A DNA stretch of 64,000 nucleotides from positions 62,001 to 126,000 of the forward strand of contig NZ_JAHLPV010000001.1 in the NCBI RefSeq assembly GCF_018918095.1, read 5' to 3'. Of the stretch, positions 1 to 64,000 are shown piece after piece. The stretch comes from Acetivibrio sp. MSJd-27. Its GTDB lineage: Bacteria; Bacillota; Clostridia; UMGS1840; HGM11507. The position numbers and the translations under genes were made by a program. Each line of letters opens with the position of its first letter. Positions within the stretch are counted from its first letter, which is position 1. The notes below the pieces were generated by a model, which worked only from the letters and a program-made list of their open reading frames with translations, searched no databases and was not told the origin of the DNA.

Positions 1-71
1 CTCCCGATGATTGCGGCACTGCATAGCAGTGCCCTTGTCCTCGTTGAATGACGGGACAAGCCCTTATTGAA
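1..71 (-). repeat. R2 multi-hairpin repeat, copy a (cut by window edge)
   Basis: Read on the minus strand, this begins TTCAATAAGGGC and continues through the TTGTCC/GGACAA hairpin and the ACTGC/GCAGT hairpin into the first arm of the long stem, where the window ends. It matches the copies at 3345, 5122 and 59513. The TAA within its first bases serves as the stop codon of the broken metallophosphoesterase gene. Confidence 0.8.
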
Positions 72-1162
72 CAACAATTTCTCCGCGGTTGAATATCCTG
101 GGCACCGAAACCGCATTTCCGATTCCCCGGCTGACAAGATAAGTATGTCCATTCACCTCATATCTGCCGCCGCTGTACTTTGGGAACCAATCTCCATGAG
201 GGGATTTGAGCCCGCCTAAAAAAGGAATTCTAATCTGACCTCCATGCATATGTCCTGACAGAACAAGATCAAAAGTTTCGCCGTTAAATAGATCAAGCAT
301 ATTGGCTCTGTGAAACAGAAGGATTTGATAGCCGTCTATGCGTTCTTGTTTCTGCAGAGCCTTCTTTACATAGGTCTCCGCCTCGTCGTTTTCCCATGTA
401 TCCGGATCCCCGATTCCATACACAGAAATGGATTGTCCTCCCCGCTGAATCACTGCACTTTTCCCATCCAGAAAGGTAACCGGGTAATCCCGCTCCCATT
501 TTTCTCTCAGTTCATCAAATCTTCCCGACCATTTATCATGATTGCCGGATACCGCATAAACCGCTTCCGGCAGTTCGCAGTTCTTAAGCATTAGAGAGTC
601 GAACACAACATGGTTTACACAGGCAAATTTTCCGCAATCCTGCGTCAAAATGCTCGTCAATCCGTCAGGATTATCTGCGCTTTTTCCTTGTCTTACGAAA
701 AAATTTGCTCTGTGGAAACTCTGCGACCCTGCACATAGGAAAATTTTCGTTTTTTTGGTGCGTAAGGGTGCAGCAAGGCTGACGCCTTGCAAGACCGACA
801 ATCCGAAAAGGCGGAAATTTAACATGTGCATGGCATATTGGGTTCGAGTCCCTAATGCTTAAACAGATTTTCGATCGTCTCTATGCTTCCGGGAACTCCC
901 ATGTCAATCAAATCGCCTGCAAAAACGACCATATCAGCCTGCTGCTGTTCGATCTTGTCTATCATCATCTGATTTTTTCATCGAATTCAGAGCCTTGAAT
1001 ATCAGCCAAAAGTACGATCTTGTACCCATCAAAAGCAGAGGGAATCTTTGCATTTTCAACCGTATAGTTTGTAACTCCCAGCGTGTAATTATCCCAGTAC
1101 AGATAATAACAGCCGCCTATTGCCAACGAAAGAAAGAGCAAAAGGCATCGTATCTTTTTCAT
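64..1162 (-). pseudogene. Metallophosphoesterase (calcineurin-like), broken by MITE insertion and frameshift
   Basis: The gene starts at ATG 1162 behind an AAGAGGTG site, with an N-terminal membrane or lipoprotein signal (LAIGGC) and the first metal motif as LLADIQGSEF. The frame then stops at about 965. It resumes one frame over as MMIDKIEQQQADMVVFAGDLID (GDxxD motif), reaches the MITE at 859-587, and continues at 585-64 with SGNHD, the H of LLFHRAN, and SGHMHGGQ. Removing the MITE plus one TA joins LFK directly to NCELPEAVYAV in frame. Adding one A to the run at 973-978 restores the upstream frame. It resembles membrane-associated YkuE-type phosphoesterases by family knowledge. It is the last gene of the DUF5131-SfsA operon, 11 bp after its neighbour. 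As sequenced it cannot make the full protein. Confidence 0.85.
587..859 (-). mobile_element. TA-flanked MITE, copy A (inside metallophosphoesterase)
   Basis: The 273-bp element has terminal inverted repeats AGCATTAGAGAGTCGAA and AGCATTAGGGACTCGAA, flanked by TA at 585-586 and 860-861. It matches the copies at 45348 and 47056 in reverse orientation. TA duplication and AGC-ended TIRs fit elements mobilised by an IS630/Tc1-mariner transposase (inference). It encodes no transposase. It supplies an ATG and about 80 codons that run into the phosphoesterase remnant; I treat that chimeric frame as accidental. Confidence 0.85.
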
Positions 1163-1173
1163 AAATGCACCTC

Positions 1174-1737
1174 TTATTTGTTCTTCCACATTTCCACAAT
1201 CTGTTCCAGGTGATCAATCAGAAATTGCTGTGCCTGCGGACTGTACATTACCGCCTCATATTCCCCATACATACCGCTTCTTGTCTCAGAAAAAATGCCG
1301 ACTCCTTCCGCGGCAGGTACAGGTACCTTTCTTCGCTTGTTTCCTCTGGTCAGTTCCTCCCGCAAAAGTTCCTTGGAAACAAGCCAGTTGGTGAAAGCGG
1401 TCGTTGGAAGGTTTCGCATTCCGTATTCCTCTATGATCTGATTGATCCGCTTGGTAAAATCACTGATTTGAAGCGCCTGCTCTGCCGGCTGCATGCGTGA
1501 CAGCATATCGTTGTGCAGCAGCAACTCCTCCTTTTTTACGGACGGTTTTCTCCCGACCGTTCCGCCATTTTCAATCACCTTATTCAAAATATCCGCCACA
1601 TAGTAAAAACATCTGGCCAGCCTGACCTGATTCAAACAGGTATCTTCCGGCATTTCCTGCCCGGAAATCGGATCGGTTCCCTCGGCCAGACGGATAAGAT
1701 AATACTTTGCCCGTTCCAGTTTTTCCAAATCGTTCAT
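1174..1737 (-). CDS. Conserved protein of unknown function
   Basis: This 187-residue, mostly helical, charged protein has no signal peptide or membrane segment. I do not recognise the family. It begins MNDLEKLERAKYYLIRLAEG, has a cysteine in VRLARCFYYVADIL, and a basic patch RGNKRRKVP near residue 134. Its start overlaps the sfsA stop as ATGA, so the two are translationally coupled, and it lies in the operon DUF5131-sfsA-this-phosphoesterase. Coding confidence is high from coupling and composition; function is unknown. Confidence 0.75.
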   Translation of the reverse strand: MNDLEKLERAKYYLIRLAEGTDPISGQEMPEDTCLNQVRLARCFYYVADILNKVIENGGTVGRKPSVKKEELLLHNDMLSRMQPAEQALQISDFTKRINQIIEEYGMRNLPTTAFTNWLVSKELLREELTRGNKRRKVPVPAAEGVGIFSETRSGMYGEYEAVMYSPQAQQFLIDHLEQIVEMWKNK

Positions 1738-2432
1738 CTCATTTCCTCCTCTTGCAAAATGACTGGTATTTTCTCATCTATCTGCATACTGTTTTCCGTT
1801 ACCCGGCAGTCAAACGCCAGCACTTTCACTCCCGCGTTCTGAGCGAAAACCAAAGCATCTGCGAAAGCGGGATGGGTGCGCCGATTGGGTAAAAAACATT
1901 GAATGCCTTTCATCTGCACAACAAAAATAACATATGCCTCATAGCCTTCCCTAACGCACTCACGCAGCTCATTCAAATGCTTGACGCCCCGCTCGGTGGG
2001 AGCGTCCGGAAAATAAGCGTTTCTCTTTTCCTCAAGGGTTACCCCTTTGACTTCCATATAAATTTTCCGATTCTCCGTTTCCACATAAAAATCAAATCGT
2101 GAATGGCGGAACACCTTTTCCGGCTTTATCAGAGAAATTTTCTCAAGCAAACGTCCTTCCTGCAGCATCTCATAAACCACCCGGTTCGGCGCCTGGCTGT
2201 CCATATTGATAAGAGTCCTGCCTTTCCAGACAGCAATCAAATCATACTCCGTCTTGCGTGCCGGATTTCCGCAAAACTGTACAATCACTTTCACGCCGGG
2301 AATTAAGAGTTCCCTGCACCGGCCTGTATTTTTCACATGACATCTCTCCGGTCTGCCGCCAATCTCTATCACAGCGATAAAACGGTTTGGCCGTTCCAGA
2401 AAGATACCCTCCATGGTATTTTCATACTTCAT
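1734..2432 (-). CDS. sfsA: SfsA family protein (DNA-binding / putative nuclease)
   Basis: This 232-residue protein has the SfsA layout: an N-terminal OB-like part (GIFLERPNRFIAVIEIGG, HVKNTGRCRELLIPG) and a C-terminal nuclease-like part with DFYVE, KIYMEVKGVTL and the APTERGVKHL segment. E. coli SfsA was first described as a maltose-gene activator, and the family has a PD-(D/E)XK-like fold. I chose ATG 2432 because AAAAGGAT lies just upstream; the frame is open to 2456, but that start lacks a site. It overlaps the DUF5131 gene by 11 bp and the next gene by 4. Confidence 0.9.
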   Translation of the reverse strand: MKYENTMEGIFLERPNRFIAVIEIGGRPERCHVKNTGRCRELLIPGVKVIVQFCGNPARKTEYDLIAVWKGRTLINMDSQAPNRVVYEMLQEGRLLEKISLIKPEKVFRHSRFDFYVETENRKIYMEVKGVTLEEKRNAYFPDAPTERGVKHLNELRECVREGYEAYVIFVVQMKGIQCFLPNRRTHPAFADALVFAQNAGVKVLAFDCRVTENSMQIDEKIPVILQEEEMR

Positions 2433-3159
2433 TGTTCGAATCCTTTTCCCAGTCAATTCCGGCTTTTCTCGCTTGTTTGTGCTGAAACTGCCGTTTGATG
2501 CGATAGTATTTCCCGTCCTTTTTAAAACGGGCTCCGGTCTGCTTGAAATGAAAGGATACCCCTTTTGTGATACACTGCTCCCTTAAATCGAGTATCCAGT
2601 CATAATCACAAACTCTGGCCTCATTGCCCGATTCCCCGCCGGCAATCACCTCCAGGACCCAATCACCCAGATAGGTTGAAAGATCCATTCTTTCCAGCAA
2701 GGGTTCACAGATAATACTTTTGTACCGAATGGGAGCTTCTTTGTAAAGCGGCAGCCGGTAATCGGCTCTATCCTGATTTTCGGCTGTACAGCAGATATGC
2801 ACATTTGGATAACCTTGCCCCCAGTCCTCCGGAATACAGCTCCAAAAACGGTCAATGCGTTTTGTAATCATCAGAAAACGGCAGTCTGACCGCTCCCGCA
2901 TCATCTTCCAAGCTTCCTCCCGCCACGGATCCGCATCCTCCACAAAAAAGTCTGAGGTAAAGCAGGTATAAATCATTTCTCCGGACGGTATTTTATAGCT
3001 TCCATCTCTCTTTCTCTTCAACGGAAGAGAAAAGTCTTTGTTTTTCGTCACTTTGGAGCTGTCCTTTTCCCGCTTTGCATCCATGCGGTACACATAACAG
3101 TTCATGCACCCCGGGCTTAGCTTATGGCATCCATGCCATGGATTCCAGTTAACCGCCAT
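2422..3159 (-). CDS. DUF5131 (phage Gp37/Gp68-like) protein, radical-SAM-like Cys cluster
   Basis: This 245-residue protein has Cys11, Cys18 and Cys21 in WHGCHKLSPGCMNCY, then FTSDFFVEDADPWREEAW, FLMITKRIDRF and AGGESG, the hallmarks of the DUF5131 family. The three-cysteine cluster suggests Fe-S binding; the biochemical role is not established. It is the first gene of a four-gene leftward operon whose promoter I place at 3305-3333. It shares cotranscription with the SfsA nuclease-like protein. Confidence 0.85.
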   Translation of the reverse strand: MAVNWNPWHGCHKLSPGCMNCYVYRMDAKREKDSSKVTKNKDFSLPLKRKRDGSYKIPSGEMIYTCFTSDFFVEDADPWREEAWKMMRERSDCRFLMITKRIDRFWSCIPEDWGQGYPNVHICCTAENQDRADYRLPLYKEAPIRYKSIICEPLLERMDLSTYLGDWVLEVIAGGESGNEARVCDYDWILDLREQCITKGVSFHFKQTGARFKKDGKYYRIKRQFQHKQARKAGIDWEKDSNNEV

Positions 3160-3304
3160 CCGCTTCCCTCCCTAAAAATCTACTCTCTGTTGTTTAAAAT
3201 GCTTGCTCATAAGGGCATTTTTACACAACCGTCAATCACACAAGTTCGTGAGGACCACGAAAGGGCATCACTCAAAAGTTTGCAAAGCAAGCCTTCTTGT
3301 GGAT

Positions 3305-3333
3305 ATTATAACAAGATGAAAACGCTTTTGCAA
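3305..3333 (-). promoter_or_regulatory. Promoter of DUF5131-sfsA operon
   Basis: On the minus strand: TTGCAA, 17-bp spacer, TATAAT. The spacer AAGCGTTTTCATCTTGT is almost the same as in the promoter at 42060-42088 (see findings). The 5' UTR to the ATG at 3159 is about 140 nt. Confidence 0.6.
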
Positions 3334-3344
3334 GGCAAAAGCCA

Positions 3345-3445
3345 TTCAATAAGGGCTTGTCCCGTCATTCAACGAGGACAAGAACACTGCTTGGCAATGC
3401 CGCAGTCAGCAGGAGATTGCACTCCCGCTGACTGCGGATATGGAA
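3345..3445 (+). repeat. R2 multi-hairpin repeat, copy c
   Basis: Begins TTCAATAAGGGCTTGTCC and ends GCGGATATGG. The long stem is CCGCAGTCAGCAGGAG against CTCCCGCTGACTGCGG with one A-C mismatch, so it differs from copies b and d at paired positions. This copy lacks the right-end CCGCCTTAAGAGGCGG hairpin. It fills the space between the divergent DUF5131 and RACo genes. Confidence 0.8.
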
Positions 3446-3563
3446 ACGGTTTCACAGAATGAAAAAATTCACAAAATGTCATAAAAAACCGAAAATTTTT
3501 CTATTCAAATGTTCCCTTATCGTTTATAATAGAATTCAGAAAAAGGAAAGGCGGCAGACGGAA

Positions 3564-5102
3564 ATGAAAATAACCAATCTTCAAACCGGGGATATATACT
3601 TTGGGGAAAAAGATCAAATGCTGATTGACGTTCTCAATCAAAACAATCTTTTTATCACAGCGCCTTGCGGCGGCAAGGGAATCTGCGGGAAATGCAAGCT
3701 ACAGCTTCTTCCTGCCGACACTCCCGTCTCGCCGCAGGATCTCAAGCTTTTAACCTCTGCGGAGCTGGAAAATGGCTTTCGGCTGGCATGCACCTTTCCC
3801 CTTACGCAAGATATCTCCTTTTTTCCTCCAGAGGAGGAAAACGGGTTGGTCCAGATATGGAAAAGAACAGAAGATGCAACATTTGGAATCGCGGTTGACA
3901 TCGGGACAACCACGATTGAAATGGTTCTCGTCGGATGCAGCGGGGAAAAGCTTGCACAGTTCTCTATGCTGAACCGCCAGAAAAGCTTTGGAGCCGATGT
4001 TATTTCCCGCATCAACTATACCATAGAGCATTCGAATGGCCTTTCTGTACTTCATCAAATTCTTCTCCATCAAATCAATCATATGATTGACCGCCTCACC
4101 GAGGAATATGGCTGTCCCAAAAACGCAGTCAAAAAAGCGGTTGTTGTGGCTAATACGACCTTGATTCATTTGCTGCTGAACCGAGATCCCCGCTCTATCG
4201 CTTTCTATCCATTTACACCGCTGTTAAAGGAAGCGCAGGTCCTGCCGCCGGAAGCACTCCCGATTCATGCACAAGAAATTGATATTCTGCCCTGTATCTC
4301 AGCCTATATCGGCGCTGATATCACGGCAAATATGGTATATTTTGATCTGGAACATGCAAAGAAAAATATTCTTGTCGTAGATATCGGAACCAACGGTGAG
4401 ATGGCTCTAGCCGCAAACGGTACCATTTTATGCTGCTCCACCGCGGCAGGCCCCGCCTTTGAAGGTGCAAATATCAGTTGCGGGGTGGGAGGTGTTCCCG
4501 GCGGAGTCTGCCGGGTTTGGCTGGAAGAAAACCGTCTCCGCTTTCACACCATCGGTAACCGGGATGCTGTCGGACTTTGCGGCAGCGGCGCCATTGATCT
4601 TCTCGCTGTCCTTCTTGAACTGGGCATTGTGGATTCCTCCGGTTATATGGCAGATTTCTCTGAGGTCACCTCCATCACTGGTATGAAAATATACAGACAG
4701 TCCATCCGGGAGGTTGACAATGAAAAACGGATTTATCTGACGGATAAAGTATGGCTGTCGGCCAAGGACATCCGGGAATTCCAGCTGGCAAAATCCGCCG
4801 TTTTTTCCGGCATGCAGATCCTGTTAAGAGAAGCCGGTCTGGCAGTGCCTGACAGATTGATTGTGACCGGCGGTCTTGGAAATCATTTAAATATCGAAAG
4901 CGCTCTGCGGATTGGCCTGTTTCATCCGTCTTTGAAAGAAGTGATAGAAGTGGTTGAAAACGGGGCGCTTGCCGGTGCCGTTCAATGTATCGACTCTGCG
5001 GAATTTGAACGTTCCAAAAGATATAAAAATACCTGTAACTACATTGAATTGTCCACACATCCTGATTTCTCAGAGTTATATATCGAAAATATGGAATTTT
5101 AA
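3564..5102 (+). CDS. RACo-like [2Fe-2S] / ASKHA-domain corrinoid activation protein (DUF4445)
   Basis: This 512-residue protein has an N-terminal plant-type [2Fe-2S] ferredoxin domain with Cys35, Cys41, Cys44 and Cys76 (APCGGKGICGKC). It continues into an ASKHA ATPase-like region with AVDIGTTTIEM near residue 113 and VVDIGTNGEMAL near 272, then GLCGSGAIDLLA. The family includes reductive activators of corrinoid proteins (RACo, RamA-like) that use ATP to return Co(II) to Co(I). No corrinoid protein or methyltransferase is encoded nearby, so its partner is unknown. ATG 3564 follows AAAGGAAAGGCGG; an upstream in-frame extension to 3459 is unlikely. The closest relatives act in methylamine or methoxy-compound demethylation. 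Confidence 0.85.
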   Translation: MKITNLQTGDIYFGEKDQMLIDVLNQNNLFITAPCGGKGICGKCKLQLLPADTPVSPQDLKLLTSAELENGFRLACTFPLTQDISFFPPEEENGLVQIWKRTEDATFGIAVDIGTTTIEMVLVGCSGEKLAQFSMLNRQKSFGADVISRINYTIEHSNGLSVLHQILLHQINHMIDRLTEEYGCPKNAVKKAVVVANTTLIHLLLNRDPRSIAFYPFTPLLKEAQVLPPEALPIHAQEIDILPCISAYIGADITANMVYFDLEHAKKNILVVDIGTNGEMALAANGTILCCSTAAGPAFEGANISCGVGGVPGGVCRVWLEENRLRFHTIGNRDAVGLCGSGAIDLLAVLLELGIVDSSGYMADFSEVTSITGMKIYRQSIREVDNEKRIYLTDKVWLSAKDIREFQLAKSAVFSGMQILLREAGLAVPDRLIVTGGLGNHLNIESALRIGLFHPSLKEVIEVVENGALAGAVQCIDSAEFERSKRYKNTCNYIELSTHPDFSELYIENMEF

Positions 5103-5121
5103 AATTTATCTTACTTAAATG

Positions 5122-5265
5122 TTCAATAAGGGCTTGTCCCGTCATTCAACGAGGACAAGGGTACTGCATAGCAGTGCCGCAATCATCGGGAGATTGTACT
5201 CCCGATGATTGCGGATATGGAACCCGCCGCCTTAAGAGGCGGGGGACATCTTGCCCGCAGTTATA
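5122..5265 (+). repeat. R2 multi-hairpin repeat, copy b (full length)
   Basis: 144 bp from TTCAATAAGGGC to CCCGCAGTTATA. Four stem-loops: TTGTCC/GGACAA; ACTGC-ATA-GCAGT; a 16-bp stem CCGCAATCATCGGGAG/CTCCCGATGATTGCGG; and CCGCCT-TAAG-AGGCGG followed by GGGACATCTTGC. Near identical to copy d at 59513. The rest of this gap (5266-5423) holds further GC-rich inverted segments but no gene. Confidence 0.85.
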
Positions 5266-5423
5266 ACCTCGCTAAGAGAACCCCGTTTCCTTTAAACGGA
5301 GGGTATCGTATTATTGAAGCAAGCGGGCGGGCATATATCCTCCGCTTCGCGAGGTTGAAACGCCTGCAAGGCGGATTTTGCAGCAAAATGCTACAAAAGT
5401 GATTTCATCTTGTTATAAAAAAT

Positions 5424-5464
5424 AACGCCAAAGGTTCTTTCAAAGAGCCCTTTGGCGTTGTTTT
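5424..5464. terminator. Bidirectional intrinsic terminator
   Basis: AACGCCAAAGG pairs with CCTTTGGCGTT, with TTTT on the plus side and TTATTTTTT on the minus side. It lies between the convergent RACo gene and the lipoprotein gene at 5584. Confidence 0.85.
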
Positions 5465-5477
5465 ATCCCGTTTCTTT

Positions 5478-5578
5478 CCATAAGGGGTATAGCCCTGGAA
5501 TGCGGCGTTTCTGTGGTGGATGTACCGTCAGAAAAATGAAGCGAAACCCGCCGCCTAAGAGGCAGGGGATATCTTGCT
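5478..5578 (+). repeat. IS200/IS605-like right-end relic, copy 1
   Basis: Reads AAGGGGTATAGCCCTGGAAT, then a spacer, GTCAGAAAAATGAAGCG, the hairpin CCGCCGCCTAAGAGGCAGGG and GATATCTTGC. The end matches the last hairpin of R2 and the minus-strand copy at 22860-22960. The order conserved block, AATGAAG, terminal hairpin, short tail resembles the noncoding right end of tnpB-carrying IS605 elements (inference). No tnpA or tnpB remains. Confidence 0.5.
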
Positions 5579-5583
5579 GTTCG

Positions 5584-6555
5584 TTATTTTCTGTCGTAGG
5601 ATACCTCTTTTTTCTTTCTCTGATGTTTTGCTTTTTTCATCGCACGGTAAATCAGATAAGAAGCGGCAAGCACGACCAATCCAATGCAGAGCCAAACCAT
5701 TGCAAACCCCAGTGTATTGGTAAAATGTCCTTTTGCTGTTATTTTATTTACCGTGCCGGGGATCAGAATCCATTCCAGAGTCTTTCCATGATCTGTTATC
5801 TTTCCCGCATTGCTTGAAATCACCTTGTCCGGAAATTTCATGACGACTTTCAAGGTTGCATTTGCAAGCAATTTATTAACACCATCTTTTTGAGCTTCCG
5901 CCTGCTGCAACTCACTAGGTTTCGAAGTATCTTTGACTTCCTTGTCATCCACTGTCACATTTTTCTTTTCATAGATCTCATTCGTCTTCTGCGTACCTGC
6001 CTTATCCGTTTTATCAATAATCGTCACGTTGCTGTTCTGATAAACATTGGCGGCAGCAGTTTGCTGCGGTGTTACCGAAGTCAATTCTTTCTGAACATCC
6101 GGTAAAAGTTCCGCTTTTTTCTGCTTCAGAAAGTCTTCTGTCAAAAAAGTTAAGTCAATCGATGAATCCAGTTGAAAACTGTCTGCAAATACTCCTTCCG
6201 TGACAACAAGTCCCTGCAAAAGCTCGCTGGAATAGTCCACGTTTTCTTCTCCTGCCTTGCCTGTCACCGCAAGTTCGCCGGGGCTCACATCCCGCTTCAC
6301 CACCTTGATGCCTGTAAATCCGTCCTCCTCATACTCTAAGACCTCGTATTTATCCTCGGTAAAATGTTTCCGGAATTCTAAAACCAAAGCATTCACGATT
6401 TCCGCATCAGCCGTTTTGGAATCGAACAATATTTTATACTTCGCATCCGCAGAACCGTTGCGGTGAATTTTAAACTCATACGTAGCATTTACACATCCGG
6501 AAAAAAGCAAAGTGATACACATCAGGATTGAAACCAAACCCACAAATTTTTTCAA
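5584..6555 (-). CDS. Membrane-anchored lipoprotein (LppM/DUF3153-like)
   Basis: Start taken at TTG 6555, which sits behind GGAGGG; the longer frame to 6597 has no site. The product is about 323 residues. A type II signal peptide ends in the lipobox LLFSGC with Cys21. The body is a beta-rich domain beginning TYEFKIHRNGSADAKYKI, then a Gln/Lys/Thr-rich linker, and a C-terminal transmembrane helix (AMVWLCIGLVVLAASYLIY) followed by a basic tail. This layout (lipid anchor, extracellular domain, C-terminal helix) is common in Firmicute LppM-like proteins. Function unknown. Confidence 0.75.
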   Translation of the reverse strand: MKKFVGLVSILMCITLLFSGCVNATYEFKIHRNGSADAKYKILFDSKTADAEIVNALVLEFRKHFTEDKYEVLEYEEDGFTGIKVVKRDVSPGELAVTGKAGEENVDYSSELLQGLVVTEGVFADSFQLDSSIDLTFLTEDFLKQKKAELLPDVQKELTSVTPQQTAAANVYQNSNVTIIDKTDKAGTQKTNEIYEKKNVTVDDKEVKDTSKPSELQQAEAQKDGVNKLLANATLKVVMKFPDKVISSNAGKITDHGKTLEWILIPGTVNKITAKGHFTNTLGFAMVWLCIGLVVLAASYLIYRAMKKAKHQRKKKEVSYDRK

Positions 6556-6797
6556 TATAACATCCCTCCAGTACTTGTTTTCCCCTATTCTTCTCATAAC
6601 ACATAAAATGATGCAGCTCTGTGCATAATTCGAAATGTTTTAAGAAATTTACCAATATCCCCTAGAACGGGGATAGGGGTTGAAGTGCTATAACACTTTT
6701 TATTATGTATTGAGCGGACTTTCTTATTTTACACTAAAAGTCCTCAAATTTCAATACCAAAAACCATGATGAACCAAATACTGGATATTCATATCGT

Positions 6798-7934
6798 TTA
6801 CTTTTCTTTATATACAACTGATTTCTCTATGCTGGTTAAACGCTTTTTAATCAGTTCAATGTCTCGCTTCAGGCTGCATAATTCCAAATCGTTTTTTCGG
6901 TTTTCAATCTGTTCCCTGTTAAAATCGTCCGTCGTTCTATGAAGTCCCGCAAAGCGTTCAATCTCTGAAGAATCGTTTGAGGACTCCCTTTTATCACCAT
7001 CTTTCAAAATTAAGAGCTCCGGCATATTGTGATTCAGGTACCCATAACTCCGCCGTACGCTGCTGCCCGACTTAAAATAAAAATCTTTAAAATCTCCCCG
7101 GCTGACAAACTGCTGTGGCGTGCTGAATGTATAGGTGCCCAATGTACAATAGGCGGCGAACATACTGGCTCCGTTATGATATAGTATCCACAATTTTCCG
7201 TCTTCTATGACAAGGCGCACGTTTTTTTTCACACTGTTTAAAAAAGGCAGTGGAAACTGCTGTTGGGAATACGCCGTTTGATAAGTATCTTTTTTTAACA
7301 ACTTTAAATAGCAAGCCTCCTCCTGGCGGTAAACGACATAAAGATTATCCTCGCCGTCCTTCACAGCGGAAAGAAGTTCCCCCTTATCAATCGTCTCAAA
7401 ACGGCTCCATTCTTTCTGATTCCATGCGTAAAGTTTGAACCCCAGATTGCCGTTTGAATAATCAGAATGATATACCGCCAAAAAATCTCCGTTCTCCAGT
7501 TGGAATACATGGAACGTTTCCCCGCACAACAGATCCACAACCTCCGGCTGTATATCCTCATTATCAATAACATGATGCACCAGTAAAATCTGCTCCTGAT
7601 AGCTCAAACAATAAAAACCGTTGAGCCATCCGCTTACCTCGAACAGAGAAAAATTTTTGGGGCCGCTTTGACCGCTTTTACTTTTCAGCAAAGTGGTTTT
7701 CAGCCAATCTCCACTGTCCTCCGACAAAAAGACGATTCCCCCCTCCTGATCCTCACATAAAATGACCATTCCTCCGCAATCCAGTTCCAGCACATCAAAC
7801 TGTCCGGTACAATCTTCATAAATCATTTTCTGAGGCTTTCCAGAGCTCCCTATCTCGCGAAAACACAGACCTCTGTCATAAAAAAAGTAGAACTGCTTTC
7901 CGTCTTTTGTTTTGAGTATCACATTGGATTCCAT
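6798..7934 (-). CDS. Unknown protein, repeat-rich beta domain with C-terminal coiled coil
   Basis: This 378-residue protein has no signal peptide. Residues 1-290 are beta-rich with repeating aromatic-Gly-Asp strands (FFYDRG, FLSEDSGDW, LENGDFLAVYHSD, VKDGEDNLYVVY), suggestive of a beta-propeller (inference). Residues 325-378 form a charged helix (DLELCSLKRDIELIKKRLTS) likely to be a coiled coil. I do not recognise a named family. ATG 7934 has only a weak upstream purine-rich site. The 200-bp gap to the lipoprotein (6598-6797) holds an ATCCCC/GGGGAT hairpin at about 6656 and nothing else clear. Confidence 0.65.
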   Translation of the reverse strand: MESNVILKTKDGKQFYFFYDRGLCFREIGSSGKPQKMIYEDCTGQFDVLELDCGGMVILCEDQEGGIVFLSEDSGDWLKTTLLKSKSGQSGPKNFSLFEVSGWLNGFYCLSYQEQILLVHHVIDNEDIQPEVVDLLCGETFHVFQLENGDFLAVYHSDYSNGNLGFKLYAWNQKEWSRFETIDKGELLSAVKDGEDNLYVVYRQEEACYLKLLKKDTYQTAYSQQQFPLPFLNSVKKNVRLVIEDGKLWILYHNGASMFAAYCTLGTYTFSTPQQFVSRGDFKDFYFKSGSSVRRSYGYLNHNMPELLILKDGDKRESSNDSSEIERFAGLHRTTDDFNREQIENRKNDLELCSLKRDIELIKKRLTSIEKSVVYKEK

Positions 7935-8057
7935 TTCATCACCATCTTTTTCAATAAGGTTTTCAAGCGCTATGCTTCACTCTGTTTTATCTATATGGCG
8001 GGATTTTAAAAATCATTACCCTCTTTTCGGGTCAATTCTTAAAATTTCCGTTTTTCT

Positions 8058-8086
8058 TTGACTTATTTGTTTTTTTATACTATAAT
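8058..8086 (+). promoter_or_regulatory. Promoter of uppP
   Basis: TTGACT, 17-bp spacer, TATAAT. It lies 90 bp upstream of the TTG start of uppP. Confidence 0.75.
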
Positions 8087-8176
8087 TTAAAAGAAGTTTT
8101 CACCATATTTTAGAGAACCGTTTCATATCTATAAAATACGGAAAATAAAAATTTAACAGAGAAAGAAGTGTGACAA

Positions 8177-9001
8177 TTGATTGAAATCATCAAATCGATT
8201 CTTTTTGGTATCATAGAAGGGATCACAGAATGGCTTCCTATCAGTAGCACAGGCCATATGATTCTGGCGGAGGAATTCATTAAACTGAATGTCTCGCAGG
8301 AATTCTGGAATATGTTTCTTGTGGTTATCCAGCTGGGTGCAATTCTCGCTGTGGTCGTGCTGTTCTGGAACAAAATCTTTCCTTTTTCCATCAAAGAAAA
8401 ACCCCATATAAAAAAAGATGTCTGGTCCATGTGGTTTAAGGTTCTGGTTGCAATCATCCCAACCATCCTAATCGGCTTACCTTTTAATGAAAAGGTGGAG
8501 GAACTATTTTATAATCCCTTTACAGTCGCTGTCATGCTGATCTTGTATGGCGTTCTGTTCATTGTCATTGAAAACAGGAACAGGAAAAGAAATTTTCTGG
8601 TCAATGATATTCCGGAATTAACCTATAAAACTGCTTTTCTGATTGGATTGTTCCAAGTGCTGTCCATCATTCCCGGCACTTCCCGTTCCGGATCGACCAT
8701 TATCGGTGCAATGCTTTTGGGATGCTCCCGTTTTGTGGCGGCAGAATTCACTTTTTTCCTGGCGATTCCGGTTATGTTCGGTGCGAGCCTGCTGAAAGTA
8801 GTTCAGTTTGGATTTGCATTCCAGCCGATGGAAATCGCAATCCTGATAGCCGGCATGGTTTCCGCGTTTGTCGTTTCCGTGATTGCCATCAAGTTCCTTA
8901 TGGGATATATCAAGAAGCATGACTTTAAGGTGTTCGGATGGTACCGGATTGTATTAGGAATCATTGTGATTGCTTATTTCGCAGTCAAAGCGTTTGTTTA
9001 A
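8177..9001 (+). CDS. uppP: Undecaprenyl-diphosphatase UppP (BacA family)
   Basis: This 274-residue polytopic membrane protein dephosphorylates undecaprenyl diphosphate to recycle the cell-wall lipid carrier. Both family signatures are present: [14 protein letters not shown] near residues 14-27 with the catalytic Glu/His environment, and [10 protein letters not shown] near residue 165. The start is TTG at 8177 behind AGAAAGAAG, since no ATG precedes the conserved N-terminus. Length is normal for the family. It is a single gene between its own promoter and a terminator. Confidence 0.95.
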
Positions 9002-9012
9002 ATGAAAACGAC

Positions 9013-9045
9013 GGTGCGGGGCGAACTGCCCTGCGCCTTCTTTCG
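9013..9045 (+). terminator. Terminator after uppP
   Basis: GGTGCGGGGC, 5-nt loop, GCCCTGCGCC, then TTCTTTC. Confidence 0.8.
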
Positions 9046-9086
9046 TTTCATAACGATTCAGAGCGATTTCTTGAAGGAGTGAGTAT

Positions 9087-10457
9087 ATGAATCATTTTGA
9101 CACCATTGCCGCGATTGCAACGCCGCCCGGTACCGGGGGAATTGCTGTTATCCGCGTCAGCGGAAAGGATGCCTTTGCAATTGTTCAAAGGTGTTTCCAG
9201 AAAAAATTATCGGAAGTAGAATCCCATCGCATTGTATTCGGTCATATTGCGGATGACGAGGGAGCAAAGATAGATGAAGTATTGGTATCGGTATTCCGCG
9301 CACCCCATTCCTTCACAGGAGAGAATACCGCCGAGATATCCTGTCACGGCGGCTATGCCGTCACCCACATGGTGCTGAACCGGATCCTGCAATGCGGCGC
9401 ACGGCTGGCAGAAGGCGGTGAATTTACCAAACGGGCTTTTTTAAACGGAAAAATGGATCTCTCTCAGGCGGAGGCTGTCATTGATATCATCAACGCGGAG
9501 AGCGCCCTTTCCGTTTATGCAGGGGAAAATCAGCTTTTTGGATGTTTAAAAAACAAAGTGGAAGAAATCCGGGGACAAGTGCTGGATGTTATCTCCAGCA
9601 TTCTAGCTGTCATTGATTATCCGGACGAGGATATCAGCGAGATGAAACAGGAGGATATTTTACATTCTCTTCGGGAGGCAAAAGAAAAAACCGAACAGCT
9701 GACCCGCACCTATCAGACCGGAAAAATTCTTCGGCAGGGTGCGAAAATTGTGATTGCAGGAAAGCCCAATGTAGGAAAATCCTCTCTTTTGAATGCCATG
9801 CTGAAAGAAAACAGAGCAATTGTCACCGACATTCCCGGCACCACGAGGGATATATTGGAGGAAACGCTGGACATCGGCGGTTTGAAAGTGCAGATTCTGG
9901 ATACTGCCGGTATCCGGGAAAGCGGAGACAGAGTGGAAGCTATCGGAATCGAACGCGCGGTGGAACACATCCGTTCCGCCGATCTGGTTTTGTTTCTCGC
10001 CGACCGCTCCCGTCCTCTTTCGGCGGAGGATTTCCGACTGATGAAAGAGATAAAGGATAAAAAAGCCTTTTTACTTTTGAATAAAACGGATATCGAAGCA
10101 CGGATGGATGCTGCAGAACTGAAAAGCTATCTGCCGGACAAGCCGGTTTACGCCATCAGTGCGAAAAATTTTGAGGGAATCAATGAGCTGACGGATGATA
10201 TCCGCAAAGCAATTTTGGAGGGAGACATTCCGAAAAAAGACGCTTTGTATCTGACGAATCAGCGGCATTATGAAGCCCTTTCCGGATGTGCCGTCCATCT
10301 TGAAGCCGCCATTTCCGATTTGGAAAAAGGAATTTACCCGGACATTGTCACAATTGAATTGGAAAACGCTGTTCAATCGTTGGGAGAGGTTACCGGAATG
10401 ACGGTCAGTGAAGAGGTGATTGGGAACATCTTCGCAAAATTCTGCGTGGGGAAATAA
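9087..10457 (+). CDS. mnmE: tRNA modification GTPase MnmE (TrmE)
   Basis: This 456-residue protein works with MnmG to install the carboxymethylaminomethyl group on wobble U34 of tRNAs. The N-terminal formyl-THF-binding domain carries the PPGTGGIAVIRVSG motif. The G domain has GKPNVGKSSLLN near residue 225, DIPGTTRD, DTAG and NKTD. The C-terminus ends in the expected FCVGK (CxGK) motif. ATG 9087 follows AAGGAGTG. Length is standard. Its usual partner mnmG is not in the window. Confidence 0.97.
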   Translation: MNHFDTIAAIATPPGTGGIAVIRVSGKDAFAIVQRCFQKKLSEVESHRIVFGHIADDEGAKIDEVLVSVFRAPHSFTGENTAEISCHGGYAVTHMVLNRILQCGARLAEGGEFTKRAFLNGKMDLSQAEAVIDIINAESALSVYAGENQLFGCLKNKVEEIRGQVLDVISSILAVIDYPDEDISEMKQEDILHSLREAKEKTEQLTRTYQTGKILRQGAKIVIAGKPNVGKSSLLNAMLKENRAIVTDIPGTTRDILEETLDIGGLKVQILDTAGIRESGDRVEAIGIERAVEHIRSADLVLFLADRSRPLSAEDFRLMKEIKDKKAFLLLNKTDIEARMDAAELKSYLPDKPVYAISAKNFEGINELTDDIRKAILEGDIPKKDALYLTNQRHYEALSGCAVHLEAAISDLEKGIYPDIVTIELENAVQSLGEVTGMTVSEEVIGNIFAKFCVGK

Positions 10458-10469
10458 AGGAGCTATAGG

Positions 10470-10503
10470 AAGGGCGCATCGCAATAAGCTGTGCGCCTTT
10501 TTA
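10470..10503 (+). terminator. Terminator after mnmE
   Basis: GGCGCA pairs with TGCGCC, followed by TTTTT. Confidence 0.75.
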
Positions 10504-10527
10504 ACGTTTTCTGCAGTGCATAATTCA

Positions 10528-10983
10528 TCATAGTATTTTTAATAGTTTAACATAGGAACCGTATTCGTCTTCTCCTTCAAACAGAATATCGTTAAATCCC
10601 TTTGACTGATATAAATGCAATGCAATAACGTTGTCTTTGTCTACCCCTATGCTGATTTCAGAAAATCCCATTCGCTTAGCTTTATCGCACAGATAATCAA
10701 CTAATATTTTGCCAATGCCACGATTTCGGTGTTCTTTCTTTACAATTAATCTCGAGAGATACACTCTCCTGTTAGGAATCGTATAATGAGGATCACTGTT
10801 TTCTATAACCAATGCGCCTTCCCCTAAGAATTCGTCGTTGACAACATATGTATATGGAATTCTTATCCCTGCTTTGATTTCCGCAAGCCATTTTTGTGTT
10901 TGCGGCTGCTTATCCATATTCCAAATATTATTACATTTCGCATAGGATTCCGGAGTTATCCGGATTATTTTATCGTTTTGCAT
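10528..10983 (-). CDS. GNAT family N-acetyltransferase
   Basis: This 151-residue protein has the GNAT core: RLIVKKEHRNRGIGKILVDYL (acetyl-CoA loop RNRGIG) and the C-terminal strand LHLYQSKGFNDI. The substrate cannot be told. ATG 10983 follows GGAAAGGAAGAAACG; the longer frame to 11100 overlaps the upstream gene and lacks a site. It lies 38 bp after the radical SAM gene and is probably cotranscribed with it. Confidence 0.85.
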   Translation of the reverse strand: MQNDKIIRITPESYAKCNNIWNMDKQPQTQKWLAEIKAGIRIPYTYVVNDEFLGEGALVIENSDPHYTIPNRRVYLSRLIVKKEHRNRGIGKILVDYLCDKAKRMGFSEISIGVDKDNVIALHLYQSKGFNDILFEGEDEYGSYVKLLKIL

Positions 10984-11021
10984 CGTTTCTTCCTTTCCAT
11001 TCCAGTTCTGTTTTGATTCGG

Positions 11022-12026
11022 TCAAAGCAGCCTTATTCTGAAATTCTGTTCTTCCCGATCCTGCACGATATGGACGCGAACACCGTATTTTTCCTGCCAA
11101 AGCAGAACATTTTTTCTCCGGTTTCCAATCACTTTTGACACCATAGAGGGAGCACAGACGATTTCCAGCTCTTTCCCCATAGTCTGCTTGCCATCCAGAG
11201 CATGTTCAACGGTTCTGCATATCCGGTAGCTTTCCACCAGTTCCCGATAAGCAGAATGATAAGGTCCCGCTACCTCTTTTTCATGAACCTCCTCACCTGC
11301 CATCAAGCCCAAACGGATCACCGGAATGCCTGCGGATTCAAACAGCTCAAGCAATTCTGCGGAAAGCCGTACGGAATCCTCCAATTCCATCGGGACATAT
11401 TTTCCCTGCAAATATAAATCATATAACGCGGTATCCCGCAAGACTACGGTCGGATAAATCCGCACAAAATCCGGTTTCAGGCGAATTAACTCTTGCGCGG
11501 TAAAGAGATCCTTCTCCTCATCGGAACCAAGCATCCCGGTCATCATCTGAAGGCCCAGAGAAAATGGATATTTCCGGATATACGCCACAGCCGTCTCGAC
11601 AGCGGAAGCCTTCATTCCCCGCCGGTTCATCCGAAGCACCTCGTCATCGGCAGACTGTACCCCCAGCTCGATGGTTGTGACATGGTTCCGGTACAACCGT
11701 TCACAGATTTTTTGATCCATATAATCCGGCCTTGTGGAAACGCGAATCCCTTTCACCTCACCCCTTTGTATATACGCCTGGGCAATTCGAAGGTACATCA
11801 ATTGTTTTTCTTCTTCAATGCCGGTGAAACTGCCGCCGAAATAAGCGATTTCTTTCTCCGCTCCGCTTGTCCGGCAGGTGGAGAGAAAGCGTTCTATCTT
11901 CTGTCTGATTTGTTCTTCCGTCTCCTCATTCCGAATTCCTGTAATGCGTTTCTGATTACAGAAAACACAATCATTCGGACATCCTTGATGAGAGACAAAA
12001 ATAGGTATGTTAATCGTTCGTTTCAT
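11022..12026 (-). CDS. Radical SAM protein, Elp3-like
   Basis: This 334-residue protein has the radical SAM cluster as CPNDCVFC (CxxxCxxC, preceded by SHQG), then YFGGSFTGIE, RVSTRPDYM, TTIELGVQSADDEVL and a GLMAGEE segment. That matches the bacterial Elp3-like radical SAM group, here without its own acetyltransferase domain. The adjacent GNAT gene recalls the Elp3 radical SAM plus GNAT pairing, although GNAT genes are common. ATG 12026 follows AAGGGAG; the frame open to 12188 runs through the palindromic element and is not used. Confidence 0.85.
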   Translation of the reverse strand: MKRTINIPIFVSHQGCPNDCVFCNQKRITGIRNEETEEQIRQKIERFLSTCRTSGAEKEIAYFGGSFTGIEEEKQLMYLRIAQAYIQRGEVKGIRVSTRPDYMDQKICERLYRNHVTTIELGVQSADDEVLRMNRRGMKASAVETAVAYIRKYPFSLGLQMMTGMLGSDEEKDLFTAQELIRLKPDFVRIYPTVVLRDTALYDLYLQGKYVPMELEDSVRLSAELLELFESAGIPVIRLGLMAGEEVHEKEVAGPYHSAYRELVESYRICRTVEHALDGKQTMGKELEIVCAPSMVSKVIGNRRKNVLLWQEKYGVRVHIVQDREEQNFRIRLL

Positions 12027-12040
12027 GATGTACTCCCTTA

Positions 12041-12109
12041 AGCATAGAACGCAGTATCCGAACCCGCCGAAACCAACCAAAAACGGGTTCGTATGCTGTG
12101 CTCTATGCT
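12041..12109. repeat. 69-bp palindromic mini-element flanked by TA
   Basis: Arms AGCATAGAACGCAG and CTGTGCTCTATGCT plus an inner CGAACCCG/CGGGTTCG stem. TA occurs at 12039-12040 and 12110-12111. The end AGCATAG resembles the MITE end AGCATTAG. It lies in the 5' UTR of the radical SAM gene and could form a long RNA hairpin. Confidence 0.55.
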
Positions 12110-12247
12110 TATACTTTGTTATCCTCAGTATAGTATGAAACCGAAAAGAAATCAAACTTTTTTCAGCAGATTGGAAGCTATATTTCATAAAATATTGAAA
12201 ATTTGTTGAAATAAATGCGCTTTCTTTGTTAATTTTACAAAAAAGCC

Positions 12248-12276
12248 TTTTCAGAATCCAGTTTTAATGCTATAAT
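12248..12276 (+). promoter_or_regulatory. Promoter of murA operon
   Basis: Extended -10 TGCTATAAT (12268-12276) with a weak -35 TTTTCA 17 bp upstream. The leader to the murA start is about 170 nt and contains a TTTTTCAC/GAAAAA hairpin near 12330. Confidence 0.55.
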
Positions 12277-12455
12277 ATCTAAGTTAAAATGTATATTGAA
12301 TTTTTAAATACAGAGAAGTGTGTTTGTGTTTTTCACAAAGAAAAACGTTTCATTGAATAGATTTATGCTGGAAACGATGCGATTCATTTTTCTTTTTCAG
12401 TTGTTTTCCAGCGGGCTGAAATGAATTTTATTGATAAATTTAGGAGTGAAAAATT

Positions 12456-13715
12456 TTGGAGAAATATGTGATAAATGGGGGAAAGCCGCTTTTTGGTGAC
12501 ATTGTTATCAGCGGAGCAAAAAATGTTGCTGTGGCGATGATTCCGGCCTGCATCCTAGCCGATGAACCTTGTATTATTGAAAATGTCCCTTTTATCAGGG
12601 ATGTGGAATTGATGATAAAAATTCTGAGAGAACTGGGCGCTGAGATCGACTTCATCGAACCCACCACGCTGCGGATTGACAGCACAAAACTGCACACCAC
12701 CTCCTGCTCTGCGGAGTATACCAGCAAGATGCGCGCGTCCTATTATCTTCTGGGAGCGCTTGTCTCCAAATACGGTTCTGCTGAGATTTCCCTGCCGGGC
12801 GGGTGCGATCTTGGTCCCAGACCGATGGATCAGCATATCAAAGGATTTCAGGCTTTGGGCGCTGACATGAAAATCAGAGGCGGCCGCGTACTTGCGTCTG
12901 CGGAACAGCTCAGCGGAGATTCTGTGTTTTTGGATATTGTTTCGGTAGGCGCAACCATTAACATCATGCTGGCTGCCGTCAAGGCAAAAGGGGTAACGGT
13001 TATTGAAAATGCGGCAAAGGAGCCGCACATTGTGGATCTTGCCAATTTTTTAAATTCGATGGGTGCTAACATTAAAGGCGCCGGAACAGACATTATAAAA
13101 ATAAAGGGAGTCGATCGTTTAAAAGGTTCCCGCTATCAGATTATCCCCGATCAAATTGAAGCTGGTACTTATATGATCATGGCCGCGGCAAGCAAAGGCG
13201 ACCTCATGATTAAAAATGTGATCCCGAAACATATGGAGCCCATCACAGCGAAACTGGAGGAAATGGGCGTCGGCATAGAAGAACTGGGAGATTCCATTCA
13301 CGTTTTCTATAAAGGTTTGCTGAAAAAAGCAAATGTAAAAACGCTTCCCTATCCCGGTTTTCCTACCGATATGCAGCCTCTGATTACCACTTTGCTCGCA
13401 TTGGCGGATGGGACAAGCACGGTCACCGAAAGCATCTGGGACAACCGTTTTAAATATGTGGAAGAGCTGAAAAAAATGGGAGCTAATATCACTGTCAACA
13501 GCACCACCGCGATTGTGGAAGGGGTAAACGAATTGTCCGGCGCTCCCGTCTTTGCCACGGATCTCCGCGCAGGTGCCGCAATGCTGGTGGCAGGTGTTGC
13601 CGCCAAAGGAACCACTGAAATTATGGATATCTACCACATTGATCGCGGCTATGAGAATGTGATAGAAAAAATTTCAGGAGTAGGCGGCACCATCAAAAGG
13701 ACTGTGGAAGAATAA
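12456..13715 (+). CDS. murA: UDP-N-acetylglucosamine 1-carboxyvinyltransferase MurA
   Basis: This 419-residue enzyme transfers enolpyruvate to UDP-GlcNAc, the first committed step of peptidoglycan synthesis. It has the SGAKN motif near residue 20 and the flexible loop GGCDLGPRPMDQH with Cys117, the residue that fosfomycin alkylates. The start is TTG 12456, 9 bp after AGGAG; no better start precedes the conserved N-terminus. Length is typical. The stop overlaps the next gene as TAATG, and the operon continues to the MBL-fold protein and rlmH. Confidence 0.96.
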   Translation: MEKYVINGGKPLFGDIVISGAKNVAVAMIPACILADEPCIIENVPFIRDVELMIKILRELGAEIDFIEPTTLRIDSTKLHTTSCSAEYTSKMRASYYLLGALVSKYGSAEISLPGGCDLGPRPMDQHIKGFQALGADMKIRGGRVLASAEQLSGDSVFLDIVSVGATINIMLAAVKAKGVTVIENAAKEPHIVDLANFLNSMGANIKGAGTDIIKIKGVDRLKGSRYQIIPDQIEAGTYMIMAAASKGDLMIKNVIPKHMEPITAKLEEMGVGIEELGDSIHVFYKGLLKKANVKTLPYPGFPTDMQPLITTLLALADGTSTVTESIWDNRFKYVEELKKMGANITVNSTTAIVEGVNELSGAPVFATDLRAGAAMLVAGVAAKGTTEIMDIYHIDRGYENVIEKISGVGGTIKRTVEE

Positions 13716-14509
13716 TGGAAGCAAAATTTACTTCACTCTATTCCGGAAGTGACAAAAACTGTCTTGTGCTTGCCTATGGCAGAACAAATTTACTCATTGA
13801 CTGCGGCGGCAGTATGAAGGCCATCCGGGAAAGGCTTACCTCCCTTGATATGGGCTTAGAGGATATCTCTGCTTTGCTGATCACCCACGATCACATTGAC
13901 CATATCAATGCATTGAAAACACTGGTAAAAAACACAGATATGAAAATATATTCCTCTTACGGAACCCATAAGGCAATCTATAAAAGCGGAATTGATATGA
14001 ACCCACACCGCCGGATTATTGCGGAAGCAAACACGGTATTTGATATCGGAGATATCGGCGTGGAACCTTTTGCGACACCTCACGACGCGGCAGAGCCTTT
14101 TGGATATAACTTTTATTGCGGAGAAAAGACCGCTTCCGTCGCTACCGATTTGGGTCATATTCCACAAAATTTTGAGCATACGGTAAAAGGCAGAGATTTT
14201 TTATTTTTGGAATCCAATCATGACATCACGCTTTTGAACCAGACAAACCGTCCTTATTCCCTGAAGAAAAGAATTTTAGGAGAAAAAGGCCATTTGTGCA
14301 ATCAAATCAGCGCCGATTTCGCCTCCGGCCTCGCGCTGAAAGGCTTAAAACGTTTGATGCTGGGGCATTTAAGCGGCGATGCGAACAATCCCCCTCTTGC
14401 ATACCGCACTGCGGCGGAAACGCTGGAGCGCCGAGGTATAAAAGTACGGGAAGATATTCTTCTCGGTGTAGCTATGCGTGGGACACTGAGCGAAACGGTC
14501 TGTTTTTAA
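13715..14509 (+). CDS. MBL-fold metallohydrolase, YycJ/WalJ-like
   Basis: This 264-residue protein has the metallo-beta-lactamase metal motif THDHIDH near residue 55, HDAAEPFGY and the GHLSGD segment, characteristic of the YycJ group linked to DNA metabolism and cell-wall signalling in Firmicutes. The ATG overlaps the murA stop, so the two are coupled. In many Firmicutes yycJ sits upstream of rlmH, as here. Confidence 0.88.
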   Translation: MEAKFTSLYSGSDKNCLVLAYGRTNLLIDCGGSMKAIRERLTSLDMGLEDISALLITHDHIDHINALKTLVKNTDMKIYSSYGTHKAIYKSGIDMNPHRRIIAEANTVFDIGDIGVEPFATPHDAAEPFGYNFYCGEKTASVATDLGHIPQNFEHTVKGRDFLFLESNHDITLLNQTNRPYSLKKRILGEKGHLCNQISADFASGLALKGLKRLMLGHLSGDANNPPLAYRTAAETLERRGIKVREDILLGVAMRGTLSETVCF

Positions 14510-14520
14510 GAAATTCATTC

Positions 14521-14546
14521 AGGGGACGATTTCGTCTCCTGTTTTT
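14521..14546 (+). terminator. Terminator/attenuator between MBL gene and rlmH
   Basis: AGGGGACGA-TT-TCGTCTCCT followed by GTTTTT. It could reduce read-through into rlmH, whose GTG start is 21 bp further on. Confidence 0.6.
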
Positions 14547-14566
14547 CACAGTAGGAGAAAAAGATT

Positions 14567-15046
14567 GTGCTGAAAATAAAAATTGTATCGGTTGGAAAAC
14601 TGAAAGAAAAAGCTATGCGGGAACTGACCGCAGAGTATGAGAAGCGCCTTTCCCGCTATTGCAGTCTGACGATGGTGGAACTAGCGGATCTTGCTCTGCC
14701 GGAAAAGCCTTCCCAAGGAGAGATTGACGCCGTTCTCAAAAAAGAGGGCCGTGAGATCGAAAAACATCTCTCACAAAGAGGGTTGAACATCGCTTTGTGC
14801 ATCGAAGGAAAATCCTATTCCTCCACCGCTTTTGCGGAACAAATTTCCAAAGCTTCTCTGCAATATTCTGAAATGGTCTTCGTGATCGGCTCTTCTCACG
14901 GGATAGATGCCGCTGTAAAAAAGCAATGTGGTCTCCTGCTTTCTATGAGCGAAATGACTTTCCCTCATAATTTCGCGCGTCTGATGCTCTTAGAGCAGAT
15001 ATACCGCAGCTTCAAAATCATCAGCGGAGAAAGCTATCACAAATAG
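14567..15046 (+). CDS. rlmH: 23S rRNA m3-pseudouridine-1915 methyltransferase RlmH
   Basis: This 159-residue SPOUT methyltransferase has the C-terminal knot motif FPHNFARLMLLEQIYRSFKI and ends GESYHK as expected. The SAM-binding turn, usually IGGxxG, reads IGSSHG here, a small departure. GTG 14567 follows GTAGGAG. It modifies helix 69 in assembled 70S ribosomes by family knowledge. A terminator follows. Confidence 0.95.
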   Translation: MLKIKIVSVGKLKEKAMRELTAEYEKRLSRYCSLTMVELADLALPEKPSQGEIDAVLKKEGREIEKHLSQRGLNIALCIEGKSYSSTAFAEQISKASLQYSEMVFVIGSSHGIDAAVKKQCGLLLSMSEMTFPHNFARLMLLEQIYRSFKIISGESYHK

Positions 15047-15103
15047 CATACAAAGGGTGATTCTGTTTTTCACACGGAAAAACTTTTTATGGATAAAAAG
15101 CAA

Positions 15104-15148
15104 GGTACCCCTGCCTCTTTTCGGTGGGGGTACCGCTTTCTTTTTTTC
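15104..15148. terminator. Terminator after rlmH, usable in both directions
   Basis: GGTACCCCTGCC pairs with GGTGGGGGTACC (G-T pairs allowed), then TTTCTTTTTTT on the plus strand; the minus strand reads into GCTTTTTA. It separates rlmH from the convergent DUF1667 gene. Confidence 0.8.
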
Positions 15149-15216
15149 AGCATGGATATAAAAATCGCTGCATTTCGTGCGGGGCGTCTCCTTTTGAAAG
15201 GAACCCGAGGTATTCA

Positions 15217-15594
15217 TCAGCCACAAGTCTGATCCTTTTTCACGTTGCCGGTAGCGACCAGATCGATTCCCGTGTTTTCAATATTTCTGAAAAGGATATC
15301 ACCAATCTGAACCGGCGCTGCAACCTGGAGACGATTTATCTTCTCCATACAAGGCAGCAGTAATTCTTTGGGCAGAGGCATATCCGATTTTATACTGACC
15401 AAAGGCTCTGTCCCGCCGCTTACCCTCATGGTAGTCGTAAGCGTTCTGACCGGATGGGTACATTCGCTTTCCGCATATGCTTTCCCACGTCCGCAAGTGT
15501 TTCCTGTAACGTTTAAAACCTCGCCGTTCTCATCCAATTCCGCTGTTAAACAGCATCCTATGGGACATATGATACATGTTAACTGCCTTTTCAT
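15217..15594 (-). CDS. DUF1667 domain protein of the GlpA/GlpB-like operon
   Basis: This 125-residue protein opens with a cysteine cluster CIICPIGCCL and has GNTCGRGKAYAESECTHPVRTLTT, typical of DUF1667. Family members follow two FAD oxidoreductases resembling anaerobic glycerol-3-phosphate dehydrogenase subunits and may carry the Fe-S function of GlpC (inference). Its start overlaps the preceding gene as ATGA at 15591-15594. It is the last gene of the operon. Confidence 0.88.
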   Translation of the reverse strand: MKRQLTCIICPIGCCLTAELDENGEVLNVTGNTCGRGKAYAESECTHPVRTLTTTMRVSGGTEPLVSIKSDMPLPKELLLPCMEKINRLQVAAPVQIGDILFRNIENTGIDLVATGNVKKDQTCG

Positions 15595-16850
15595 TGTTCC
15601 TTCTCCCTCATTTCCAGTACACAGTTGTTTGTCAGCCGGGAAACAATTTCCGGCGTAAGGATTACGTATTCCATTTCTCCCGGCGCAACTTTTGGGTGTC
15701 TTTTGCTGTATAACAGACTTTTTCCATCCCGCAGGACGATTTCAACATTGCGCTTCACGTCGGTTACTCGAAAATAAAGTTTGAGTGCTTCATGGGACTC
15801 CCGGTGAAGCTTCTGAGGTACCAGATAACGAATGCCCTCACCTCTTTTCAATGTAACCGTTTCCCCGTCCCGTTTCCACTTTTCCAGAATAAATTTCGCA
15901 GCGGAACGTCCGGCCAATTCCGCCTCCTCCGATACATAGTCCACAAGATCGTGTACATGCAACACATTGCCGCAAGCAAAAATACCTTTGAAAGAGGTCT
16001 CTCTGTTTTCAAACACCTCGGCCCCTCCCGTGACCGGATCCAACCGGATGCCAGCCTCTTTGGCCAGCTCGTTTTCAGGAATCAGTCCTACGGAAAACAG
16101 AACCGTGTCACACTCTATGAATTCCCCGGTGCCTTGAATGGGCTTTCCTGAGCGGTTTACCTTTGCAACGGTTACACCGCAGACGCGGTCTTTCCCATGG
16201 ATTTGTGTGATGGTATGACTGAGTTTCAGGGGAATCTGAAAATCCTCCAGGCACTGAACAATATTGCGGTTCAATCCCCCTGAATACGGCATAATTTCAC
16301 ATACGGCTTTGACCTGAGCGCCTTCCAGAGTCATCCTTCTTGCCATAATCAATCCGATGTCACCGGAGCCCAATATCACGACCTTTTTTCCGGGCAGATA
16401 TCCCTTCCCATTCACAAGCTTCTGCGCTGTTCCCGCACTGTATATTCCCGCAGGGCGCATTCCGGGAATATTCAAAGCACCGCGGCTCCTCTCGCGGCAT
16501 CCCATTGCAAGAATAACAGCCTTTGCCTGGATCTGAAAAACGCCGTCGCTGCTGTTGACCGCAGTGACAATACGATCCGGGGACAGGTTCAGAACCATCG
16601 TATCCAGCAGAAATGAAATATTTCTTTTGAAAATTTCCTGCTGGTATTTCCATGCGTACTCCGGTCCGGTCAGTTCCTCGCCAAATCGGTGAAGACCAAA
16701 TCCATTGTGAATACACTGATTTAAAATTCCGCCCAATTTTCCGTCCCGTTCCAATAGGATAATATCCTTTATACCGGCATCATAAGCACCCAGCGCTGCC
16801 GCAAGGCCAGCTGGTCCTCCTCCGATAATCACCAAATCCGCCTTTTTCAT
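15591..16850 (-). CDS. NAD(P)/FAD-dependent oxidoreductase, second subunit of the GlpA-like system
   Basis: About 419 residues. It has an N-terminal FAD motif IIGGGPAGLAAALGAYDAG, GGILNQCIHNGFG, a second dinucleotide fold VVILGSGDIGLIMARR and the C-terminal FACGNVLHVHDLVD motif. This is the pyridine-nucleotide-disulfide type reductase found between GlpA-like and DUF1667 genes. ATG 16850 overlaps the upstream stop as ATGA with GGGAGAG upstream; a GTG at 16859 is possible. Probably takes electrons from the dehydrogenase subunit (inference). Confidence 0.88.
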   Translation of the reverse strand: MKKADLVIIGGGPAGLAAALGAYDAGIKDIILLERDGKLGGILNQCIHNGFGLHRFGEELTGPEYAWKYQQEIFKRNISFLLDTMVLNLSPDRIVTAVNSSDGVFQIQAKAVILAMGCRERSRGALNIPGMRPAGIYSAGTAQKLVNGKGYLPGKKVVILGSGDIGLIMARRMTLEGAQVKAVCEIMPYSGGLNRNIVQCLEDFQIPLKLSHTITQIHGKDRVCGVTVAKVNRSGKPIQGTGEFIECDTVLFSVGLIPENELAKEAGIRLDPVTGGAEVFENRETSFKGIFACGNVLHVHDLVDYVSEEAELAGRSAAKFILEKWKRDGETVTLKRGEGIRYLVPQKLHRESHEALKLYFRVTDVKRNVEIVLRDGKSLLYSKRHPKVAPGEMEYVILTPEIVSRLTNNCVLEMREKEQ

Positions 16851-18298
16851 TTCACACACTCTCCCGCTTTACATTTTCCAGCCAAAAGCCTTGAGCCCCC
16901 GCCGCTCTTTGTAACCTGTTCCATAGAAATCCCGAGTTCTCTTGCCAAAATCTCTATGACGGAAGGGGTACAAAATCCGCCCTGGCACCGCCCCATTCCG
17001 GCACGGGTACGCCGTTTGACGCCATCCAGCGTGGTTGCTCCGGGATTTTTATGTATCGCTTCTATGATTTCTCCTTCTGTGATTCCCTCACACCTGCATA
17101 TAACACGGCCGAACCGGGGTTCTTTCTGTATCAGCTGATTTCTCATTTCCATACTCATTTGTCTGCAGTGGTGCAGCGGTCTGCGCTCGGCCTGAAAAGC
17201 GGGGTTCGCCTTCAATGAAATTCCCTCCCGTTTCAGCAGTTCCATAACATACCGGGCGATAGCAGGGGACGCGGAGAGACCCGGAGATTCTATCCCTGCC
17301 ACATGAATCAACCCCTTCAGCTTTTTGGAGGGCTCTATTATGAAATCCTCTTTTTCAGCGCAGGCGCGCAGCCCGGCAAAAGAGGTAATCACAGTCCGAA
17401 GCTGTATGCCGGGAACGGATTTCAAAGCAGTGGAAGCCACCTTCTCCAATCCCTGCTGTGTGGTGGAAGAATCCGTCTTATCAAGTATATTTTCCGAGGT
17501 GGGGCCAATCAACAGATTGCCGTCAACCGTAGGCGTAACCAAAATACCTTTTCCCATCTTTGATGGACATTGAAATATCGTGCTGTTTACCAAACCGCCC
17601 TGCGCCTTGTCCAGCAGCATATACTCCCCTTTTCTCGGGGCTATGAAAAATCCGTCTTCCCCTGCAGCTTTTGCGATCTCATCGGCGAACAGTCCGGCAG
17701 CATTGACGACGTACCTTGCTTTGACCGTCTCATTCTCCGAAGAAATACAGAAATACTCCTTCTCCTTGGAAAGGCCAGTCACTTTAAAACACAGCTTTAG
17801 ATGAACTCCATTATCCATAGCATTTCCTATCGCAGCCAAAGCCAGCTCATAGGGACATACAATCCCCGCACTTGGCGCATAAAGCGCTTCCAAGACCTTC
17901 TCAGAAAGATTTGGTTCCTGTTTTAGAAGCTCTTCCCGGTTCAAAAGCTTCAGATTCTTTACTCCATTGACGAGCCCCCGCTCATACAATGCATGGATAT
18001 GCTTCACATCTTCCTTATCAAAGGCCAGCACAAGGGAACCGTTTTGCCGGTATGGAACATGCAGTTCGCCGCACAGTTCAGGCATCATCCCGCATCCCTC
18101 AACATTCAGCTTTGCCTTCAATGTACCTGGTTTCGCGTCAAAGCCGCCATGGACGATGGCGCTGTTTGCCCTGGTTGTCCCCATTGCCACATCGGACTCC
18201 TGTTCCAGCACGCAGACATTCAGATAAAATCTGGACAGATTCCTTGCAATAAGAGCGCCGCAGACGCCGGCGCCGATTACCGCCACATCATATATCAT
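16847..18298 (-). CDS. FAD-dependent glycerol-3-phosphate dehydrogenase-like protein with BFD [2Fe-2S] domain
   Basis: 483 residues. The N-terminal DAO fold carries VIGAGVCGALIARNLSR and TTRANSAIVHGGFDAKPGT, like GlpA. A BFD-like cluster domain near the C-terminus carries CRCEGITEGEI and GRCQGGFCTP. The likely reaction is oxidation of glycerol-3-phosphate or a similar 2-hydroxyacid to the keto compound. It starts 17 bp after the HAD phosphatase gene and overlaps the next gene by 4 bp. No glpK or glpF is nearby, so the substrate is inferred from family only. Confidence 0.87.
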   Translation of the reverse strand: MIYDVAVIGAGVCGALIARNLSRFYLNVCVLEQESDVAMGTTRANSAIVHGGFDAKPGTLKAKLNVEGCGMMPELCGELHVPYRQNGSLVLAFDKEDVKHIHALYERGLVNGVKNLKLLNREELLKQEPNLSEKVLEALYAPSAGIVCPYELALAAIGNAMDNGVHLKLCFKVTGLSKEKEYFCISSENETVKARYVVNAAGLFADEIAKAAGEDGFFIAPRKGEYMLLDKAQGGLVNSTIFQCPSKMGKGILVTPTVDGNLLIGPTSENILDKTDSSTTQQGLEKVASTALKSVPGIQLRTVITSFAGLRACAEKEDFIIEPSKKLKGLIHVAGIESPGLSASPAIARYVMELLKREGISLKANPAFQAERRPLHHCRQMSMEMRNQLIQKEPRFGRVICRCEGITEGEIIEAIHKNPGATTLDGVKRRTRAGMGRCQGGFCTPSVIEILARELGISMEQVTKSGGGSRLLAGKCKAGECVK

Positions 18299-18315
18299 AA
18301 TTTATAACCTCCATT

Positions 18316-19107
18316 TTAAACTTCAGAATACATCCTAAATAAATTGCCCAGCCTGTCTGCCACGATATCAGGTTTAAACTCCGCATGTTCCAAATCTTCC
18401 TGTCGGGTTTCCCCTGTCATTACCAATATACTCAGCATGCCGTGCTCTGCTCCGATTCGGATGTCCGTATAAAGGCGATCGCCGACAAAAGCGATTTCTT
18501 CCTTTGCACAGTTCAGATACCGGCATAAATATTCTGCCGTCTCCACAAATGGCTTGCCGATAAACTTGGGATTTACTCCGGTTGAAGCAGTAATAAAAGC
18601 ACAGATTGCGCCGCAGTCCGGGATAAAGCCGTCCTCAGTCGGACAATTATAATCCAGATGGGTTGCAACAAACGGTTTTCCCGCACGGATAAAACGGCAG
18701 GCATCCGCCAGTTTTTCATAAGTGATAGTTGTATCAAATCCAGCCACTACCACATCCGGATTCTCCCTTGTAAGCAGAATGCCGGCTTCCTTAAAATCCA
18801 TTTCCAGCATAGGCGTTCCCAACAGATAAACCGTTGGATCACCGTATGTTTTCTTAAGATAATCAATCGTAACCATCCCGGAAGTGACAATTTTTTCTCT
18901 TGGCACTTTGATTCCCATTCCCTTTAATTTTTCTTGATAAATCTTATTATTTTTGGATGAATTGTTGGTGAAAAATAAAAAGTCCTTCCCGCTTTTTTTA
19001 AGATCGTCAAAAAATGAGTGAGTGCCTTCCAAAAGTTGATCCCCCAGATAGATGGTCCCATCCATGTCCAAAATAAAATATTTGATTGCCTCAAGCTGTT
19101 TTTTCAT
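18316..19107 (-). CDS. HAD-IIA family sugar phosphatase (NagD/glycerol-phosphatase-like)
   Basis: 263 residues. Motif I is FILDMDGTIYLGD, motif II is FFTNNSS, and motif III/IV is GKP...FVGDRLYTDIRIG, typical of HAD-IIA hydrolases with a C2 cap. ATG 19107 follows GAGGGAGG; the longer frame to 19305 runs through a repeat. First gene of the four-gene operon with the GlpA-like system, consistent with dephosphorylating glycerol phosphates, phosphoglycolate or a damaged metabolite (inference). Confidence 0.88.
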   Translation of the reverse strand: MKKQLEAIKYFILDMDGTIYLGDQLLEGTHSFFDDLKKSGKDFLFFTNNSSKNNKIYQEKLKGMGIKVPREKIVTSGMVTIDYLKKTYGDPTVYLLGTPMLEMDFKEAGILLTRENPDVVVAGFDTTITYEKLADACRFIRAGKPFVATHLDYNCPTEDGFIPDCGAICAFITASTGVNPKFIGKPFVETAEYLCRYLNCAKEEIAFVGDRLYTDIRIGAEHGMLSILVMTGETRQEDLEHAEFKPDIVADRLGNLFRMYSEV

Positions 19108-19266
19108 TTTTTCCTCCCTCGTCATAATAAGATGAAATATTTTGCCGCACATCATGCACAAAAGCTGCCATGAAAGTGTTTTCGCCTCACGAAACAGGTA
19201 ATATCTTTCTTCCGTTTGTCCTGAAATCGGTTCCTCCTCACATGAAGATGCGAAAATTGCACCGCA

Positions 19267-19346
19267 ATGAAAAACTGCGCGTCTGCTGTTTTTTGAAACA
19301 TGCAATTGCCCACGATTCCGCGCAATTTCCTATGTTATAAAAAAAG
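19267..19346 (+). repeat. R3 degenerate hairpin repeat, copy a
   Basis: Contains GCTGTTTTTTGAAACATGCA and an AATTGC...GCGCAATT hairpin, ending TTTCCTATGTTATAA. It matches 23066-22965 (minus) closely and 47978 and 62667 more weakly. Confidence 0.65.
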
Positions 19347-19350
19347 CCAC

Positions 19351-19530
19351 AAAAAAACAAAGGTCTTTCCACACCTTGTTTTCATGTGACTCCAAATCTC
19401 CGCACATTTATGAAATTTACACTCCCGCCCCATCATCGATAGAAGCACAAACAGACTGCTGTTTTATAACACAACTCTCTCTAATAAAGAGGAAAACCTG
19501 TTTCTTATACAGCGGTGAAACTGTTCATAT
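19351..19530 (-). ncRNA. Candidate leader RNA or small RNA with terminator, upstream of HAD/Glp operon
   Basis: A consensus promoter (19537-19565, minus) would start a transcript near 19530. After about 150 nt it reaches a terminator hairpin ACAAGGT/ACCTTTGT followed by seven T (19351-19379). The transcript has small stems (CTCT/AGAG, AACAG/CTGTT) and a G-rich stretch, but no coding frame with a ribosome site. It is either a free sRNA or an attenuator of the operon starting at 19107. I do not recognise a known riboswitch class. Confidence 0.5.
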
Positions 19531-19536
19531 ATTATT

Positions 19537-19565
19537 ATTTTATAAGAAAAATTTCTCTTTGTCAA
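19537..19565 (-). promoter_or_regulatory. Promoter of candidate leader RNA
   Basis: On the minus strand: TTGACA, 17-bp spacer, TAAAAT. Confidence 0.7.
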
Positions 19566-19650
19566 TATTTTTCTGGAAAATGCATAGGATAAAAAAGAAT
19601 GAAATGTGAATAAGAATTCTTAAAAACATCTTAAGATTTGATTAAATTAC

Positions 19651-19678
19651 TTGGAAAATGAAATGATTGTGGTATAAT
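19651..19678 (+). promoter_or_regulatory. Promoter of HD-domain gene; -10 lies in R4
   Basis: TTGGAA, 16-bp spacer, TATAAT, with the extended element TGTGG before the -10. The -10 is supplied by the first bases of the R4 repeat. Confidence 0.6.
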
Positions 19679-19786
19679 AACCTCACAAACCTCTAAAACA
19701 TTGAAAATGTTAAGAGGTTTGGAGAACGATTGAATCACAATACTGCGGCGACATTCCGCCGCCTTCGTTGTTGTGGTATCATAAAA
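19670..19786 (+). repeat. R4 117-bp promoter/leader repeat, copy 1
   Basis: Starts TGGTATAATAACC, forms hairpin AAACCTCT...AGAGGTTT with inner AACATT/AATGTT, then GCGGCG-ACATTC-CGCCGC inside a CACAA/TTGTG outer stem, and ends TGGTATCATAAAA. Nearly identical to 41859-41743 (minus). It ends 51 bp before the HD gene start. Confidence 0.8.
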
Positions 19787-19837
19787 TCAAATGAAACGTT
19801 GAGACAATTTATTTCTTTTTATAGGAGCATATTATTT

Positions 19838-20323
19838 ATGTGGAAATTTAAAAATAAAGACGCATTTGAAGAATGCATCAAAGATCTTTTAGCCGATTCC
19901 TCTGTACAGGAAATGCGGCATATTCCCCAGCACACAAAAAACATATCCTGTTTGGATCACAGCATCTTTGTCGCTTATCTCAGTTTCTTAATTTGCCGGC
20001 GGTTTCATCTGGATTATAAAGCGGGTGCCAGAGGCGGACTTCTGCACGATTTATTTCTATACAACTGGCGGGATAAGGAACATGAGGGCCACCACTTATT
20101 CAACCATCCCAAAATTGCCTTAAAAAACGCTTCCGAACAATTTGAACTGACGGATAAAGAAAAAGACTGTATTGTCAAGCATATGTGGCCTGTTACCAAA
20201 AAGCTGCCAAAGTACAGAGAAAGCTTTATTGTAGGCTGTGCGGACAAAATATGTGCAGCACTTGAGATGATGAGGTTATTCCGCGTATTCGGGGTTCAGG
20301 CAAAATTATGCGCCGCTGTTTAA
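19838..20323 (+). CDS. HD-domain protein (metal-dependent phosphohydrolase fold)
   Basis: 161 residues. Motifs run LDHSIFVAYLSFLI, GGLLHDLFLYNW (HD pair), HHLFNHPKIALKNA and IVKHMW, the arrangement of small HD hydrolases seen in Clostridia. ATG 19838 follows ATAGGAG; the frame open from 19730 runs through R4 and is rejected. Transcribed from the R4-associated promoter. Substrate unknown. Confidence 0.82.
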   Translation: MWKFKNKDAFEECIKDLLADSSVQEMRHIPQHTKNISCLDHSIFVAYLSFLICRRFHLDYKAGARGGLLHDLFLYNWRDKEHEGHHLFNHPKIALKNASEQFELTDKEKDCIVKHMWPVTKKLPKYRESFIVGCADKICAALEMMRLFRVFGVQAKLCAAV

Positions 20324-20351
20324 ACGTCATGTCCAATCGTTAACAAATAGA

Positions 20352-20390
20352 AATGCCAGATTTCTTAGATACAAGAAATCTGGCATTCTT
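20352..20390. terminator. Bidirectional terminator between HD gene and isomerase gene
   Basis: AATGCCAGATTTCTT pairs perfectly with AAGAAATCTGGCATT, then CTTT. It serves both convergent genes. Confidence 0.8.
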
Positions 20391-20409
20391 TATGAAATTT
20401 GGGTTTTTA

Positions 20410-21267
20410 TTATCCTTCTATCATCCCCATAAACCGTTTGAGATTGGCAAGACCAATTCGGACTCCGTCCAGATTGTCCTCATGGCCCTCATACTCGATC
20501 CCGACATATCCGTCATAATTTGCACGTTTTAGTATAGATAGGCACTGTACGACCGGTACGGTCCCCTGACCAATGATCGCACCCTTCAGATAATTTCCTC
20601 CCCTTGTACGGAAAAATCCTTCTCCCGGATCGGGTTCGTTTCCCGATTTCATATAAAAATCCTTTGCGTGTACATGGAAAGCATAAGATGCAACCCTGCT
20701 GACGGCTGTCACAGGATTTTCATCCACACATAAGAAATTGCCCATATCGCACAAAAGACCGAAATTCGGATGATTTACTGCGTTAAAAAGCTGTTCAACC
20801 CGCAGGGAGTCCTGACAAAAATATCCGTGATTCTCTACCATTGTGCGAATTCCCTTTTGCTGTGCATATTCCGTAACAATCCGGCAGGCATCCGCTATAA
20901 TTGGCAAAACAGAATCGAAGGATTTACAGTTTATCCCCCCGGTTGCATCATGACGGATACTTTTCGCCCCCAATATCTCAGCAATATCAACCATTTTTTT
21001 GACCCGTTCAATCTCCTTCTGGGTATCTCCGCCGCTTCCGTTGATAAAATCAGCCGGAAATACGAAATTGGAAACCGTCATTTCATATTTTTCACATTCC
21101 TGACGCAGTTCTTCCGCATATATTTCCTGAGAGGAACTGTTGTGCGGAAGAATGTCCGAAAATTCAATTGCGTCAAACCCCAAATCCTTTGCCAGCTTTA
21201 TGGTCCCCAATTGGCTTCTGTTTTTCATCCATTTTGCAAAACTATAAGAACTCACCGAAATTTTCAT
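20410..21267 (-). CDS. Sugar phosphate isomerase/epimerase (xylose-isomerase-like TIM barrel)
   Basis: 285 residues. The TIM-barrel AP_endonuc_2 pattern is clear: LAKDLGFDAIEFSD, the metal-ligand strands MVENHGYF, LLCDMGNF, FHVHAKDFY and GYVGIEYEGHED. The family includes hydroxypyruvate isomerases and hexulose phosphate epimerases; the substrate cannot be told. ATG 21267 follows AGAAAGGAAAT. It has its own promoter, so it is a single gene. Confidence 0.87.
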   Translation of the reverse strand: MKISVSSYSFAKWMKNRSQLGTIKLAKDLGFDAIEFSDILPHNSSSQEIYAEELRQECEKYEMTVSNFVFPADFINGSGGDTQKEIERVKKMVDIAEILGAKSIRHDATGGINCKSFDSVLPIIADACRIVTEYAQQKGIRTMVENHGYFCQDSLRVEQLFNAVNHPNFGLLCDMGNFLCVDENPVTAVSRVASYAFHVHAKDFYMKSGNEPDPGEGFFRTRGGNYLKGAIIGQGTVPVVQCLSILKRANYDGYVGIEYEGHEDNLDGVRIGLANLKRFMGMIEG

Positions 21268-21308
21268 CTTTTTATTTCCTTTCTGAACATGAATATTATT
21301 TCTATTTC

Positions 21309-21336
21309 ATTATACAAAGCTGTCCTGAAAAGTAAA
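21309..21336 (-). promoter_or_regulatory. Promoter of isomerase gene
   Basis: On the minus strand: TTTACT, 16-bp spacer, TATAAT. A TCCT/AGGA hairpin spans the -35. Confidence 0.5.
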
Positions 21337-21407
21337 GGACGAATTTTGCTTTGTTTTGGCTCTATATTGCGCTGAAAGAAGTACAAATGTATGAAAACAA
21401 ATTTTTA

Positions 21408-22766
21408 TCAAATCTTGCTGGTATCCAGCCGTTTTTTCAAAATAATAAGGCAAAAGACTAATTGAACAGAAGCTGTCACAAGCCAGGAAACCGGATACGA
21501 AATATAAAGGCATTCCAGTGTTCTGAACTGTCTGAATACAGTGAGCAGCCATCCTGCCCGTATGCCGCAGACACCAAAAACGGAGACACACATTGGAACA
21601 AATGAGGAGCCCAAGCCCCTTGTCGCACCGACAATCGCCTCCATCAGACCGCACAGAAAATAGGTGGACACGATAATATCCATTCTTCTGACTCCATAGC
21701 TGATAACCTCAGCGTCCTGCGGCGTATACAAACCAAGCAGAGGCCGGGAAAAGAGCAGCAAAAGGGCACTGATGCATACACCCATTACCGTTACCTGCAG
21801 ACATCCCAATGCGATGGTTTTCTTCAGCCGATGTTTCTTTCCTGCGCCAAGATTCTGTCCGACAAAGGTCATCAGCGCGTGGTGGGTTGCATTCATCGTG
21901 ATATAGGCGAAGCCTTCCAGATTTCCCGCCGCTGAATTTCCCGCAATCGCCGCCGATCCAAAGCTGTTGACAGAGGATTGAATCTGCACATTGGAAATGG
22001 AAAAGACAATCCCCTGCAAACCCGCCGGCACCCCGATCCGCACAATTCTTTTTAACATGCTGCGGTCAATCCCAATATTGCGCAGAATCAACTTATAATT
22101 GGAATCCCGAGACATCAGGAAACGCAAAATCAAAAATGCAGACAGGAATTGTGAGGTAACGGTGGCTATGCCTACCCCTTCTGCGCCCATGTGAAATACA
22201 ATCACAAAGACCAGATTCAGAATCACATTGACAATACCGGAAACCGAGAGAAAAAGCAAAGGTGTTTTCGCATCACCGGAAGCTCTTAAAATCGCTGAAC
22301 CGAAATTGTAAACCAGCATTGCCGGCATACCGGCAAAAATAATCCGCATATAAAGGGTCGCTTCCCCTATAATATCCTGCGGCGTTTCCATCATCTGAAG
22401 CAAACTATGGGAAAAAACAATCCCAACAACTGTGAGAAAAATTCCTCCGGCCAATGCAAGACAAATGGATGTATGAACTGCTTTATGTATCAGCTGCTTT
22501 GCCCGTTCGCCGCCCATTCCTGTAAACTGTGCAACACACACATTGGTGCCGACAGACAAACCGACAAACAAATTGACCAGCAAATTGGTAAGAGCGGAGG
22601 TGGAACCAACCGCCGCCAGCGAATTGCTTCCGGCAAATCTTCCGACAACAATGATGTCTGCAGCATTATATAAAAGCTGTAAAATTCCTGTCAACGCAAT
22701 CGGCAGGGTAAACAGCAGCAAATTTTTGAAAATCGATCCCTCTAAAATGTCAACCTCTTTTTTCAT
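21408..22766 (-). CDS. MATE family efflux transporter
   Basis: About 452 residues with twelve predicted membrane segments. The family opening is GSIFKNLLLFTLPIALTGILQ with NAADIIVVGRFAGSNSLAAVG, and the second half has a matching repeat around GFAYITMNATHHALMTFVGQNLGAG. MATE proteins export drugs or metabolites using Na+ or H+ gradients. ATG 22766 follows GGGGGGAGAATGT. The gene ends in a weak AT-rich run, without a clear terminator before the isomerase promoter. Confidence 0.9.
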   Translation of the reverse strand: MKKEVDILEGSIFKNLLLFTLPIALTGILQLLYNAADIIVVGRFAGSNSLAAVGSTSALTNLLVNLFVGLSVGTNVCVAQFTGMGGERAKQLIHKAVHTSICLALAGGIFLTVVGIVFSHSLLQMMETPQDIIGEATLYMRIIFAGMPAMLVYNFGSAILRASGDAKTPLLFLSVSGIVNVILNLVFVIVFHMGAEGVGIATVTSQFLSAFLILRFLMSRDSNYKLILRNIGIDRSMLKRIVRIGVPAGLQGIVFSISNVQIQSSVNSFGSAAIAGNSAAGNLEGFAYITMNATHHALMTFVGQNLGAGKKHRLKKTIALGCLQVTVMGVCISALLLLFSRPLLGLYTPQDAEVISYGVRRMDIIVSTYFLCGLMEAIVGATRGLGSSFVPMCVSVFGVCGIRAGWLLTVFRQFRTLECLYISYPVSWLVTASVQLVFCLIILKKRLDTSKI

Positions 22767-22789
22767 ACATTCTCCCCCCATAGGTACGA

Positions 22790-22818
22790 ATAATACACCC
22801 TTTTTCACTTATTGTCAA
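22790..22818 (-). promoter_or_regulatory. Promoter of MATE gene
   Basis: On the minus strand: TTGACA, 17-bp spacer, TATTAT. The 5' UTR is only about 20 nt. Confidence 0.75.
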
Positions 22819-22859
22819 TAAGAATTGCTTTTTTGATATAAAATTAGAACAAAAGGAAG

Positions 22860-22960
22860 ATGTTCCCCCCTTAGACGGCGGATTCCTCTTCATTTTTCCG
22901 TGATGATACAATCCGCCGCGGAAAAATTCCATTCCGGGGCTATTCCCCTTATCAGATAAT
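22860..22960 (-). repeat. IS200/IS605-like right-end relic, copy 2
   Basis: Minus strand: AAGGGGAATAGCCCCGGAAT, then GGAAAAATGAAGAGGAATCC, GCCG, TCTAAGGGGGGAACATCTT. It aligns with 5478-5578 in order and spacing, though the terminal hairpin is degraded. It lies between the MATE promoter and the R3 copy b. Confidence 0.45.
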
Positions 22961-22964
22961 AAGA

Positions 22965-23066
22965 CTTTTTTATAACATAGGAAATTGCGCGAAATCGTGC
23001 GCAATTGCATGTTTCAAAAAACAGCGTGCGAAGCGCGGCTGCGTTTTTCAGAATGAAAAACTTTTT
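22965..23066 (-). repeat. R3 degenerate hairpin repeat, copy b (best preserved)
   Basis: Minus strand: GTTTTTCATTCTGAAAAAC hairpin, a CAGC/GCTG stem, TTGAAACATGCA, then the perfect hairpin AATTGCGC-ACGATTTC-GCGCAATT and TTTCCTATGTTATAA. Confidence 0.65.
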
Positions 23067-23112
23067 TAAAAAAGAAAAACCCGGCATCAGCTTAAACTGT
23101 GTGCCGGGTTTT
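23065..23112 (-). terminator. Terminator of adhE
   Basis: On the minus strand ACCCGGCA pairs with TGCCGGGT, followed by TTTTCTTTTTT. It is 100 bp past the adhE stop. Confidence 0.8.
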
Positions 23113-23214
23113 CTATATAAGAAAATATGTGATTGGCATATAACGAATGAAATGCTTTCGGTTAACTAACTAAAGTTGCCTGAAAAGAACACAAAGCGGA
23201 AAGCAAGCTTGTTC

Positions 23215-25824
23215 TTATTTTCCGTAGTATACCTTCAGATACATTTCCTTAATCTCACTCATCAGAGGATATCTCGGATTCGCACCTGTGCACTGGTCAT
23301 CAAACGCCTGCTCCACCATCTCATCCAGCGTTGCCAGGAAATCTTTCTCATCGATGCCGTATTCCTTGATTGTCTTTTTGATACCGACTTTCGCTTTCAA
23401 ATCTTCGATCGCTTTTAACAGGTTGTTGAACTTTTCTTCATCATTCTTTCCCTGGATGCCTAAGAAATCAGCACATTCACAGTATCTTTCCAAGGTATGG
23501 GGATACTGGTACTGCGGGAAAGTACCCATCTTTTTCGGACAGGGATTTGCATTGAACTTCATCACCTCGGTGATAAGCAGTGCATTGGCAACACCGTGGG
23601 GCAGGTGATGGAAAGCGCCCAGCTTATGTGCCATGGAGTGGCAAACACCCAGGAACGCATTTGCAAAAGCCATACCAGCCATAGTGGAGGCATCCGCCAT
23701 TTTCTCTCTCGCTTTCGGATCGTTCGCACCGTTTTCATAAGCGGCCGGCAGATATGCGAAGATATTTTTCAGGGCTTTTAAAGCAAGACCATCCGTGTAG
23801 TCGGTTGCCATCATAGAAGCATATGCTTCCAGTGCGTGGGTCATCGCATCAATCCCCGATGCGGAGGTTAAGCCTTTGGGCATAGACATCATCATATCCG
23901 CGTCAATAATTGCCATGTTCGGCATCAGCTCATAGTCAGCCAACGGATACTTCACACCGCTTTTTTCATCGGTAATAACGGCAAAAGGCGTACACTCGGA
24001 ACCGGTACCTGCAGAGGTCGGGATTGCGATAAAATATGCTTTCTCACCCATTTTAGGGAACGTATAAACCCTTTTGCGGATATCCATGAAACGCATTGCC
24101 AGATCCATGAAGTCCACTTCCGGATGCTCATACATTACCCACATAATTTTTCCGGCATCCATTGCGGAACCGCCACCGATTGCAATGATACAGTCAGGCT
24201 GGAAAGCACGCATAGCAGCTGCTCCTTCTTTTGCACAGGCCAGTGTCGGATCCGGTGCAACATCGAAGAAAGTGGTGTGGGTGATGCCCATTGCATCCAG
24301 TTTATCTGTAATATTTTTCGTATAACCGTTATTATATAGGAAAGAGTCGGTAACGATGAAGGCTTTCTTTTTGCCCATCACGTTTTTCAGCTCATCCAAA
24401 GCTACCGGAATGCAGCCTTTTTTAAAGTATACTTTCTGAGGTGCTCTGAACCAAAGCATATTCTCTCTCCTCTCAGCGACTGTTTTGACATTTAACAAAT
24501 GTTTTACTCCTACGTTCTCGGAGACAGAATTGCCCCCCCAGGAACCGCAGCCCAGTGTCAGAGACGGTTTTAAACGGAAGTTGTACAGATCACCGATACC
24601 ACCGTGAGAGGATGGAGTATTGATAAGAATACGGCAGGTTTTCATCATCGCCTGGAATTTTTCAATTTTTTCGCTTTCCGTTACCGCGTTGACATACAGG
24701 GAGGAAGTATGTCCATAGCCCCCGTCGGAAACCAGTTTATCCGCTTTTGCAAGTGCATCCTCAAAGTTTTTCGCCTTGTACATCGCCAAAACAGGAGACA
24801 GTTTTTCATGAGCGAATTCTTCTTCCAGCTCTACGCTTTCCACTTCGCCAATTAAAATCTTTGTATCTTCAGGCACCTTTACCCCTGCCAAGCTGGCAAT
24901 GGTATAAGCAGACTGACCTACGATTTTCGCATTCAGAGCGCCATTTATCAAAATCGTTTTTCTGACTTTTTCCGTCTCATCTTTTTTCAGGAAATAGCAT
25001 CCGCGGTCAGCGAATTCTTTTTTCGCCTGTACATATACTTTATCCAGAACAATAACAGACTGCTCGGAAGCACAGATCATACCGTTGTCAAATGTTTTGG
25101 AATGAACAATCGAGTTAACAGCCATGGTGATGTCAGCCGTATCGTCAATAATCGCCGGTGTGTTGCCCGCGCCGACGCCCACCGCCGGTTTGCCGGAAGA
25201 ATAAGCTGCCTTCACCATGCCGGGGCCACCGGTTGCCAGGATGATGTCCGCGCTCTTCATCAGTTCATTGGTCATCTCCAGAGAGGGAACGTCAATCCAT
25301 CCGATGATTCCTTTGGGCGCACCGGCTTTGACTGCCGCTTCCAGAACAACCTTTGCCGCCTCAATCGTACAGCCCTTCGCACGGGGATGAGGGCTTATAA
25401 TAATACCGTTTCTGGTCTTCAAGCAAATCAAAGATTTGAAGATTGCCGTCGAGGTTGGGTTTGTGGTCGGGATAACCGCCGCAACCACACCGATCGGCTC
25501 CGCAATTCTTTTATACCCTGCAGCGGTATCCTCTTCCAAAACGCCGCAAGTCTGTGTATTTTTATACGCGTTGTAAATATACTCGGATGCATAATGGTTT
25601 TTAATAACCTTATCTTCCACAACGCCCATGCCTGTCTCTGCTACTGCCATCTTTGCCAGCGGGATTCTCTGCTTGTTGGCAGCCATTGCCGCTTCGAAGA
25701 AAATTTTATCAACCTGTTCCTGTGTATAGGTTGCGAAAATTCTCTGCGCTTCCCGGACTTCTTCAATTTTTGCAATCAAAGCGTCCAGATTGTCCACTAC
25801 ACCTTTCAACTCTTTGTTCGCCAT
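23215..25824 (-). CDS. adhE: Bifunctional aldehyde-alcohol dehydrogenase AdhE
   Basis: 869 residues. The N-terminal acetyl-CoA-acylating aldehyde dehydrogenase half has PTTNPTSTAIFK, HPRAKGC and the catalytic cysteine in FDNGMICASEQ. The C-terminal iron-dependent alcohol dehydrogenase half begins about residue 455, with AIGGGSAMDAGKIMW and the iron ligands in CHSMAHKLGAFHHLPHG. Converts acetyl-CoA to ethanol, regenerating NAD+ in fermentation; family members form spirosomes. ATG 25824 follows GGAGGAATTATT. Controlled by two Rex-type operators. Confidence 0.97.
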   Translation of the reverse strand: MANKELKGVVDNLDALIAKIEEVREAQRIFATYTQEQVDKIFFEAAMAANKQRIPLAKMAVAETGMGVVEDKVIKNHYASEYIYNAYKNTQTCGVLEEDTAAGYKRIAEPIGVVAAVIPTTNPTSTAIFKSLICLKTRNGIIISPHPRAKGCTIEAAKVVLEAAVKAGAPKGIIGWIDVPSLEMTNELMKSADIILATGGPGMVKAAYSSGKPAVGVGAGNTPAIIDDTADITMAVNSIVHSKTFDNGMICASEQSVIVLDKVYVQAKKEFADRGCYFLKKDETEKVRKTILINGALNAKIVGQSAYTIASLAGVKVPEDTKILIGEVESVELEEEFAHEKLSPVLAMYKAKNFEDALAKADKLVSDGGYGHTSSLYVNAVTESEKIEKFQAMMKTCRILINTPSSHGGIGDLYNFRLKPSLTLGCGSWGGNSVSENVGVKHLLNVKTVAERRENMLWFRAPQKVYFKKGCIPVALDELKNVMGKKKAFIVTDSFLYNNGYTKNITDKLDAMGITHTTFFDVAPDPTLACAKEGAAAMRAFQPDCIIAIGGGSAMDAGKIMWVMYEHPEVDFMDLAMRFMDIRKRVYTFPKMGEKAYFIAIPTSAGTGSECTPFAVITDEKSGVKYPLADYELMPNMAIIDADMMMSMPKGLTSASGIDAMTHALEAYASMMATDYTDGLALKALKNIFAYLPAAYENGANDPKAREKMADASTMAGMAFANAFLGVCHSMAHKLGAFHHLPHGVANALLITEVMKFNANPCPKKMGTFPQYQYPHTLERYCECADFLGIQGKNDEEKFNNLLKAIEDLKAKVGIKKTIKEYGIDEKDFLATLDEMVEQAFDDQCTGANPRYPLMSEIKEMYLKVYYGK

Positions 25825-25881
25825 AATAATTCCTCCAATTTTGAAAATCACATATTTCTTAAATTGTATTACAAAGTAAGT

Positions 25882-25899
25882 TTGTTAACTTATTAACAA
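25882..25899. promoter_or_regulatory. Rex operator 1 of adhE (perfect)
   Basis: TTGTTAACTTATTAACAA matches the Rex consensus TTGTTAA-N4-TTAACAA at every fixed position. It lies just downstream of the -10, where a bound repressor would block initiation when NAD+/NADH is high. Confidence 0.85.
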
Positions 25900-25903
25900 T
25901 TGT

Positions 25904-25932
25904 ATTATACCAGATTGTTAATTATTTATCAA
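25904..25932 (-). promoter_or_regulatory. Promoter of adhE
   Basis: On the minus strand: TTGATA, 17-bp spacer, TATAAT, with TGG before the -10. The 5' UTR is about 75 nt. Confidence 0.8.
25915..25932. promoter_or_regulatory. Rex operator 2 of adhE (one mismatch)
   Basis: TTGTTAATTATTTATCAA differs from the consensus at one position (TTATCAA for TTAACAA). It overlaps the -35 and spacer. The centres of the two operators are 33 bp apart, about three helical turns. Confidence 0.7.
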
Positions 25933-26191
25933 GCGTTTTCCTACAAATATTATAGATAATATTTCACAAATGGTTACATTATGTTTTGTGCAAATTGTAT
26001 AATTCGGAATGCTTTTTCTGATTTTCCAAAGAACAAAGCATCGAAATGGTCTGAAAATATGTCGAAAAAAGTGGTAAAATCACTGTTGATTTTCAAATAA
26101 TCCCCTGTTAATATATAGGTGAAACATGTTTCAATTATATTTCATAAACCCCAACATTTTACAACCTGCAACAAATGAAAGGATGGTTATC

Positions 26192-27007
26192 ATGAAAAAC
26201 ATGAAAAAATCGTTAGGCCTGGTTCTCATTTTTACAATGTGTTTCACCTCGGCAGTCTTTGCTGTGGATACAGCGGATACAGCAAACTTGGAAAATGAAT
26301 ATTTACAAGCAATTTTAAACGAGATTAAGGAGCAGGGCGGTTACTCTGACGAAGAGATGGCAACCGCGGAGATTATTTCCGGAAGCAGCGCCCAGCAAGC
26401 CAGTCTGTATAGTACGAGTACGGAAAGTCCTTTGATTGAGGATGCGGCTTTAAAAATTGAAACAGTGGAAGATAATATAATAAAATCTGATTATATTATT
26501 CCATATAAAATTGATGAAGATGGTACACTAGTAAACAGTTTTGAATTGATCTCAAGGTCACCCGATATTAGTTTTGATGGAAATATCAGTTTAGTCGATG
26601 CTACTATTTTTTCTACAGCATATTGGCAGCATAGGGTATGGACACAAAATAATCCGTCTAATGTTTATCATCATATAGGTATAACCGCTAGATGGGTATC
26701 ATCTAGTCCAAGAGTATATATAGACAACTTAGAAGTTGGGTATGAAACAAATGGTATAAAAACAAACTTTAATACAGGTGTAATTTCAAATATAGAACTT
26801 AATAAAGTCAGTAAAATTTTTGAAGTTGCTCCTGTGGCCGGAACACTGTATAGCGATTGGGAACATCAAATGGCGAGTGATGAAGGTGTGGTACTTACCG
26901 ATGCCTTTCGTCATAAAGGGATCCAATATATAGAAGTAAACTATGCAGTAGATGGAAAGATGCAACCGTTCAAAAGACAAATGTGGACGTTATACTCTAA
27001 GATATAA
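26192..27007 (+). CDS. Secreted protein of unknown function, AT-rich
   Basis: 271 residues. A Sec signal peptide (MKNMKKSLGLVLIFTMCFTSAVFA) is followed by an acidic stretch and a region rich in Ser, Thr, Asn and aromatics from about residue 100 (AYWQHRVWTQNNPSNVYHHIG). No family recognised. ATG 26192 follows AAAGGATGG. The middle (26460-26830) is clearly more AT-rich than its neighbours, suggesting transfer. Its stop overlaps the start of a fragment of the neighbouring lipoprotein family, as if it replaced part of that array. Confidence 0.7.
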   Translation: MKNMKKSLGLVLIFTMCFTSAVFAVDTADTANLENEYLQAILNEIKEQGGYSDEEMATAEIISGSSAQQASLYSTSTESPLIEDAALKIETVEDNIIKSDYIIPYKIDEDGTLVNSFELISRSPDISFDGNISLVDATIFSTAYWQHRVWTQNNPSNVYHHIGITARWVSSSPRVYIDNLEVGYETNGIKTNFNTGVISNIELNKVSKIFEVAPVAGTLYSDWEHQMASDEGVVLTDAFRHKGIQYIEVNYAVDGKMQPFKRQMWTLYSKI

Positions 27008-27069
27008 TGAATAAAGCGCCGTCCACATGCTCCATCGCGCTCACCGTATCTTACCGCAATGTGCGATAA
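27007..27069 (+). pseudogene. C-terminal remnant of a third tandem lipoprotein paralogue
   Basis: In frame it reads NKAPSTCSIALTVSYRNVR then stop, matching NKAPSTCSIMITVYYRNMN at the end of the gene finishing at 29105. The DNA match begins at the stop of the upstream AT-rich gene. It is a leftover 3' end without the rest of its gene. Confidence 0.75.
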
Positions 27070-27092
27070 CGGAACAGAAAGAAGGGGATAGA

Positions 27093-27689
27093 ATGAATAA
27101 GCGCCGTTTCCTGCGAATCACGATAATCGCTGTCTGCCTTATAACAGCGGCGGCGCTCCTGACCGTCATCCATCGGTCTCTTAATTCTTATCAGGACTTT
27201 GCCGAGACTGTAACGGACGGTAAGGGCAACTATCATTTTCGCAGTCTAAAGATGGGGATGAGCCTGGAAGAGATCATCCAAAGCGAACAGCTTGACCGGG
27301 AGCGCTTGTTGTACTGGCCGGAAAAAAATGCCGAACATCCTCCAACCTACATTCAATACATGGTTCCCATCTATTTTGAGAGCCTGAACACCGCTTTTTA
27401 CTGTATTTACTATTTAAAAAGCGATTATTTGGTAATGGTTGAATATTCCGCTTCCTTCGACAAGGAAGAGAGCTTTCAGGAAGCCTGCAGCCACATCATC
27501 CGCTTTGCGGAGAGATGGCTTCCCAAGAATCCATCGAACGGCTCAATGGGACTGACGATTCCAAGGGAGGGCAAGCTGCTCAGCGCGCCCCAGTGGGAGG
27601 ATACCGATCCGTCAGGCAACCGTCTGTCGATTCTGATGCAGGACAGAACAGCAGATGCAGCGGCCTCCATACGGGTCATTTTTCAGTAG
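27093..27689 (+). CDS. Membrane-anchored single-domain member of the tandem lipoprotein family
   Basis: 198 residues with an N-terminal uncleaved signal or helix (ITIIAVCLITAAALLTVI) and one copy of the domain seen twice in each of the next two genes: YQDFAETVTDGKGNYHFRSL, later EESFQEACSHIIRFAERWLP and LLSAPQWEDTDPSGNRLSIL. No function known. ATG 27093 follows GAAGGGGATA. A terminator at 27745 separates it from the next gene. Confidence 0.75.
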   Translation: MNKRRFLRITIIAVCLITAAALLTVIHRSLNSYQDFAETVTDGKGNYHFRSLKMGMSLEEIIQSEQLDRERLLYWPEKNAEHPPTYIQYMVPIYFESLNTAFYCIYYLKSDYLVMVEYSASFDKEESFQEACSHIIRFAERWLPKNPSNGSMGLTIPREGKLLSAPQWEDTDPSGNRLSILMQDRTADAAASIRVIFQ

Positions 27690-27744
27690 CATCCTCTGGA
27701 TGCATTGATGTTTATGGATGGATATTCCGCAGCCGAATTCAAAG

Positions 27745-27781
27745 AGTGCCGCAAAAACTTTTATTCTTGCGGCACTTTATT
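27745..27781 (+). terminator. Terminator
   Basis: AGTGCCGCAA pairs with TTGCGGCACT, then TTATTGTTT. Confidence 0.8.
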
Positions 27782-27884
27782 GTTTGTCTATTTCGCATTG
27801 ATTTTACAGATAGAAACAGTTCATATAAGGATAAGAACGGCATTGTCTTCAAACCGTGATTTTAACGGAAGGAGTGTTCGCATT

Positions 27885-29105
27885 ATGCGCAGATCATCCC
27901 TATCTTTTCTTTTGATTGTCACACTGGTTACATCTTGCCTATCCCTCTCCGGCTGCGGAAAGGTAGATAGGGAATACCGGGCTTTTTATAACAGCCTTGT
28001 CAATAAAGACGGAAATTTCCGTTTTCGGGGAATGGAGCCTGGAACCAGTCAGAAGGATATCATTCAAATGGAGGGCATCGACGGGATAGAAGGCGAGGAT
28101 ATCACCTCCAAAGACAGCACTGGTCTTTTTCGCTGTCTCGTTCCGGTACAGTTCCCCTGCTTTTCTTTTGATCTGTATCGGGATTACAAAACGGCAACTC
28201 ATATCCCCTCACGGGACGGCGGAAGATTGGACGGATTTTTGACAAGCGGCAGCTACCTTGCCTTTTTTGAACAGGAAGAGGATTTCACGGCGGCATGCCG
28301 GCAGATTTCCGCCTTTCTGAAAGAGCATTTTCCAACGGGAACTTCCTTTGAAGGGCTGGATCAAATCCCGGAGCCGGAGCAGCGGATCCTCTCTCCTCAA
28401 TGGCAGACGGAGGCGGAGGACGGCAGCCGGCTTCTGGTCACCTTTCAAAACAGGGTTTCGCCGATAAATCCCAACCGTGCTCCTGCTTTCTGCTCCATTC
28501 GGATAGAGGTTTCCTATCAAAACCTCGCAGAGTCATCGATGGAAGACTATCAGGAATTTTATCAGGCTTTAAGCAATCGGGAGGGTAATTTCCGTTTCCG
28601 TGGAACAGAACCGGGACAGACCTATGAAGAACTGATCGCTTCCTTTGAAAAAGAGGGGTATGGAAAAGATGTGCTTACCCCCTTCGATCTTTTTGTCAGC
28701 TGCACCGTTCCGGACAGCTTCCCTTGCTTTGACTTTTCTCTATATAAAAGATATCATATGGATGAATCTTCCAACTCCATAAATGGTAAAACAGATTGGA
28801 CGACGAAGGATTCTTTGACGGGAGGATCGTATCTTTCCAGTTTCTATCGGGAAGAGGACTGGATTGCGGCATGCCGGCAGATCATTACCTTTCTGAAAGC
28901 AAAATTTCCGGGAGGAGTTTCCTTCGAAGAATTGGAACACACACCGGATCCTGAAAAATTAATGTCTCCGCAATGGGAAATAGAAGGAGCCGATGGAAGC
29001 AAGATTAGCGTTACCTTTCAAAATAAAAATATGGATCATCCTCTGAATAAAGCGCCGTCCACATGCTCTATCATGATCACAGTATATTACCGTAATATGA
29101 ATTAA
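27885..29105 (+). CDS. Two-domain lipoprotein of a locally duplicated family, copy 1
   Basis: 406 residues. The lipobox is LSLSGC, Cys24. Two copies of a domain of about 190 residues follow, each starting YRAFYNSLVNKDGNFRFRG or YQEFYQALSNREGNFRFRG and containing FPCFxFxLY, GSYL, an EEDxxAACRQIxxFLK helix, PQW and DGS...VTFQN. ATG 27885 follows GGAAGGAG; the open frame upstream from 27705 is an accident of the duplicated leader. Extracellular, function unknown. Flanked by its own terminators. Confidence 0.8.
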   Translation: MRRSSLSFLLIVTLVTSCLSLSGCGKVDREYRAFYNSLVNKDGNFRFRGMEPGTSQKDIIQMEGIDGIEGEDITSKDSTGLFRCLVPVQFPCFSFDLYRDYKTATHIPSRDGGRLDGFLTSGSYLAFFEQEEDFTAACRQISAFLKEHFPTGTSFEGLDQIPEPEQRILSPQWQTEAEDGSRLLVTFQNRVSPINPNRAPAFCSIRIEVSYQNLAESSMEDYQEFYQALSNREGNFRFRGTEPGQTYEELIASFEKEGYGKDVLTPFDLFVSCTVPDSFPCFDFSLYKRYHMDESSNSINGKTDWTTKDSLTGGSYLSSFYREEDWIAACRQIITFLKAKFPGGVSFEELEHTPDPEKLMSPQWEIEGADGSKISVTFQNKNMDHPLNKAPSTCSIMITVYYRNMN

Positions 29106-29110
29106 CGGCT

Positions 29111-29155
29111 TACAGCGTACTATGAAGCGAAAATTTCATAGTGCGCTGTACTTTT
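29111..29155 (+). terminator. Terminator between the two lipoprotein copies
   Basis: TACAGCG-TACTATGAA pairs with TTTCATAGTG-CGCTGTA, then CTTTT. Confidence 0.75.
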
Positions 29156-29244
29156 CATTGACTTTACAGATAGAAACAGTTCATATAAGGATAAGAACGG
29201 CATTGTCTTCAAACCGTGATTTTAACGGAAGGAGTGTTCGCATT

Positions 29245-30474
29245 ATGCGCAGAGCATCCCTATCTTTTCTTTTGATTGTCACATTGCTTTTCTCCTGCCT
29301 TTCCCTCTCGGGATGCGGAAAGGTGGACGGGGAATACCGGGCTTTTTATGACAGCCTTGTGAATAAAGACGGAAATTTCCGTTTTCGGGGCACGAATCCG
29401 GGGGACAGCCAGGACAGCATTTTTCAGGCAGAAGGGCTCAGCGGCACGATAGATGAGGATGTCAGTATTATGGACAGCACCGGCCTTTTCTACTGTTACC
29501 AGCCGGTACAGTTCCCCTGCTTTTCGTTCGATCTGTATCGGGATTACCGGACGCCGCTTCATACGCCTTCCACTGTAGATGATTTTAGATATAACAGTTC
29601 CATGACAAGCGGAAGCTATACCGCCTTTTTTGAACAGCAGGAGGAGTTTACGGCGGCGTGCGGACAAATCACTGCCTTTCTGAAAGAGCATTTTCCAAAG
29701 GGAACTTCCTTTGAAGCCCTGGAGCAAATCCCGGAACCGAAACAATTCATCTCCGCCCCCCAATGGCAGGCGGAGGCAAGGGACGGCAGCCAGCTTCTGG
29801 TCACCTTTCAGAATAAAATTTCTCCTCAGTCGAATAACAAAAAGCATATGGTATCCCAGATTCCTCCCTGCGGTTTTATCCGGCTGGAGGTTTCCTACCG
29901 CAAGCTTACGGAATCTTTCACAAAAGATTACCAGGAATTTTATCAGGCTCTGGTTAACTCGGAGGGCAATTTCCGCTTCTGCGGTACCGAATCGGGACAA
30001 ACCTATGAGGCGCTGGCCGCCTCTTTTGAAGAAAAGGGATACGGGAGAGACGCTCTTGCCCCCTTTAGCGATATGTTTCGCAGCAAAATTCTTGACATTT
30101 TCCCCTGTTTTCCTTTTTTCTTCTCCGAAAATTACTGGATGGATACCTCCGTCAACCTGGAAAACGGCAAAGCGAAATCACAGACGGAGGATTCTCTGTC
30201 CGGCGGATGGTACACCAGCTTTTTCTATCGCGAGGAGGACTGGGCGGAAGCATGCGGGCAAATAACCGATTTTTTGAAAGTAATGTTTCCGGAAAGGGGA
30301 TCCTTTGAAACTCTGTATCATCTTCCCGAAACGGAAGAATGGAATGAGGAATGGCGGGTGGAAGCCCCCGATGGAAGTCAGCTTTCCGTCGATTTTCAAA
30401 ATAAGGAACGGTATTATCATCCTTATTTGAACTTTATAGAAAGTTCCCGGATTCAAATCACGGTGTTCAATTGA
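29245..30474 (+). CDS. Two-domain lipoprotein of a locally duplicated family, copy 2
   Basis: 409 residues, parallel to the preceding gene: MRRASLSFLLIVTLLFSCLS with lipobox LSLSGC, first domain YRAFYDSLVNKDGNFRFRG, second domain YQEFYQALVNSEGNFRFCG. The second domain has lost the final RG pair. The roughly 85 bp upstream are nearly identical to those before copy 1. ATG 29245 follows GGAAGGAG. Duplicated with its leader, then diverged. Confidence 0.8.
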   Translation: MRRASLSFLLIVTLLFSCLSLSGCGKVDGEYRAFYDSLVNKDGNFRFRGTNPGDSQDSIFQAEGLSGTIDEDVSIMDSTGLFYCYQPVQFPCFSFDLYRDYRTPLHTPSTVDDFRYNSSMTSGSYTAFFEQQEEFTAACGQITAFLKEHFPKGTSFEALEQIPEPKQFISAPQWQAEARDGSQLLVTFQNKISPQSNNKKHMVSQIPPCGFIRLEVSYRKLTESFTKDYQEFYQALVNSEGNFRFCGTESGQTYEALAASFEEKGYGRDALAPFSDMFRSKILDIFPCFPFFFSENYWMDTSVNLENGKAKSQTEDSLSGGWYTSFFYREEDWAEACGQITDFLKVMFPERGSFETLYHLPETEEWNEEWRVEAPDGSQLSVDFQNKERYYHPYLNFIESSRIQITVFN

Positions 30475-30532
30475 CGGCAACCAGCGAGCTGTAAAATCTT
30501 TTCTTTTCAGCTCGGCGGGTTCCGAATACATA

Positions 30533-30566
30533 GAATGTCCAAGGTATCAATACCTTGGACATTCTG
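30533..30566. terminator. Perfect hairpin between convergent genes
   Basis: GAATGTCCAAGGTAT-CA-ATACCTTGGACATTC, a 15-bp stem. It has no long T run, so termination is inferred from its position between lipoprotein copy 2 and the ABC gene. Confidence 0.55.
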
Positions 30567-30584
30567 CATGTTACGTCTCTGTTT

Positions 30585-32411
30585 TTACCGCAGCACCTGC
30601 ATCGCCGCTTCCTCCGCAAACTGTTTGGAATACAGCTCAAAGTAGGCGCCCCGTTTTTTCATCAGCTCCATATGCGTTCCCTGTTCGACAATTCTGCCGT
30701 CCTTCACCACCAGAATCAAATCCGCTTGGCGGATGGTGGAAAGACGGTGAGCGATCAGGAAAGAGGTACGGTTTTTCAGAAGGTTTCCGATGGCGTTTTG
30801 GATCAGCTGTTCGGTCTGCGTGTCGATGGAGGAAGTGGCCTCGTCGAGCACAAAGATCCGCGGATCCGCCAGCACCGCTCTGGCAAAGGACACAAGCTGC
30901 TTTTCGCCGGTGGAAAGACAGTCTCCCCCCTCGCCTACATCGCTGTCATAGCCGTTTTCCAGGTTCGCCACCACCGTATCGGCAGAGACGCTTTTGGCAA
31001 CCCGTTCGATATCCTCATCGGTTGCTTCCAGGTTCCCATAGCGGATATTTTCCCGCAGGGTACCGGAAAACAGATGGGGATTCTGGAGAACATAACCGAT
31101 GTTGCTGTGAAGCCAAAGCTGGGAGCGCTCCCGGTAATCCCTGCCGTCAATCAGCACGCGTCCGCTGGTTGGTTCAAAGAAACGGCAAGCCAGATTCACC
31201 AGAGTACTCTTTCCCGCGCCGGTCTCCCCCACGATAGCCACATTGGTTCCCGCCGGAATTTTCAGGTTAAAGTGCTCCAGCACATACTCGTTGCCGTCCG
31301 GATACTTGAAGGAAACATCTTCAAATTCGATATCGCCCTTGATGGGTTCCCAGTTCTCCTTTTTGGGATGAAAGGAATCCCCGTATTTTTCGATCACCTC
31401 CGGTGTGTCGGTGATCTCCTCGGGCTTTTCCAGCAGACCGGAAACCCGCTCGATATTCGCCTGGGTCGCGATGACATTGGAGAAGGTTCTCGCCAGCTGT
31501 TGAATCGGCTCAAAGATACCCACCGCATAGGAGATAAAAGCGGAGAAGGTGCCGAATTGAAGCGCCTGATTCATCACCAGATATCCTCCTCTTGCCAGCA
31601 CCAGCGCCGTGGCGATGGAGCTGAAAAACAGGATGGAGGGAATGTAGATAGCGCTCAGCTTATAGCCATGGAGCATGGTTTGATACATTTCCTTGGATTC
31701 CTTCTGAAATTCCCTCAGGTTCTTTTCCTCGATAACCAGCGTTTTGGAGGTTTTCGCCCCCACGATTCCCTCATTGTACGCGCCGGAGATCCGGGAATTC
31801 ATTTTCCGGATCCGGCGGTTATTGTTGAGCAGTTTATTCTGAAAGAACACCGTGAGGATTGCGATCAAAGGCACCACAACAGCAATCAGAAGCGCCAGCT
31901 TCCCATTGAGCAGGAACATGGAGATGAATACGCCGACCACATAGGCCAACGCCCACAAAATGTCCACCAAGCCCCAGGCAATCATACTGCCGATCCGCCC
32001 GGTATCGCTCATCACCCTCGCCAGCAGGTAGCCAACCGAATTTACATTGTAGAAGGAAAGGGAAAGCTTTTGCAGATGGACAAAGCTCGCCCGCTTCAGA
32101 TCCCGCCCCACCTGCATCTCCACGCTCATCGCCTGGCGGGAGAAGACAATGACGATCCCCGTCTGTATCAGTACCAGCGCGGCATAGAACGCGATAAAGA
32201 AGCCAAGCTGTGAAAGGCTCCCCTCCATGATAAAGCGGTCCACCGCATACCGCTGAAACAACGGGAAAATGACATCAATCCCCGCCGACCCCAGCATCAG
32301 AAGCACAATGGACAGCAACAGCCAGCGGTAAGGCTTGAAAAACGGCAGCATTTTTGCCCAAATTTTTATGTCAAGGGATTTTTTTGACTGCGTTTCCTCA
32401 TAGAACGCCAT
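30585..32411 (-). CDS. ABC exporter subunit (permease-ATPase), catalytic half
   Basis: 608 residues. Six membrane segments, then an ATPase domain with Walker A GETGAGKST near residue 400 and Walker B IFVLDEATSSID near 520 with the catalytic Glu. Its signature motif is LSTGEKQL rather than LSGGQ. Paired with the next upstream gene (1-bp overlap) as a heterodimeric exporter of the BmrCD/LmrCD/TM287-288 type; this subunit corresponds to the one with the intact Walker B. Such pairs export drugs or lipids. Regulated by the attenuator at 34404-34551. Confidence 0.92.
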   Translation of the reverse strand: MAFYEETQSKKSLDIKIWAKMLPFFKPYRWLLLSIVLLMLGSAGIDVIFPLFQRYAVDRFIMEGSLSQLGFFIAFYAALVLIQTGIVIVFSRQAMSVEMQVGRDLKRASFVHLQKLSLSFYNVNSVGYLLARVMSDTGRIGSMIAWGLVDILWALAYVVGVFISMFLLNGKLALLIAVVVPLIAILTVFFQNKLLNNNRRIRKMNSRISGAYNEGIVGAKTSKTLVIEEKNLREFQKESKEMYQTMLHGYKLSAIYIPSILFFSSIATALVLARGGYLVMNQALQFGTFSAFISYAVGIFEPIQQLARTFSNVIATQANIERVSGLLEKPEEITDTPEVIEKYGDSFHPKKENWEPIKGDIEFEDVSFKYPDGNEYVLEHFNLKIPAGTNVAIVGETGAGKSTLVNLACRFFEPTSGRVLIDGRDYRERSQLWLHSNIGYVLQNPHLFSGTLRENIRYGNLEATDEDIERVAKSVSADTVVANLENGYDSDVGEGGDCLSTGEKQLVSFARAVLADPRIFVLDEATSSIDTQTEQLIQNAIGNLLKNRTSFLIAHRLSTIRQADLILVVKDGRIVEQGTHMELMKKRGAYFELYSKQFAEEAAMQVLR

Positions 32412-34240
32412 TATTCTCCCTCCTTTTCTGTCAGCAGCTTATCCTGCTGGTTCATCTGAATATCATAAATCTTTTTATAGATTCCATCCTGTTTCACCAA
32501 TTGCTCATGGGTGCCCATTTCCTCGATCTGTCCGTTTTCCATGACCAGAATCTGATCCGCCTGCATCAAGGTGGTGATGCGGTGTGATATCAGGATCACG
32601 GTGGAATCGCCCAGATTATCCTGCAGGGCGCGGCGGATCTGGGAATCCGTCTCGGTATCCACTGCGGACAGGGAATCGTCAAATATCATGATGGGGGCTT
32701 TCTGCATCAGCATGCGGGCGATGGCTACCCTCTGCTTCTGGCCGCCGGACAGGGTGACCCCCCGCTCCCCGACAATGGTGTCGTAGCCGTTGGCGAAATT
32801 CAGAATGGAGCGATCCACACAGGCAACCCGTGCCATCCGCCGGATATCCTCCTCGGAGGCTTCCGGACAGCAGACGGCAATATTCTCCCGAATGGTTTTG
32901 GAGAACAGGAACGGCTCCTGAAGCACCATCCCGATATTGCCGCGCAGCCAATCCCGGCGGATATGCCGGATGTCCACACCGCCGATGGTGATCCTTCCGC
33001 AGCCGTCCGGCAAATCATAGAGCCGGTTCAGCAGATGCATCAAAGTGGACTTTCCAGAACCTGTGCCGCCCAGAATGGCAAAGGTTGAGCCCTTCCTGAT
33101 GGTAAAATCAATATTTTTAAGGACTGGCTTAGCCCCCTCATAGGTATAGCTGACATGCTCGAAAACGATATCCTCGGTGAGCGGCGGGGTGATATCGTCC
33201 GGATTGTCCCGTTCCTCCTCCGCCTGAAAGATATAGTTGATACGGGACAGGGATACCCCTGTTTTACTCATCTCGGAAAGAATCCGTCCCAGACCGCGGA
33301 TCGGCCAGATAAGAGTCGTATTGTAAGAGATGAAAACCAGGAATTCTCCCAGCGTGATATTCCCGTGAACCGTCTCCACCGTGCCCAGGGCAATGATGGT
33401 GAGAATCTGCAGGCCGGTGATCAAATCGCCGATGCCCCAGTAAGAGCCCAGCACATAGCCCAGCTTAATCCACAGGTTGGAAAACCGGTTATTCTTCTCA
33501 TCAAACCGATCAATTTCATATTTTTCCCGCCCAAAGGCCCTTACTACCCGAACGCCCGTCAAATTCTCCTGTACCCCTGCGGAGAGCTCCCCCTCCGCCT
33601 CGTCCGCCACCTTGAACTTCTTGCCAATTTTGGCGTAAAAAATGCCGGAATACGCGATGATAATGGGAATGAATACCAGCGCCGTCAAAGACATTTTCAC
33701 GTTCATGGTGAACATGATGCTAAGGGCAAACACAATCAAAAAAATGGTGCGTATGATATCCAAAAATTGATTGGCAATAAAGTTGCGGATTAGATCCACA
33801 TCCATCGTGCACCGCTGGATGATATCCCCCGTCTGATGCCGCACATGCCACCGAAACGGCAGCTTCTGAATATGGCTGTAAAGCGCGTCCCGCATCCTGC
33901 GGATCATGCCTTCCGCACCTTTCGCGTTGATGGTGATCCGGATGTATGTGCAAAGCCCCGACAGAATCGAAAACAGCAGGATAAATCCTGCACACCATAG
34001 AAGATTCGTCCGGAACAGCTCCCGCACAGCGTTGAGATCCACTTTTTCCGCAAAGAACGCCGGCAGGGAAAACGGTTTGTCGCCTATCACCGAGTCAACC
34101 GTAATCCGGATGACCTGAGGCGTTAGAAAATCAAACACTGTGCCAAACATAGAGGCGATAAACGCAATCACAAAATAGTGTATTTTTCCTTTGGAAAACC
34201 GCAGAAGCAAACCGACACGCGGAAATTTCTGCTGAATCAT
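32411..34240 (-). CDS. ABC exporter subunit (permease-ATPase), degenerate half
   Basis: 609 residues. Membrane domain, then Walker A GGTGSGKST near residue 395, canonical signature LSGGQKQR, and Walker B IMIFDDSLSAVD in which Asp replaces the catalytic Glu. That defect, matched by the altered signature of the partner, predicts one consensus and one degenerate ATP site. ATG 34240 follows GGAGGGG. First structural gene after a long leader with a terminator and a leader peptide. Confidence 0.92.
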   Translation of the reverse strand: MIQQKFPRVGLLLRFSKGKIHYFVIAFIASMFGTVFDFLTPQVIRITVDSVIGDKPFSLPAFFAEKVDLNAVRELFRTNLLWCAGFILLFSILSGLCTYIRITINAKGAEGMIRRMRDALYSHIQKLPFRWHVRHQTGDIIQRCTMDVDLIRNFIANQFLDIIRTIFLIVFALSIMFTMNVKMSLTALVFIPIIIAYSGIFYAKIGKKFKVADEAEGELSAGVQENLTGVRVVRAFGREKYEIDRFDEKNNRFSNLWIKLGYVLGSYWGIGDLITGLQILTIIALGTVETVHGNITLGEFLVFISYNTTLIWPIRGLGRILSEMSKTGVSLSRINYIFQAEEERDNPDDITPPLTEDIVFEHVSYTYEGAKPVLKNIDFTIRKGSTFAILGGTGSGKSTLMHLLNRLYDLPDGCGRITIGGVDIRHIRRDWLRGNIGMVLQEPFLFSKTIRENIAVCCPEASEEDIRRMARVACVDRSILNFANGYDTIVGERGVTLSGGQKQRVAIARMLMQKAPIMIFDDSLSAVDTETDSQIRRALQDNLGDSTVILISHRITTLMQADQILVMENGQIEEMGTHEQLVKQDGIYKKIYDIQMNQQDKLLTEKEGE

Positions 34241-34403
34241 TTTTGTCCCCTCCTTTGTTGAAAAACGTTATGCTCCTGATAGAATCTTTTTCCTGTTTTG
34301 ACTTGACCTTTTTCCCTTTGAAAAAAATGCCCCTCCCCATTGTCTTCTTCTGTCTGCCGCGGAGGACAGAGAGGCGGACGGAGAAGAGGCGTTTTTCACA
34401 ACG

Positions 34404-34434
34404 AAAAAAGCGCCCCCGAACCTTCAGAGGCGCT
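34404..34434 (-). terminator. Attenuator terminator in the ABC exporter leader
   Basis: On the minus strand AGCGCCTCTGA pairs with TCGGGGGCGCT (eleven pairs with G-T), followed by TTTTTT. The 5' arm CCTCTGAA is complementary to TTCAGAGG inside the upstream leader ORF, so an antiterminator can form. Confidence 0.8.
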
Positions 34435-34470
34435 GTCTGTACCCTTTCTTTGGACGGCAAAGAAGCCCGT

Positions 34471-34551
34471 CTATCTGGACGCAGGCAAAATCCCTCTGAA
34501 TGGTATCTGGCTATTGCCATAAAAATTACCGTGATTCATTCTCTTTTTCAT
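34471..34551 (-). CDS. 26-residue leader peptide controlling the ABC exporter
   Basis: ATG 34551 lies 8 nt after AAAGGAGG. The peptide begins MKKRMNHGNFYG and ends GILPASR, stop TAG at 34471. It is transcribed from the promoter at 34609-34638 and ends 37 nt before the terminator hairpin. Codons 18-20 (TTC AGA GGG) contain the 8-nt antiterminator strand, so ribosome position would decide between the two RNA folds. The arrangement parallels BmrB before bmrCD in Bacillus subtilis (established knowledge); this peptide itself I do not recognise. Confidence 0.8.
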   Translation of the reverse strand: MKKRMNHGNFYGNSQIPFRGILPASR

Positions 34552-34608
34552 TTTGCCTGCCTCCTTTCTTTCCAAATTTGTATCTTTTTCTATCAAGAAC
34601 GTGTGGCT

Positions 34609-34638
34609 ATTCTAACATAGATATGCTTTCCATGTCAA
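34609..34638 (-). promoter_or_regulatory. Promoter of leader peptide and ABC exporter
   Basis: On the minus strand: TTGACA, 18-bp spacer, TAGAAT preceded by TGT. Confidence 0.75.
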
Positions 34639-34705
34639 GAAAATTTTTCTATTTCTGCATTACATTTTTGTTACAGTAATAAATATCTTTTTTGCTGTAA
34701 ATACA

Positions 34706-34960
34706 TTACTCTTCTCTAGGACTAGGCGAAAGTCCCCTGAAGAAGTCTTCATAATTGACGTTAAGAATTTGTTTAAACAATATGAGGTCACTGACAAAAA
34801 TATTTCTTCTGCCTTGTTCAATATGAGCATATTGAGCACGTGACATAGAACGGCCTGCTAACTGTAATTTAACCGCCATATCGTTTTGGGATAAATTTTT
34901 CTTTTCTCTCAATTTCTTTAAATTAGCACCAATATTAACGTCCTGTAAGAATTTTTGCAT
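34706..34960 (-). CDS. XRE-family HTH transcriptional regulator
   Basis: 84 residues, essentially one Cro/CI helix-turn-helix: IGANLKKLREKKNLSQNDMAVKLQLAGRSMSRAQYAHIEQGRR. ATG 34960 follows GGAGGGG. Divergent from the 35115 gene; the intergenic region has two GATAC...GTATC palindromes, one close to its own ribosome site, so autoregulation is likely. Base composition is more AT-rich than neighbours. It ends 68 bp before the ABC leader promoter and need not control it. Confidence 0.9.
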   Translation of the reverse strand: MQKFLQDVNIGANLKKLREKKNLSQNDMAVKLQLAGRSMSRAQYAHIEQGRRNIFVSDLILFKQILNVNYEDFFRGLSPSPREE

Positions 34961-34978
34961 GATTAACCCCTCCATCAA

Positions 34979-34994
34979 GATACCAATTAGTATC
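34979..34994. promoter_or_regulatory. Operator palindrome 1
   Basis: GATACCAATTAGTATC, between the XRE start and the divergent -35. Confidence 0.65.
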
Positions 34995-35000
34995 TTTTTC

Positions 35001-35029
35001 TTGATTGTATCAGCAAAAAGATGTATAAT
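35001..35029 (+). promoter_or_regulatory. Promoter of the 35115 gene
   Basis: TTGATT, 17-bp spacer, TATAAT, flanked on both sides by GATAC/GTATC palindromes. Confidence 0.7.
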
Positions 35030-35031
35030 TA

Positions 35032-35047
35032 GATACTATGTAGTATC
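35032..35047. promoter_or_regulatory. Operator palindrome 2
   Basis: GATACTATGTAGTATC, immediately after the -10, over the expected start site. Confidence 0.65.
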
Positions 35048-35114
35048 ACAAAGAGGCATATTTTTATTATGCATTTTGAGACAAATAAATATTTAACAAT
35101 AAGGAGGAAAAAAA

Positions 35115-35456
35115 TTGAAAAAAGTTTTCTTTTTAACGCATAGTCCAATCTCAGAACAAGAAGCAAGAAAAATATGTGAACGACTCATTCAACAAGGTTA
35201 TTTGTATTTTATCTGTTATGCAAAAAATTCAACAGACATTTTAATACTTCAAATTCTAAAACAATTAAAGAAAAAAGGGTATAAGCTCCGAATTGAGTTG
35301 GTTTGCTCAGACGCAAATCTGAAATTTTCATTGAATGGTAGAGAGAGATTATATCATGACTGCAACGAGTTTTGTTTAATAGATAATGTATCAAATAATA
35401 TAGAAGATCAGATAAAATATCTCGCATATAGAGCGAATTTAGTATATGAAATATAA
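35115..35456 (+). CDS. Small protein with possible degenerate SLOG/YpsA-like fold
   Basis: 113 residues, TTG start 8 nt after AAGGAGG. No signal peptide. The pattern FLTHSPISEQEARKICERLI, GYLYFICYAKNSTDI, LKKKGYKLRIELVCSD recalls DUF1273/YpsA proteins (GHRP, YFISGxxxGxD, KLxLxxxxP), but the key glycines are missing, so this is a low-confidence likeness. AT-rich. Controlled with the divergent XRE gene by paired operators. A strong terminator follows. Confidence 0.7.
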   Translation: MKKVFFLTHSPISEQEARKICERLIQQGYLYFICYAKNSTDILILQILKQLKKKGYKLRIELVCSDANLKFSLNGRERLYHDCNEFCLIDNVSNNIEDQIKYLAYRANLVYEI

Positions 35457-35494
35457 TTATTAGAAAACCAGAAATTAATATATTAAAACACGAA

Positions 35495-35532
35495 ACGCCA
35501 GAGAGCATATTGCTCTCTGGCGTCAATTTTTC
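35495..35532 (+). terminator. Terminator after the 35115 gene
   Basis: ACGCCAGAGAGC-ATATT-GCTCTCTGGCGT followed by CAATTTTT. Confidence 0.85.
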
Positions 35533-35567
35533 TAAAAACTTGGTAAGCACCTACTTGCTGTCCATTC

Positions 35568-36485
35568 TTACTGCACGCTTTCCCTTCCGAAAACATCCAT
35601 TTTAAACTGCGCCCTTCTGCGGTATTCGCTGGGCGTCATATGATAAAGCTTTTTGAAATTCCGGTCAAAAGATGTTGCGGAATTATGACCTGTCTGAAAC
35701 ACAATCTGCATAACCGGCAATTCGGTTGATTTGAGCATCACCGCCGCCATACGTATCCGTATCTGGCTTAAATATTCATAGGGAGTCAGATTCATCACTT
35801 CCCGAAATACCCTTCTGAAATGGGTGGGACTTAGAAAACAGAGAGAAGCCAGCTGTTCGATTGTGATTTCCTCCCCATAATTGTGACAGATGTGGGTAAG
35901 CGCCGGGGCAATCATCTGATATTGCTTATCGCTCCCCTCTTTGATCTCTCTGCCGTCTTTCTCCGCATCGATACGGGCAATCTTTAAAAACAGCACCCAG
36001 AGCAAAGACTTCACAACCGCCTGGTAATCCTGCTTCTGTCTTTGCATTTCCTCCACAATCATCTTCATCAGCTCGGACGCATCTCCATATTCCTTTCGGC
36101 TGATGATATTGGGAACACTGCTGTTAAAATAAAACAGCCGGCTGATATGCGGATCCAAGCTGATATCGATGGAAGAAAACAGCCTTTCCACATCCACGCC
36201 GATATACACCCACTGGCTGGGACTGTCATCCGGGCTTTGTGCCACGTGCGGTTCCCCCTTTAAGACAAAAGACACATCCCCCGCGTTAAACCGGTAATCC
36301 CTGTCCTCCACATGAAAGATTCCGTTTCCAGAAAGGCACAGGCCGATTTCCAGCACATTGTGAAAATGGTAGATATCCGAATCGGACAGCATCTGCTCAT
36401 ATTCCCGATAATCCACCGGAAACAAAGGATCCATCTGAAGTTCAAAGAAATTGATTACATTTTTGAGCTCCTTCATAATCCGCAT
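35568..36485 (-). CDS. AraC family transcriptional regulator with cupin sensor
   Basis: 305 residues. N-terminal cupin-like sensor (HFHNVLEIGLCLSGNGIFHVED, GDVSFVLKGEPH) and C-terminal double HTH (ITIEQLASLCFLSPTHFRRVFREVMNLTPYEYL, then GHNSATSFDRNFKKLYHMTPSEYRR). ATG 36485 follows AAGGAGGAG. It begins 43 bp after the hydrolase stop and may be the last gene of the GNAT-hydrolase-AraC operon. Ligand unknown. Confidence 0.9.
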   Translation of the reverse strand: MRIMKELKNVINFFELQMDPLFPVDYREYEQMLSDSDIYHFHNVLEIGLCLSGNGIFHVEDRDYRFNAGDVSFVLKGEPHVAQSPDDSPSQWVYIGVDVERLFSSIDISLDPHISRLFYFNSSVPNIISRKEYGDASELMKMIVEEMQRQKQDYQAVVKSLLWVLFLKIARIDAEKDGREIKEGSDKQYQMIAPALTHICHNYGEEITIEQLASLCFLSPTHFRRVFREVMNLTPYEYLSQIRIRMAAVMLKSTELPVMQIVFQTGHNSATSFDRNFKKLYHMTPSEYRRRAQFKMDVFGRESVQ

Positions 36486-36528
36486 CGCTTCTCCTCCTTA
36501 ACGGCTGTTTTTTCCGTGTGAAAAAGAG

Positions 36529-37863
36529 TTAGTGTTGGCGAATAAAAGCTGCAATGTCATCAATCACTTTCTGCTCCACATGTCCTTTGATATCGTACTC
36601 GGTAGTATCCTGCTTTCCGTTATTCGGCATGAACAGATGGTTTAATCCGTCATATAAACGAAACTGCACATTGTCTTTTCCAGCCAAAACCTGCTGCCAA
36701 AGCGGGTAATCCTTATCCGCATAAACCTGAAAATCTGCGCTTCCCTGCTGGATTAAGATGGGGATGGAAAGCGATTTTGCTATGCTCTCGGTATCAATTT
36801 CATTCAGGCTTAACCAATAAGCGGCCGGCATATTGAAAATCATATCGGCGGAGGCGCCTTTTTTCAGTTCCTTAATTTTCTGCACTTCCGCTTCAATTTC
36901 GCGCAGTGTTCTATCCTTCTGTGACTGGGACTGCTGGGTCTGATCCAACAGCATTTTATTTTGATCAAAGACGATGTCCTCCAAACGGCGGGGAGAGCCT
37001 GCCATGATCACCAATCCTGCGACAGCGGGGTTGTCCTGCGCAATTTTGGGCGCCAGCATGCCGCCCAGGCTGTGCCCCAAAACATAAATACGGCTGGTGT
37101 CCACAGAGGTGAGCGTTTGCGCATAGGCAACCGCGGCATTCACGTCATTGAGCACCTCATCCTGAATGGTAACCTGTTTGCCCAACTGCCGGAAGGTTTC
37201 CGGATAGGCATAATTGCGCTTGTCGTAGCGGATGGAAGCAATGCCCTGTTCCGCCAGCCCATGGGCCAGATCCTCGAAAGGCCTGTTGTCCGCCGCACCG
37301 ACGCTTTCATTCAGATCCGTAGCGCCGGAACCATGAACAAACAGCACAACCGGAGGATTCTGTATTCCTTTCGGAAGCGTTAACGCACCGGTAAGCGGTT
37401 CCCCGCTGTCCCCGACTTTAATCTCCTGCTGGGTATACGTCTGCGTTTCCGTATTTAAGTTCCCGACGATGGATTTATAGTTCATATATAATGCTTTAAT
37501 CTCGTAATTGGTATCGAAGGAAAAGGTCGCTGTCATACCGTTCTGCTCAAACTCGGAAACCAATAGAACCGTGGCGTTTTTCCCGTTTGATTCCACATCG
37601 GCGGATACAAAACGGACAAAGTCACCCAGCTTTTCACCGGTTTGTTCCCAAGCCTGCTGCAGGTTTGCCGCGCTCAGTTTAGAACGGCTGGAACGCTTGA
37701 CCATATTTTCCACACCCGCAAAGTCTTTTTGGATAAACCGATTCATACAATCCTGGCTCAGGTTCCTGAGTTTTTCTTCCTCAAAGGCAAATTCCTGTTT
37801 TCCGCAGGAAGCCATTGCCGTAAGCATAATCAATGTCAAAAATAATACTAAGATTCGTTTCAT
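36529..37863 (-). CDS. Lipoprotein with DUF3887 and alpha/beta-hydrolase domains
   Basis: 444 residues. Lipobox-like LTAMASC (Cys20). Residues 30-125 resemble DUF3887 (LSQDCMNRFIQKDFAGVENMV). The hydrolase domain from about 165 has VVLFVHGSGATD (oxyanion region), nucleophile elbow GHSLGG, and late Asp (GSADFQVYADKDY) and His (GLNHLFMP). Likely an extracellular membrane-anchored esterase or peptidase; the family often carries DUF3887 in front. It overlaps the GNAT gene by 4 bp. Confidence 0.88.
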   Translation of the reverse strand: MKRILVLFLTLIMLTAMASCGKQEFAFEEEKLRNLSQDCMNRFIQKDFAGVENMVKRSSRSKLSAANLQQAWEQTGEKLGDFVRFVSADVESNGKNATVLLVSEFEQNGMTATFSFDTNYEIKALYMNYKSIVGNLNTETQTYTQQEIKVGDSGEPLTGALTLPKGIQNPPVVLFVHGSGATDLNESVGAADNRPFEDLAHGLAEQGIASIRYDKRNYAYPETFRQLGKQVTIQDEVLNDVNAAVAYAQTLTSVDTSRIYVLGHSLGGMLAPKIAQDNPAVAGLVIMAGSPRRLEDIVFDQNKMLLDQTQQSQSQKDRTLREIEAEVQKIKELKKGASADMIFNMPAAYWLSLNEIDTESIAKSLSIPILIQQGSADFQVYADKDYPLWQQVLAGKDNVQFRLYDGLNHLFMPNNGKQDTTEYDIKGHVEQKVIDDIAAFIRQH

Positions 37864-38393
37864 TTGTCTTTCTCCAATTTGTCATATTCTTCTTTCAGCA
37901 GCGCAAACATTTGACTGTCCAGCAAAACGCCGTCTTTCACAACCGCTTTCCTATGGATGGCCTCCTTGAAAAATCCGGCTTTCAAAAGAACTTTTTCAGA
38001 GGCAAAATTTCCCTCAAAGACTTCCGCATAAATCCGGACAATATCCCTGTTTTGAAATGCCCAGCCGCTCAGTTCCTTCACAGCGGCCGTCATGATACCG
38101 TTGCCCCAGTAATCCTCTCCGAGCCAGAAGCCCAGTTCCGCGGATTTGCGGTAAACGTCCTTTCCAAACGTGAGCCCGATACAGCCGACTGCCTCCCCCG
38201 AGACGTCAATGGCTTTTGTAATCTGGTCTTCCGAAATTGACTCTTTGCAGACATTGATGAAAAATTCCGCGTCTTTTTTCGTGTAGGGCGATGGAAAAAC
38301 ATCTCTGAGTTTCTGTGCAATTTTCGGATTGTCCGCATTTTCTGCAAGGCTTTCCACATCGCTCCTTCTCCAGTCACGCAGTGTGAAAATCAT
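37860..38393 (-). CDS. GNAT acetyltransferase, RimJ/RimL type
   Basis: 177 residues. Has the RimL-type core: GCIGLTFG, SAELGFWLGEDYWGNGIMTAAVKELSGWAF, IRIYAEVFEGNFASEKVLLKAGF. Substrate unknown; relatives acetylate ribosomal-protein N-termini or small amines. ATG 38393 follows GGAGGCAG; the upstream frame to 38483 runs through the promoter. First gene of its operon, overlapping the hydrolase start as ATGA. Confidence 0.9.
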   Translation of the reverse strand: MIFTLRDWRRSDVESLAENADNPKIAQKLRDVFPSPYTKKDAEFFINVCKESISEDQITKAIDVSGEAVGCIGLTFGKDVYRKSAELGFWLGEDYWGNGIMTAAVKELSGWAFQNRDIVRIYAEVFEGNFASEKVLLKAGFFKEAIHRKAVVKDGVLLDSQMFALLKEEYDKLEKDK

Positions 38394-38423
38394 GGCTCTG
38401 CCTCCGTTCTTGTCGTTTTTTTT

Positions 38424-38451
38424 ATTATACAACATACCGGAATAAATGCAA
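38424..38451 (-). promoter_or_regulatory. Promoter of GNAT-hydrolase operon
   Basis: On the minus strand: TTGCAT, 16-bp spacer, TATAAT. Confidence 0.65.
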
Positions 38452-38474
38452 AGCTTTTTCACAATCTTTTTCTG

Positions 38475-38503
38475 TTGTAACACGGGAACATTTTTAGTAT
38501 AAT
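38475..38503 (+). promoter_or_regulatory. Promoter of phosphatase gene
   Basis: TTGTAA, 17-bp spacer, TATAAT, divergent from the GNAT promoter. Confidence 0.65.
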
Positions 38504-38523
38504 ATAAGTATCATAAATGGATA

Positions 38524-38537
38524 AGCATTAGAGAGTT
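38524..38537 (+). repeat. Solo MITE end
   Basis: TA followed by AGCATTAGAGAGTT, the same as the end of the TA-flanked MITEs, with no partner end within 300 bp. It lies in the 5' UTR of the phosphatase gene. Confidence 0.5.
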
Positions 38538-38557
38538 CATTAAAATAGGGGGCTGCA

Positions 38558-39649
38558 ATGGATAAAATAGTAAATGTTTTTCTGCCGGACACATGCAGGC
38601 TGGCTGTCATAAGCGATATTCACGGCAGTCTTTCTCTGCTTCGTCGGCTTTTGAGAAAAGTGGAACGCCGCCAGCCGGACTATCTCTTTCTGCTTGGCGA
38701 TTTTATCGAAAAGGGAAAACAGGGGTTGGAAACCCTGCAGTTTATCCGCCGCCTTTCCAAATCCGGAAACGTGTATGCTCTTCGCGGAAACAATGACGGC
38801 GTACTGAATTATCTGCTCAATCCCCCTTCGCGAAAAAACGCTTTGGATTATATCGCCCGGAAGCCTTTTAATATTCTGTCGCAAATGGCTGCATCCCTTC
38901 AGCTTCCCGCTGTGACTTTGCAGAATTACAGGGATATCGCCGCAGAGATTGAAAGATGCTATGAGGAGGACATTGCATGGCTTTCCGGTCTGCCTCTGGC
39001 GTTCGAGACAGAACATTTTGTTTTTGTCCATGCTGGGATGGAAAACCGCAGCGACTGGCAAAACAGCTGTGAGGACAGTTTTCTCCGTATACCCTGGTTC
39101 CATACACAGCAAAATCCCACCGGAAAGTGGGTGATTGCCGGGCATTTTCCCACCTACAATTATCCTCAGTCTGCCCTCTCCTGTTCTCCCCTTATCGATT
39201 GGAAGAAAAAAATCATTTCCATAGACGGAGGGAATGAGACAAAAAACGGAGGGCAGCTGAACGCGCTTATCATCGATGGGAAAGATTCCTTTTCCTTTGA
39301 ATGGGAGGACAGTTACCGAAAAGCGAAGGTTATCCGTTCTGTCCGCGGGAATTTGTCTGATTTCTCGCTGGTCAATTATGAATATCCGGAAATAGAGATC
39401 GTGGAACCGGGAAAATATTTTTCCAAATGCCGTTTTTCAAGAACCGGCAAAACCGGCTGGTGCAAAAATGAATCCATTCAGAAAGAAGGAAATGTTCTTT
39501 ATTCCTATCGCAGTTTTTCAGACTTTGTCCCCCTTCGGAAAGGCGACATCATCTCGGTTGTCGACGGCACCTGCGCGGGATATGCTCTTGTAAGAAACGG
39601 AGATCTCAAACTGGGATGGGTACCGAAAAACAGCTATGAATTGCTCTGA
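38558..39649 (+). CDS. Metallophosphoesterase with C-terminal SH3-like extension
   Basis: 363 residues. The calcineurin-like core runs from about residue 12 with LAVISDIHGS, FLLGDFIEKG, ALRGNND, FVHAGM and VIAGHFPT, closest in style to PPP-type serine/threonine phosphatases. After about residue 250 a further 110 residues follow, ending in a beta segment (GDIISVVDGTCAGYALVRNG, LGWVPKNS) like a bacterial SH3 domain. The extension is unusual for the family. ATG 38558 follows AGGGGGC. Confidence 0.87.
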   Translation: MDKIVNVFLPDTCRLAVISDIHGSLSLLRRLLRKVERRQPDYLFLLGDFIEKGKQGLETLQFIRRLSKSGNVYALRGNNDGVLNYLLNPPSRKNALDYIARKPFNILSQMAASLQLPAVTLQNYRDIAAEIERCYEEDIAWLSGLPLAFETEHFVFVHAGMENRSDWQNSCEDSFLRIPWFHTQQNPTGKWVIAGHFPTYNYPQSALSCSPLIDWKKKIISIDGGNETKNGGQLNALIIDGKDSFSFEWEDSYRKAKVIRSVRGNLSDFSLVNYEYPEIEIVEPGKYFSKCRFSRTGKTGWCKNESIQKEGNVLYSYRSFSDFVPLRKGDIISVVDGTCAGYALVRNGDLKLGWVPKNSYELL

Positions 39650-39673
39650 AAGTATCTTATTTCCCTTTCATAC

Positions 39674-39706
39674 GCAAAAAAGGACAGCCGGCAAGAGCTG
39701 TCCTTC
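39674..39706. terminator. Bidirectional terminator
   Basis: AAGGACAGC-N8-GCTGTCCTT with TTTTTT on the minus side. It ends both the phosphatase and the coaBC transcripts. Confidence 0.85.
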
Positions 39707-39804
39707 TATGTATATTTTATCATCTGATATGCCGTGTACACACCCAGAGCGATGATAGCTGCCGAGAGCAGAAGCTTAACCCACATACCGATCCCTTCTT
39801 CCAT
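39706..39804 (-). CDS. 32-residue single-membrane-segment small protein
   Basis: ATG 39804 or the internal ATG at 39786; the latter has GAAGGG just upstream. It reads MEEGIGMWVKLLLSAAIIAL, then a short tail ending MIKYT: one membrane helix with little else. Its stop abuts the terminator, and it lies 69 bp after coaBC on the same transcript. No family known; coding status rests on context and hydrophobic pattern. Confidence 0.5.
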   Translation of the reverse strand: MEEGIGMWVKLLLSAAIIALGVYTAYQMIKYT

Positions 39805-39873
39805 CTTTCTTCCGGTATCAGCATATGCGGTCTGGTAAGAGGATGTGCAGATTTTATCTTTTCCGATCCTTGC

Positions 39874-41073
39874 TCAGATCTTTTTTTCTCTTTGACAAAG
39901 CAGAAAATCCAAAAGCTTCTCCGCAGTCTCCTCTTTGCTCATCAACGGCAAAGCATGTTCTTCCGCCTCGGTGATCAGAGTAACCACGTTGGTGTCCCCC
40001 TGAAAGCCAGCCCCTTCCACCTTCAGGTTATTGGCGGCAATCATATCCAGCTTTTTCTTTTCCAATTTCAGCCGTGAATTTTCAACAAGTTTTTCGGTTT
40101 CCATCGAAAAGCCGCAGATATACTGTCCCGGCTTCCGGTTTTCTCCCAGCCACTGCAAAATATCATCGGTCTTTTCCAGAAGGATTTCCATGGAAGCTCC
40201 CGCCTTTTTGATCTTTTCCTGTGCGGCATTTTTGGGACGAAAATCCGCCACAGCCGCTGCTTTTAAGATGATATCCTGCCCGCTGTAATGGTCTTTTACC
40301 GCTTCAAACATCTCTTTTGCACGTACTGTTTGAATGACCTTCACAAAAGGCGGCGGCGCAACCGAGGCATTTCCGGTTATCAGCGTCACTTCCGCCCCCC
40401 GCAGCATGCAGTTCTTCGCCAGCGCATAGCCCATCTTTCCGCTGGAGTGATTGGTGATATAGCGTACCGGATCGATGGCTTCACAAGTCGCGCCTGCCGT
40501 TACCAATACCTTGAGTCCGTCCATATCCTTTTCATGGGAAATCTCCCGTTCTATATAGGAAAACAGGGTTTCCTCCGAAGGCATTTTACCTGCCCCCACG
40601 TCATTGCAGGCCAGCCTGCCGACCGCCGGCTCAATCACCTCAAAACCGTATTTTATCAGAAGCTGCAGATTATCCTGGGTAATGGGATTCTGAAACATAT
40701 TCGTATTCATTGCCGGAGACACCATCTTTTTGCAGGTACACGCCAAGACAGTGGTTGTCAGCATATCGTCACAGATGCCATGGGCAAGCTTGGCAATCAC
40801 ATTGGCGGAGGCCGGGGCAATCATAACCGCGTCCGCCCGCTTTGCCAGGGCTACATGTTCCACATTATACTGAAAATTCCGGTCAAACGTGTCTATCAGG
40901 CATTTATTTGAAGTCAATGTTTCAAAGGTAATCGGGTTGATAAAATGGGCGGCGTTTTTCGTCATCAGCACATGGACGTCACATCCCTGTTTTACCAGCA
41001 TGCTGGCTAAATTCGCCGTTTTATATGCGGCGATGGAGCCGGTCACTCCCAAAAGTACTGTTTTTCCTTTCAT
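39874..41073 (-). CDS. coaBC: Bifunctional phosphopantothenoylcysteine decarboxylase / phosphopantothenate-cysteine ligase
   Basis: 399 residues. CoaC half: LGVTGSIAAYKTANLASML, the His in FNVEHVALAKRAD-type region (YNVEHVALAKRADAVMIAPASANV), SPAMNTNM and the cysteine lid near GRLACNDVGAGKM. CoaB half from about 190: VLVTAGATCEAIDPVRYITNHSSGKMGYALA, KAAAVADFRPK and KKLDMIAANN. Catalyses two consecutive steps of coenzyme A synthesis. Length normal. Probably cotranscribed with the following small membrane protein. Confidence 0.96.
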   Translation of the reverse strand: MKGKTVLLGVTGSIAAYKTANLASMLVKQGCDVHVLMTKNAAHFINPITFETLTSNKCLIDTFDRNFQYNVEHVALAKRADAVMIAPASANVIAKLAHGICDDMLTTTVLACTCKKMVSPAMNTNMFQNPITQDNLQLLIKYGFEVIEPAVGRLACNDVGAGKMPSEETLFSYIEREISHEKDMDGLKVLVTAGATCEAIDPVRYITNHSSGKMGYALAKNCMLRGAEVTLITGNASVAPPPFVKVIQTVRAKEMFEAVKDHYSGQDIILKAAAVADFRPKNAAQEKIKKAGASMEILLEKTDDILQWLGENRKPGQYICGFSMETEKLVENSRLKLEKKKLDMIAANNLKVEGAGFQGDTNVVTLITEAEEHALPLMSKEETAEKLLDFLLCQREKKI

Positions 41074-41128
41074 CCGAAACGTCCTCCTTGTTTTCTTCTG
41101 TCTGTTTTGGTTTATTCCTTAAAAAAGC

Positions 41129-41707
41129 TTACTCCATCGATACAAAGTACAGATCCAGCTGATCAGCGGTGGAGGAACTATAAATTGATTTGGAAGCTTT
41201 CTCAAAGGTTAGATTTCTGTCGTTTGTCAGGACAATATAGCTGCTTTCCCTCTCTGCGTTTGGCAAAGTACCCTTTAATGCAACGCAGTATTTATAATAG
41301 CTGATATCCCTGTCGGCTGACAGCTTACGGAACAAATACCATTTGCCGTCGACCGGTATTTCAATCGTATCTCCTGTGCCCAGCTGATAGCCAAATTCCG
41401 TCCCGAAGTTAGATGTATTCTCCTCTGCTGGAATCTTGGGCAACTCTGTTTCAGCGGTTATCTGACCGTCCATAACACCGCAGCGGGCTTCTGTTTCACT
41501 CTCTTTTCCGGTGTCATAATACAGCTCTCCGTTCACATTAACCATCCGTACGCCTTGCCCTGTGTTTTCTTTGTTCTCCTGCGCGCCATCTGAGGATACA
41601 TAAACCTGCGTAGGCCCATCTGCACCGCCGATGATTCCAATGCTTGAACTGGAACATCCCGTAAACAGCACGCAAACCGAGAATAAAAGCACTGCGATTT
41701 TATGCAT
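41129..41707 (-). CDS. Lipoprotein carrying an OadB-like IIGGADGPT motif
   Basis: 192 residues. Lipobox LFTGC with Cys18, followed at once by SSSSIGIIGGADGPTQVYV. The segment IIGGADGPT is also found in the beta subunit of Na+-pumping decarboxylases, but here stands alone on a small lipoprotein. The rest is polar, with GKWYLFRKLSADRDISYYKY. ATG 41707 follows GGGAGG. The R4 repeat lies directly upstream in the sense orientation. Function unknown. Confidence 0.75.
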   Translation of the reverse strand: MHKIAVLLFSVCVLFTGCSSSSIGIIGGADGPTQVYVSSDGAQENKENTGQGVRMVNVNGELYYDTGKESETEARCGVMDGQITAETELPKIPAEENTSNFGTEFGYQLGTGDTIEIPVDGKWYLFRKLSADRDISYYKYCVALKGTLPNAERESSYIVLTNDRNLTFEKASKSIYSSSTADQLDLYFVSME

Positions 41708-41742
41708 TTCTATATACCTCCCGCATTATCTTTTTCATTTTA

Positions 41743-41859
41743 GGTTATTATACCACAACAACGAAGGCGGCGGAATGTCGCCGCAGTATTGTGATTCAAT
41801 CGTTCTCCAAACCTCTTAACATTTTCAATGTTCTAGAGGTTTGTGAGGTTATTATACCA
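41743..41859 (-). repeat. R4 117-bp promoter/leader repeat, copy 2
   Basis: On the minus strand it starts and ends with TGGTATAATAACC, with the same two hairpins as copy 1. Within the central 104 bp I see one difference (CTCTAGAAC against CTCTAAAAC). It ends 35 bp before the lipoprotein start. Confidence 0.8.
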
Positions 41860-41875
41860 TAAAAGCAACACTTTT

Positions 41876-41973
41876 TATGGTATAATTGTCCATGAGCTTC
41901 GGTTGTCCGGACTTGTTCCGGACGAGAAGCTTGGACATAGCTGTATAATATGCCCTGCGCATATTATACCATA
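41876..41973. repeat. 98-bp inverted-repeat element
   Basis: Ends TATGGTATAAT and ATTATACCATA are exact inverted repeats. Inside are a GTCC..GAGCTTC/GAAGCTT..GGAC stem enclosing GTCCGGA/TCCGGAC, and the palindrome GTATAATATGC/GCATATTATAC. It lies next to R4 copy 2 and shares its TATGGTATAAT end. Confidence 0.55.
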
Positions 41974-42059
41974 ATCTCACCTGAAGTAGCAAATCTTTTG
42001 AAGAAAAGATGGAAAGGTTGTCTTTTTGCGAAATGGAAATGCTTTTCATATGGATTTTG

Positions 42060-42088
42060 TTGCCAAAAGCGTTTCATCTTGTTATAAT
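42060..42088 (+). promoter_or_regulatory. Promoter of EndoQ-helicase gene
   Basis: TTGCCA, 17-bp spacer AAAGCGTTTCATCTTGT, TATAAT. Nearly the same as the promoter at 3305-3333. Confidence 0.65.
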
Positions 42089-42138
42089 AAATTCATTCCG
42101 AAAACGATTTTAGGATTCCATTGAAAGGAGGAAATACC

Positions 42139-45100
42139 ATGCTGATTGCTGATTTGCATATCCATTCCAAATATTCAAGAGCCACCAGCAAAGACTGTAT
42201 ACCGGAGCATTTGGATGTCTGGGCCAGACGGAAAGGGATCGATTTGGTAGGAACCGGCGATTTTACCCATCCAGCCTGGCGGGAAGAACTGAGAGAAAAA
42301 CTCCAGCCCGCCGAGGAAGGGCTCTATTGCCTGAAAGCTCCTTATCGAATCGGAACGGACGGGAAACAACCTCGTTTTGTGATATCCGGAGAAATTAGTT
42401 TCATTTATAAAAAGAACGGAAAAGTGCGCAAAGTGCACAACCTGATTTTGCTGCCCGGTCTGGAAGAAGCGGAAACACTTGCAGTCCGTCTGGAAGCGAT
42501 TGGAAATATACATTCCGATGGCAGACCGATCCTTGGACTGGACAGCCGTGATCTTTTGGAAATCACTCTGGAAGCATGTCCAAATGCCATATTCATTCCA
42601 GCACACATCTGGACCCCCCACTTTTCCCTTTTCGGTGCCTTTTCCGGATTTGACACCATCGAGGAATGCTTTGAAGATTTAACACCCCATATTCACGCTC
42701 TGGAAACCGGTCTTTCTTCCGATCCACCGATGAACTGGCGGCTTTCCGCACTGGACGGTTACCGGCTGGTATCCAATTCCGATGCCCATTCCCCCTCCAA
42801 GCTCGGACGGGAAGCTACCCTTCTGGACTGCGAGCTCTCTTATACCGGACTTTATCAGGCTCTGAACGGATCGGGAAAGGGATATGCGGGAACTCTGGAA
42901 TTTTTTCCCGAAGAGGGAAAATATCATCTGGACGGTCATCGGAAATGCAATCTCTGCCTCACGCCTGGGGAAACGGAGGAAAACAACGGAAAATGCCCTG
43001 TCTGCGGCAAAAAGATTACGGTGGGAGTTCTTCACCGCGTCGAGCAGCTGGCAGACCGCCGGGAGGGCTTCCGCCCGCAGAGTGCCGGGCATTTTGAAAG
43101 CATCATTCCTCTTCCGGAGATCATCGCGTCCTGCTTTGGGGTTGGAGCCGCTTCCAAAAAGGTTCTCGCACAATATGAAACCATGCTGGAAAAATTGGGT
43201 TCCGAATTTGATATTCTGCGCCGGATTCCAACAGAGGATATCCGGCAAGCCGCCGGTCCTCTGATTGCGGAGGGAATTCTGCGCATGCGGCTGGGCAAAG
43301 TGGTTCTGGAACCAGGATATGACGGGGAATACGGAAAAATTAAGCTGCTGAATCAGGATGAAATCAATCTTCTGTCAGGACAAATCAGCTTTGCGCCGGA
43401 AACGGCCGGCAACTCTGAGAGAAAAAAGAGGAAGGGAAAGGCCATTGGAAAAACCGAATTTGCTTCCGCCCTTTCGCCGGAGCCGAAAAGCCAGCCTTCA
43501 CAGACAGAAGGGCTAAATGATCGGCAAAGACTTGCCGTTCAATCGGAGACTTCCTCCATTGCTGTCATTGCCGGACCAGGAACCGGAAAGACAAAAACAC
43601 TTGTTTCCCGCATCGTTTTCTGTATCCGGGAAAGAGGTGTGCTCCCCTCTGAAATCATTGCGGTAACCTTCACAAACAAGGCTGCCGAAGAGATGAGGAA
43701 ACGTTTGAATCAGACACTTGGGAAAGAAACCGCGGATGAAATCACCATCGGAACCTTTCACAGCATCTGTCTGAAATTTCTAGCACAGCATGATAAGGCA
43801 TTGCCTCTTATCGAACCATACTGCGCGCAAGCTGTGGCGGGAGAGGTGCTGCAGGCGCTTTCACAAAAAGGCTCCGCACAAAAGCTTCTGGATAAAATTT
43901 CTCGGATGAAAAACGGTTTGACCGATTCGGTTACAGAGCCGTTGGATAAGGCTTGTTCGCTTTATCAGCAGAAACTTTCACAATATGGAGTCATGGATTA
44001 CGACGATGTACTGCTTCATGCACTGCGCTTGACAGAAGAAGGAGAAATGCCTTCGTGCCGCTATCTGTTAGTGGATGAATTTCAGGATATCAACGAACTG
44101 CAATATCGTTTGATCTGTGCCTGGGGAAAACAGAATATCTTTCTGATAGGAGATCCGGATCAGTCTGTCTATGGATTCCGTGGATCGGATACCGAATTTT
44201 TCAAGCGTTTTTTGGAAGAGCACCCTCAAACGCAACAAATTTGCCTTCTTGAAAACTACCGCTCCACACCTGAAATTTTGTCCTGTGCCCTTCCGGTTAT
44301 CCAGAAAAATCCTGCATCCGGATATGAACGTTTTCTTACTGCCCGCAACAATCCTGGTGAACCCGTCCGGCTCGTCACATCGGAAAGCGATTTTTCCGAG
44401 GCAATCTATATTGCCAAAGAAATCAACCGAATGGTGGGCGGGGTTGACATGCTGGATTCTTCCCGACACAGTGACAACGGACACCGCTATGGCTTTTCCG
44501 ATTTTGCCGTGCTGTACCGCACTCACCGTCAGGCGTCTGTCCTGGAAAAATGTTTAAAAAAAGAAGGCATTCCGTATACGGTATCCGGCAGAGAAGATTT
44601 TCTGGAGGAAGAATCCGTTAGAGGTATTTTAAGTTTCTTTTCTCACCTGCTTCATCCGGAGGATGTTCTTTCCCTGAAAGTATGTCTGAAAACGCTTATG
44701 GATGGTTCAGAGGATATGATACAACGTTTCCCCATTCATGTCTTTCGAGAGGTTCAGACAGCGGAGGAATGCTATCAAAAACTTCCTTTATCCTTCCAGG
44801 AGGATCGCGCCGTTGAGAAATGGCATCGGCTGGCAATACGTTATCTGCCCATGCTGGAACAGGAAAGAACGCAGAAGCTGATAGCGGGTTTTGCTGCGGA
44901 GCTTGCAATAGATGAGAACCCCTCTGTCGTCCGCCTGATAAATATGGCTTGTTTTTTTGAAGATCCGGCAGATTTTTTGCTCAATTTGAAACTGGGACGG
45001 GAAAGTGATCTCATCCGCAGCGGAACTGGATTTCACTCCTCCGACTCTGTTTCTCTGATGACATTGCATGGAGCAAAGGGCTTGGAATTTCCCGTGGTAT

Positions 45101-45333
45101 TTCTGTGCGGGCTGAAACAGCCGTTTCTGCCCCTTAAAACCGCAAAAAATACAGCGGATACCGAGGAGGAGAGAAGGCTTTTCTATGTTGGAATGACAAG
45201 GGCACAGGAGAAGCTAATCCTTCTGACAAACGGAAGCCCTTCCCGTTTTCTGAAAGAAATTCCACTCCATTTACTAAAGGAAGAAAAGGCAAGCCAAGAC
45301 GCAGCCGGTCCCCAGCAATTACGGTTCTTTTAG
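42139..45333 (+). CDS. Endonuclease Q-UvrD/Rep helicase fusion protein
   Basis: 1064 residues. Residues 1-420 are an EndoQ-like PHP nuclease: DLHIHSKYS near 5, GTGDFTHP, GEISFIYK, PAHIWTPHFSLFG near 153, SNSDAHSP near 215 and a four-cysteine zinc site CNLC...CPVC near 265-290. After a basic linker rich in Lys/Ser comes a superfamily 1 helicase: GPGTGKTKT near 479, LLVDEFQDIN near 643, GDPDQSVYGFRGSD near 670 and YVGMTRAQEK near 1015. EndoQ cuts DNA 5' of deaminated bases; the fused helicase could open DNA from the nick. ATG 42139 follows AAAGGAGG. Single gene with its own promoter; a MITE lies 14 bp past the stop. Confidence 0.92.
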   Translation: MLIADLHIHSKYSRATSKDCIPEHLDVWARRKGIDLVGTGDFTHPAWREELREKLQPAEEGLYCLKAPYRIGTDGKQPRFVISGEISFIYKKNGKVRKVHNLILLPGLEEAETLAVRLEAIGNIHSDGRPILGLDSRDLLEITLEACPNAIFIPAHIWTPHFSLFGAFSGFDTIEECFEDLTPHIHALETGLSSDPPMNWRLSALDGYRLVSNSDAHSPSKLGREATLLDCELSYTGLYQALNGSGKGYAGTLEFFPEEGKYHLDGHRKCNLCLTPGETEENNGKCPVCGKKITVGVLHRVEQLADRREGFRPQSAGHFESIIPLPEIIASCFGVGAASKKVLAQYETMLEKLGSEFDILRRIPTEDIRQAAGPLIAEGILRMRLGKVVLEPGYDGEYGKIKLLNQDEINLLSGQISFAPETAGNSERKKRKGKAIGKTEFASALSPEPKSQPSQTEGLNDRQRLAVQSETSSIAVIAGPGTGKTKTLVSRIVFCIRERGVLPSEIIAVTFTNKAAEEMRKRLNQTLGKETADEITIGTFHSICLKFLAQHDKALPLIEPYCAQAVAGEVLQALSQKGSAQKLLDKISRMKNGLTDSVTEPLDKACSLYQQKLSQYGVMDYDDVLLHALRLTEEGEMPSCRYLLVDEFQDINELQYRLICAWGKQNIFLIGDPDQSVYGFRGSDTEFFKRFLEEHPQTQQICLLENYRSTPEILSCALPVIQKNPASGYERFLTARNNPGEPVRLVTSESDFSEAIYIAKEINRMVGGVDMLDSSRHSDNGHRYGFSDFAVLYRTHRQASVLEKCLKKEGIPYTVSGREDFLEEESVRGILSFFSHLLHPEDVLSLKVCLKTLMDGSEDMIQRFPIHVFREVQTAEECYQKLPLSFQEDRAVEKWHRLAIRYLPMLEQERTQKLIAGFAAELAIDENPSVVRLINMACFFEDPADFLLNLKLGRESDLIRSGTGFHSSDSVSLMTLHGAKGLEFPVVFLCGLKQPFLPLKTAKNTADTEEERRLFYVGMTRAQEKLILLTNGSPSRFLKEIPLHLLKEEKASQDAAGPQQLRFF

Positions 45334-45347
45334 AAACCTTTTCCATA

Positions 45348-45611
45348 AGCATTAGGGAGTTGAACCCCATATGCCCTGCACATGTTAAATTTCCGCCTTT
45401 TCGGATTGTCAGCCTTGCTGCACCCTTACGCACCAAAAAAACGAATTGATCGAAAGATTCCTATGTGCAGGGTCGCAGAGTTTCCACGGAGCAAATTTTT
45501 TGTAAGACAAGGAAAAAGCGCAGATCATCCTGACGGATTGACGAGCATTTTGACGCAGGATTGCGGAAAATTTGCCTGTGGAAACCATATTGTGTTCGAC
45601 TCTCTAATGCT
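45348..45611 (+). mobile_element. TA-flanked MITE, copy B
   Basis: 264 bp, ends AGCATTAGGGAGTTGAACC and AGCATTAGAGAGTCGAAC (minus), TA at 45346-45347 and 45612-45613. Same orientation as copy C. Inserted just after the EndoQ-helicase gene, so it may carry that transcript's 3' end. Confidence 0.85.
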
Positions 45612-45734
45612 TAACAACGCTGCAAAAAATAATCTTAAAAATAATTTTTTGAAATACAGTTCATCATAATTTTTTCGAAACTGGAAATCCTATCAGAGAT
45701 ATTGAAATATTTTTCGGACAAGGAGGATTTTCAG

Positions 45735-46322
45735 ATGGATTTTAGAAACAGCGAAACCAAAACAAACCTGATGCGCGCTTTTGCCGGCGAAAGTCAGGCC
45801 AGAAACCGCTATGTCTTTGCCGCCTCCCAGGCAAAAAAAGAACATCTTCATGTCATTGAAGCGGTCTTTACCTTCACGGCGGCCCAGGAGAAAGAACATG
45901 CTGAGATTTTTTATCATCAGATGAAAGAACTGGCTGGTGAAAATATCACGATTGACGGGGCTTATCCCATCGATCTGTACGACAGTATGTACGACGTTCT
46001 CAAAGCAGCACAGCACAATGAATATGAGGAATATGATCCGGTTTACAAGGCCTTTGGCGATAAGGCGAAGGAGGAAGGATTTTCCCGGACAGCAGCCATT
46101 TTCCATAATATCTCGGTCATTGAGAAGACGCACAGCGACCGCTTTGGAAGGCTTGCGCAGATGCTCAAGGAAAACAAACTGTTTGTCTCGGACGTGGAAA
46201 CCGGCTGGATGTGCTTAAACTGCGGCTATGTCTTTCACGGAAAAGAAGCCCCTGCTGTCTGTCCGGTCTGTGAACACGACCGCGGCTATTTTATCCGGTT
46301 GGAGCTGACGCCTTTTATCTAA
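45735..46322 (+). CDS. rbr: Rubrerythrin
   Basis: 195 residues. N-terminal ferritin-like diiron domain with AFAGESQARNRYVFAA, AAQEKEHAEIF and FHNISVIEKTHSDRF, then a C-terminal rubredoxin-like FeS4 domain with CLNCGYVF and CPVCEHDRGYF. Acts as an NAD(P)H-linked peroxidase against hydrogen peroxide in anaerobes. ATG 45735 follows AAGGAGG. It stands alone, with a terminator downstream. Confidence 0.95.
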   Translation: MDFRNSETKTNLMRAFAGESQARNRYVFAASQAKKEHLHVIEAVFTFTAAQEKEHAEIFYHQMKELAGENITIDGAYPIDLYDSMYDVLKAAQHNEYEEYDPVYKAFGDKAKEEGFSRTAAIFHNISVIEKTHSDRFGRLAQMLKENKLFVSDVETGWMCLNCGYVFHGKEAPAVCPVCEHDRGYFIRLELTPFI

Positions 46323-46332
46323 ATAAAGAATT

Positions 46333-46366
46333 AACCCGCTGTTATTGATATAGCGGGTTATTTTTT
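46333..46366. terminator. Bidirectional terminator
   Basis: AACCCGCT pairs with AGCGGGTT, then ATTTTTT. It ends rbr; the convergent small gene stops within it. Confidence 0.8.
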
Positions 46367-46550
46367 ACTGTGTGATATTTGTTCCATAGACTCTCTGATA
46401 GAGTTTCAGCAATTCCATATTCTTTTTGATCTCTGCAGGATTTCCTAGGCTCGTGCACATTTTTTTGCAGCCGCATGGAATGATGTCCTGTCTTCTCAAC
46501 GCGGAAAACGTTCTGTTCTTACAGCGTTTTATTTTTCTGCAGCATTTCAC
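46365..46550 (-). CDS. Small cysteine-rich protein of unknown function
   Basis: 61 residues with a GTG start at 46550, GGGAG 10 nt upstream, and six bp after the stop of the preceding small gene. It has CC and CGCKKMC clusters (RRQDIIPCGCKKMC) that could bind a metal, then a helix LLKLYQRVYGTNIT. No family recognised. The GTG start and short length make this tentative. Confidence 0.4.
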   Translation of the reverse strand: MKCCRKIKRCKNRTFSALRRQDIIPCGCKKMCTSLGNPAEIKKNMELLKLYQRVYGTNITQ

Positions 46551-46556
46551 TGTTGC

Positions 46557-46766
46557 TCACTCCCATCTTTCCTCTTCATCAAATTCCAAAAGAGAGGCAC
46601 AAATTTCATCCATATTACCGTAGTCCATAACAAGCTGCACCATATCCTCCGGAATCATACCCTGCAATTCCTCAAGCACATCCATTTCTTTGAGTATTCC
46701 CTCCTCCAATGCATACAGCAACATGTCCTCCTTCCGCTCAAACATCTCATTTTCAAGCAAAAACAT
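46557..46766 (-). CDS. Small acidic protein of unknown function
   Basis: 69 residues: MFLLENEMFERKEDMLLYAL, then repeated acidic helices (LEELQGMIPEDMVQLVMDYG, ASLLEFDEEERWE). The ATG at 46766 has a very strong AGGAGGTG site, which argues that it is real; the longer frame to 46847 is unsupported. Followed closely by the cysteine-rich small gene. Function unknown. Confidence 0.65.
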   Translation of the reverse strand: MFLLENEMFERKEDMLLYALEEGILKEMDVLEELQGMIPEDMVQLVMDYGNMDEICASLLEFDEEERWE

Positions 46767-47055
46767 TGGACACCTCCTTTCCCTGTCGTTCTCCTCCGCA
46801 TCCGTGAATCGATATTTTTTGGCACTTCCATTTTTTAGTTTTTTCAATTACATCGAACGCTGGAATCTGCATATTGTTTTCACAATTCTCCGCACACATA
46901 TCGGGGTTTAAAGATGAATAAAGTATGAGATAAAACCTTTTACTCTTCTGACAAAAACAGCTTCGAAAGAATAAGCACCGTATCGAATCCATTTTATTCC
47001 ATGGATTCGCCGATATAATCGCAAATACGCTGTTCGTTATTTTTTGAGACAATTA
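46767..47055. other. Intergenic stretch, nothing clear
   Basis: About 290 bp between the small acidic gene and MITE copy C. I see no gene, strong hairpin or consensus promoter; a TATAAT occurs near 47008 without a good -35. Confidence 0.5.
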
Positions 47056-47327
47056 AGCATTAGGGAGTCAAACCCCATATGCCCTGCACTTGTTAAATTT
47101 CCGCCTTTTCGGATTGTCGGTCTTGTAAGGCGTCAGCCTTGCTGCACCCTTACGCACCAAAAAACGAAAATTTGCCTATGTGCAGGGTCGCAGAGTTTCC
47201 ACAGAGCAAATTTTTTCGTAAAACAAGGAAAAAGCGCAGATAATCCTGACGGATTGACGAGCATTTTGACGCAGGATTGCGCAAAATTTTCCTGTGGAAA
47301 CTATATTGGATTCGACGCCCTAATGCT
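47056..47327 (+). mobile_element. TA-flanked MITE, copy C
   Basis: 272 bp, ends AGCATTAGGGAGTCAAACC and AGCATTAGGGCGTCGAATCC (minus), TA at 47054-47055 and 47328-47329. Most of the interior is shared with copies A and B, including a TCGGATTGTC...GACG region and TTTCCACRGAGCAAATTTTT. Confidence 0.85.
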
Positions 47328-47534
47328 TAAGAGAAAATTCACTGTCTGACACGGATGACACCTTTATTTGATTCTATTATAAAATAGTTCCATACCATAT
47401 GCAAGGTTCCCGTTCCGTAGATTTCCGCCGCGCCTTTTCCATGATGGCATTGCCCTCAATGCAGCGATTCATTGGAAGAGATCACTTTTCCCAGATGAGT
47501 TCATATGATAATAACAGGAAAGGAGGTATTCCCC

Positions 47535-47972
47535 ATGCAATACAGAAATGCTCCGGAACAGAATTTTAATGATTACGGCCCAAATCCGTTCGCACTCAAT
47601 ATTTCCATGGCTGCGAGAAGAAATGATGCATTCCGCCGTGCCCTGTGGACCGGAAATCATCTGCAGGTTACACTGATGAGTTTAAATCCAGGAGAAGATA
47701 TCGGATTGGAGCTTCATCCCGATGTTGATCAATTTCTTCGGGTAGAATCAGGCAATGGTATGCTCCGAATGGGCAGCAATAAAAATAATTTAAATTTCCA
47801 ACAATATGTACATGAAGGATTTGGGATTGTTATTCCCGCCGGCACTTGGCATAATTTGATCAATACAGGCAGCAGGCCTTTGAAACTTTACTCCATTTAC
47901 GCTCCCCCGCAGCATCCGAAGGGAACGGTTCACCGAACAAAAGCGGATGCGGAGGAAGCAGAACACTCATAA
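47535..47972 (+). CDS. Cupin domain protein
   Basis: 145 residues. Cupin motif 1 GEDIGLELHPDVDQFLRVESGNG and motif 2 FGIVIPAGTWHNLINTGSRPLKLYSIYAPPQHPKGT give a single-domain cupin with metal-ligand His, Glu and His residues visible. Similar proteins annotated as mannose-6-phosphate-isomerase-like are common in Clostridia; the substrate is unknown. ATG 47535 follows AAAGGAGG. Single gene. Confidence 0.88.
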   Translation: MQYRNAPEQNFNDYGPNPFALNISMAARRNDAFRRALWTGNHLQVTLMSLNPGEDIGLELHPDVDQFLRVESGNGMLRMGSNKNNLNFQQYVHEGFGIVIPAGTWHNLINTGSRPLKLYSIYAPPQHPKGTVHRTKADAEEAEHS

Positions 47973-47977
47973 AAATA

Positions 47978-48055
47978 CAAGTCTGCTGTCTGCACTATTT
48001 TTTGATACATGCAATCGCGCACAAATCGGTGCAGTTACCTATGTTGTAATGAAAG
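47978..48055 (+). repeat. R3 degenerate hairpin repeat, copy c
   Basis: TTTTTTGATACATGCAATCG and TACCTATGTTGTAA align with copies a and b; the central hairpin is decayed. Confidence 0.5.
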
Positions 48056-48140
48056 AAAGAGTTCCACCTTATTGAAAAAATTTTCATTTTGAAAGCACAA
48101 CTTTTCCATACAATTTTCCAGACTGCAAAAAATAGGAAAA

Positions 48141-48178
48141 AGCCGTATCATTCGCATGATACGGCTCTTTCCCTTTTT
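48141..48178. terminator. Bidirectional terminator between cupin gene and clpC
   Basis: AGCCGTATCAT-TCGC-ATGATACGGCT, then CTTTCCCTTTTT. Confidence 0.8.
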
Positions 48179-48218
48179 ATTCCAATCGTTGAATAAAATA
48201 CTTTTCCTAAAAACTCTT

Positions 48219-50666
48219 TTATTTCTCGACCGCTATTTTATCATCCTTGGCAATCAATTTAATGCGGTCCCCTTTCTTCACCTCACCGGACAGCAGTTCC
48301 TCGGAGAGCATATCCTCCATTTTGGACTGAATTGCCCGTCTCAGCGGCCTTGCGCCATAGGTTATGTCAAAGCCTTCTTTTCTCAGGTATTCATAGACAG
48401 AATCATCCACATCCACATCAATCCCTTGAGATTTCACACGGTTTACAAGCTCTCTTACCATAATCTTGGCGATCTCTTTGATCTCATCGCCCGTCAGCTG
48501 GCGGAATACAATGATCTCGTCAATCCGGTTCAGGAATTCCGGACGGAACATCTTTTTCAGTTCTCCCAGCACATCCGCTTTGATGGTTTCATAATCCCGT
48601 TCCTTTTTATTTTCCTCTGTTTCCGCTGCAAACCCAAGACTCTTGCTCTCGTTGGTAATCAGCCTTGCCCCCACGTTTGATGTCATGATGATAACCGTAT
48701 TCTTAAAGTCTACCCTGCGTCCTTGAGAATCCGTCAAAATGCCGTCCTCCAGAATCTGCAGAAGGGCATTGAAAACATCCGGATGTGCTTTCTCGATTTC
48801 ATCGAACAGGATAACGGAATAGGGATTTTGCCGAACCTTCTTGGTCAGCTGTCCTCCCTCCTCGTGACCGACATAGCCGGGAGGCGATCCAATCAGACGG
48901 GACACGGAGTGCTTCTCCATATATTCTGACATATCAATACGGATGATGGAATCTTCATTGTCAAACAGTACTTCCGCCAATGCTTTGGACAGTTCCGTTT
49001 TTCCAACACCGGTCGGCCCCAGAAACAGGAACGAACCGATCGGCCGTTTCGGATCCTTTAAACCGGCTCTTGAGCGCCGGATCGCTCTGGCCACGGCGCT
49101 GACCGCTTCACTCTGGCCAACCACCCTTTTATGAAGGGTATCCTCCAGGTGAAGAAGGCGTTCGCTCTCCTCCTGCGTCAAGCGTGCAACCGGAATCTTT
49201 GTCCAGCTGGACAGTACCTCAGCAATGCTTTCCTCCGTAACGGTCGGATAATTCTTTCCGTTCTGATCGCTCCAGTCTTTTTTCTTCTCTTCCAATTCCG
49301 TTTTTAATGAAGTCTCTTCATCCCGCAGTTTCGCGGCACGTTCAAAGTCCTGTGCTGTAATGGCTTCGTTTTTTTCGTTTTTCAGCGTTTCCAGTTTATC
49401 TTCCAGACTCTTCAAATCCGGCGGAGCTGTCAGATTTTTGATGCGGATTTTAGACGCCGCTTCATCGATCAAGTCGATCGCTTTATCCGGCAGAAACCGG
49501 TCGGTGATATAACGCGCGGATAAATTTGCCGCCGCTTTCAGCGCCTCATCTGTGATTTTTGCTTTGTGATGCGCTTCATATTTGTCACGGATGCCTTTTA
49601 AAATCTGAATCGTCTCCTCCACACTGGGTTCCTCCACCGTGACCGGCTGAAATCTTCTCTCCAAAGCAGCATCTTTTTCGATATATTTGCGGTATTCGTC
49701 CAGCGTGGTAGCGCCGACAATCTGAATCTCGCCTCTGGCGAGAGACGGCTTTAGAATATTCGCCGCATCGATTGCTCCTTCCGCAGCTCCTGCGCCGACA
49801 ATCGTATGAATCTCATCCAAAAACAGAATAACATTTTTGGCGCTGACCACTTCCTCCAGCACTTTCTTGATCCGTTCCTCGAACTCACCGCGGTATTTCG
49901 CCCCAGCCAGCATGGACGTCAAATCAAGGGTGACAACCCTTTTATTCTTCAGTGTTTCAGGCACTTTGCCCTCCACGATTTTCTGTGCCAAGCCTTCGAC
50001 GATAGCTGTCTTTCCAACGCCCGGTTCCCCGATTAGGCAGGGATTGTTTTTCGTCCTTCTGGACAAAATTTCAATCACGCGCTGGATCTCCGCATCACGG
50101 CCGATAATCGGGTCGGTTTTGCCGTCACGGACACTTTGATTCAAATCTTTCCCATATTGGTCAATCGTAGGTGTCTTGGCACTTTTCGAAGAACCGGTTC
50201 CCTTGGCAGGCGTTGCGCCAAGGTTATCCGAATCCTCTATTAAGTCCACAATCTCCCGTTTGATACGGTCAGGGCTTTTCCCTAAGCTTTCTATGATCTG
50301 GCAGGCGACGCAGTCGGTCTCCTCCAAAATTGCCATCAGCATATGCTCGGTACCGATAAAACTATGGTTTAAAGATCGGGCAATCTCGAAGCTCATTTCG
50401 ATGATTCGTTTTGTACGGGGAGTCAGTGCTCTCTGATATCCCTCCCCGGCTGTACCGGTTCCAATCATCTGACTGATCTGCTGGGCCACCTTTTCCTCCG
50501 TCACTTCATTTTTCTCCAGGATATTATAAGCGATTCCGCTGCCCTCACGGATGAGACCCAGCAGCAGATGCTCGGATCCAATATAGTTATGCCCGAACTG
50601 AGCAGCCGAGTTTTCCGCCAAATTGATTGCGGCGGCCGCTTTTTGGGTAAATCTTTTTTCCATCAT
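48219..50666 (-). CDS. clpC: ATP-dependent Clp protease ATPase subunit ClpC
   Basis: About 815 residues. N-terminal Clp repeats (NYIGSEHLLLGLIREGSG, HSFIGTEHMLMAILEE), first AAA+ module with GEPGVGKTAIVEG, a UVR-type middle region (ITAQDFERAAKLRDEE) and second AAA+ module with GPTGVGKTELSKAL. Unfolds substrates for ClpP, including arginine-phosphorylated proteins marked by McsB. ATG 50666 follows AAAGGAGG. Last gene of ctsR-mcsA-mcsB-clpC, all leftward. Confidence 0.96.
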   Translation of the reverse strand: MMEKRFTQKAAAAINLAENSAAQFGHNYIGSEHLLLGLIREGSGIAYNILEKNEVTEEKVAQQISQMIGTGTAGEGYQRALTPRTKRIIEMSFEIARSLNHSFIGTEHMLMAILEETDCVACQIIESLGKSPDRIKREIVDLIEDSDNLGATPAKGTGSSKSAKTPTIDQYGKDLNQSVRDGKTDPIIGRDAEIQRVIEILSRRTKNNPCLIGEPGVGKTAIVEGLAQKIVEGKVPETLKNKRVVTLDLTSMLAGAKYRGEFEERIKKVLEEVVSAKNVILFLDEIHTIVGAGAAEGAIDAANILKPSLARGEIQIVGATTLDEYRKYIEKDAALERRFQPVTVEEPSVEETIQILKGIRDKYEAHHKAKITDEALKAAANLSARYITDRFLPDKAIDLIDEAASKIRIKNLTAPPDLKSLEDKLETLKNEKNEAITAQDFERAAKLRDEETSLKTELEEKKKDWSDQNGKNYPTVTEESIAEVLSSWTKIPVARLTQEESERLLHLEDTLHKRVVGQSEAVSAVARAIRRSRAGLKDPKRPIGSFLFLGPTGVGKTELSKALAEVLFDNEDSIIRIDMSEYMEKHSVSRLIGSPPGYVGHEEGGQLTKKVRQNPYSVILFDEIEKAHPDVFNALLQILEDGILTDSQGRRVDFKNTVIIMTSNVGARLITNESKSLGFAAETEENKKERDYETIKADVLGELKKMFRPEFLNRIDEIIVFRQLTGDEIKEIAKIMVRELVNRVKSQGIDVDVDDSVYEYLRKEGFDITYGARPLRRAIQSKMEDMLSEELLSGEVKKGDRIKLIAKDDKIAVEK

Positions 50667-50702
50667 GGTTTTCAAACCTCCTTTGAATCGGCAGTAATCC
50701 TT

Positions 50703-51695
50703 TTACTGCAGTGTTTTTTTCAATATCTCCGCTCTCGCTTTGTCCCTTCTGGCGGCATCCATATTCTCCTTTGAACTGTACAGGATCGTGTACGGACCGC
50801 ACCGATAGAGCAGATCGTTTAATGTTTTCCAGCTCATATCCGGCAAGATTCCCATGGACACGCCCAGCCGGACATAGCTCCAAAGATTCATAAACTCTTT
50901 ATAGGATATGAGATAGGCGTATTTTAGGATACCATAGCTCCTGGAAATCTTATCAATCAGGTTGTCATTTTTCAGCTTCTGGCGGAAGCTGATCTCCTGG
51001 TCGATAATTTGATTTACTACATTTTCCAGCTTGTCTATGGTTTCTTTTTCCGACAAGCCGAGGGTGACCTGATTGGAAAATTGAAAGATATTTCCCAATG
51101 CTTCCGAACCTTCGCCATAAATTCCCCGCACCGTGATGCCAAACTTGCTTACCGTGGAAATCAGCTCATTCATTCGGTTCGCCATCACGATGGCCGGTAA
51201 ATGAAGCATAACGGAAGCCCGAAGGCCTGTACCAATATTGGTGGGACAGCTGGTCAGATAACCGTAATGCTCATGAAAGGCATATTCAGCGCCTTCCTCC
51301 AGCAGATTATCCAGCTTGTCTGCCTGCATATAAGCTTTCCTTAAATCATACCCCGGCTCAATGACCTGAATACGAATGTGATCCTCCTCGTTGAGCATAA
51401 CACTGATGGTCTCATCCCTGCTGACAATCACGCCGCAGGGATGCTCCAGATTCAGCATATTGGGGCTTAGCAAATGCTTTTCCAGAAGGGAGCCGCCCTC
51501 TCTTTTTAATCCCTCTCTGTCGACAAACCGGAATTCCTCTTCCGCCGCCGAGCTGGCTGTCAGCATACAGCCTTTTGCTGTTTCTATCACTTCGGTTGCC
51601 TGCTTGTCACTGATTTTCGGAAGAAAGGGAAACTTTTTATAGTTCCTGGCCAGCCTTATCCTTGTGCTTATTACAACACTCTCCTTATTTGTCAT
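50703..51695 (-). CDS. mcsB: Protein arginine kinase McsB
   Basis: 330 residues, related to phosphagen kinases: VISTRIRLARN near residue 10, EEDHIRIQ, and the GYLTSCPTNIGTGLRASVMLHLP kinase signature. Phosphorylates arginines on CtsR and aggregated proteins, targeting them to ClpC-ClpP. ATG 51695 follows AAGGAGA and overlaps mcsA by 11 bp; the frame is open further up but lies within mcsA. Confidence 0.96.
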   Translation of the reverse strand: MTNKESVVISTRIRLARNYKKFPFLPKISDKQATEVIETAKGCMLTASSAAEEEFRFVDREGLKREGGSLLEKHLLSPNMLNLEHPCGVIVSRDETISVMLNEEDHIRIQVIEPGYDLRKAYMQADKLDNLLEEGAEYAFHEHYGYLTSCPTNIGTGLRASVMLHLPAIVMANRMNELISTVSKFGITVRGIYGEGSEALGNIFQFSNQVTLGLSEKETIDKLENVVNQIIDQEISFRQKLKNDNLIDKISRSYGILKYAYLISYKEFMNLWSYVRLGVSMGILPDMSWKTLNDLLYRCGPYTILYSSKENMDAARRDKARAEILKKTLQ

Positions 51696-52182
51696 TGGTG
51701 GATTCTCCTTTCTCCAATTCCCTAATTCTATCGCGAAGCTGAGCGGCCTGTTCAAAGTTTTCTTCCTCGACCGCCTTTCTGAGCTCATATTTTAAGTCGT
51801 CAATCTCGCGTTTTACTTTCAAAGGCGCTGCGGAACGCTGCGGCAGTTTTCCCACATGCTCGATATTGCCGTGAATGGATTTCAGCATCGCATCGATATA
51901 TTTATCAAAGGCAGTGAAGCAGTCACTGCAGCCGAATTTGCCCAGATTTTTAAATTCACGGTAAGTCATATCACAGGTGGGACAGCGCATTTCATCGGTA
52001 TCCAACTGCGGAGTGAAGTCCTTAAAGAAAGCGGAAAAAAGCTCATCGGCCGGAAAAGATGGAAATTTAATGTTTTCACTGGCCGCACAGTCGCTGCACA
52101 AATGCAGTTCCATGACGTTTCCGTTAATATTTTTGATGATTTTCACATTGGCAGGATTCTTTTGACATTTTTGACACAACAT
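51685..52182 (-). CDS. mcsA: McsA, activator of McsB
   Basis: 165 residues with zinc-finger pairs CQKC, CSDC, CPTC and CSDC, and a C-terminal UVR motif EENFEQAAQLRDRIRELE. Zinc-binding partner that stimulates McsB kinase activity. ATG 52182 follows AAGGAGG, 47 bp after ctsR. Confidence 0.95.
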   Translation of the reverse strand: MLCQKCQKNPANVKIIKNINGNVMELHLCSDCAASENIKFPSFPADELFSAFFKDFTPQLDTDEMRCPTCDMTYREFKNLGKFGCSDCFTAFDKYIDAMLKSIHGNIEHVGKLPQRSAAPLKVKREIDDLKYELRKAVEEENFEQAAQLRDRIRELEKGESTNDK

Positions 52183-52229
52183 AAAGATTACCTCCTTTAA
52201 ATTCTCTGTTAACTCTATCCTTGACGATT

Positions 52230-52670
52230 CTACATCAGTTTAATCAGCATATTTTTTAAAATATTCGCCCTTACCAGATCGCGGACCTCTCCTGCCGGAG
52301 CCAGTGTAATATCGCTTAAAGCGGATATCATCAATTCCGCCTCCCTGCGCTCAACGATATCATTGTCATAGAGCGTACCGATATACTGGTACGCCTCCTG
52401 CTGCTTGATAGCGCCACCTATCGAATGAATCAGATTCATCAGATAAGAATTTTTATCCATCGCAAGCCTCCGGATTCGGATATAACCGCCGCCTCCCCTG
52501 CGGGATTCCACGATAAATCCGTTTTCCGCAGTGAAGCGGGTGCTGATCACATAGTTGATTTGGGAGGGCACACAGCCGAATTTATTGGCTAAATCGGCAC
52601 GCCGGATTTCCAGTTCATTGTCTGTCATCTCACTTTTTATATATTCTTCAATAATATCAGATATTCTCAT
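52230..52670 (-). CDS. ctsR: Transcriptional repressor CtsR
   Basis: 146 residues. Winged HTH with RADLANKFGCVPSQINYVISTRF and the tetraglycine-type wing ESRRGGGGYIRI that senses heat, then a dimerisation domain. Represses class III heat-shock genes, including its own operon, through the tandem heptad site at 52692-52708. Confidence 0.96.
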   Translation of the reverse strand: MRISDIIEEYIKSEMTDNELEIRRADLANKFGCVPSQINYVISTRFTAENGFIVESRRGGGGYIRIRRLAMDKNSYLMNLIHSIGGAIKQQEAYQYIGTLYDNDIVERREAELMISALSDITLAPAGEVRDLVRANILKNMLIKLM

Positions 52671-52691
52671 TTTTACCGCCCCTCTTTTGAC

Positions 52692-52708
52692 TTTGACTTT
52701 CTTTGACT
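52692..52708 (-). promoter_or_regulatory. CtsR operator of the ctsR-clpC operon
   Basis: On the minus strand AGTCAAAGAAAGTCAAA, a full match to the tandem heptad RGTCAAA-NAN-RGTCAAA. A third GTCAAAA follows directly. The -10 TATAAT lies at 52720-52725, so the site covers the start region. Confidence 0.9.
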
Positions 52709-52725
52709 TTCATAGCTTTATTATA

Positions 52726-52997
52726 CGCAGAAAGTTTCAGAAAGTAAAATCCTAATTTTAACTCGTTTCCAAGGTTTTCTCTTATTTTCTGAAAAACAGA
52801 GAAATTTTATACGTTTTTCTTATCTTTTTACACGATTTCTCTTTTTTTCATTTGATTTCTCAAAATAAAATGTGAATTTTATGTAAACTTCAAAAACGAT
52901 ACTGATTTTTCAAACATCAAAGAAGAACAAATTAAATTTTTTCGATCTTTTCCTTCTTTTCAGAATTTCATACCTGCTTTCGGCAGCGCCTATATCC
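52726..52997. other. AT-rich intergenic stretch, nothing clear
   Basis: Contains a weak -35 for the ctsR promoter and several short TTTCTC-type direct repeats, but no gene or strong structure. Confidence 0.5.
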
Positions 52998-53033
52998 GAA
53001 AAAGAAAGCAGTGCTCCGGCAAAGAGCACTGCT
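52998..53033 (-). terminator. Terminator of the fru-pts-ppa operon
   Basis: On the minus strand AGCAGTGCTC pairs with GAGCACTGCT, then TTCTTTTT. Confidence 0.8.
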
Positions 53034-53059
53034 GTTTCAGGACAATAAGCGTTTTCAAA

Positions 53060-53593
53060 TCATTTACAGTAATATGCAATATAGTTTTCAATTGCCTGCT
53101 CAATAATTTTGACAGCTTCGACAGGTCCGCTGACTTCATTGACGGCAGTTTCTTTTCCCTCCAGCGCTTTATATACGGAAAAGAAATGGCTCATCTCATC
53201 AAAAATATGCTGTGGAAGCTGTTCGATACTGGTATACTGTTTATAGGTAGGATCATTATAGGGGATAGCAATGATCTTCTCATCCTTCCTTCCATTGTCA
53301 ATCATCGAAATGACGCCGATCGGATAGCTTCTCACCAGTGTCAGCGGATGAATTTCCTCCGAGCACAGCAGAAGCACGTCCAGCGGATCCAAATCATCCG
53401 CATAGGTTCTGGGAATAAAACCATAATTGGCGGGATAGTGGGTGGAAGTATACAAAATTCTGTCCAGCACCAGCATTCCGGTTTCCTTGTCCAATTCATA
53501 CTTCTTTTTGCTGCCTTTCGGAATCTCAATCACGGTTATAAAATCCGTAGGACTGATCCGCTTTGGACTGATGTCATGCCAGATATTGCTCAC
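53060..53593 (-). CDS. ppa: Inorganic pyrophosphatase, family I
   Basis: 177 residues. Family I metal site DDLDPLDVLLLC (DxDPxD), upstream YPANYGFIPRTYADD and EIPKGSKKKYELDKETG. Hydrolyses PPi in the cytoplasm. Its ATG overlaps the ptsI stop as ATGA, so it is translationally coupled to the PTS genes, an unusual place for ppa. Confidence 0.95.
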   Translation of the reverse strand: MSNIWHDISPKRISPTDFITVIEIPKGSKKKYELDKETGMLVLDRILYTSTHYPANYGFIPRTYADDLDPLDVLLLCSEEIHPLTLVRSYPIGVISMIDNGRKDEKIIAIPYNDPTYKQYTSIEQLPQHIFDEMSHFFSVYKALEGKETAVNEVSGPVEAVKIIEQAIENYIAYYCK

Positions 53594-55266
53594 AGCCTCT
53601 CCCCCTTTTCTATCTTTTCAAGAATCGTTTTACGGCATGCATCCAAATTGGTTTCCCGGATTTTCTTTCTGAGTCTCAGAACAAACGGCGGGGAGACGGA
53701 GAGCTCATCAAACCCCATTGCAAGAAACGCCTCGGTCAGTTCCAAATCCGCTGCCAGCTCTCCGCAGATACCCGCCCAGATACCGTTTTTATGAGCGTTG
53801 TCCGCAACCAGCTTCAGCATGTGCAGAACCGCTGGATGGTGCGCGTCATAAAAGCGATCCAGCTGGGGATTCTGGCGGTCAACCGCCAGGGTATACTGGG
53901 TCAGATCATTGGTGCCGACGCTGAAGAAATCGACCTCCTTGGCAAGCTGATCGCTTACGAGAGCAGCCGCAGGGGTCTCTATCATGATTCCCATCTCCAG
54001 CTTTTCATCAAAGGGCAGGTTCTCCGCCTTTAATTCTCTCTTCACCTGTTCCACGATCTTTTTGATTTCCTTTATTTCAGATACCGAAGTGATCATGGGA
54101 AACATCACCGCTATGCGTGAAAAAGCGGAAGCGCGGAACAGAGCCCGAAGCTGGGTTTTAAAGATTTCCTGACGTTCCAGGCAGATGCGTATCGCGCGGA
54201 ATCCCATCGCGGGGTTTTCCTCCGGCGGGAGCTGAAAGTAATCCGCCTGTTTGTCGGCGCCGATGTCCAGCGTACGGATAATCACTTTTTTCCCCGCCAT
54301 ATTTTCCGCCACCGTTTTATAGACGGAGAACTGCTGTTCTTCGGTTGGATAGTCACTGTTTTCCAAATACAGAAATTCACTGCGGAACAAACCGATTCCG
54401 CCGGCGTCGTTTTTGAGCACACTTCCCACATCGGAAAGATTTCCGATATTCGCATACACCTCTATCTTTCTGCCATCCTGTGTGATATTCTCCTGCCCTT
54501 TGAGCTGTTCCAGCAGTTGTTTCTTCTCTATTTCATTTTTCTGTTTTTCCTGGGCTTTTCGAAGCGTTTCCTCGTCCGGCTCAAGCACCAGAGTTCCCTC
54601 AAATCCGTCCAGAATCGCTGTCATGCCGTTATACTCCGGCTTCAGCGCAATATCGGTATTGATAATCGCAGGAATATTCATGGTCCGTGCCAGAATTGCC
54701 GTGTGGGAATTCGCCGATCCGTGAACCGTCACAAAGCCCAGCACCATATTCTTGTCAAGCTGGACAGTTTCACTGGGAACCAAGTCATCCGCCATAATAA
54801 TAACCGGCTCCCCGGAAGAAAGAGCGGAATCCTCCGAGCCGCTCAGTATGCCAATCAGCCGTTCCGACACGTCCCGGACATCTGCCGCCCGTTCTTTCAT
54901 ATAAGCGTCCTCCATGGATGCAAACATCTGGGAAAAGTTGTCGCCCGTGGTTCCAACCGCATACTCCGCATTCACCTGCTGGGTGTGAATAATATTTTCG
55001 ATCGACTCACAATAGTCCAGATCGGTCAACATCATTTGGTGAATATCAAAAATCATGGCATTGGCTTCGCCGACTTCAGAAACCGCCTTTTCAAACAGGT
55101 TTTTCAGCTGGCGTACCGCCTCATCCCGCGCCGCATGAAACCGCTCTGTCTCCGCCTGAACATCTTCAATATGATAGCGTTTTATCTTTTGCTCTTTGCG
55201 TTTATAGAGCGATATTCTGCCAATGGCAATACCGCCGAATACACCTTTTCCTCTGAATTTTTCCAT
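53590..55266 (-). CDS. ptsI: PTS phosphoenolpyruvate-protein phosphotransferase (Enzyme I)
   Basis: About 558 residues. Phospho-His region GSANSHTAILARTMNIPAI near residue 186, then the PEP-binding TIM barrel with GIGLFRSEFLYL, MFPMITSVSEI, EIGIMIETPAA-type MGIMIETPAAAL and DFFSVGTNDLTQYTLAVDR. Transfers phosphate from PEP to HPr. ATG 55266 follows AGAGGTGGAG. Separated from ptsH by 109 bp that contain a hairpin. Confidence 0.96.
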   Translation of the reverse strand: MEKFRGKGVFGGIAIGRISLYKRKEQKIKRYHIEDVQAETERFHAARDEAVRQLKNLFEKAVSEVGEANAMIFDIHQMMLTDLDYCESIENIIHTQQVNAEYAVGTTGDNFSQMFASMEDAYMKERAADVRDVSERLIGILSGSEDSALSSGEPVIIMADDLVPSETVQLDKNMVLGFVTVHGSANSHTAILARTMNIPAIINTDIALKPEYNGMTAILDGFEGTLVLEPDEETLRKAQEKQKNEIEKKQLLEQLKGQENITQDGRKIEVYANIGNLSDVGSVLKNDAGGIGLFRSEFLYLENSDYPTEEQQFSVYKTVAENMAGKKVIIRTLDIGADKQADYFQLPPEENPAMGFRAIRICLERQEIFKTQLRALFRASAFSRIAVMFPMITSVSEIKEIKKIVEQVKRELKAENLPFDEKLEMGIMIETPAAALVSDQLAKEVDFFSVGTNDLTQYTLAVDRQNPQLDRFYDAHHPAVLHMLKLVADNAHKNGIWAGICGELAADLELTEAFLAMGFDELSVSPPFVLRLRKKIRETNLDACRKTILEKIEKGERL

Positions 55267-55321
55267 TGTCTCCACCTCTTTTCGCTGTGTGAAGGGAACG
55301 CTCCCCTTCCGTACGGAAAAC

Positions 55322-55342
55322 GGACGGATAGGAAATCCGTCC
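55322..55342 (-). terminator. Hairpin between ptsH and ptsI (possible attenuator)
   Basis: On the minus strand GGACGGAT-TTCCT-ATCCGTCC followed by GTTTTCC. The short T run suggests partial termination or RNA processing, not full stop. Confidence 0.5.
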
Positions 55343-55375
55343 AGTTCTCCAGATACGAACAGTCATCCAGCCTAT

Positions 55376-55633
55376 TTAAAGATTTTCTTTTAGAAATGCC
55401 TCCATCGCGGCGATCGCTTCCGCCTCGTCTTCCCCTTCCGCGGTCACGGAGATGGTTTCACCTTTCTTGGCAGCCAAAGCCATCACTGCAAAAATCCGCT
55501 TCGCGTCTCCGGCTTTGTCTCCTTTTTTTATCTGAATATTACTCTGAAATTTGCCTGCTTCTTTTACAAGCAAACCGGCCGGTCTTGCATGGATTCCCTC
55601 CGGATCCGTGATAATATAGTCAAATTCTTTCAT
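55376..55633 (-). CDS. ptsH: HPr family phosphocarrier with Arg in place of Ser46
   Basis: 85 residues. Active His15 in GIHARPAG. The region that normally reads KSIMGVMSL reads KRIFAVMAL, so position 46, the HPr kinase target serine, is Arg. It can pass phosphate from Enzyme I to the fructose EIIA but should not serve as a CcpA corepressor through Ser46-P. Lies 27 bp after fruA. Could be a fructose-dedicated HPr, with another HPr elsewhere. Confidence 0.92.
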   Translation of the reverse strand: MKEFDYIITDPEGIHARPAGLLVKEAGKFQSNIQIKKGDKAGDAKRIFAVMALAAKKGETISVTAEGEDEAEAIAAMEAFLKENL

Positions 55634-55660
55634 GGTAAACTTCCTTTCTCCGATTTTATT

Positions 55661-57556
55661 TTAAGACAATGATTGTTCTTCTTGAATTGGCTTTTTAAAT
55701 AGTGCAAGCAGAATCATCCCTACAACGGAGCCTGCCAGCAGAGCCACAACATACCACAGGGGATTGCCCACCACGGGGAAGACAAACACACCGCCGTGAG
55801 GGGCTCTCAGCGTGCACCCAAACAGCATGGACAGTGCTCCCGCAACCGCGGAGCCGATTGCCGTGGCAGGGATGACACGCAGAGGATCCGATGCCGCAAA
55901 AGGAATAGCTCCCTCCGTGATGAACGCCAGCCCCATAATATAGTTGGTCAGTCCAGACTGCCTTTCTTTCCTGGTAAACCGATTTTTAAAGAAGGTGGTG
56001 CACAGTGCGATGGCAATCGGCGGAACCATACCGCCAACCATGACCGCCGCCATGATATCCAGCTGTCCCGTTGCAATGGAGGCGGTTCCGAACACATAAG
56101 CCGCCTTGTTCAGCGGACCGCCGAAATCAATAGACATCATTCCACCCAGAACAAAGCCCAGGATAATCTTGCTGCTCTCTCCCATGCTGTTGAGCGCGCC
56201 GGTCAGCCAGTTGTTGAAAGCGCCGACCGGAGGGTTGACGACAAACGTGATAATGGCTCCAATGGCGAGAATCCCCACGAGAGGATAGATCAAAACCGGC
56301 TTGATTCCTTCCAGGCTCTTCGGTAGCTTGTCGCACAGCTTTCTGAGACCTACAATCAGGTAACCAGCAATGAAACCGGCAAGCAACGCGCCGAGGAATC
56401 CGGATCCGCCGTCCTTCGCCAGCAGTCCGCCGACAAAACCGACTGCCAGAGCGGGACGATCCCCGATGCTCATAGCGATAAAGCCCGCCAAAATCGGCAG
56501 CATAAAGCCAAAAGCAGCATCGCCGACCGATTTTAGAAATGCCGGAAAGGGTAGATTAGAACCAAAATTACTTGGGTCTATCTCATAATTATCAAACAAA
56601 AACGCCAGTGCAATCAAAATGCCTCCGCCGATGACAAAGGGCAGCATATGGGAGACGCCGTTCATCAGATGCTTGTAAATTTTATGTGCCGCACCTTCCT
56701 TATCCTCATGGGAACCTGCGTTTTCTCTCTGCTTTTCACCGGAATGATAAACCGGAACGTTTCCGCTTAAAGCTTCCTGTATCAGTTCTTTCGGCTTGTG
56801 AATGCCGTCGGCAACCTTCGCAAACAGAACCGGTTTTCCGTCAAAACGTGCGGTTTCCACATTTTTGTCCGCCGCAATGATAATACAGTCTGCCTCCTCG
56901 ATCTGTTTCCGTGTCGGTACATTTTTTGCACCCCCGGATCCATCGGTCTCCACTTTAATGGAAATGCCCATTTCCTCGGCGGTGTTCTCCAAATTTTCCG
57001 CCGCCATATAAGTGTGGGCGATCCCGGTCGGACAGGCAGTCACCGCGATCAGCCGGAAGCCGTCCCGGGGTTTTTCTTCCTTTTTCTCTTCTTCAAATTT
57101 TTCTTTTTCCGCCTGATCCACCAGACTTAAAAATTGCTCTTTGCTGCCGGCAGAAATCAATTTTCTGCGGAAATTATCATCCATGAGCAGAATGGAAAGC
57201 CTTCCCAAAACATCCAAATGAATGTTTTCTTCTGTATTTGGTGCCGCAATCATAAATATCAGCTTTGCCGGCTCTCCATCCATGGATTCAAAATCGACCC
57301 CTTGGGGCAATACCATAACACTCAGCCCCGCCTTTTTCACCACATCTGTCTTTGCATGTGGGATGGCGACGCCTTCGCCGATACCAGTGGTTCCCTCTTT
57401 TTCACGGGCGAGAATACACTCTTTATAAACCTTCTTATCCGAGATGTTGCCTGCTGCCGCCATCAAGTCAACCAGCTTGTCGATGGCTTCCATTTTATTG
57501 GAAGCTTTTCCGTTCAGCTGCATAGCGGATTTGTTTAGCAAATCTGTAATTTTCAT
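55661..57556 (-). CDS. fruA: PTS fructose transporter subunit IIABC
   Basis: 631 residues. EIIA with GVAIPHAKTD near residue 62; EIIB with VTACPTGIAHTYMA near 177 (phospho-Cys); EIIC from about 290 with multiple membrane helices (SHMLPFVIGGGILIALAF). Takes up fructose as fructose-1-phosphate. ATG 57556 follows GAGGGAGG and overlaps the fruK stop. Confidence 0.96.
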   Translation of the reverse strand: MKITDLLNKSAMQLNGKASNKMEAIDKLVDLMAAAGNISDKKVYKECILAREKEGTTGIGEGVAIPHAKTDVVKKAGLSVMVLPQGVDFESMDGEPAKLIFMIAAPNTEENIHLDVLGRLSILLMDDNFRRKLISAGSKEQFLSLVDQAEKEKFEEEKKEEKPRDGFRLIAVTACPTGIAHTYMAAENLENTAEEMGISIKVETDGSGGAKNVPTRKQIEEADCIIIAADKNVETARFDGKPVLFAKVADGIHKPKELIQEALSGNVPVYHSGEKQRENAGSHEDKEGAAHKIYKHLMNGVSHMLPFVIGGGILIALAFLFDNYEIDPSNFGSNLPFPAFLKSVGDAAFGFMLPILAGFIAMSIGDRPALAVGFVGGLLAKDGGSGFLGALLAGFIAGYLIVGLRKLCDKLPKSLEGIKPVLIYPLVGILAIGAIITFVVNPPVGAFNNWLTGALNSMGESSKIILGFVLGGMMSIDFGGPLNKAAYVFGTASIATGQLDIMAAVMVGGMVPPIAIALCTTFFKNRFTRKERQSGLTNYIMGLAFITEGAIPFAASDPLRVIPATAIGSAVAGALSMLFGCTLRAPHGGVFVFPVVGNPLWYVVALLAGSVVGMILLALFKKPIQEEQSLS

Positions 57557-58479
57557 GATTTTTCCTCCCTCTCTTTTTCGTATTTTTTCATTAATTTCAA
57601 TACGTCTTCCCGAACGGCCAGCCACTCGGAAAATGCCGAAGCGCTTCCTGTGCACAGTCCCATTTGAAAAGCGTATTCATAATCCTGTTTCTCCAGGTAT
57701 CCCGCAAGAAAACCTGCCACCATGGAATCTCCGGCGCCCACCGAATTAACCACCTTTCCCTCCGGCGGAAGGCTGTGATGGACGCCGCCCGTTTCATCCA
57801 GCAAAACGGCGCCCTCTCCCGCCATGGAGATCAATACGTTGCGTGCCCCCAGCTGCTGCAATTTTTTTGCGTAAAACACAATTTCATCCTTGCTGTACAG
57901 CTCCGTGTCAAATATTTCTCCCAGTTCATGATTGTTTGGTTTTATTAAAAAAGGCCGGTATTTTAAAACATTTAACAGCAAATCCCCTGTAGCGTCTACC
58001 ACCGAGCGGATTTTTTTATCGGACAGCCTTTTTAAAATAATCTCATAGATATCTGCCGGAAGTGTGTTGGGAATGCTTCCGGCCAGCACCAGAATATCGT
58101 CCCCGCGCAGCTGTTCCAATTTTTCATATAGAATACAGATATCATTCTGTGTAATCTCCGGGCCCTGTCCGTTGATCTCGGTTTCTTTTTCCGCTTTCAT
58201 CTTTACATTGATACGCGAAAGACCGTTTGGAATGTCTATAAAGTCCGTTTCACATCCAAATGCCTCGACCATCCGCTGGATTTGCTTTCCGGTAAAGCCG
58301 GCTGTAAATCCCAGTGCCCGGCTGCCGAATCCAAGGTTTTTCAGAACAACGGAAACATTGATCCCTTTTCCACCCGGATAGATTTCCTCATGCTGCGTCC
58401 GGTTCACCTGACCCAGCGTTAACTCCTTCATCCTGACCACATAGTCCAGCGCGGGATTAAACGTTACGGTATAAATCAT
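57553..58479 (-). CDS. fruK: 1-phosphofructokinase
   Basis: 308 residues, PfkB family: TFNPALDYVV at the N-terminus, GGKGINVSVVLKNLG, and the catalytic GAGDSMVAGFLAGY near residue 250. Converts fructose-1-phosphate to fructose-1,6-bisphosphate. Overlaps fruR and fruA by 4 bp each. Confidence 0.96.
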   Translation of the reverse strand: MIYTVTFNPALDYVVRMKELTLGQVNRTQHEEIYPGGKGINVSVVLKNLGFGSRALGFTAGFTGKQIQRMVEAFGCETDFIDIPNGLSRINVKMKAEKETEINGQGPEITQNDICILYEKLEQLRGDDILVLAGSIPNTLPADIYEIILKRLSDKKIRSVVDATGDLLLNVLKYRPFLIKPNNHELGEIFDTELYSKDEIVFYAKKLQQLGARNVLISMAGEGAVLLDETGGVHHSLPPEGKVVNSVGAGDSMVAGFLAGYLEKQDYEYAFQMGLCTGSASAFSEWLAVREDVLKLMKKYEKEREEKS

Positions 58480-59225
58480 CCTTCCACCTCCACTACATTC
58501 GTGTGCGATTTGAATTGCTTATCGGAAAGGCAGGTTGTTATGATAGAGGCGTCAGAAAGCTTGCCGAAAGAAACCGACGAGACTTTCCCAACTTTGGTGG
58601 GATCGGTTAAAATGTATCCCCTTCGGCAGCGTGATAACGCTTCCCGCTTCACCATGGCCTCCTCAATATCGGGAGTCGAATATCCCTCTTTGAGGCTGAC
58701 TCCGTTTGTTCCAAAGAATCCGATTGTAAAATGATATTTTTTCAGACCTTCCATCGCCTCCGCGCCAATAACCGCCTCCGTCCTAGCCTTAACTTTTCCT
58801 GGAAGAATATAGACCTGAAAGCCTGCCTTTGCCAGTTTCCTGGCCAGCACAATTCCATTGGTGACATAAACCGCGTTGTGATTGCTCAAATAGTCCGCAA
58901 CCATCTCTGTTGTGGTTCCGGCATCGAAATAGACAAAATCATTTTTGCTGACCAACTGTGCCGCCCGGGACGCAATTTTGCGCTTTTCCTCCATATTCAA
59001 GGTATACTTCAGCTCTACTTCCGCCTCTTCCGCTCCGTAGCTATCCGCAATCGCCGTTGCACCGCCATGTACCTTATTAAGTTTTCCAATCCGGTCAAGA
59101 CTTACCAGATCCCGGCGTATTGTGGATTCTGATGTGTCCAGCAAATGTGTCAATTCCACTACAGTCACCGCTTTTTTGGTTTCCAGCAGACGCAAAATAG
59201 CCGCATGCCTTTCCTCCGTCAGCAT
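58476..59225 (-). CDS. fruR: DeoR-family repressor of the fructose operon
   Basis: 249 residues. N-terminal DeoR winged HTH (RHAAILRLLETKKAVTVVELTHLLDTSESTIRRDLVSLDRIGKLNKVHGGA) and C-terminal sugar-phosphate sensor domain (VYFDAGTTTEMVADYL, FFGTNGVSLKEGYSTPD). ATG 59225 follows AGGAAGGGG. First gene of its operon; likely relieved by fructose-1-phosphate (family knowledge). Confidence 0.93.
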   Translation of the reverse strand: MLTEERHAAILRLLETKKAVTVVELTHLLDTSESTIRRDLVSLDRIGKLNKVHGGATAIADSYGAEEAEVELKYTLNMEEKRKIASRAAQLVSKNDFVYFDAGTTTEMVADYLSNHNAVYVTNGIVLARKLAKAGFQVYILPGKVKARTEAVIGAEAMEGLKKYHFTIGFFGTNGVSLKEGYSTPDIEEAMVKREALSRCRRGYILTDPTKVGKVSSVSFGKLSDASIITTCLSDKQFKSHTNVVEVEG

Positions 59226-59271
59226 GAACAATCCCCTTCCTCTTCCTGTGTTGTGTCTTTCATCTGACATC

Positions 59272-59300
59272 ATGATACCACCATATACAGTCAAAGTCAA
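59272..59300 (-). promoter_or_regulatory. Promoter of fruRKA-ptsHI-ppa operon
   Basis: On the minus strand: TTGACT, 17-bp spacer, TATCAT with TGG before it. Just upstream are repeated TGAATGAAT and GTGAAAATGATT half-sites that could bind FruR. Confidence 0.65.
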
Positions 59301-59512
59301 TCATTTTCACTCAAAATATCATCCAAATTCATTCATCATTTTTCAGCATATTGCACTATTTTGAATATTTATGAATCATTCTTCCTAAATTATTCTCTTT
59401 TTTTGCTCATTTTATGAGCGATTTTGAACATTTATTCAAAAAGATCGTAATACTTTTTCATTAAGAAGTGTTGCTCCGTTATGCAGCGTTTCAACTTTGC
59501 AAAGCGGAAACA

Positions 59513-59656
59513 TATAACTGCGGGCAAGATGTCCCCCGCCTCTTAAGGCGGCGGGATTCATATCCGCGATCAGCGGGAGTGTAATCTCCCGCTGATCGCG
59601 GCACTGCTATGCAGTGCCCTTGTCCTCGTTGAATGACGGGACAAGCCCTTATTGAA
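59513..59656 (-). repeat. R2 multi-hairpin repeat, copy d (full length)
   Basis: Minus strand: TTCAATAAGGGCTTGTCC to CCCGCAGTTATA, 144 bp. The long stem is CCGCGATCAGCGGGAG/CTCCCGCTGATCGCGG, with two changed base pairs relative to copy b, both compensated. Ends in the CCGCCT-TAAG-AGGCGG hairpin and GGGACATCTTGC. Confidence 0.85.
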
Positions 59657-59919
59657 ACAAGGTTATCATTAGTATGTCATTTTCGTTTATCTTCTATCCT
59701 TTTTCATTTCTCTTCCATAAAGATATATATCGCAACGGCACACAGGGACAGAAGCGTTTCTTTCTCCTGTCCAGCGATGGGAATTGTTCTGTTATCCTAT
59801 GCTTTCAGAGAACGAAAACCGCTTTCTTTTTTCAATAGGAGATTGCATGTGGGTATAAATCCCTTATTGAAAAACAAAGAGTATTTTTCATCCGATTATA
59901 AGATTTTTACAGAATGATA
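59657..59919. other. Intergenic stretch before tRNA-Gly
   Basis: Contains a GGACAG/CTGTCC stem near 59755 and a short inverse match to the R2 start (CCCTTATTGAA) at 59863-59873. No gene seen. Confidence 0.5.
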
Positions 59920-59948
59920 TTGACAAAATGAAAAAACAGTGGCATAAT
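59920..59948 (+). promoter_or_regulatory. Promoter of tRNA-Gly
   Basis: TTGACA, 17-bp spacer, CATAAT. Confidence 0.75.
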
Positions 59949-59967
59949 ATTAACATATAAAACATAT

Positions 59968-60041
59968 GCGGGTATAATTTAGTGGTAAAATGTCAGCTTC
60001 CCAAGCTGAATATGCGGGTTCGATTCCCGCTATCCGCTCCA
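59968..60041 (+). tRNA. tRNA-Gly (anticodon CCC)
   Basis: Acceptor arms GCGGGTA and TATCCGC, anticodon stem TCAGC/GCTGA around loop TTCCCAA, T arm GCGGG-TTCGATT-CCCGC, and an encoded CCA end. 74 nt including CCA. A terminator follows at once. Confidence 0.95.
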
Positions 60042-60046
60042 AGAGT

Positions 60047-60075
60047 CCTGAATGCTGAAGCATTCAGGGCTTTTC
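60047..60075 (+). terminator. Terminator of tRNA-Gly
   Basis: CCTGAATGCT-GA-AGCATTCAGG followed by GCTTTT. Confidence 0.8.
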
Positions 60076-60118
60076 ATTATCCACACAAATAAACTGTTTC
60101 AATATTAGGGGATGTATT

Positions 60119-61687
60119 ATGAGAGAATATAACTTTGATATTGCGATTATCGGAGGCAGTCTGGGCGGCTGCGCCGCTGCGCTCTCTGCCTGCGAATACG
60201 GCAAAAAGGTTATTATGACAGAGGAAAGCCTATGGATTGGAGGCCAGCTCACCTCACAGGCGGTTCCCCCCGATGAAAACCAGTGGATTGAGAACTTGTG
60301 CGGGACCGAAAGCTACCACCGTCTGCGGCAGAATATTCGAAATTATTATAAAAATCATTATCCTTTGACCGATGAGGCGCGAAACATAGAATATCTAAAT
60401 CCGGGCGGCGGTTTCGTCAGCCCTATCTGCCACGAGCCTATCGTTGCACACGAAGCGCTTCGCCAGCTTCTTTTGCCCTATATCTCCAACGGTTTGCTTT
60501 CCATTTTTACTGACACGGTTCCATTTAGCGCAAGAACGGATGGCAACTGTATCCAAAGTGTCACAGTGAAAGAAAAGCTTTCCGGAGATACCTGTGAAAT
60601 CACGGCGGAATATTTTTTGGATGCTACAGACTGCGGCGATCTTCTTCCCCTTATCGGTGCTGACTATGTAACGGGCAGCGAGAGTATTTCCCAGACAGGA
60701 GAACCGCATGCCCTGGCGGGAGCGGCAAATCCAAAAGATATGCAAGCCACGACCTGGTGCTTTGCAATGGACTATGTCAAAGACGAAGATTTTACCATAT
60801 CCAAACCCGAGGACTATGATTTTTGGAAAAACTACCGGGCGGATTTCTGGGTGGGGTCTCTTTTGAGTTTTGACACTTGCGACAGCCGCAACTGCAAGCC
60901 CCGCAGGCTCACTGTATTCGATGAGGAAGACAGCGGATTTCTCTGGAATTACCGAAAGATACTGGACAAGAAATTATTCCGCAGCGGCTTCTATCAAAGC
61001 GACATCACTTCCGTAAACTGGCCGATGAATGATTACTGGCTGGGAAATCTTTATGACGAACCGGAGAAAACGGTCAAAAAGCACATGGACGGCGCTCGTT
61101 CGCTCAGCCTTTCTCTGCTGTATTGGCTTCAAACGGAAGCTCCAACCCACGACGGGAAATCCGGCTATCCAGGGTTCCGGCTTCGGGGAGATGTAAACGG
61201 AACGAAGGACGGGCTTGCCATGCGTCCCTATATTCGGGAGTCCAGAAGAATCAAAGCGGAATATACCATATTGGAACAGGATATCAGCGCGGAGTGGAAT
61301 CCCGGAAAGAAAGCACAGCGCTATCCTGACAGTGTAGGTATCGGCGCTTACTTTATCGATCTGCATCCCAGCACCGGAGGACGAAACTATATCTATGTGC
61401 CTACCTTACCGTTTACTATCCCATTGGGCGCAATGATAGAGCGGCGGTTTGACAATCTAATCCCCTCCTGCAAAAATATCGGCACGACTCATATCACCAA
61501 CGGCGCATACCGTCTTCATCCGGTAGAATGGAATATCGGCGAGACAGCCGGATGGCTGGCGGCCTACTGCATGGAACATAAAATGACACCTCGCAGTATC
61601 TATTATAGCAGAACAAAATGCACTGATTTTCAAAACTCTCTCATACGGCGTAATGTTCCTCTATACTGGGACGAAAGCCGGATGTAA
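60119..61687 (+). CDS. FAD-dependent oxidoreductase (FAD_oxidored family)
   Basis: 522 residues. The N-terminal FAD-binding motif is IAIIGGSLGGCAAALSACEYGKKV with an acidic end TEE. Then SLWIGGQLTSQAVPPDEN, DATDCGDLLPLIGADYVTGSES and SVGIGAYFIDLHPS. This is the family of flavoproteins often linked to polysaccharide or organic-acid metabolism (annotated as xanthan-lyase-like); the substrate is not known. ATG 60119 follows AGGGGATG. Followed at 31 bp by an SGNH hydrolase, suggesting a joint role on a carbohydrate. Confidence 0.85.
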   Translation: MREYNFDIAIIGGSLGGCAAALSACEYGKKVIMTEESLWIGGQLTSQAVPPDENQWIENLCGTESYHRLRQNIRNYYKNHYPLTDEARNIEYLNPGGGFVSPICHEPIVAHEALRQLLLPYISNGLLSIFTDTVPFSARTDGNCIQSVTVKEKLSGDTCEITAEYFLDATDCGDLLPLIGADYVTGSESISQTGEPHALAGAANPKDMQATTWCFAMDYVKDEDFTISKPEDYDFWKNYRADFWVGSLLSFDTCDSRNCKPRRLTVFDEEDSGFLWNYRKILDKKLFRSGFYQSDITSVNWPMNDYWLGNLYDEPEKTVKKHMDGARSLSLSLLYWLQTEAPTHDGKSGYPGFRLRGDVNGTKDGLAMRPYIRESRRIKAEYTILEQDISAEWNPGKKAQRYPDSVGIGAYFIDLHPSTGGRNYIYVPTLPFTIPLGAMIERRFDNLIPSCKNIGTTHITNGAYRLHPVEWNIGETAGWLAAYCMEHKMTPRSIYYSRTKCTDFQNSLIRRNVPLYWDESRM

Positions 61688-61718
61688 AAAACAGATTATC
61701 ATACAGGAGAAGATTTCA

Positions 61719-62291
61719 ATGAAAAATGCACTTCTTTTAGGGGATTCCATTCGCATTGGATATGATGAATTTGTACAGGAAGCATTAAAAGATACCGCCA
61801 AGGCCTATTATTCGGATGACAACGGCAGATGTACCCAATACACCTTGGTTTCCCTTATGGAAATCGCGGCTTTGACGGGCGAACCTCAAAAAATCGATCT
61901 GATTCACTGGAATAACGGCCACTGGGACATCGCCCATTACGGGAAAAATGCCCCCTCCCTCAACAGCAAAGAGCAGTATGCCTTCATGCTGGAAATGGTG
62001 GCAAACAGACTGCACGAGCTTTTTTCGAACGCAAAAATTGTTTTCGCTACCACAACCCCGATGAATCCAAACGGAAGCCCGGCCGTTAATCCCCGTACTA
62101 CCGAAGAAATTATGCTCTACAATGAAACCGCCAAACAAGTGATGAAAAAGCTTCAAATTCCCGTCAACGATCTGTTTTCCGTGATGAAAGACAAGTCCGC
62201 CGCATTCTACAAGGATTACTGCCACTATACGCAGGAGGGCTTCCGCATTTTGGGGAAACAGGTGGCGGACACAATACGTAATTTTCTGTGA
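61719..62291 (+). CDS. SGNH/GDSL-type hydrolase
   Basis: 190 residues, cytoplasmic (no signal peptide). Block I LLLGDSIRIGY holds the nucleophile Ser; block III NNGHWD; late KDYCHYTQEGFRILG provides Asp and His (D-x-x-H as DYCH). Likely an esterase or acetylhydrolase on sugars. ATG 61719 follows AGGAGAAG. Probably an operon with the preceding oxidoreductase and the small gene after it. Confidence 0.87.
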   Translation: MKNALLLGDSIRIGYDEFVQEALKDTAKAYYSDDNGRCTQYTLVSLMEIAALTGEPQKIDLIHWNNGHWDIAHYGKNAPSLNSKEQYAFMLEMVANRLHELFSNAKIVFATTTPMNPNGSPAVNPRTTEEIMLYNETAKQVMKKLQIPVNDLFSVMKDKSAAFYKDYCHYTQEGFRILGKQVADTIRNFL

Positions 62292-62314
62292 TAAACAGAA
62301 CGATGGAGGCTGGA

Positions 62315-62593
62315 ATGAAACGTTTTACAGAAAGACAGAAAGATACTTACGCTGTTGCAGAAGAAAGCATCATACATGAAGAAAATTCTTACACAGGTGA
62401 GGCGGTCAATCGTCTGGCCCAATTTGAGAATATATTTGAAAATCTTGTGAAAAGCCAGTAACTTACACTTTCTGAACTGGAAAAATTAAGGGCAGTGGAC
62501 AAGACCAAAACCGTTCACTTTCGCGAATTGCTGACAAAGAAGTTAACTAACAGCCAGATGCTCCTCCTATTTAAATCCGGAGGCATTGAATAA
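62315..62593 (+). pseudogene. Small gene interrupted by an in-frame TAA
   Basis: ATG 62315 follows GGAGG. Reading gives MKRFTERQKDTYAVAEESII, then NRLAQFENIFENLVKSQ, stop at 62459, and in the same frame LTLSELEKLRAVDKTKTVHF to SGGIE and a second stop at 62591. The order (FTER, RLAxFE, LxxLEKL) recalls small phage-associated proteins with RLTERD and KLAAYEDTGLTPEEI. Either a nonsense mutation or a 48-residue product. Located 23 bp after the SGNH gene. Confidence 0.55.
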
Positions 62594-62666
62594 TATATTC
62601 TAAATATTCTAAAATATATGTCCTGCGTCCTCATGAGGATGGATTCCGCTGTTGCGGCAAGGGGAG

Positions 62667-62766
62667 AACATTACTTAACAAAACTTTTCATTCTGAAAAG
62701 CGTAATCGCACTTCGTACATTGTTATTTGAAACATGGAAATTTCTACAATTCTGCGCATTTCAAAA
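62667..62766 (+). repeat. R3 degenerate hairpin repeat, copy d
   Basis: CTTTTCATTCTGAAAAG hairpin, CGCACTTCGTACATTG and TTTGAAACATGG align with copy b. The preceding 62628-62660 (GGATTCCGC, GGGGAGAACAT) may be another worn IS605-like end. Confidence 0.45.
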
Positions 62767-62830
62767 TGCGGATACTACTGTTTTTGAATAGAATTTATTT
62801 TCCGAAACGTATATTACGTCGTTTTCTCTC

Positions 62831-64000
62831 CTAACATCCGCTGACTTTTTCAATCATATCCGCGGCTTTTGGAGCCCCGCCCGCATTGTGGAAGGTATGG
62901 GATATCCGCTGGGCATTTTGCCGGTAAGCCTCCGTTTCCAGCACTTTAAAAACAGCTTTGCGGAGACGGGAGGGCCGAATGCTTTTCAGACGTAGGCCGG
63001 TCCCGGTCTGTTCCGCGCGCATTGCCACCAATCCCTCCTCAGAATGCTGCGGAAAAAGCACCATAGGCACTCCGTAATAAATGCTTTCATTTACACTGTT
63101 CATACCGCAGTGAGTAAGAAATACATCCGCCCGCTGTAGAATTTCAAGTTGATTTACGCTTGAACGCACCGTAATATGAGACGGAATCTTTCCGAGCGCG
63201 GAAATCTTCGTTTTCTCTCCTACTGACAGAATCACATCTATCTCACAGCCGGAAAACGCTTTGATACAATTGCGGTAAAATGTATCGTTTTTATTTAGAA
63301 CCGTTCCCATGGAAATATACAAAAGCGGTTTTTGCGCCGGTCTTTTTTTCACTGTGATATCTGCGACAGATGGTCCTACAAAGAGGTATTTCTCAGAAAA
63401 AGTTTCCGCCATCGGTTGAAATTCCCTTGAAGTATAGACAATGGTATGGGTGTCATTGTCGTTTTCTATAAGCTGTTGCACATTGCTCACGGCATAGCCG
63501 TGTTCCTGCAGCCGTTTCATTTTGGTATGGATTCGCGGCATGCCTGCCGCCGTTCGGAAGACTTCCCCAATTCCCGGCTTCATTAATCTTGCTGTGTAAC
63601 GGTTAAAGGCAAACGTAGTCGTTGAACACACAAATGGAATATTATGTTTACGGGCAAACAGCTTTCCCCATGTACACATGGAATCGGAAACAATGCAGTC
63701 CGGTTTCCATCTTTTCAGCATTTCAAAAACCGCTTGTTCCATCCGCAGGGTTGTATCCACAGTCATCTCAATCAGGGAAGCGAAATCTCTCCCCACCTTT
63801 TTCTGGATATCCGCCGGAGCGGGTGGAAGGTATTTGTCACAGGAAAGGAATTGACCGCCGGCCGCCTCTATTTTATGCCGAAACGCATCAAAAGAACAGT
63901 ACCAGACCTCATGCCCTCTAGAGGTCAGCTCGCGCACCACCTCAATGGTGGGATTGGTATGCCCGTGCGCAGGAATACCAAAAAACAGGATTCTACTCAT
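62831..64000 (-). CDS. UDP-glycosyltransferase, MGT (macrolide) family
   Basis: 389 residues, GT-B fold. N-terminal domain FFGIPAHGHTNPTIEVVREL with the catalytic-type His and D(SMCTWG) region; C-terminal donor domain LLYISMGTVLNKND, ADVFLTHCGMNSVNESIYYGVPMVLFPQHSEEG, the GT1 signature. Relatives glycosylate macrolides, flavonoids or lipids, sometimes inactivating antibiotics. The ATG is the last codon of the window on this strand; the ribosome site lies outside. A longer start cannot be excluded. Confidence 0.9.
   Translation of the reverse strand: MSRILFFGIPAHGHTNPTIEVVRELTSRGHEVWYCSFDAFRHKIEAAGGQFLSCDKYLPPAPADIQKKVGRDFASLIEMTVDTTLRMEQAVFEMLKRWKPDCIVSDSMCTWGKLFARKHNIPFVCSTTTFAFNRYTARLMKPGIGEVFRTAAGMPRIHTKMKRLQEHGYAVSNVQQLIENDNDTHTIVYTSREFQPMAETFSEKYLFVGPSVADITVKKRPAQKPLLYISMGTVLNKNDTFYRNCIKAFSGCEIDVILSVGEKTKISALGKIPSHITVRSSVNQLEILQRADVFLTHCGMNSVNESIYYGVPMVLFPQHSEEGLVAMRAEQTGTGLRLKSIRPSRLRKAVFKVLETEAYRQNAQRISHTFHNAGGAPKAADMIEKVSGC

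Follow-up and report, generated by a model that had tools for sequence, protein, structure and literature searches.

A 64,000-nucleotide stretch of Acetivibrio sp. MSJd-27 (the window) carries several copies of a short multi-hairpin repeat, R2, whose long stem changes from copy to copy together with its opposite arm. A preliminary description of this DNA read such compensatory change among copies of one genome as implying either that structure is under selection or that mobility includes a folding step. The locus thus raises two questions: whether and how R2 moves, and what generates the paired changes in its stem.

R2 is a repeat of approximately 143 bp that contains four hairpins (H1 to H4) and no gene. 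All four copies reported in the window are present: a complete copy on the + strand at 5122..5260 (139 bp without the target), a complete copy on the - strand at 59518..59656 (target TTATA at 59513-59517), a right-truncated copy at 3345..3445 (+) that lacks H4 and the right end, and a copy at 1..71 (-) that is shortened by the window edge alone, the whole of it lying at G000:C1:61926-62071. The genome-wide total had been missed. A search of the host genome (G000; 3.05 Mb, 104 contigs) with the 21-base left end, allowing up to 3 mismatches, returned 61 matches, versus 0 for the reversed control; for the four window copies, the 18-base left end gave 4 matches versus 0.05 expected. We retrieved the surroundings of every copy for comparison, and paired copies mostly measured 142-144 bp, counted through TTAT. 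A second genome of the same class but another family (MAG E0_DP__bin142, contigs CALXWJ, matched by copies and positions; G018) holds 197 copies, as counted by left end.

On the given strand, R2 reads TTCAATAAGGGC, H1, H2, H3, ATATGGA, H4 and CATCTTGCCCGCAG, followed by TTATA. The left end, described as always TTCAATAAGGGC, is nearly so, although TTTAAT, TCCAAT and others also occur. On the opposite strand, which we term active, the order is TATAA/CTGCGGGC...H4...H3...H2...H1...CCCTTATTGAA/, where slashes mark element boundaries. In the complete copy, H1 (5133..5159, +) has a 7-bp stem with a single bulge (a T, read on the active strand) and a 3-bp inner stem, and is the hairpin of the putative right end; its bulge is retained in G018 copies that have a different loop. 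H2 (5160..5178, +) is an 8-bp hairpin whose loop is inverted at times, H3 (5179..5212, +) is a 14-bp palindrome with a 6-nt loop and is the covarying stem, and H4 (5223..5245, +) is a 9-bp hairpin around CTTAAG and belongs to the putative left end. The two subterminal hairpins are asymmetric, with H1 at 11 nt and H4 at about 16 nt from the ends. The whole folds far below shuffled sequences (z about -8). At L172 around 1089, on either strand, an H1 also stands alone, flanked on each side by sequence of the R2 left-end type (ACCAATAAGTGCTTGTCCCG...GGATAAGCCTTTATTGAA).

Comparison of flanks and empty sites revealed how R2 is inserted. After the terminal GCAG, all but two copies continue with TTAT, and then A (51/56) or T (5/56); on the active strand the target is TATAA in 51/56 and AATAA in 5/56. 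The flank logo showed no conserved base on the side away from the target. For the complete copy, the flank logo and the empty site place the target TTATA at 5261..5265 (+), outside the element. Joined flanks were then compared with the retrieved genome sequence. The copy at C51:7750 lies inside another repeat, whose uninterrupted version on C1 reads CCTATG/TTATAAAAAAG; filled and empty sites share 90% identity across 120 bp, with neither gain nor loss of a base. The cases at C4:1333 and C41:18137 are weaker but concordant. Neither flank comparison nor empty sites revealed a target duplication. Given these nested insertions with empty counterparts and the one-sided flank, R2 moves precisely next to a short one-sided target, and on the active strand insertion is 3' of TATAA. 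Mobility without terminal inverted repeats, as first proposed, is therefore supported by empty sites inside other repeats, and the ends TTCAATAAGG and GCAG indeed give no inverted match. The same nested insertions refute, as the main account, a reading of R2 as an immobile regulatory repeat, whether a transcription terminator or some other fixed element. Nearly all copies are intergenic, as such a repeat would be, but convergent genes are not preferred, and a terminator-like site nearby falls outside R2. No T-run follows H4 or the other hairpins, so the suggestion that simple terminators might account for the structure fails, and we regard a fixed regulatory role as extremely improbable.

The orientation of the copies bears on the mechanism. 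Replication direction was approximated by GC skew, which agreed with gene direction at 56/64 copies. The given strand was the G-rich strand in only 18/62 copies of G000 (p=0.0013) and 19/71 copies of G018 (p=0.0001). Because the G-rich strand corresponds in sense to the lagging-strand template, the putative active strand is biased toward that template, on which it lies in 71% of copies in G000 and 73% in G018. The target motif itself is balanced between the strands of intergenic DNA (424:404). IS200/IS605 elements favor the lagging-strand template (PMC5371812, PMC6006769), and replication-linked orientation bias is also known in other IS families (PMC5371812). An IS200/IS605-type mechanism predicts the bias seen here, which lends it support rather than proof, and selection near genes could contribute part of the effect.

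To search for an enzyme, we examined Y1 transposase genes. None with R2 ends was found in the genomes searched, in assemblies of a kind from which multicopy IS are often lost. The Y1 genes of G000 are partial only, lie at contig ends and come from two IS200-type elements; the ends of these elements differ from those of R2, and a link to them was rejected for that reason. (IS200-type elements lie directly after the T-runs of terminator-like hairpins (TTTTTTGTATCACGAAAACCACC) at L089-L093, at the ends of contigs C16, C30, C66, C7 and C42.) TnpB is absent from G000, and neither tnpA nor tnpB lies inside R2 or linked to it. Integron cassettes were rejected on reading the alignments, as the R2 copies do not conserve any attC-like core pair. 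G018 has two REP-type (RAYT-like) Y1 genes, each without flanking R2 and rejected as its mobilizer. These genes, the intergenic palindromic character of R2 and a REP inserted in H2 of some G018 copies are what could suggest that R2 is of REP/BIME type and is moved by a RAYT, the Y1 transposase associated with REPs. However, the hairpin foot carries no GTAG/GTGG tag, the REP in G018 has its own sequence, and RAYT has no match in G000, leaving this origin very unlikely.

Mobilization by a non-Y1 enzyme is somewhat less remote; examples would be an IS110-type recombinase guided by bridge RNA, or a tyrosine or serine recombinase that crosses over at TT. The junctions N/TT...G/TTATA are also compatible with a two-base TT crossover, and no matching Y1 gene was found in the genomes searched. 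However, the R2 target is conserved on one side only, unlike bridge-RNA targets, for which reason IS110-type guidance was rejected; and subterminal hairpins and lagging-strand bias are traits of Y1 elements. We therefore consider a non-Y1 enzyme doubtful. Anatomy, target and strand bias together point to an IS200/IS605-type mechanism.

We then asked what lies behind the covariation. The description of the stem variants in the window copies, with matching changes in the other arm at positions 5, 6 and 10, holds; an A.C mismatch at stem position 12 of the copy at 3345 had been overlooked. Paired columns were defined from single-copy folds, the RNAalifold consensus on the raw alignment being poor, and changes among 46 near-full copies of G000 were mapped on a tree. 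H3 showed 16 same-branch changes in paired columns versus 3.6 (sd 1.7) expected under a tree-aware null (p<=0.0005), 14 of the 16 being from one Watson-Crick pair to another, whereas sliding the stem left 0 to 4. When H3 columns were excluded from tree building, there were 27 coincident changes versus 10.7 (sd 2.5), the largest of 2000 null values being 20. No coincident change occurred in H1, H2 or H4 among the 46 copies, though all three mutate one-sidedly. The larger sample thus upholds dependence between arms for H3 and not for the remaining hairpins. In an alignment of 66 copies from G000 and G018, 91.3% of cells pair versus 87.3% when shuffled; both sides changed at 9/14 H3 pairs, and the covariation score was 0.186 versus 0.116 shuffled and at most 0.086 slid.

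The H3 loop is inverted (TGCAAT type, not ATTGCA type) in 6/46 copies, which by parsimony represent six separate events. Its arms are perfect in 6/6 loop-inverted copies versus 11/40 others (Fisher p=0.0013). The copy at C61:7047 carries GCGCTCAGCGGGAG ATTGCA CTCTCGCTGAACGC and that at C1:16912 carries GCGCTCAGCGGGAG TGCAAT CTCCCGCTGAGCGC; the two share an extra T in H4 and have 3 site differences outside H3. A second pair, nearest neighbors outside H3, consists of C4:58997, whose loop is ATTGTA and whose arms have two mismatches, and C72:3130, with a TACAAT loop and perfect arms. By sequence, both pairs look like the before and after of arm perfection with exact reverse complementation of the loop. 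In C1:18645, three H3 pairs changed at once. Published work identifies the combination of homogenized arms and an inverted loop as the footprint of template switching (PMC8794818, PMC8604942). Because the loop inversions, linked to perfect arms, match that footprint, we read covariation of H3 within the genome mainly as palindrome correction by template switching. Template switching yields "compensatory" changes in a single step and requires no selection, so the covariation need not imply selection. Of the two readings offered originally, mobility stands, while the step from covariation to selection does not: the effect is confined to one hairpin and consists mostly of single-step changes, with inverted loops and perfected arms.

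Selection on H3 is also possible, acting on a structure that works as RNA or folded single-stranded DNA (a transposition hairpin, a small RNA or an mRNA-stabilizing hairpin). Pairing of H3 is kept across genera despite sequence change, as the pairs altered on both sides illustrate, and the core stays paired in distant relatives, those in other clostridia retaining CAGNGGGAG...CTCCCNCTG; template switching alone need not explain such persistence. However, 29/46 copies have arm mismatches or wobbles in H3, coincident changes are lacking in the other three hairpins, and selection on a stem does not predict a tie between covariation and loop inversion. For a role as RNA in particular, R2 has no Rfam match above the gathering score, and the sole nearby promoter-like site, directed outward from the left end, falls in the range of shuffled sequences. 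We consider selection the less likely source of the covariation, though it is the most serious of the competing explanations.

To examine distribution, a covariance model was built from the R2 copies of G000 and G018. It matched 27/291 genomes of the class at E<=0.01, and a few genomes outside the class at E<=0.0001. The relatives found in this way have in common H3, ATGGAACCCGCC, H4 and an end at TTATA, and their left parts are variable; one lies in a 94-kb viral contig. The MAG CAJFNT contains one diverged R2 copy. R2 was absent from plasmid and phage records, and neither its left nor its right end matched viral contigs. Of 17 genomes carrying relatives, 7 had no Y1 match, and none had a Y1 gene with R2-like flanking ends. 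R2 might belong to a wide superfamily of gene-less structured transposons in Clostridia, recognizable by the conserved central hairpin, H4 and a TTATA-adjacent end. Such a superfamily would be moved by an enzyme so far unconnected with elements of this kind, several carrier genomes showing no Y1 gene, and H3 would be active in the process. We hold this broader proposal to be speculative and unlikely.

Several other repeats touch R2 or its site. A second short repeat (TTAAGCATTAG...; window 580-862, 45346-45618 and 47053-47332; G000 C4:14596, C7:20150 and C2:68783) sits at the CTTAAG center of H4 in three R2 copies, much like the SMR repeats of Haloquadratum, which have PATE palindromes as their targets. 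Many G018 copies have a REP palindrome (GGCGATTCGTGAATCGCC) at one and the same H2 position (L161, L163, L164, L168, L173, L174, L184, L188 and L193); it seems that either a chimeric R2 was amplified or H2 was hit repeatedly. One repeat family has a TTATAA site (TTTCCTATGTTATAAAAAA; window 19285-19344 and 22966-23025; G000 C1 near 132150) at which R2 can insert, and another repeat ends in CATCTTGTTATAA (window 5266-5420; L256, L259), an end resembling elements of genomes G087 and G239. The TTATAA end is common to several repeat families here, hinting at one mobilizer. The window also contains a tandem duplication of about 1.36 kb (27789-30065; 71-84% identity) that covers two ORFs.

Together, these observations make it probable, in our judgment, that R2 is a non-autonomous element resembling the palindrome-associated transposable elements (PATEs), mobilized by a Y1 HUH enzyme, with H3 covariation arising by template switching. 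A transposase supplied in trans, with a Y1 HUH enzyme of IS200/IS605 type as the likeliest candidate, would bind H4 and H1 on the single-stranded lagging-strand template; R2 would be excised and then reinserted 3' of TATAA, leaving the target unduplicated. The hairpins are probably essential to this mobility. During the same single-stranded phases the H3 palindrome would fold, and the replication fork would now and then copy one arm from the other. Such copying would perfect the arms and sometimes invert the loop, so that both sides of the stem are altered in one event.

Among known systems, R2 shares four structural features with the PATEs of Haloquadratum walsbyi (PMC3119063): it lacks terminal inverted repeats, does not duplicate its target, has palindromes near both ends and, at about 139 bp, is too short for a gene. 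Further resemblances are a short, one-sided target, a longer spacing at the target end and the invasion of a near-terminal palindrome by other small repeats. Unlike PATEs, R2 is bacterial (Clostridia) and has four hairpins, the long central one being among the best conserved parts across genera, and no related IS605-type element was found in the genomes searched, from whose assemblies multicopy IS may be missing. In Haloquadratum, strain-specific insertions were seen despite broken resident IS200-type transposases (PMC3119063), and R2 likewise raises the question of what moves elements in genomes without an obvious transposase. It adds to the Bacillota a wide, apparently undescribed PATE-like family. 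Like the IS200/IS605 elements IS608 and ISDra2, R2 inserts 3' of a short target without duplication, has a lagging-strand orientation and carries subterminal hairpins, of which H1 has a single T bulging from its stem on the active strand; unlike them, it has no tnpA or tnpB inside or linked, and the IS608 hairpins are alike (PMC7290912), whereas H1 and H4 differ from each other. Because neither an IS605-type parent nor a linked Y1 transposase came to light in the genomes searched, we describe R2 as working like an IS200/IS605-type element but do not file it in that family. REP/BIME and RAYT systems are also high-copy intergenic palindromes, but R2 lacks the GTAG-type tag, is larger with four different hairpins and is unlinked to RAYT genes. 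Finally, template-switch (quasipalindrome) mutations match H3 in their homogenized arms, inverted loop and several compensatory changes made together (PMC8794818, PMC8604942), whereas the H3 events occur among mobile-element copies of one genome, with before and after relatives. Where the copies of a repeat covary, a functional RNA is often considered proven; R2 illustrates that strong stem covariation can arise by template switching, and offers both a warning and a natural test bed.

Follow-up and report, generated by a model that had tools for sequence, protein, structure and literature searches.

A dispersed double-hairpin element that adjoins ATAA in clostridial promoters and may supply their messages with structured 5' leaders

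The stretch of DNA analysed here (the window, 64,000 nt) holds two copies of a repeat, R4, whose relatives are scattered through its own genome (G000, 3.05 Mb in 104 contigs), mostly in sense orientation ahead of genes, and whose left end meets a promoter -10 box. We favour, with moderate confidence, the explanation that this is a small non-autonomous mobile double-hairpin element lodging 3' of ATAA; in promoters the -10 box would survive and the message would gain a structured 5' leader. If this is right, an insertion of a promoter-breaking kind leaves the promoter functional and changes how the message begins, and one repeat family can give the same kind of structured leader to many unrelated genes.

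The two window copies (19670-19786 on the forward strand and 41859-41743 on the reverse strand) are 117 nt each and identical at 113 of 117 positions, with mismatches at positions 27, 111, 116 and 117 only, leaving one within the first 110 nt. An earlier note on this DNA had recognised them as a near-identical pair, each opening with an extended -10 box and lying sense to a start codon 35-51 bp away, and all of this was borne out: both start with TGGTATAAT, and their ends lie 51 nt before ATG 19838 (copy 1) and 35 nt before ATG 41707 (copy 2). The HD and OadB-type proteins that it named downstream do give matches, both of them below cut-off, with 21.2 bits against 22 for the HD domain of the gene after copy 1 (19838-20323, forward) and 28.0 bits against 31.6 for OAD_beta in the small lipoprotein-like product of the gene after copy 2 (41129-41707, reverse).

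As an A-type element, copy 1 extends from its left box TGGTATAAT (19670-19678) to a right box TGGTATCAT (19774-19782), which is the -10 box with one change, and thus occupies 19670-19782 on the forward strand. Between the boxes lie hairpin 1 (19682-19724), with the conserved foot CCTCAC / GGAGAAC, and hairpin 2 (19731-19781), whose 3' arm enters the right box, each supported by fold and covariation. A -35-like hexamer, TTGGAA, stands at 19651-19656 in the unique flank outside the repeat, with 16 bp separating it from the TATAAT of this copy. The corresponding element of copy 2 occupies 41747-41859 on the reverse strand, its left box lying at 41859-41851 and its right box at 41755-41747, and the direct repeat TGGTATAATAACCT at 41859 and 41755 was found as the earlier note described, except that its length is 14 bp, not 13. 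A different hairpin module, B (41971-41860, reverse strand), which the note had missed, adjoins copy 2 on the upstream side; it starts with TGGTATAAT and extends to the left box of copy 2, the -10 box being common to both, and its TATAAT is preceded, after a gap of 18 bp, by a -35-like hexamer in unique sequence, TTGCTA (41987-41992, reverse strand). The window also contains repeats of other kinds: a 60-nt inverted pair near copy 1 (19285-19344 and 22966-23025, 97% complementary), a separate dispersed family of about 280 bp whose members are 91-95% alike (585-862, 45346-45618 and 47053-47332), and a further family with the motif GCACTGC..GCAGTGCCCTTGTCC (1-73, 3345-3445, 5120-5265 and 59513-59656).

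Carrying out the genome-wide search that the note had proposed, we obtained 51 BLAST matches to the element in G000 (E 10 or better), forming 40 clusters whose orientation was recorded, and 56 matches at E 0.1 or better with a covariance model (R1). The R4 element is dispersed across unrelated loci: among 10 near-identical A copies the flanks are unrelated except for adjoining modules and one 20-nt match (E 7e-4). When orientation was scored against script-chosen, uncurated ORFs of at least 100 aa, the next downstream ORF was sense in 36 of 40 A-clusters (binomial p 2e-7) and in 45 of 49 arrays (p 8e-10), where random placement would give half, and the next upstream ORF showed no bias (24 sense, 23 antisense and 2 without a call over the 49 arrays). 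These arrays comprise the 40 A-clusters and nine module-bearing sites from 21 further sites, the remaining 12 having been dropped because they had no recognisable module, lay inside genes or were the antisense neighbour of a counted cluster. Random orientation of the other copies, the outcome that the earlier note had named as counting against it, was therefore not observed. There were four exceptions: C1:23898 and, each no more than about 15 nt away from where a sense gene upstream ends, C15:20144, C18:7402 and C64:5084.

The roughly 50 arrays of G000 precede functionally diverse genes, including recA, HPr, ParA, trmFO, a LeuA-like enzyme, KdpD, a penicillin-binding protein, NrdR, the OLE RNA, transporters and proteins without a Pfam match. 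Given this diversity we rejected a shared regulon, and the suggestion that the two unrelated genes of the window share one regulatory input is not supported.

To the left of the element, TRTG is conserved before TATAAT, followed upstream by no conserved letters until a -35 signal that sits in locus-specific unique DNA, outside the repeat and 16-18 bp from the left -10. For 44 left ends of G000 (five of the 49 arrays, without a -10-like left box, were excluded), the best TTGACA score within a 16-18 bp spacer averaged 3.48, compared with 2.54 +- 0.15 at other offsets, and at least four TTGACA matches occurred at that spacer in 22 of 44 left ends, against 14 or fewer elsewhere; the signal is weakened by the script having taken a neighbouring hexamer at several left ends (e.g. 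C41:1276, C6:17361 and C18:7402). It was repeated in nine left ends from six other genomes (3.89 versus 2.60 +- 0.35, a score reached at none of 54 other offsets). The earlier note had proposed that the repeat delivers a promoter together with a leader RNA; the dispersal and the sense placement stand, and the hairpins covary, but the whole promoter is not inside the repeat, since only the extended -10 lies at the junction and both the -35 and TRTG are external.

Lodging in an existing promoter, which would put the promoter first and the element second, fits this non-repeat -35 and TRTG better than promoter delivery. We therefore judge unlikely, though worth weighing, a mobile promoter in which the repeat brings the extended -10 and leader, the -35 arises by chance or later selection, and the genes share one input. 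In its favour, a TGGTATAAT-type box stands at both ends of A copies in direct orientation, and the pattern TRGTATMATAA occurs at 62 sites against 10 for the reversed control, many of them at array junctions, which suggests that letters around the -10 have spread with the repeat. The G that follows TRTG in 30 of 44 left ends, more often than a pure promoter motif needs, likewise suggests that the repeat may include some of the left box. The dispersed, sense-oriented copies with unrelated flanks would also suit such a promoter, as would the OLE RNA (RF01071), which in G000 starts at the last box of the C6 array (L062:1689-2315, forward). The diversity of the target genes argues against a shared input.

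By matches to sequence models, the element family occurs in several lineages of Clostridia. At E 0.001, R1 matched 10 of 291 genomes of the class, the source genome included. A second model, R2, built from hairpin 1 alone, matched 10 of 12 selected genomes at E 0.01 (the other two were those included although R1 had not matched them), and at E 1e-4 with stricter filters it matched 3 of 398 genomes of the phylum, namely G000, G167 (at least 13 copies) and G646, a member of another class with one copy. The nearest relatives compared belong to other genera; a DNA search of the other eight genomes of the order found no element, and the covariance model alone detected relatives. Exact-pattern scans of genome contigs and viral contigs, BLAST against plasmids and a phage search with the R4 element likewise gave no element or match, as did R1 on 80 loci around CoaBC relatives. 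A 33-nt match obtained with a relative as query, in an intergenic position of a Streptococcus equi prophage (L192:1500-1533), is nearly the same D-type hairpin but lacks the conserved foot and was rejected as a member.

Comparison of the copies distinguished two junction types. Type I elements follow TATAA in promoters and begin with T, completing TATAAT; type II elements follow ATAA, begin with G and have no promoter signature. This first base, before AACC, is coupled to the linker base before TTG (T/A in 43, G/C in 19 and mixed in 0 of 62 elements), a pattern that pairing between the linker and the right-hand junction would produce, although the coupling could reflect just two old subfamilies. 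In the first unit of each array (14 of 65 units, inner tandem ones, were omitted), TATAA ends the flank in 32 of 35 type I cases, the TG of an extended -10 is present in 29, and the -35 signal is 3.49 versus 2.52 +- 0.20, whereas among 16 type II units ATAA precedes all 16, TG three, and the -35 is absent (2.38 versus 2.53 +- 0.24). ATAA, the short fixed sequence 3' of which insertion would occur, precedes 33 of the 35 type I units and all 16 of type II. Type I was found in G000, G055, G179, G154, G054, G216, G017 and G167, with both types in G017, and type II elements of G002 and G003 include several copies at a stop codon or just before a terminator. Because promoter-lodging and gene-end-lodging sisters differ at one coupled base pair, the targeting rule is directly testable.

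Type II sisters, with the same ATAA junction and no promoter, also speak against a promoter carried by the repeat. Their positions at gene ends would suit a neutral or parasitic hairpin repeat that settles where insertion is least damaging, either behind the ATAA of promoters or at the ends of genes, and whose leader has no function. The diversity of targets and the very variable copy number, from one to more than 50 per genome, agree with this as well; we nonetheless think it improbable in view of the strong conservation of pairing in the hairpins, which mobility at the DNA level could equally explain.

That conservation is seen both in the fold and in the alignment. The folding energy of the forward copy is -39.3 kcal/mol, whereas shuffled sequences average -21.1 (z -5.8) and none of 200 was as stable; both hairpins covary, and the two strong hairpins of the earlier note held up. 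Among 29 aligned copies, pairing is retained at 26 pairs in 92.8% of cells, compared with 39-54% when the partner is slid by 1-3 columns, and 14 pairs have changed on both sides (75 such cells versus 26 in shuffles); in the wider family of 32 sequences, hairpin 1 shows double changes in 11 of 11 predicted pairs. Counts of wobble pairs gave no clear preference for a sense RNA strand (36 G-U versus 25 A-C, p 0.2, with the column of the commonest wobble excluded), so the pairing may act in single-stranded DNA just as it may in RNA. Transcription generally starts about 7 nt after a -10 box; a message with such a start would lack part of the CCTC of the foot, and the invariant foot may therefore serve a DNA step rather than the RNA. 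We rejected by eye a leader peptide read from GGAGAAC(A/C)TTG, as the frames after TTG are unconserved and TTG is better read as the foot of hairpin 2.

The near invariance of the hairpin 1 foot, AACCTCAC / GGAGAAC, could alternatively mark a conserved cis-regulatory RNA, an inherited structured leader giving signal-responsive control of particular genes. Recurrent neighbours in unrelated genomes point the same way: the OLE RNA also lies directly after the element in G179 (L181:837-1506, reverse), which belongs to a different family from G000, and both ParA (L032; L185/L189) and trmFO (L031; L216) have an upstream element in G000 and G017. We consider this very unlikely, however, because near-identical copies stand before dissimilar genes of one genome, the stems vary freely, and type II copies lie at gene ends. 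In addition, no curated covariance model of Rfam 15 matched the element at gathering score, and a search at E 10 gave only a chance-level mir-374. The trmFO element of G017 is itself type II, placed between a topoisomerase-match gene and trmFO.

For the mobile element that we favour, the unit can be written ATAA-[T/G]AACCTCAC-hairpin 1-GGAGAAC[A/C]TTG-hairpin 2-ATAA, and it would insert 3' of ATAA. At type I sites the flank would provide the -35, TRTG and TATAA, and the element the T of its first base, which completes TATAAT and so preserves the -10. Since dozens of copies sit exactly at the promoter box before genes, the transcripts of these genes probably share one kind of folded leader; transcription would begin within a few bases of hairpin 1, giving an mRNA whose 5' end bears two hairpins, which would be likely to affect how stable the message is and may also influence initiation.

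Non-autonomous IS200/IS605-type or REP elements carry hairpins near their ends, lack inverted terminal repeats and insert beside a short fixed sequence. R4 resembles them in its end-near hairpins and its want of terminal inverted repeats, the same box being present at both ends in direct orientation, and its putative insertion beside ATAA would be comparable. It differs from the Y1 elements of this genome, which have another left-end hairpin and lie after terminators: at the five contig ends with a Y1_Tnp match, hairpin and flank are not those of R4, and neither left ends nor site linked these elements to it. The IS200-like Y1 transposase genes themselves are cut at the five contig ends (L155-L159), and for at least four of them the left end comes just behind a T-run resembling a terminator. 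We also considered an integron-like or Xer-like origin, but none of the eight tyrosine recombinase (PF00589) matches in the genome was tied to the element.

Many G000 copies stand head to tail, neighbours having the TGGTATAAT junction box in common and R1 coordinates that overlap by about 12 nt, and other hairpin modules are interspersed in the arrays. We assigned five module kinds, A to E, by eye; hairpin-1 kinds A, C and D are each paired, again by eye, with several hairpin-2 kinds, so that units look assembled from parts, and arrays of G167 likewise combine unlike hairpins. With another such box at the right end, units and different modules can stack head to tail there. More tentatively, and with some doubt, we therefore suggest an element adapted to the -10 box, its first base completing TATAAT, whose interchangeable hairpin modules may recombine at the box and so shuffle 5' leaders over dozens of unrelated genes.

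Among known repeats, the BOX elements of Streptococcus are described as small dispersed intergenic elements of tandem modules that form hairpins if transcribed, probably parasitic with effects on neighbouring genes, and as overrepresented between convergent genes (PMC3049150). R4 arrays also consist of unlike hairpin modules, their kinds judged by eye, in variable tandem number; compared by description, they differ in standing sense before genes (in the 45 of 49 arrays above) and in joining their modules at a -10 box. Correia repeat enclosed elements (CREE) of Neisseria are short and dispersed and are reported to be able to create promoters at their ends and alter transcripts of neighbours (PMC2649163). 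R4 is again a short dispersed element with a promoter box at its ends, which are direct repeats with the -35 outside, whereas CREE have inverted repeats. Stem-loops at the 5' terminus can stabilise mRNA, as titles cited in PMC3997798 indicate. R4 is predicted to place a comparable hairpin at the very 5' end of the message or close to it. Stabilising stem-loops of this kind belong to single genes; one R4 family would supply a leader to many, and any stabilising effect is putative. Literature searches by words and by motif letters returned nothing describing the R4 family (15 of the 28 papers containing a motif string were unrelated by title), which is not proof that the family is undescribed.

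Two minor features of the boxes were also observed. Arrays often end with TGGTATCAT as their final box in place of TGGTATAAT (e.g. window 19774-19782), a change that destroys the -10 and, judged by eye, makes hairpin 2 longer. Outside the known modules, TGGTATAATAA sites (L071 and L073; C33:21286 and C46:21177) are followed immediately by a short hairpin and GCAATGAATG, suggesting that messages beginning with a hairpin may be commoner in this genome.

Follow-up and report, generated by a model that had tools for sequence, protein, structure and literature searches.

A probable ribosome-gated transcription attenuator upstream of a heterodimeric ABC exporter in Acetivibrio sp. MSJd-27

The DNA analysed here is a stretch of 64,000 nucleotides from Acetivibrio sp. 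MSJd-27 (contig NZ_JAHLPV010000001.1, positions 62,001 to 126,000), hereafter called the window, the numbering of which is used throughout. On its minus strand, two adjacent genes encode half-transporters whose translations indicate a heterodimeric ABC exporter with one degenerate nucleotide site. Subunit 1 (32411..34240, 609 aa) has the Walker B sequence FDD, in which Glu is replaced by Asp, and subunit 2 (30585..32411, 608 aa) has the canonical LDE together with the signature LSTGEKQL. By similarity, both subunits are general multidrug-type exporters. They show no specific likeness to BmrC and BmrD: about 300 bits separate neither YheI nor YheH from other bacterial exporters such as Sav1866 or TM287/288, which match equally well. 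Two adjacent related genes on the plus strand (27705-29105 and 29122-30474) encode putative lipoproteins, each with an internal NxxGNFRF repeat, and are probably tandem duplicates.

Upstream of the exporter lies a sigma-70-type promoter, TTGACA-18-TAGAAT (minus strand; TTGACA begins at 34638 and TAGAAT ends at 34609), which matches the consensus at 11 of 12 positions. When the minus strand was scanned between 34200 and 35000 for sites of this type, only this promoter was found, with none between the terminator and the exporter gene. Just 5' of it is an inverted repeat, TTACAG-N18-CTGTAA (34700-34671, minus strand), possibly an operator, which is adjoined by a small XRE-type regulator gene (34706-34978). 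Downstream of the promoter, a strong Shine-Dalgarno (SD) sequence, AAAGGAGG (34567-34560), precedes an ORF of 26 codons that runs from an ATG at 34551 to a stop at 34471, with the putative translation MKKRMNHGNFYGNSQIPFRGILPASR. An ORF with its own ribosome site is thus present inside the 5' UTR of the operon, as in attenuators of the bmrB kind.

The leader ORF is followed by an intrinsic terminator, an 11-bp hairpin (34434-34409) with a T6 tract ending at 34404. This structure is predicted to have an energy of -19.1 kcal/mol (z -5.1), and none of 200 shuffled sequences was equally stable. Additionally, we found a second terminator-like hairpin that had been missed previously (34390-34329, followed by T7 to 34321; -26.6 kcal/mol). 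Since 14 of 200 shuffles were as stable as this one (z -1.7), its action as a terminator is uncertain.

Part of the leader ORF is complementary to the first terminator. The sequence TTCAGAGG (34500-34493, codons 18-20) is an exact 8-nt complement of CCTCTGAA (34430-34423), and the helix is lengthened by ACC/GGT across a one-base bulge. The two arms of this candidate antiterminator are hence ACC-A-TTCAGAGG (segment 2b; 34504-34493, codons 16-20) and CCTCTGAAGGT (segment 3; 34430-34420), the latter comprising the 5' arm of the terminator together with its loop. An 8-nt Watson-Crick match recurred in 1.3% of dinucleotide-shuffled leaders and in 3.3% of synonymous recodings, and when G-U pairs and duplex energies were taken into account the p value was 0.06. 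Taken alone, this pairing is suggestive only. Nevertheless, it provides, by computation, an antiterminator that uses the leader ORF and is mutually exclusive with the terminator. A preliminary description of this DNA had already listed the promoter, the 26-codon ORF with a good ribosome site, the terminator with six T and the 8-nt complementarity, and each of these was borne out by the present analysis.

The strongest element of the leader, which that description overlooked, involves the ribosome-binding site itself. Folding and duplex tests pair segment 1 (34564-34550), composed of the SD, the spacer and the start codon, with segment 2a (34491-34477), which lies at the end of the ORF (codons 21-25), to give a helix of 14 bp. 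Its core is an exact 11-nt complement between GCAGGCAAAAT, which covers the spacer after the SD and the start codon (34560-34550), and ATTTTGCCTGC (34491-34481), to which GGA/UCC is added. Without a ribosome, this helix has a pairing probability of 0.99, and the duplex p value is 0.002. The leader hairpin as a whole (-31.9 kcal/mol, z -5.0) was not equalled in stability by any of 200 shuffles. Under synonymous recoding, its total energy alone was reached by 113 of 1000 sequences; the 11-nt complement gave a p value of 0.026, and both exact complements occurred jointly in only 2 of 4000 recodings.

The presence of this helix therefore gives the leader the form of a classical four-segment attenuator, in which segment 1 (SD and start codon), segment 2 (the end of the ORF), segment 3 (the terminator 5' arm) and segment 4 (the terminator 3' arm) can be arranged as 1:2, 2:3 and 3:4. 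As with the anti-antiterminator of vmlR, the hairpin at the start of the uORF is one that a ribosome standing on the first codons would open. The SD/start-codon helix, which the earlier model did not include, shifts the likely decisive position of the ribosome to these first codons.

We modelled this by placing the P site of a ribosome codon by codon on an RNA that ends with the 5' arm of the terminator. With no ribosome, P(1:2) was 0.99 and P(2:3) was 0. A ribosome whose P site was at any of codons 1-3 raised P(2:3) to between 0.86 and 0.93, and one at codon 4 gave 0.08. From codon 5 onward the outcome depended on whether the RNA behind the ribosome was allowed to pair across it: if so, P(2:3) was about 0, because 1:2 closes behind the ribosome, and if such pairing was forbidden, P(2:3) was 0.86 to 0.94 at codons 5-13 and 0 from codon 15. 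Both versions of the model agree that either no translation or full translation leads to termination and that an early-held ribosome leads to read-through. At equilibrium the completed terminator outcompeted 2:3 in every case, and the decision must therefore be a kinetic one.

We consider it likely that transcription of the downstream heterodimeric ABC exporter is governed by a ribosome-gated attenuator in the region 34605-34404. From what was computed, namely the parts, helices that exclude one another and the recurrence of these features in relatives (see below), we infer translation of the leader, switching, the position of arrest and the involvement of a drug, as follows. When no ribosome is present, 1:2 would pair, locking in segment 2b, and terminator 3:4 would form. 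A ribosome that translates to the end of the leader would cover segment 2, and again the terminator would form. A ribosome held on the first codons, however, would cover segment 1 and so leave 1:2 open, allowing 2:3 to pair and polymerase to continue into the exporter genes. In nature, the cue would come from an antibiotic that acts on the ribosome and halts it during initiation or early elongation. What is sensed is probably the holding of a ribosome on the first codons, with the peptide itself largely free to vary.

For the exporter to be transcribed, the second hairpin would likewise have to be bypassed. Once freed, the 3' arm of the first terminator may disarm this hairpin too, by capturing its 5' arm. 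Indeed, the terminator 3' arm together with its U-tract can pair with that 5' arm in a possible relay hairpin, 4:5 (34417-34385; -14.5 kcal/mol, z -2.4; equalled in stability by 5 of 200 shuffles), and when 4:5 is included the antiterminated fold coincides with the global minimum as soon as the RNA extends to about 34380. We put forward a relay from the first to the second terminator via 4:5 as a hypothesis drawn from this folding.

By analogy, our best reading is that the logic of this attenuator would resemble that of bmrB-bmrCD and vmlR of Bacillus subtilis. Induction of bmrCD by 50S inhibitors requires both translation of the bmrB leader and binding of the drug to the ribosome (PMC4191407), and the two systems share a leader ORF, a terminator, an antiterminator and a predicted anti-antiterminator in front of a heterodimeric ABC multidrug exporter (PMC4191407). 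They differ in that bmrB has 53 codons, a GTG start and a terminator inside the ORF (PMC4191407), whereas the leader in the window has 26 codons and an ATG start, its terminator lies 36 nt past the stop codon, and it is followed by a second hairpin. No similarity between the two peptides is evident. In vmlR, a stem-loop containing the uORF is the anti-antiterminator, and a ribosome arrested at the start blocks the stem-loop and permits the antiterminator to form; the uORF peptides MIN, MDN and MDK all work (PMC9226507). The vmlR uORF is, however, only three codons long, with an SD that is single-stranded ahead of the hairpin, and its leader has a further SD-sequestering hairpin and controls an ABC-F protein (PMC9226507), whereas in the window the SD and start codon themselves form an arm of the hairpin and the controlled gene product is an exporter. 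A terminator, antiterminator and anti-antiterminator are also predicted in front of the heterodimeric exporter genes patAB of Streptococcus pneumoniae, for which the portions of the published account drawn on here name fluoroquinolones and DNA damage as inducers, treat the signal as not established and, in contrast to the situation in the window, invoke no leader ORF (PMC4319486). Finally, the 1:2, 2:3 and 3:4 logic is that of trp-type attenuators, from which the window differs in having neither a regulatory codon run nor biosynthetic genes.

We gathered 78 exporter loci, 59 of which have at least 150 nt of upstream sequence, and scored the upstream regions mechanically for a short ORF with an ATG and an SD, followed by a terminator. 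Such an arrangement was present in 25 of the 59 regions, including that of the window. With the window excluded, the frequency was 24/58, compared with 5/128 genes of the window's own genome, the single genome (sampled over 400 kb) from which the background rate comes (Fisher p 5e-10). Among shuffled upstream regions, 24 of 1180 contained an SD-led ORF and a terminator. The leader peptides of the relatives belong to many unrelated, clade-specific types; indeed, in a first tree of 33 sequences, each of the three leader types with several members corresponded to one supported clade. The exporters nearest to that of the window (64 to 69% identical) had no detectable leader, none of this type, or upstream DNA that was unreadable, which argues that the window's leader was either acquired separately or has diverged beyond recognition.

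Pairing between the SD/start region and the end of the leader also recurs. At p<=0.05 it was found in 15 of the 25 leaders but in just 3 of the 128 ordinary genes and 3 of the 77 start sites of exporters; at p<=0.01 the counts were 9, 1 and 0, respectively. Related leaders are not independent, so that 25 overstates the sample and a test by type is fairer; combined over the 13 leader types, p was about 3e-10. Pairing of the SD/start with a later part of the leader is seen in the window and in loci L026, L042, L045, L046/L053, L047, L082, L083, L085, L099, L101 and L105, and, by inspection, the SD-to-start sequence covaries with its partner within types (L045 versus L105, L026 versus L082). Among the relatives, L026 (11 nt) and L045 stand out for strong complementarity of the 2:3 kind, and L029 and L047 reach significance, but several others have little or none of it (combined p 0.02 over 13 types). 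In one genus, the EVF(H) leaders lack both helices and may operate in another way.

That related pumps carry this design although their leader peptides are unrelated suggests sensing of ribosome position rather than of the peptide; if the RNA does work in this way, the unrelated peptides in front of homologous pumps would be accounted for. The peptide of the window itself has no recognisable kin. The pattern GNFYG-x4-PFRGI had no match in 84,980 genomes (a set from which the window's own or very near genomes may have been left out), and searches at the protein level, which covered about 99 relatives and some 390 genomes of the class, yielded no credible homologue. A plasmid search likewise found none. 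In viral contigs nine loci were retrieved, of which those inspected were open coding frames or stop-containing frames with no leader features. Weak matches in relatives (L003-L013, L059 and L060) lay inside other genes or lacked SD, terminator and exporter alike. One of them, in genome G095 (L006), combines GNFYG-x5-FRG with a hairpin downstream, yet it has neither an SD nor a usable start codon nearby, and some 40 matches with E-values like its own would be expected by chance. By these searches the leader peptide appears to be an orphan, and the claim that GNFYGN...PFRGILP is conserved and forms the sensing part is not supported. Consequently, the window's own leader offers no covariation of its own. 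The earlier proposal of an attenuator working like bmrB-bmrCD thus stands as a structural prediction of a translated leader, an antiterminator and a terminator, with leader plus terminator enriched among relatives, but without the peptide as sensor. A macrolide '+X+' arrest at MKKR, which would fit a P site at codon 3, was set aside as speculation, the motif being missing from the other leaders.

Peptide-specific arrest was nonetheless the reading originally offered, with HGNFYG (codons 7-12) stalling a drug-bound ribosome at about codons 8-12 and leaving segment 2b free. In the model without pairing across the ribosome, P sites at codons 5-13 do give the antiterminator the advantage as long as the terminator is unfinished, and the energies come closest to balance at codons 8-9. 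If segment 1 re-pairs behind the ribosome, however, stalls from codon 5 are of no help, and with a peptide that is found nowhere else and many unrelated peptides before related exporters we regard this reading as unlikely. A leader that gauges translation in general (initiation rate, charged tRNA or a ppGpp-linked slowdown) rather than a drug is a little less plausible still. Any early pause would trigger the architecture, and in bmrB rare codons increase basal read-through (PMC4191407). Rare-codon enrichment is not supported for the window's leader, however, as its codon usage is ordinary (44th percentile among gene starts); it also has no run of codons for a single amino acid of the sort that marks amino acid biosynthesis leaders, and the genes controlled encode an exporter and not a biosynthetic pathway.

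The hairpins might instead be ordinary terminators that shield the exporter from read-through of the XRE-type gene, with a short ORF present by chance. By the mechanical criteria, a short ORF and terminator do occur in about 4 to 6% of the genome's upstream regions. Yet a near-consensus promoter separates the XRE-type gene from the leader, which places the terminator in a 5' UTR, no further promoter was found before the exporter, and chance would also have to supply two mutually exclusive complements and the enrichment among relatives; we judge this explanation improbable. Least credible, to the point of being very improbable, is an RNA switch that binds a protein or small molecule, with the leader untranslated. 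The strong secondary structure would suit it, and no family has more candidate attenuators than the ABC transporters, with some of these candidates thought to be riboswitches (PMC2965389). In contrast, Rfam models matched only one tRNA in the window, and no T-box or riboswitch family, and the inclusion of an SD and start codon within the switching helix in many unrelated relatives points to the ribosome.

A wider, and much more tentative, possibility is a clostridial class of ABC-exporter attenuators whose switching arm consists of the ribosome-binding site and start codon of the leader itself. In such a class an early-held ribosome would be sensed and the peptide would be free, with a tandem-terminator relay in the window. 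If this is true, the drug-inducible pumps of gut Clostridia would use a simple, evolvable switch that reads the position of the first ribosome and not the peptide. Such a switch would account for the unrelated appearance of leader peptides in front of homologous pumps and for the failure of searches by peptide similarity to find them, and pairing of the SD/start codon with the leader end, followed by a terminator, would be a structural signature by which more could be found. It also bears on the question of whether certain ABC transporter genes repeatedly attract attenuators (PMC2965389).

Several features of the related leaders were noted in passing. Loci L017-L021, from one genus, have a conserved leader of 11-12 aa (MxxKISEVFHx), followed by conserved sequence and a terminator, with no SD/leader-end helix, and are possibly a different type of attenuator. 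The leaders of L026, L082, L083 and L085 have a common (D/N)H(G/V)LP(M/I/V)P motif, the codons of which pair with the SD/start region and, in the case of L026, additionally with the terminator; this group has tandem terminators, GGCCATGGGTAAT...CCTGTGGTTTTT and a second one. Finally, a (M/R)GMF..PS core is common to the leaders of L045 and L105, which belong to different families; as their SD spacer and its pairing partner are altered, they are a good test pair for covariation.
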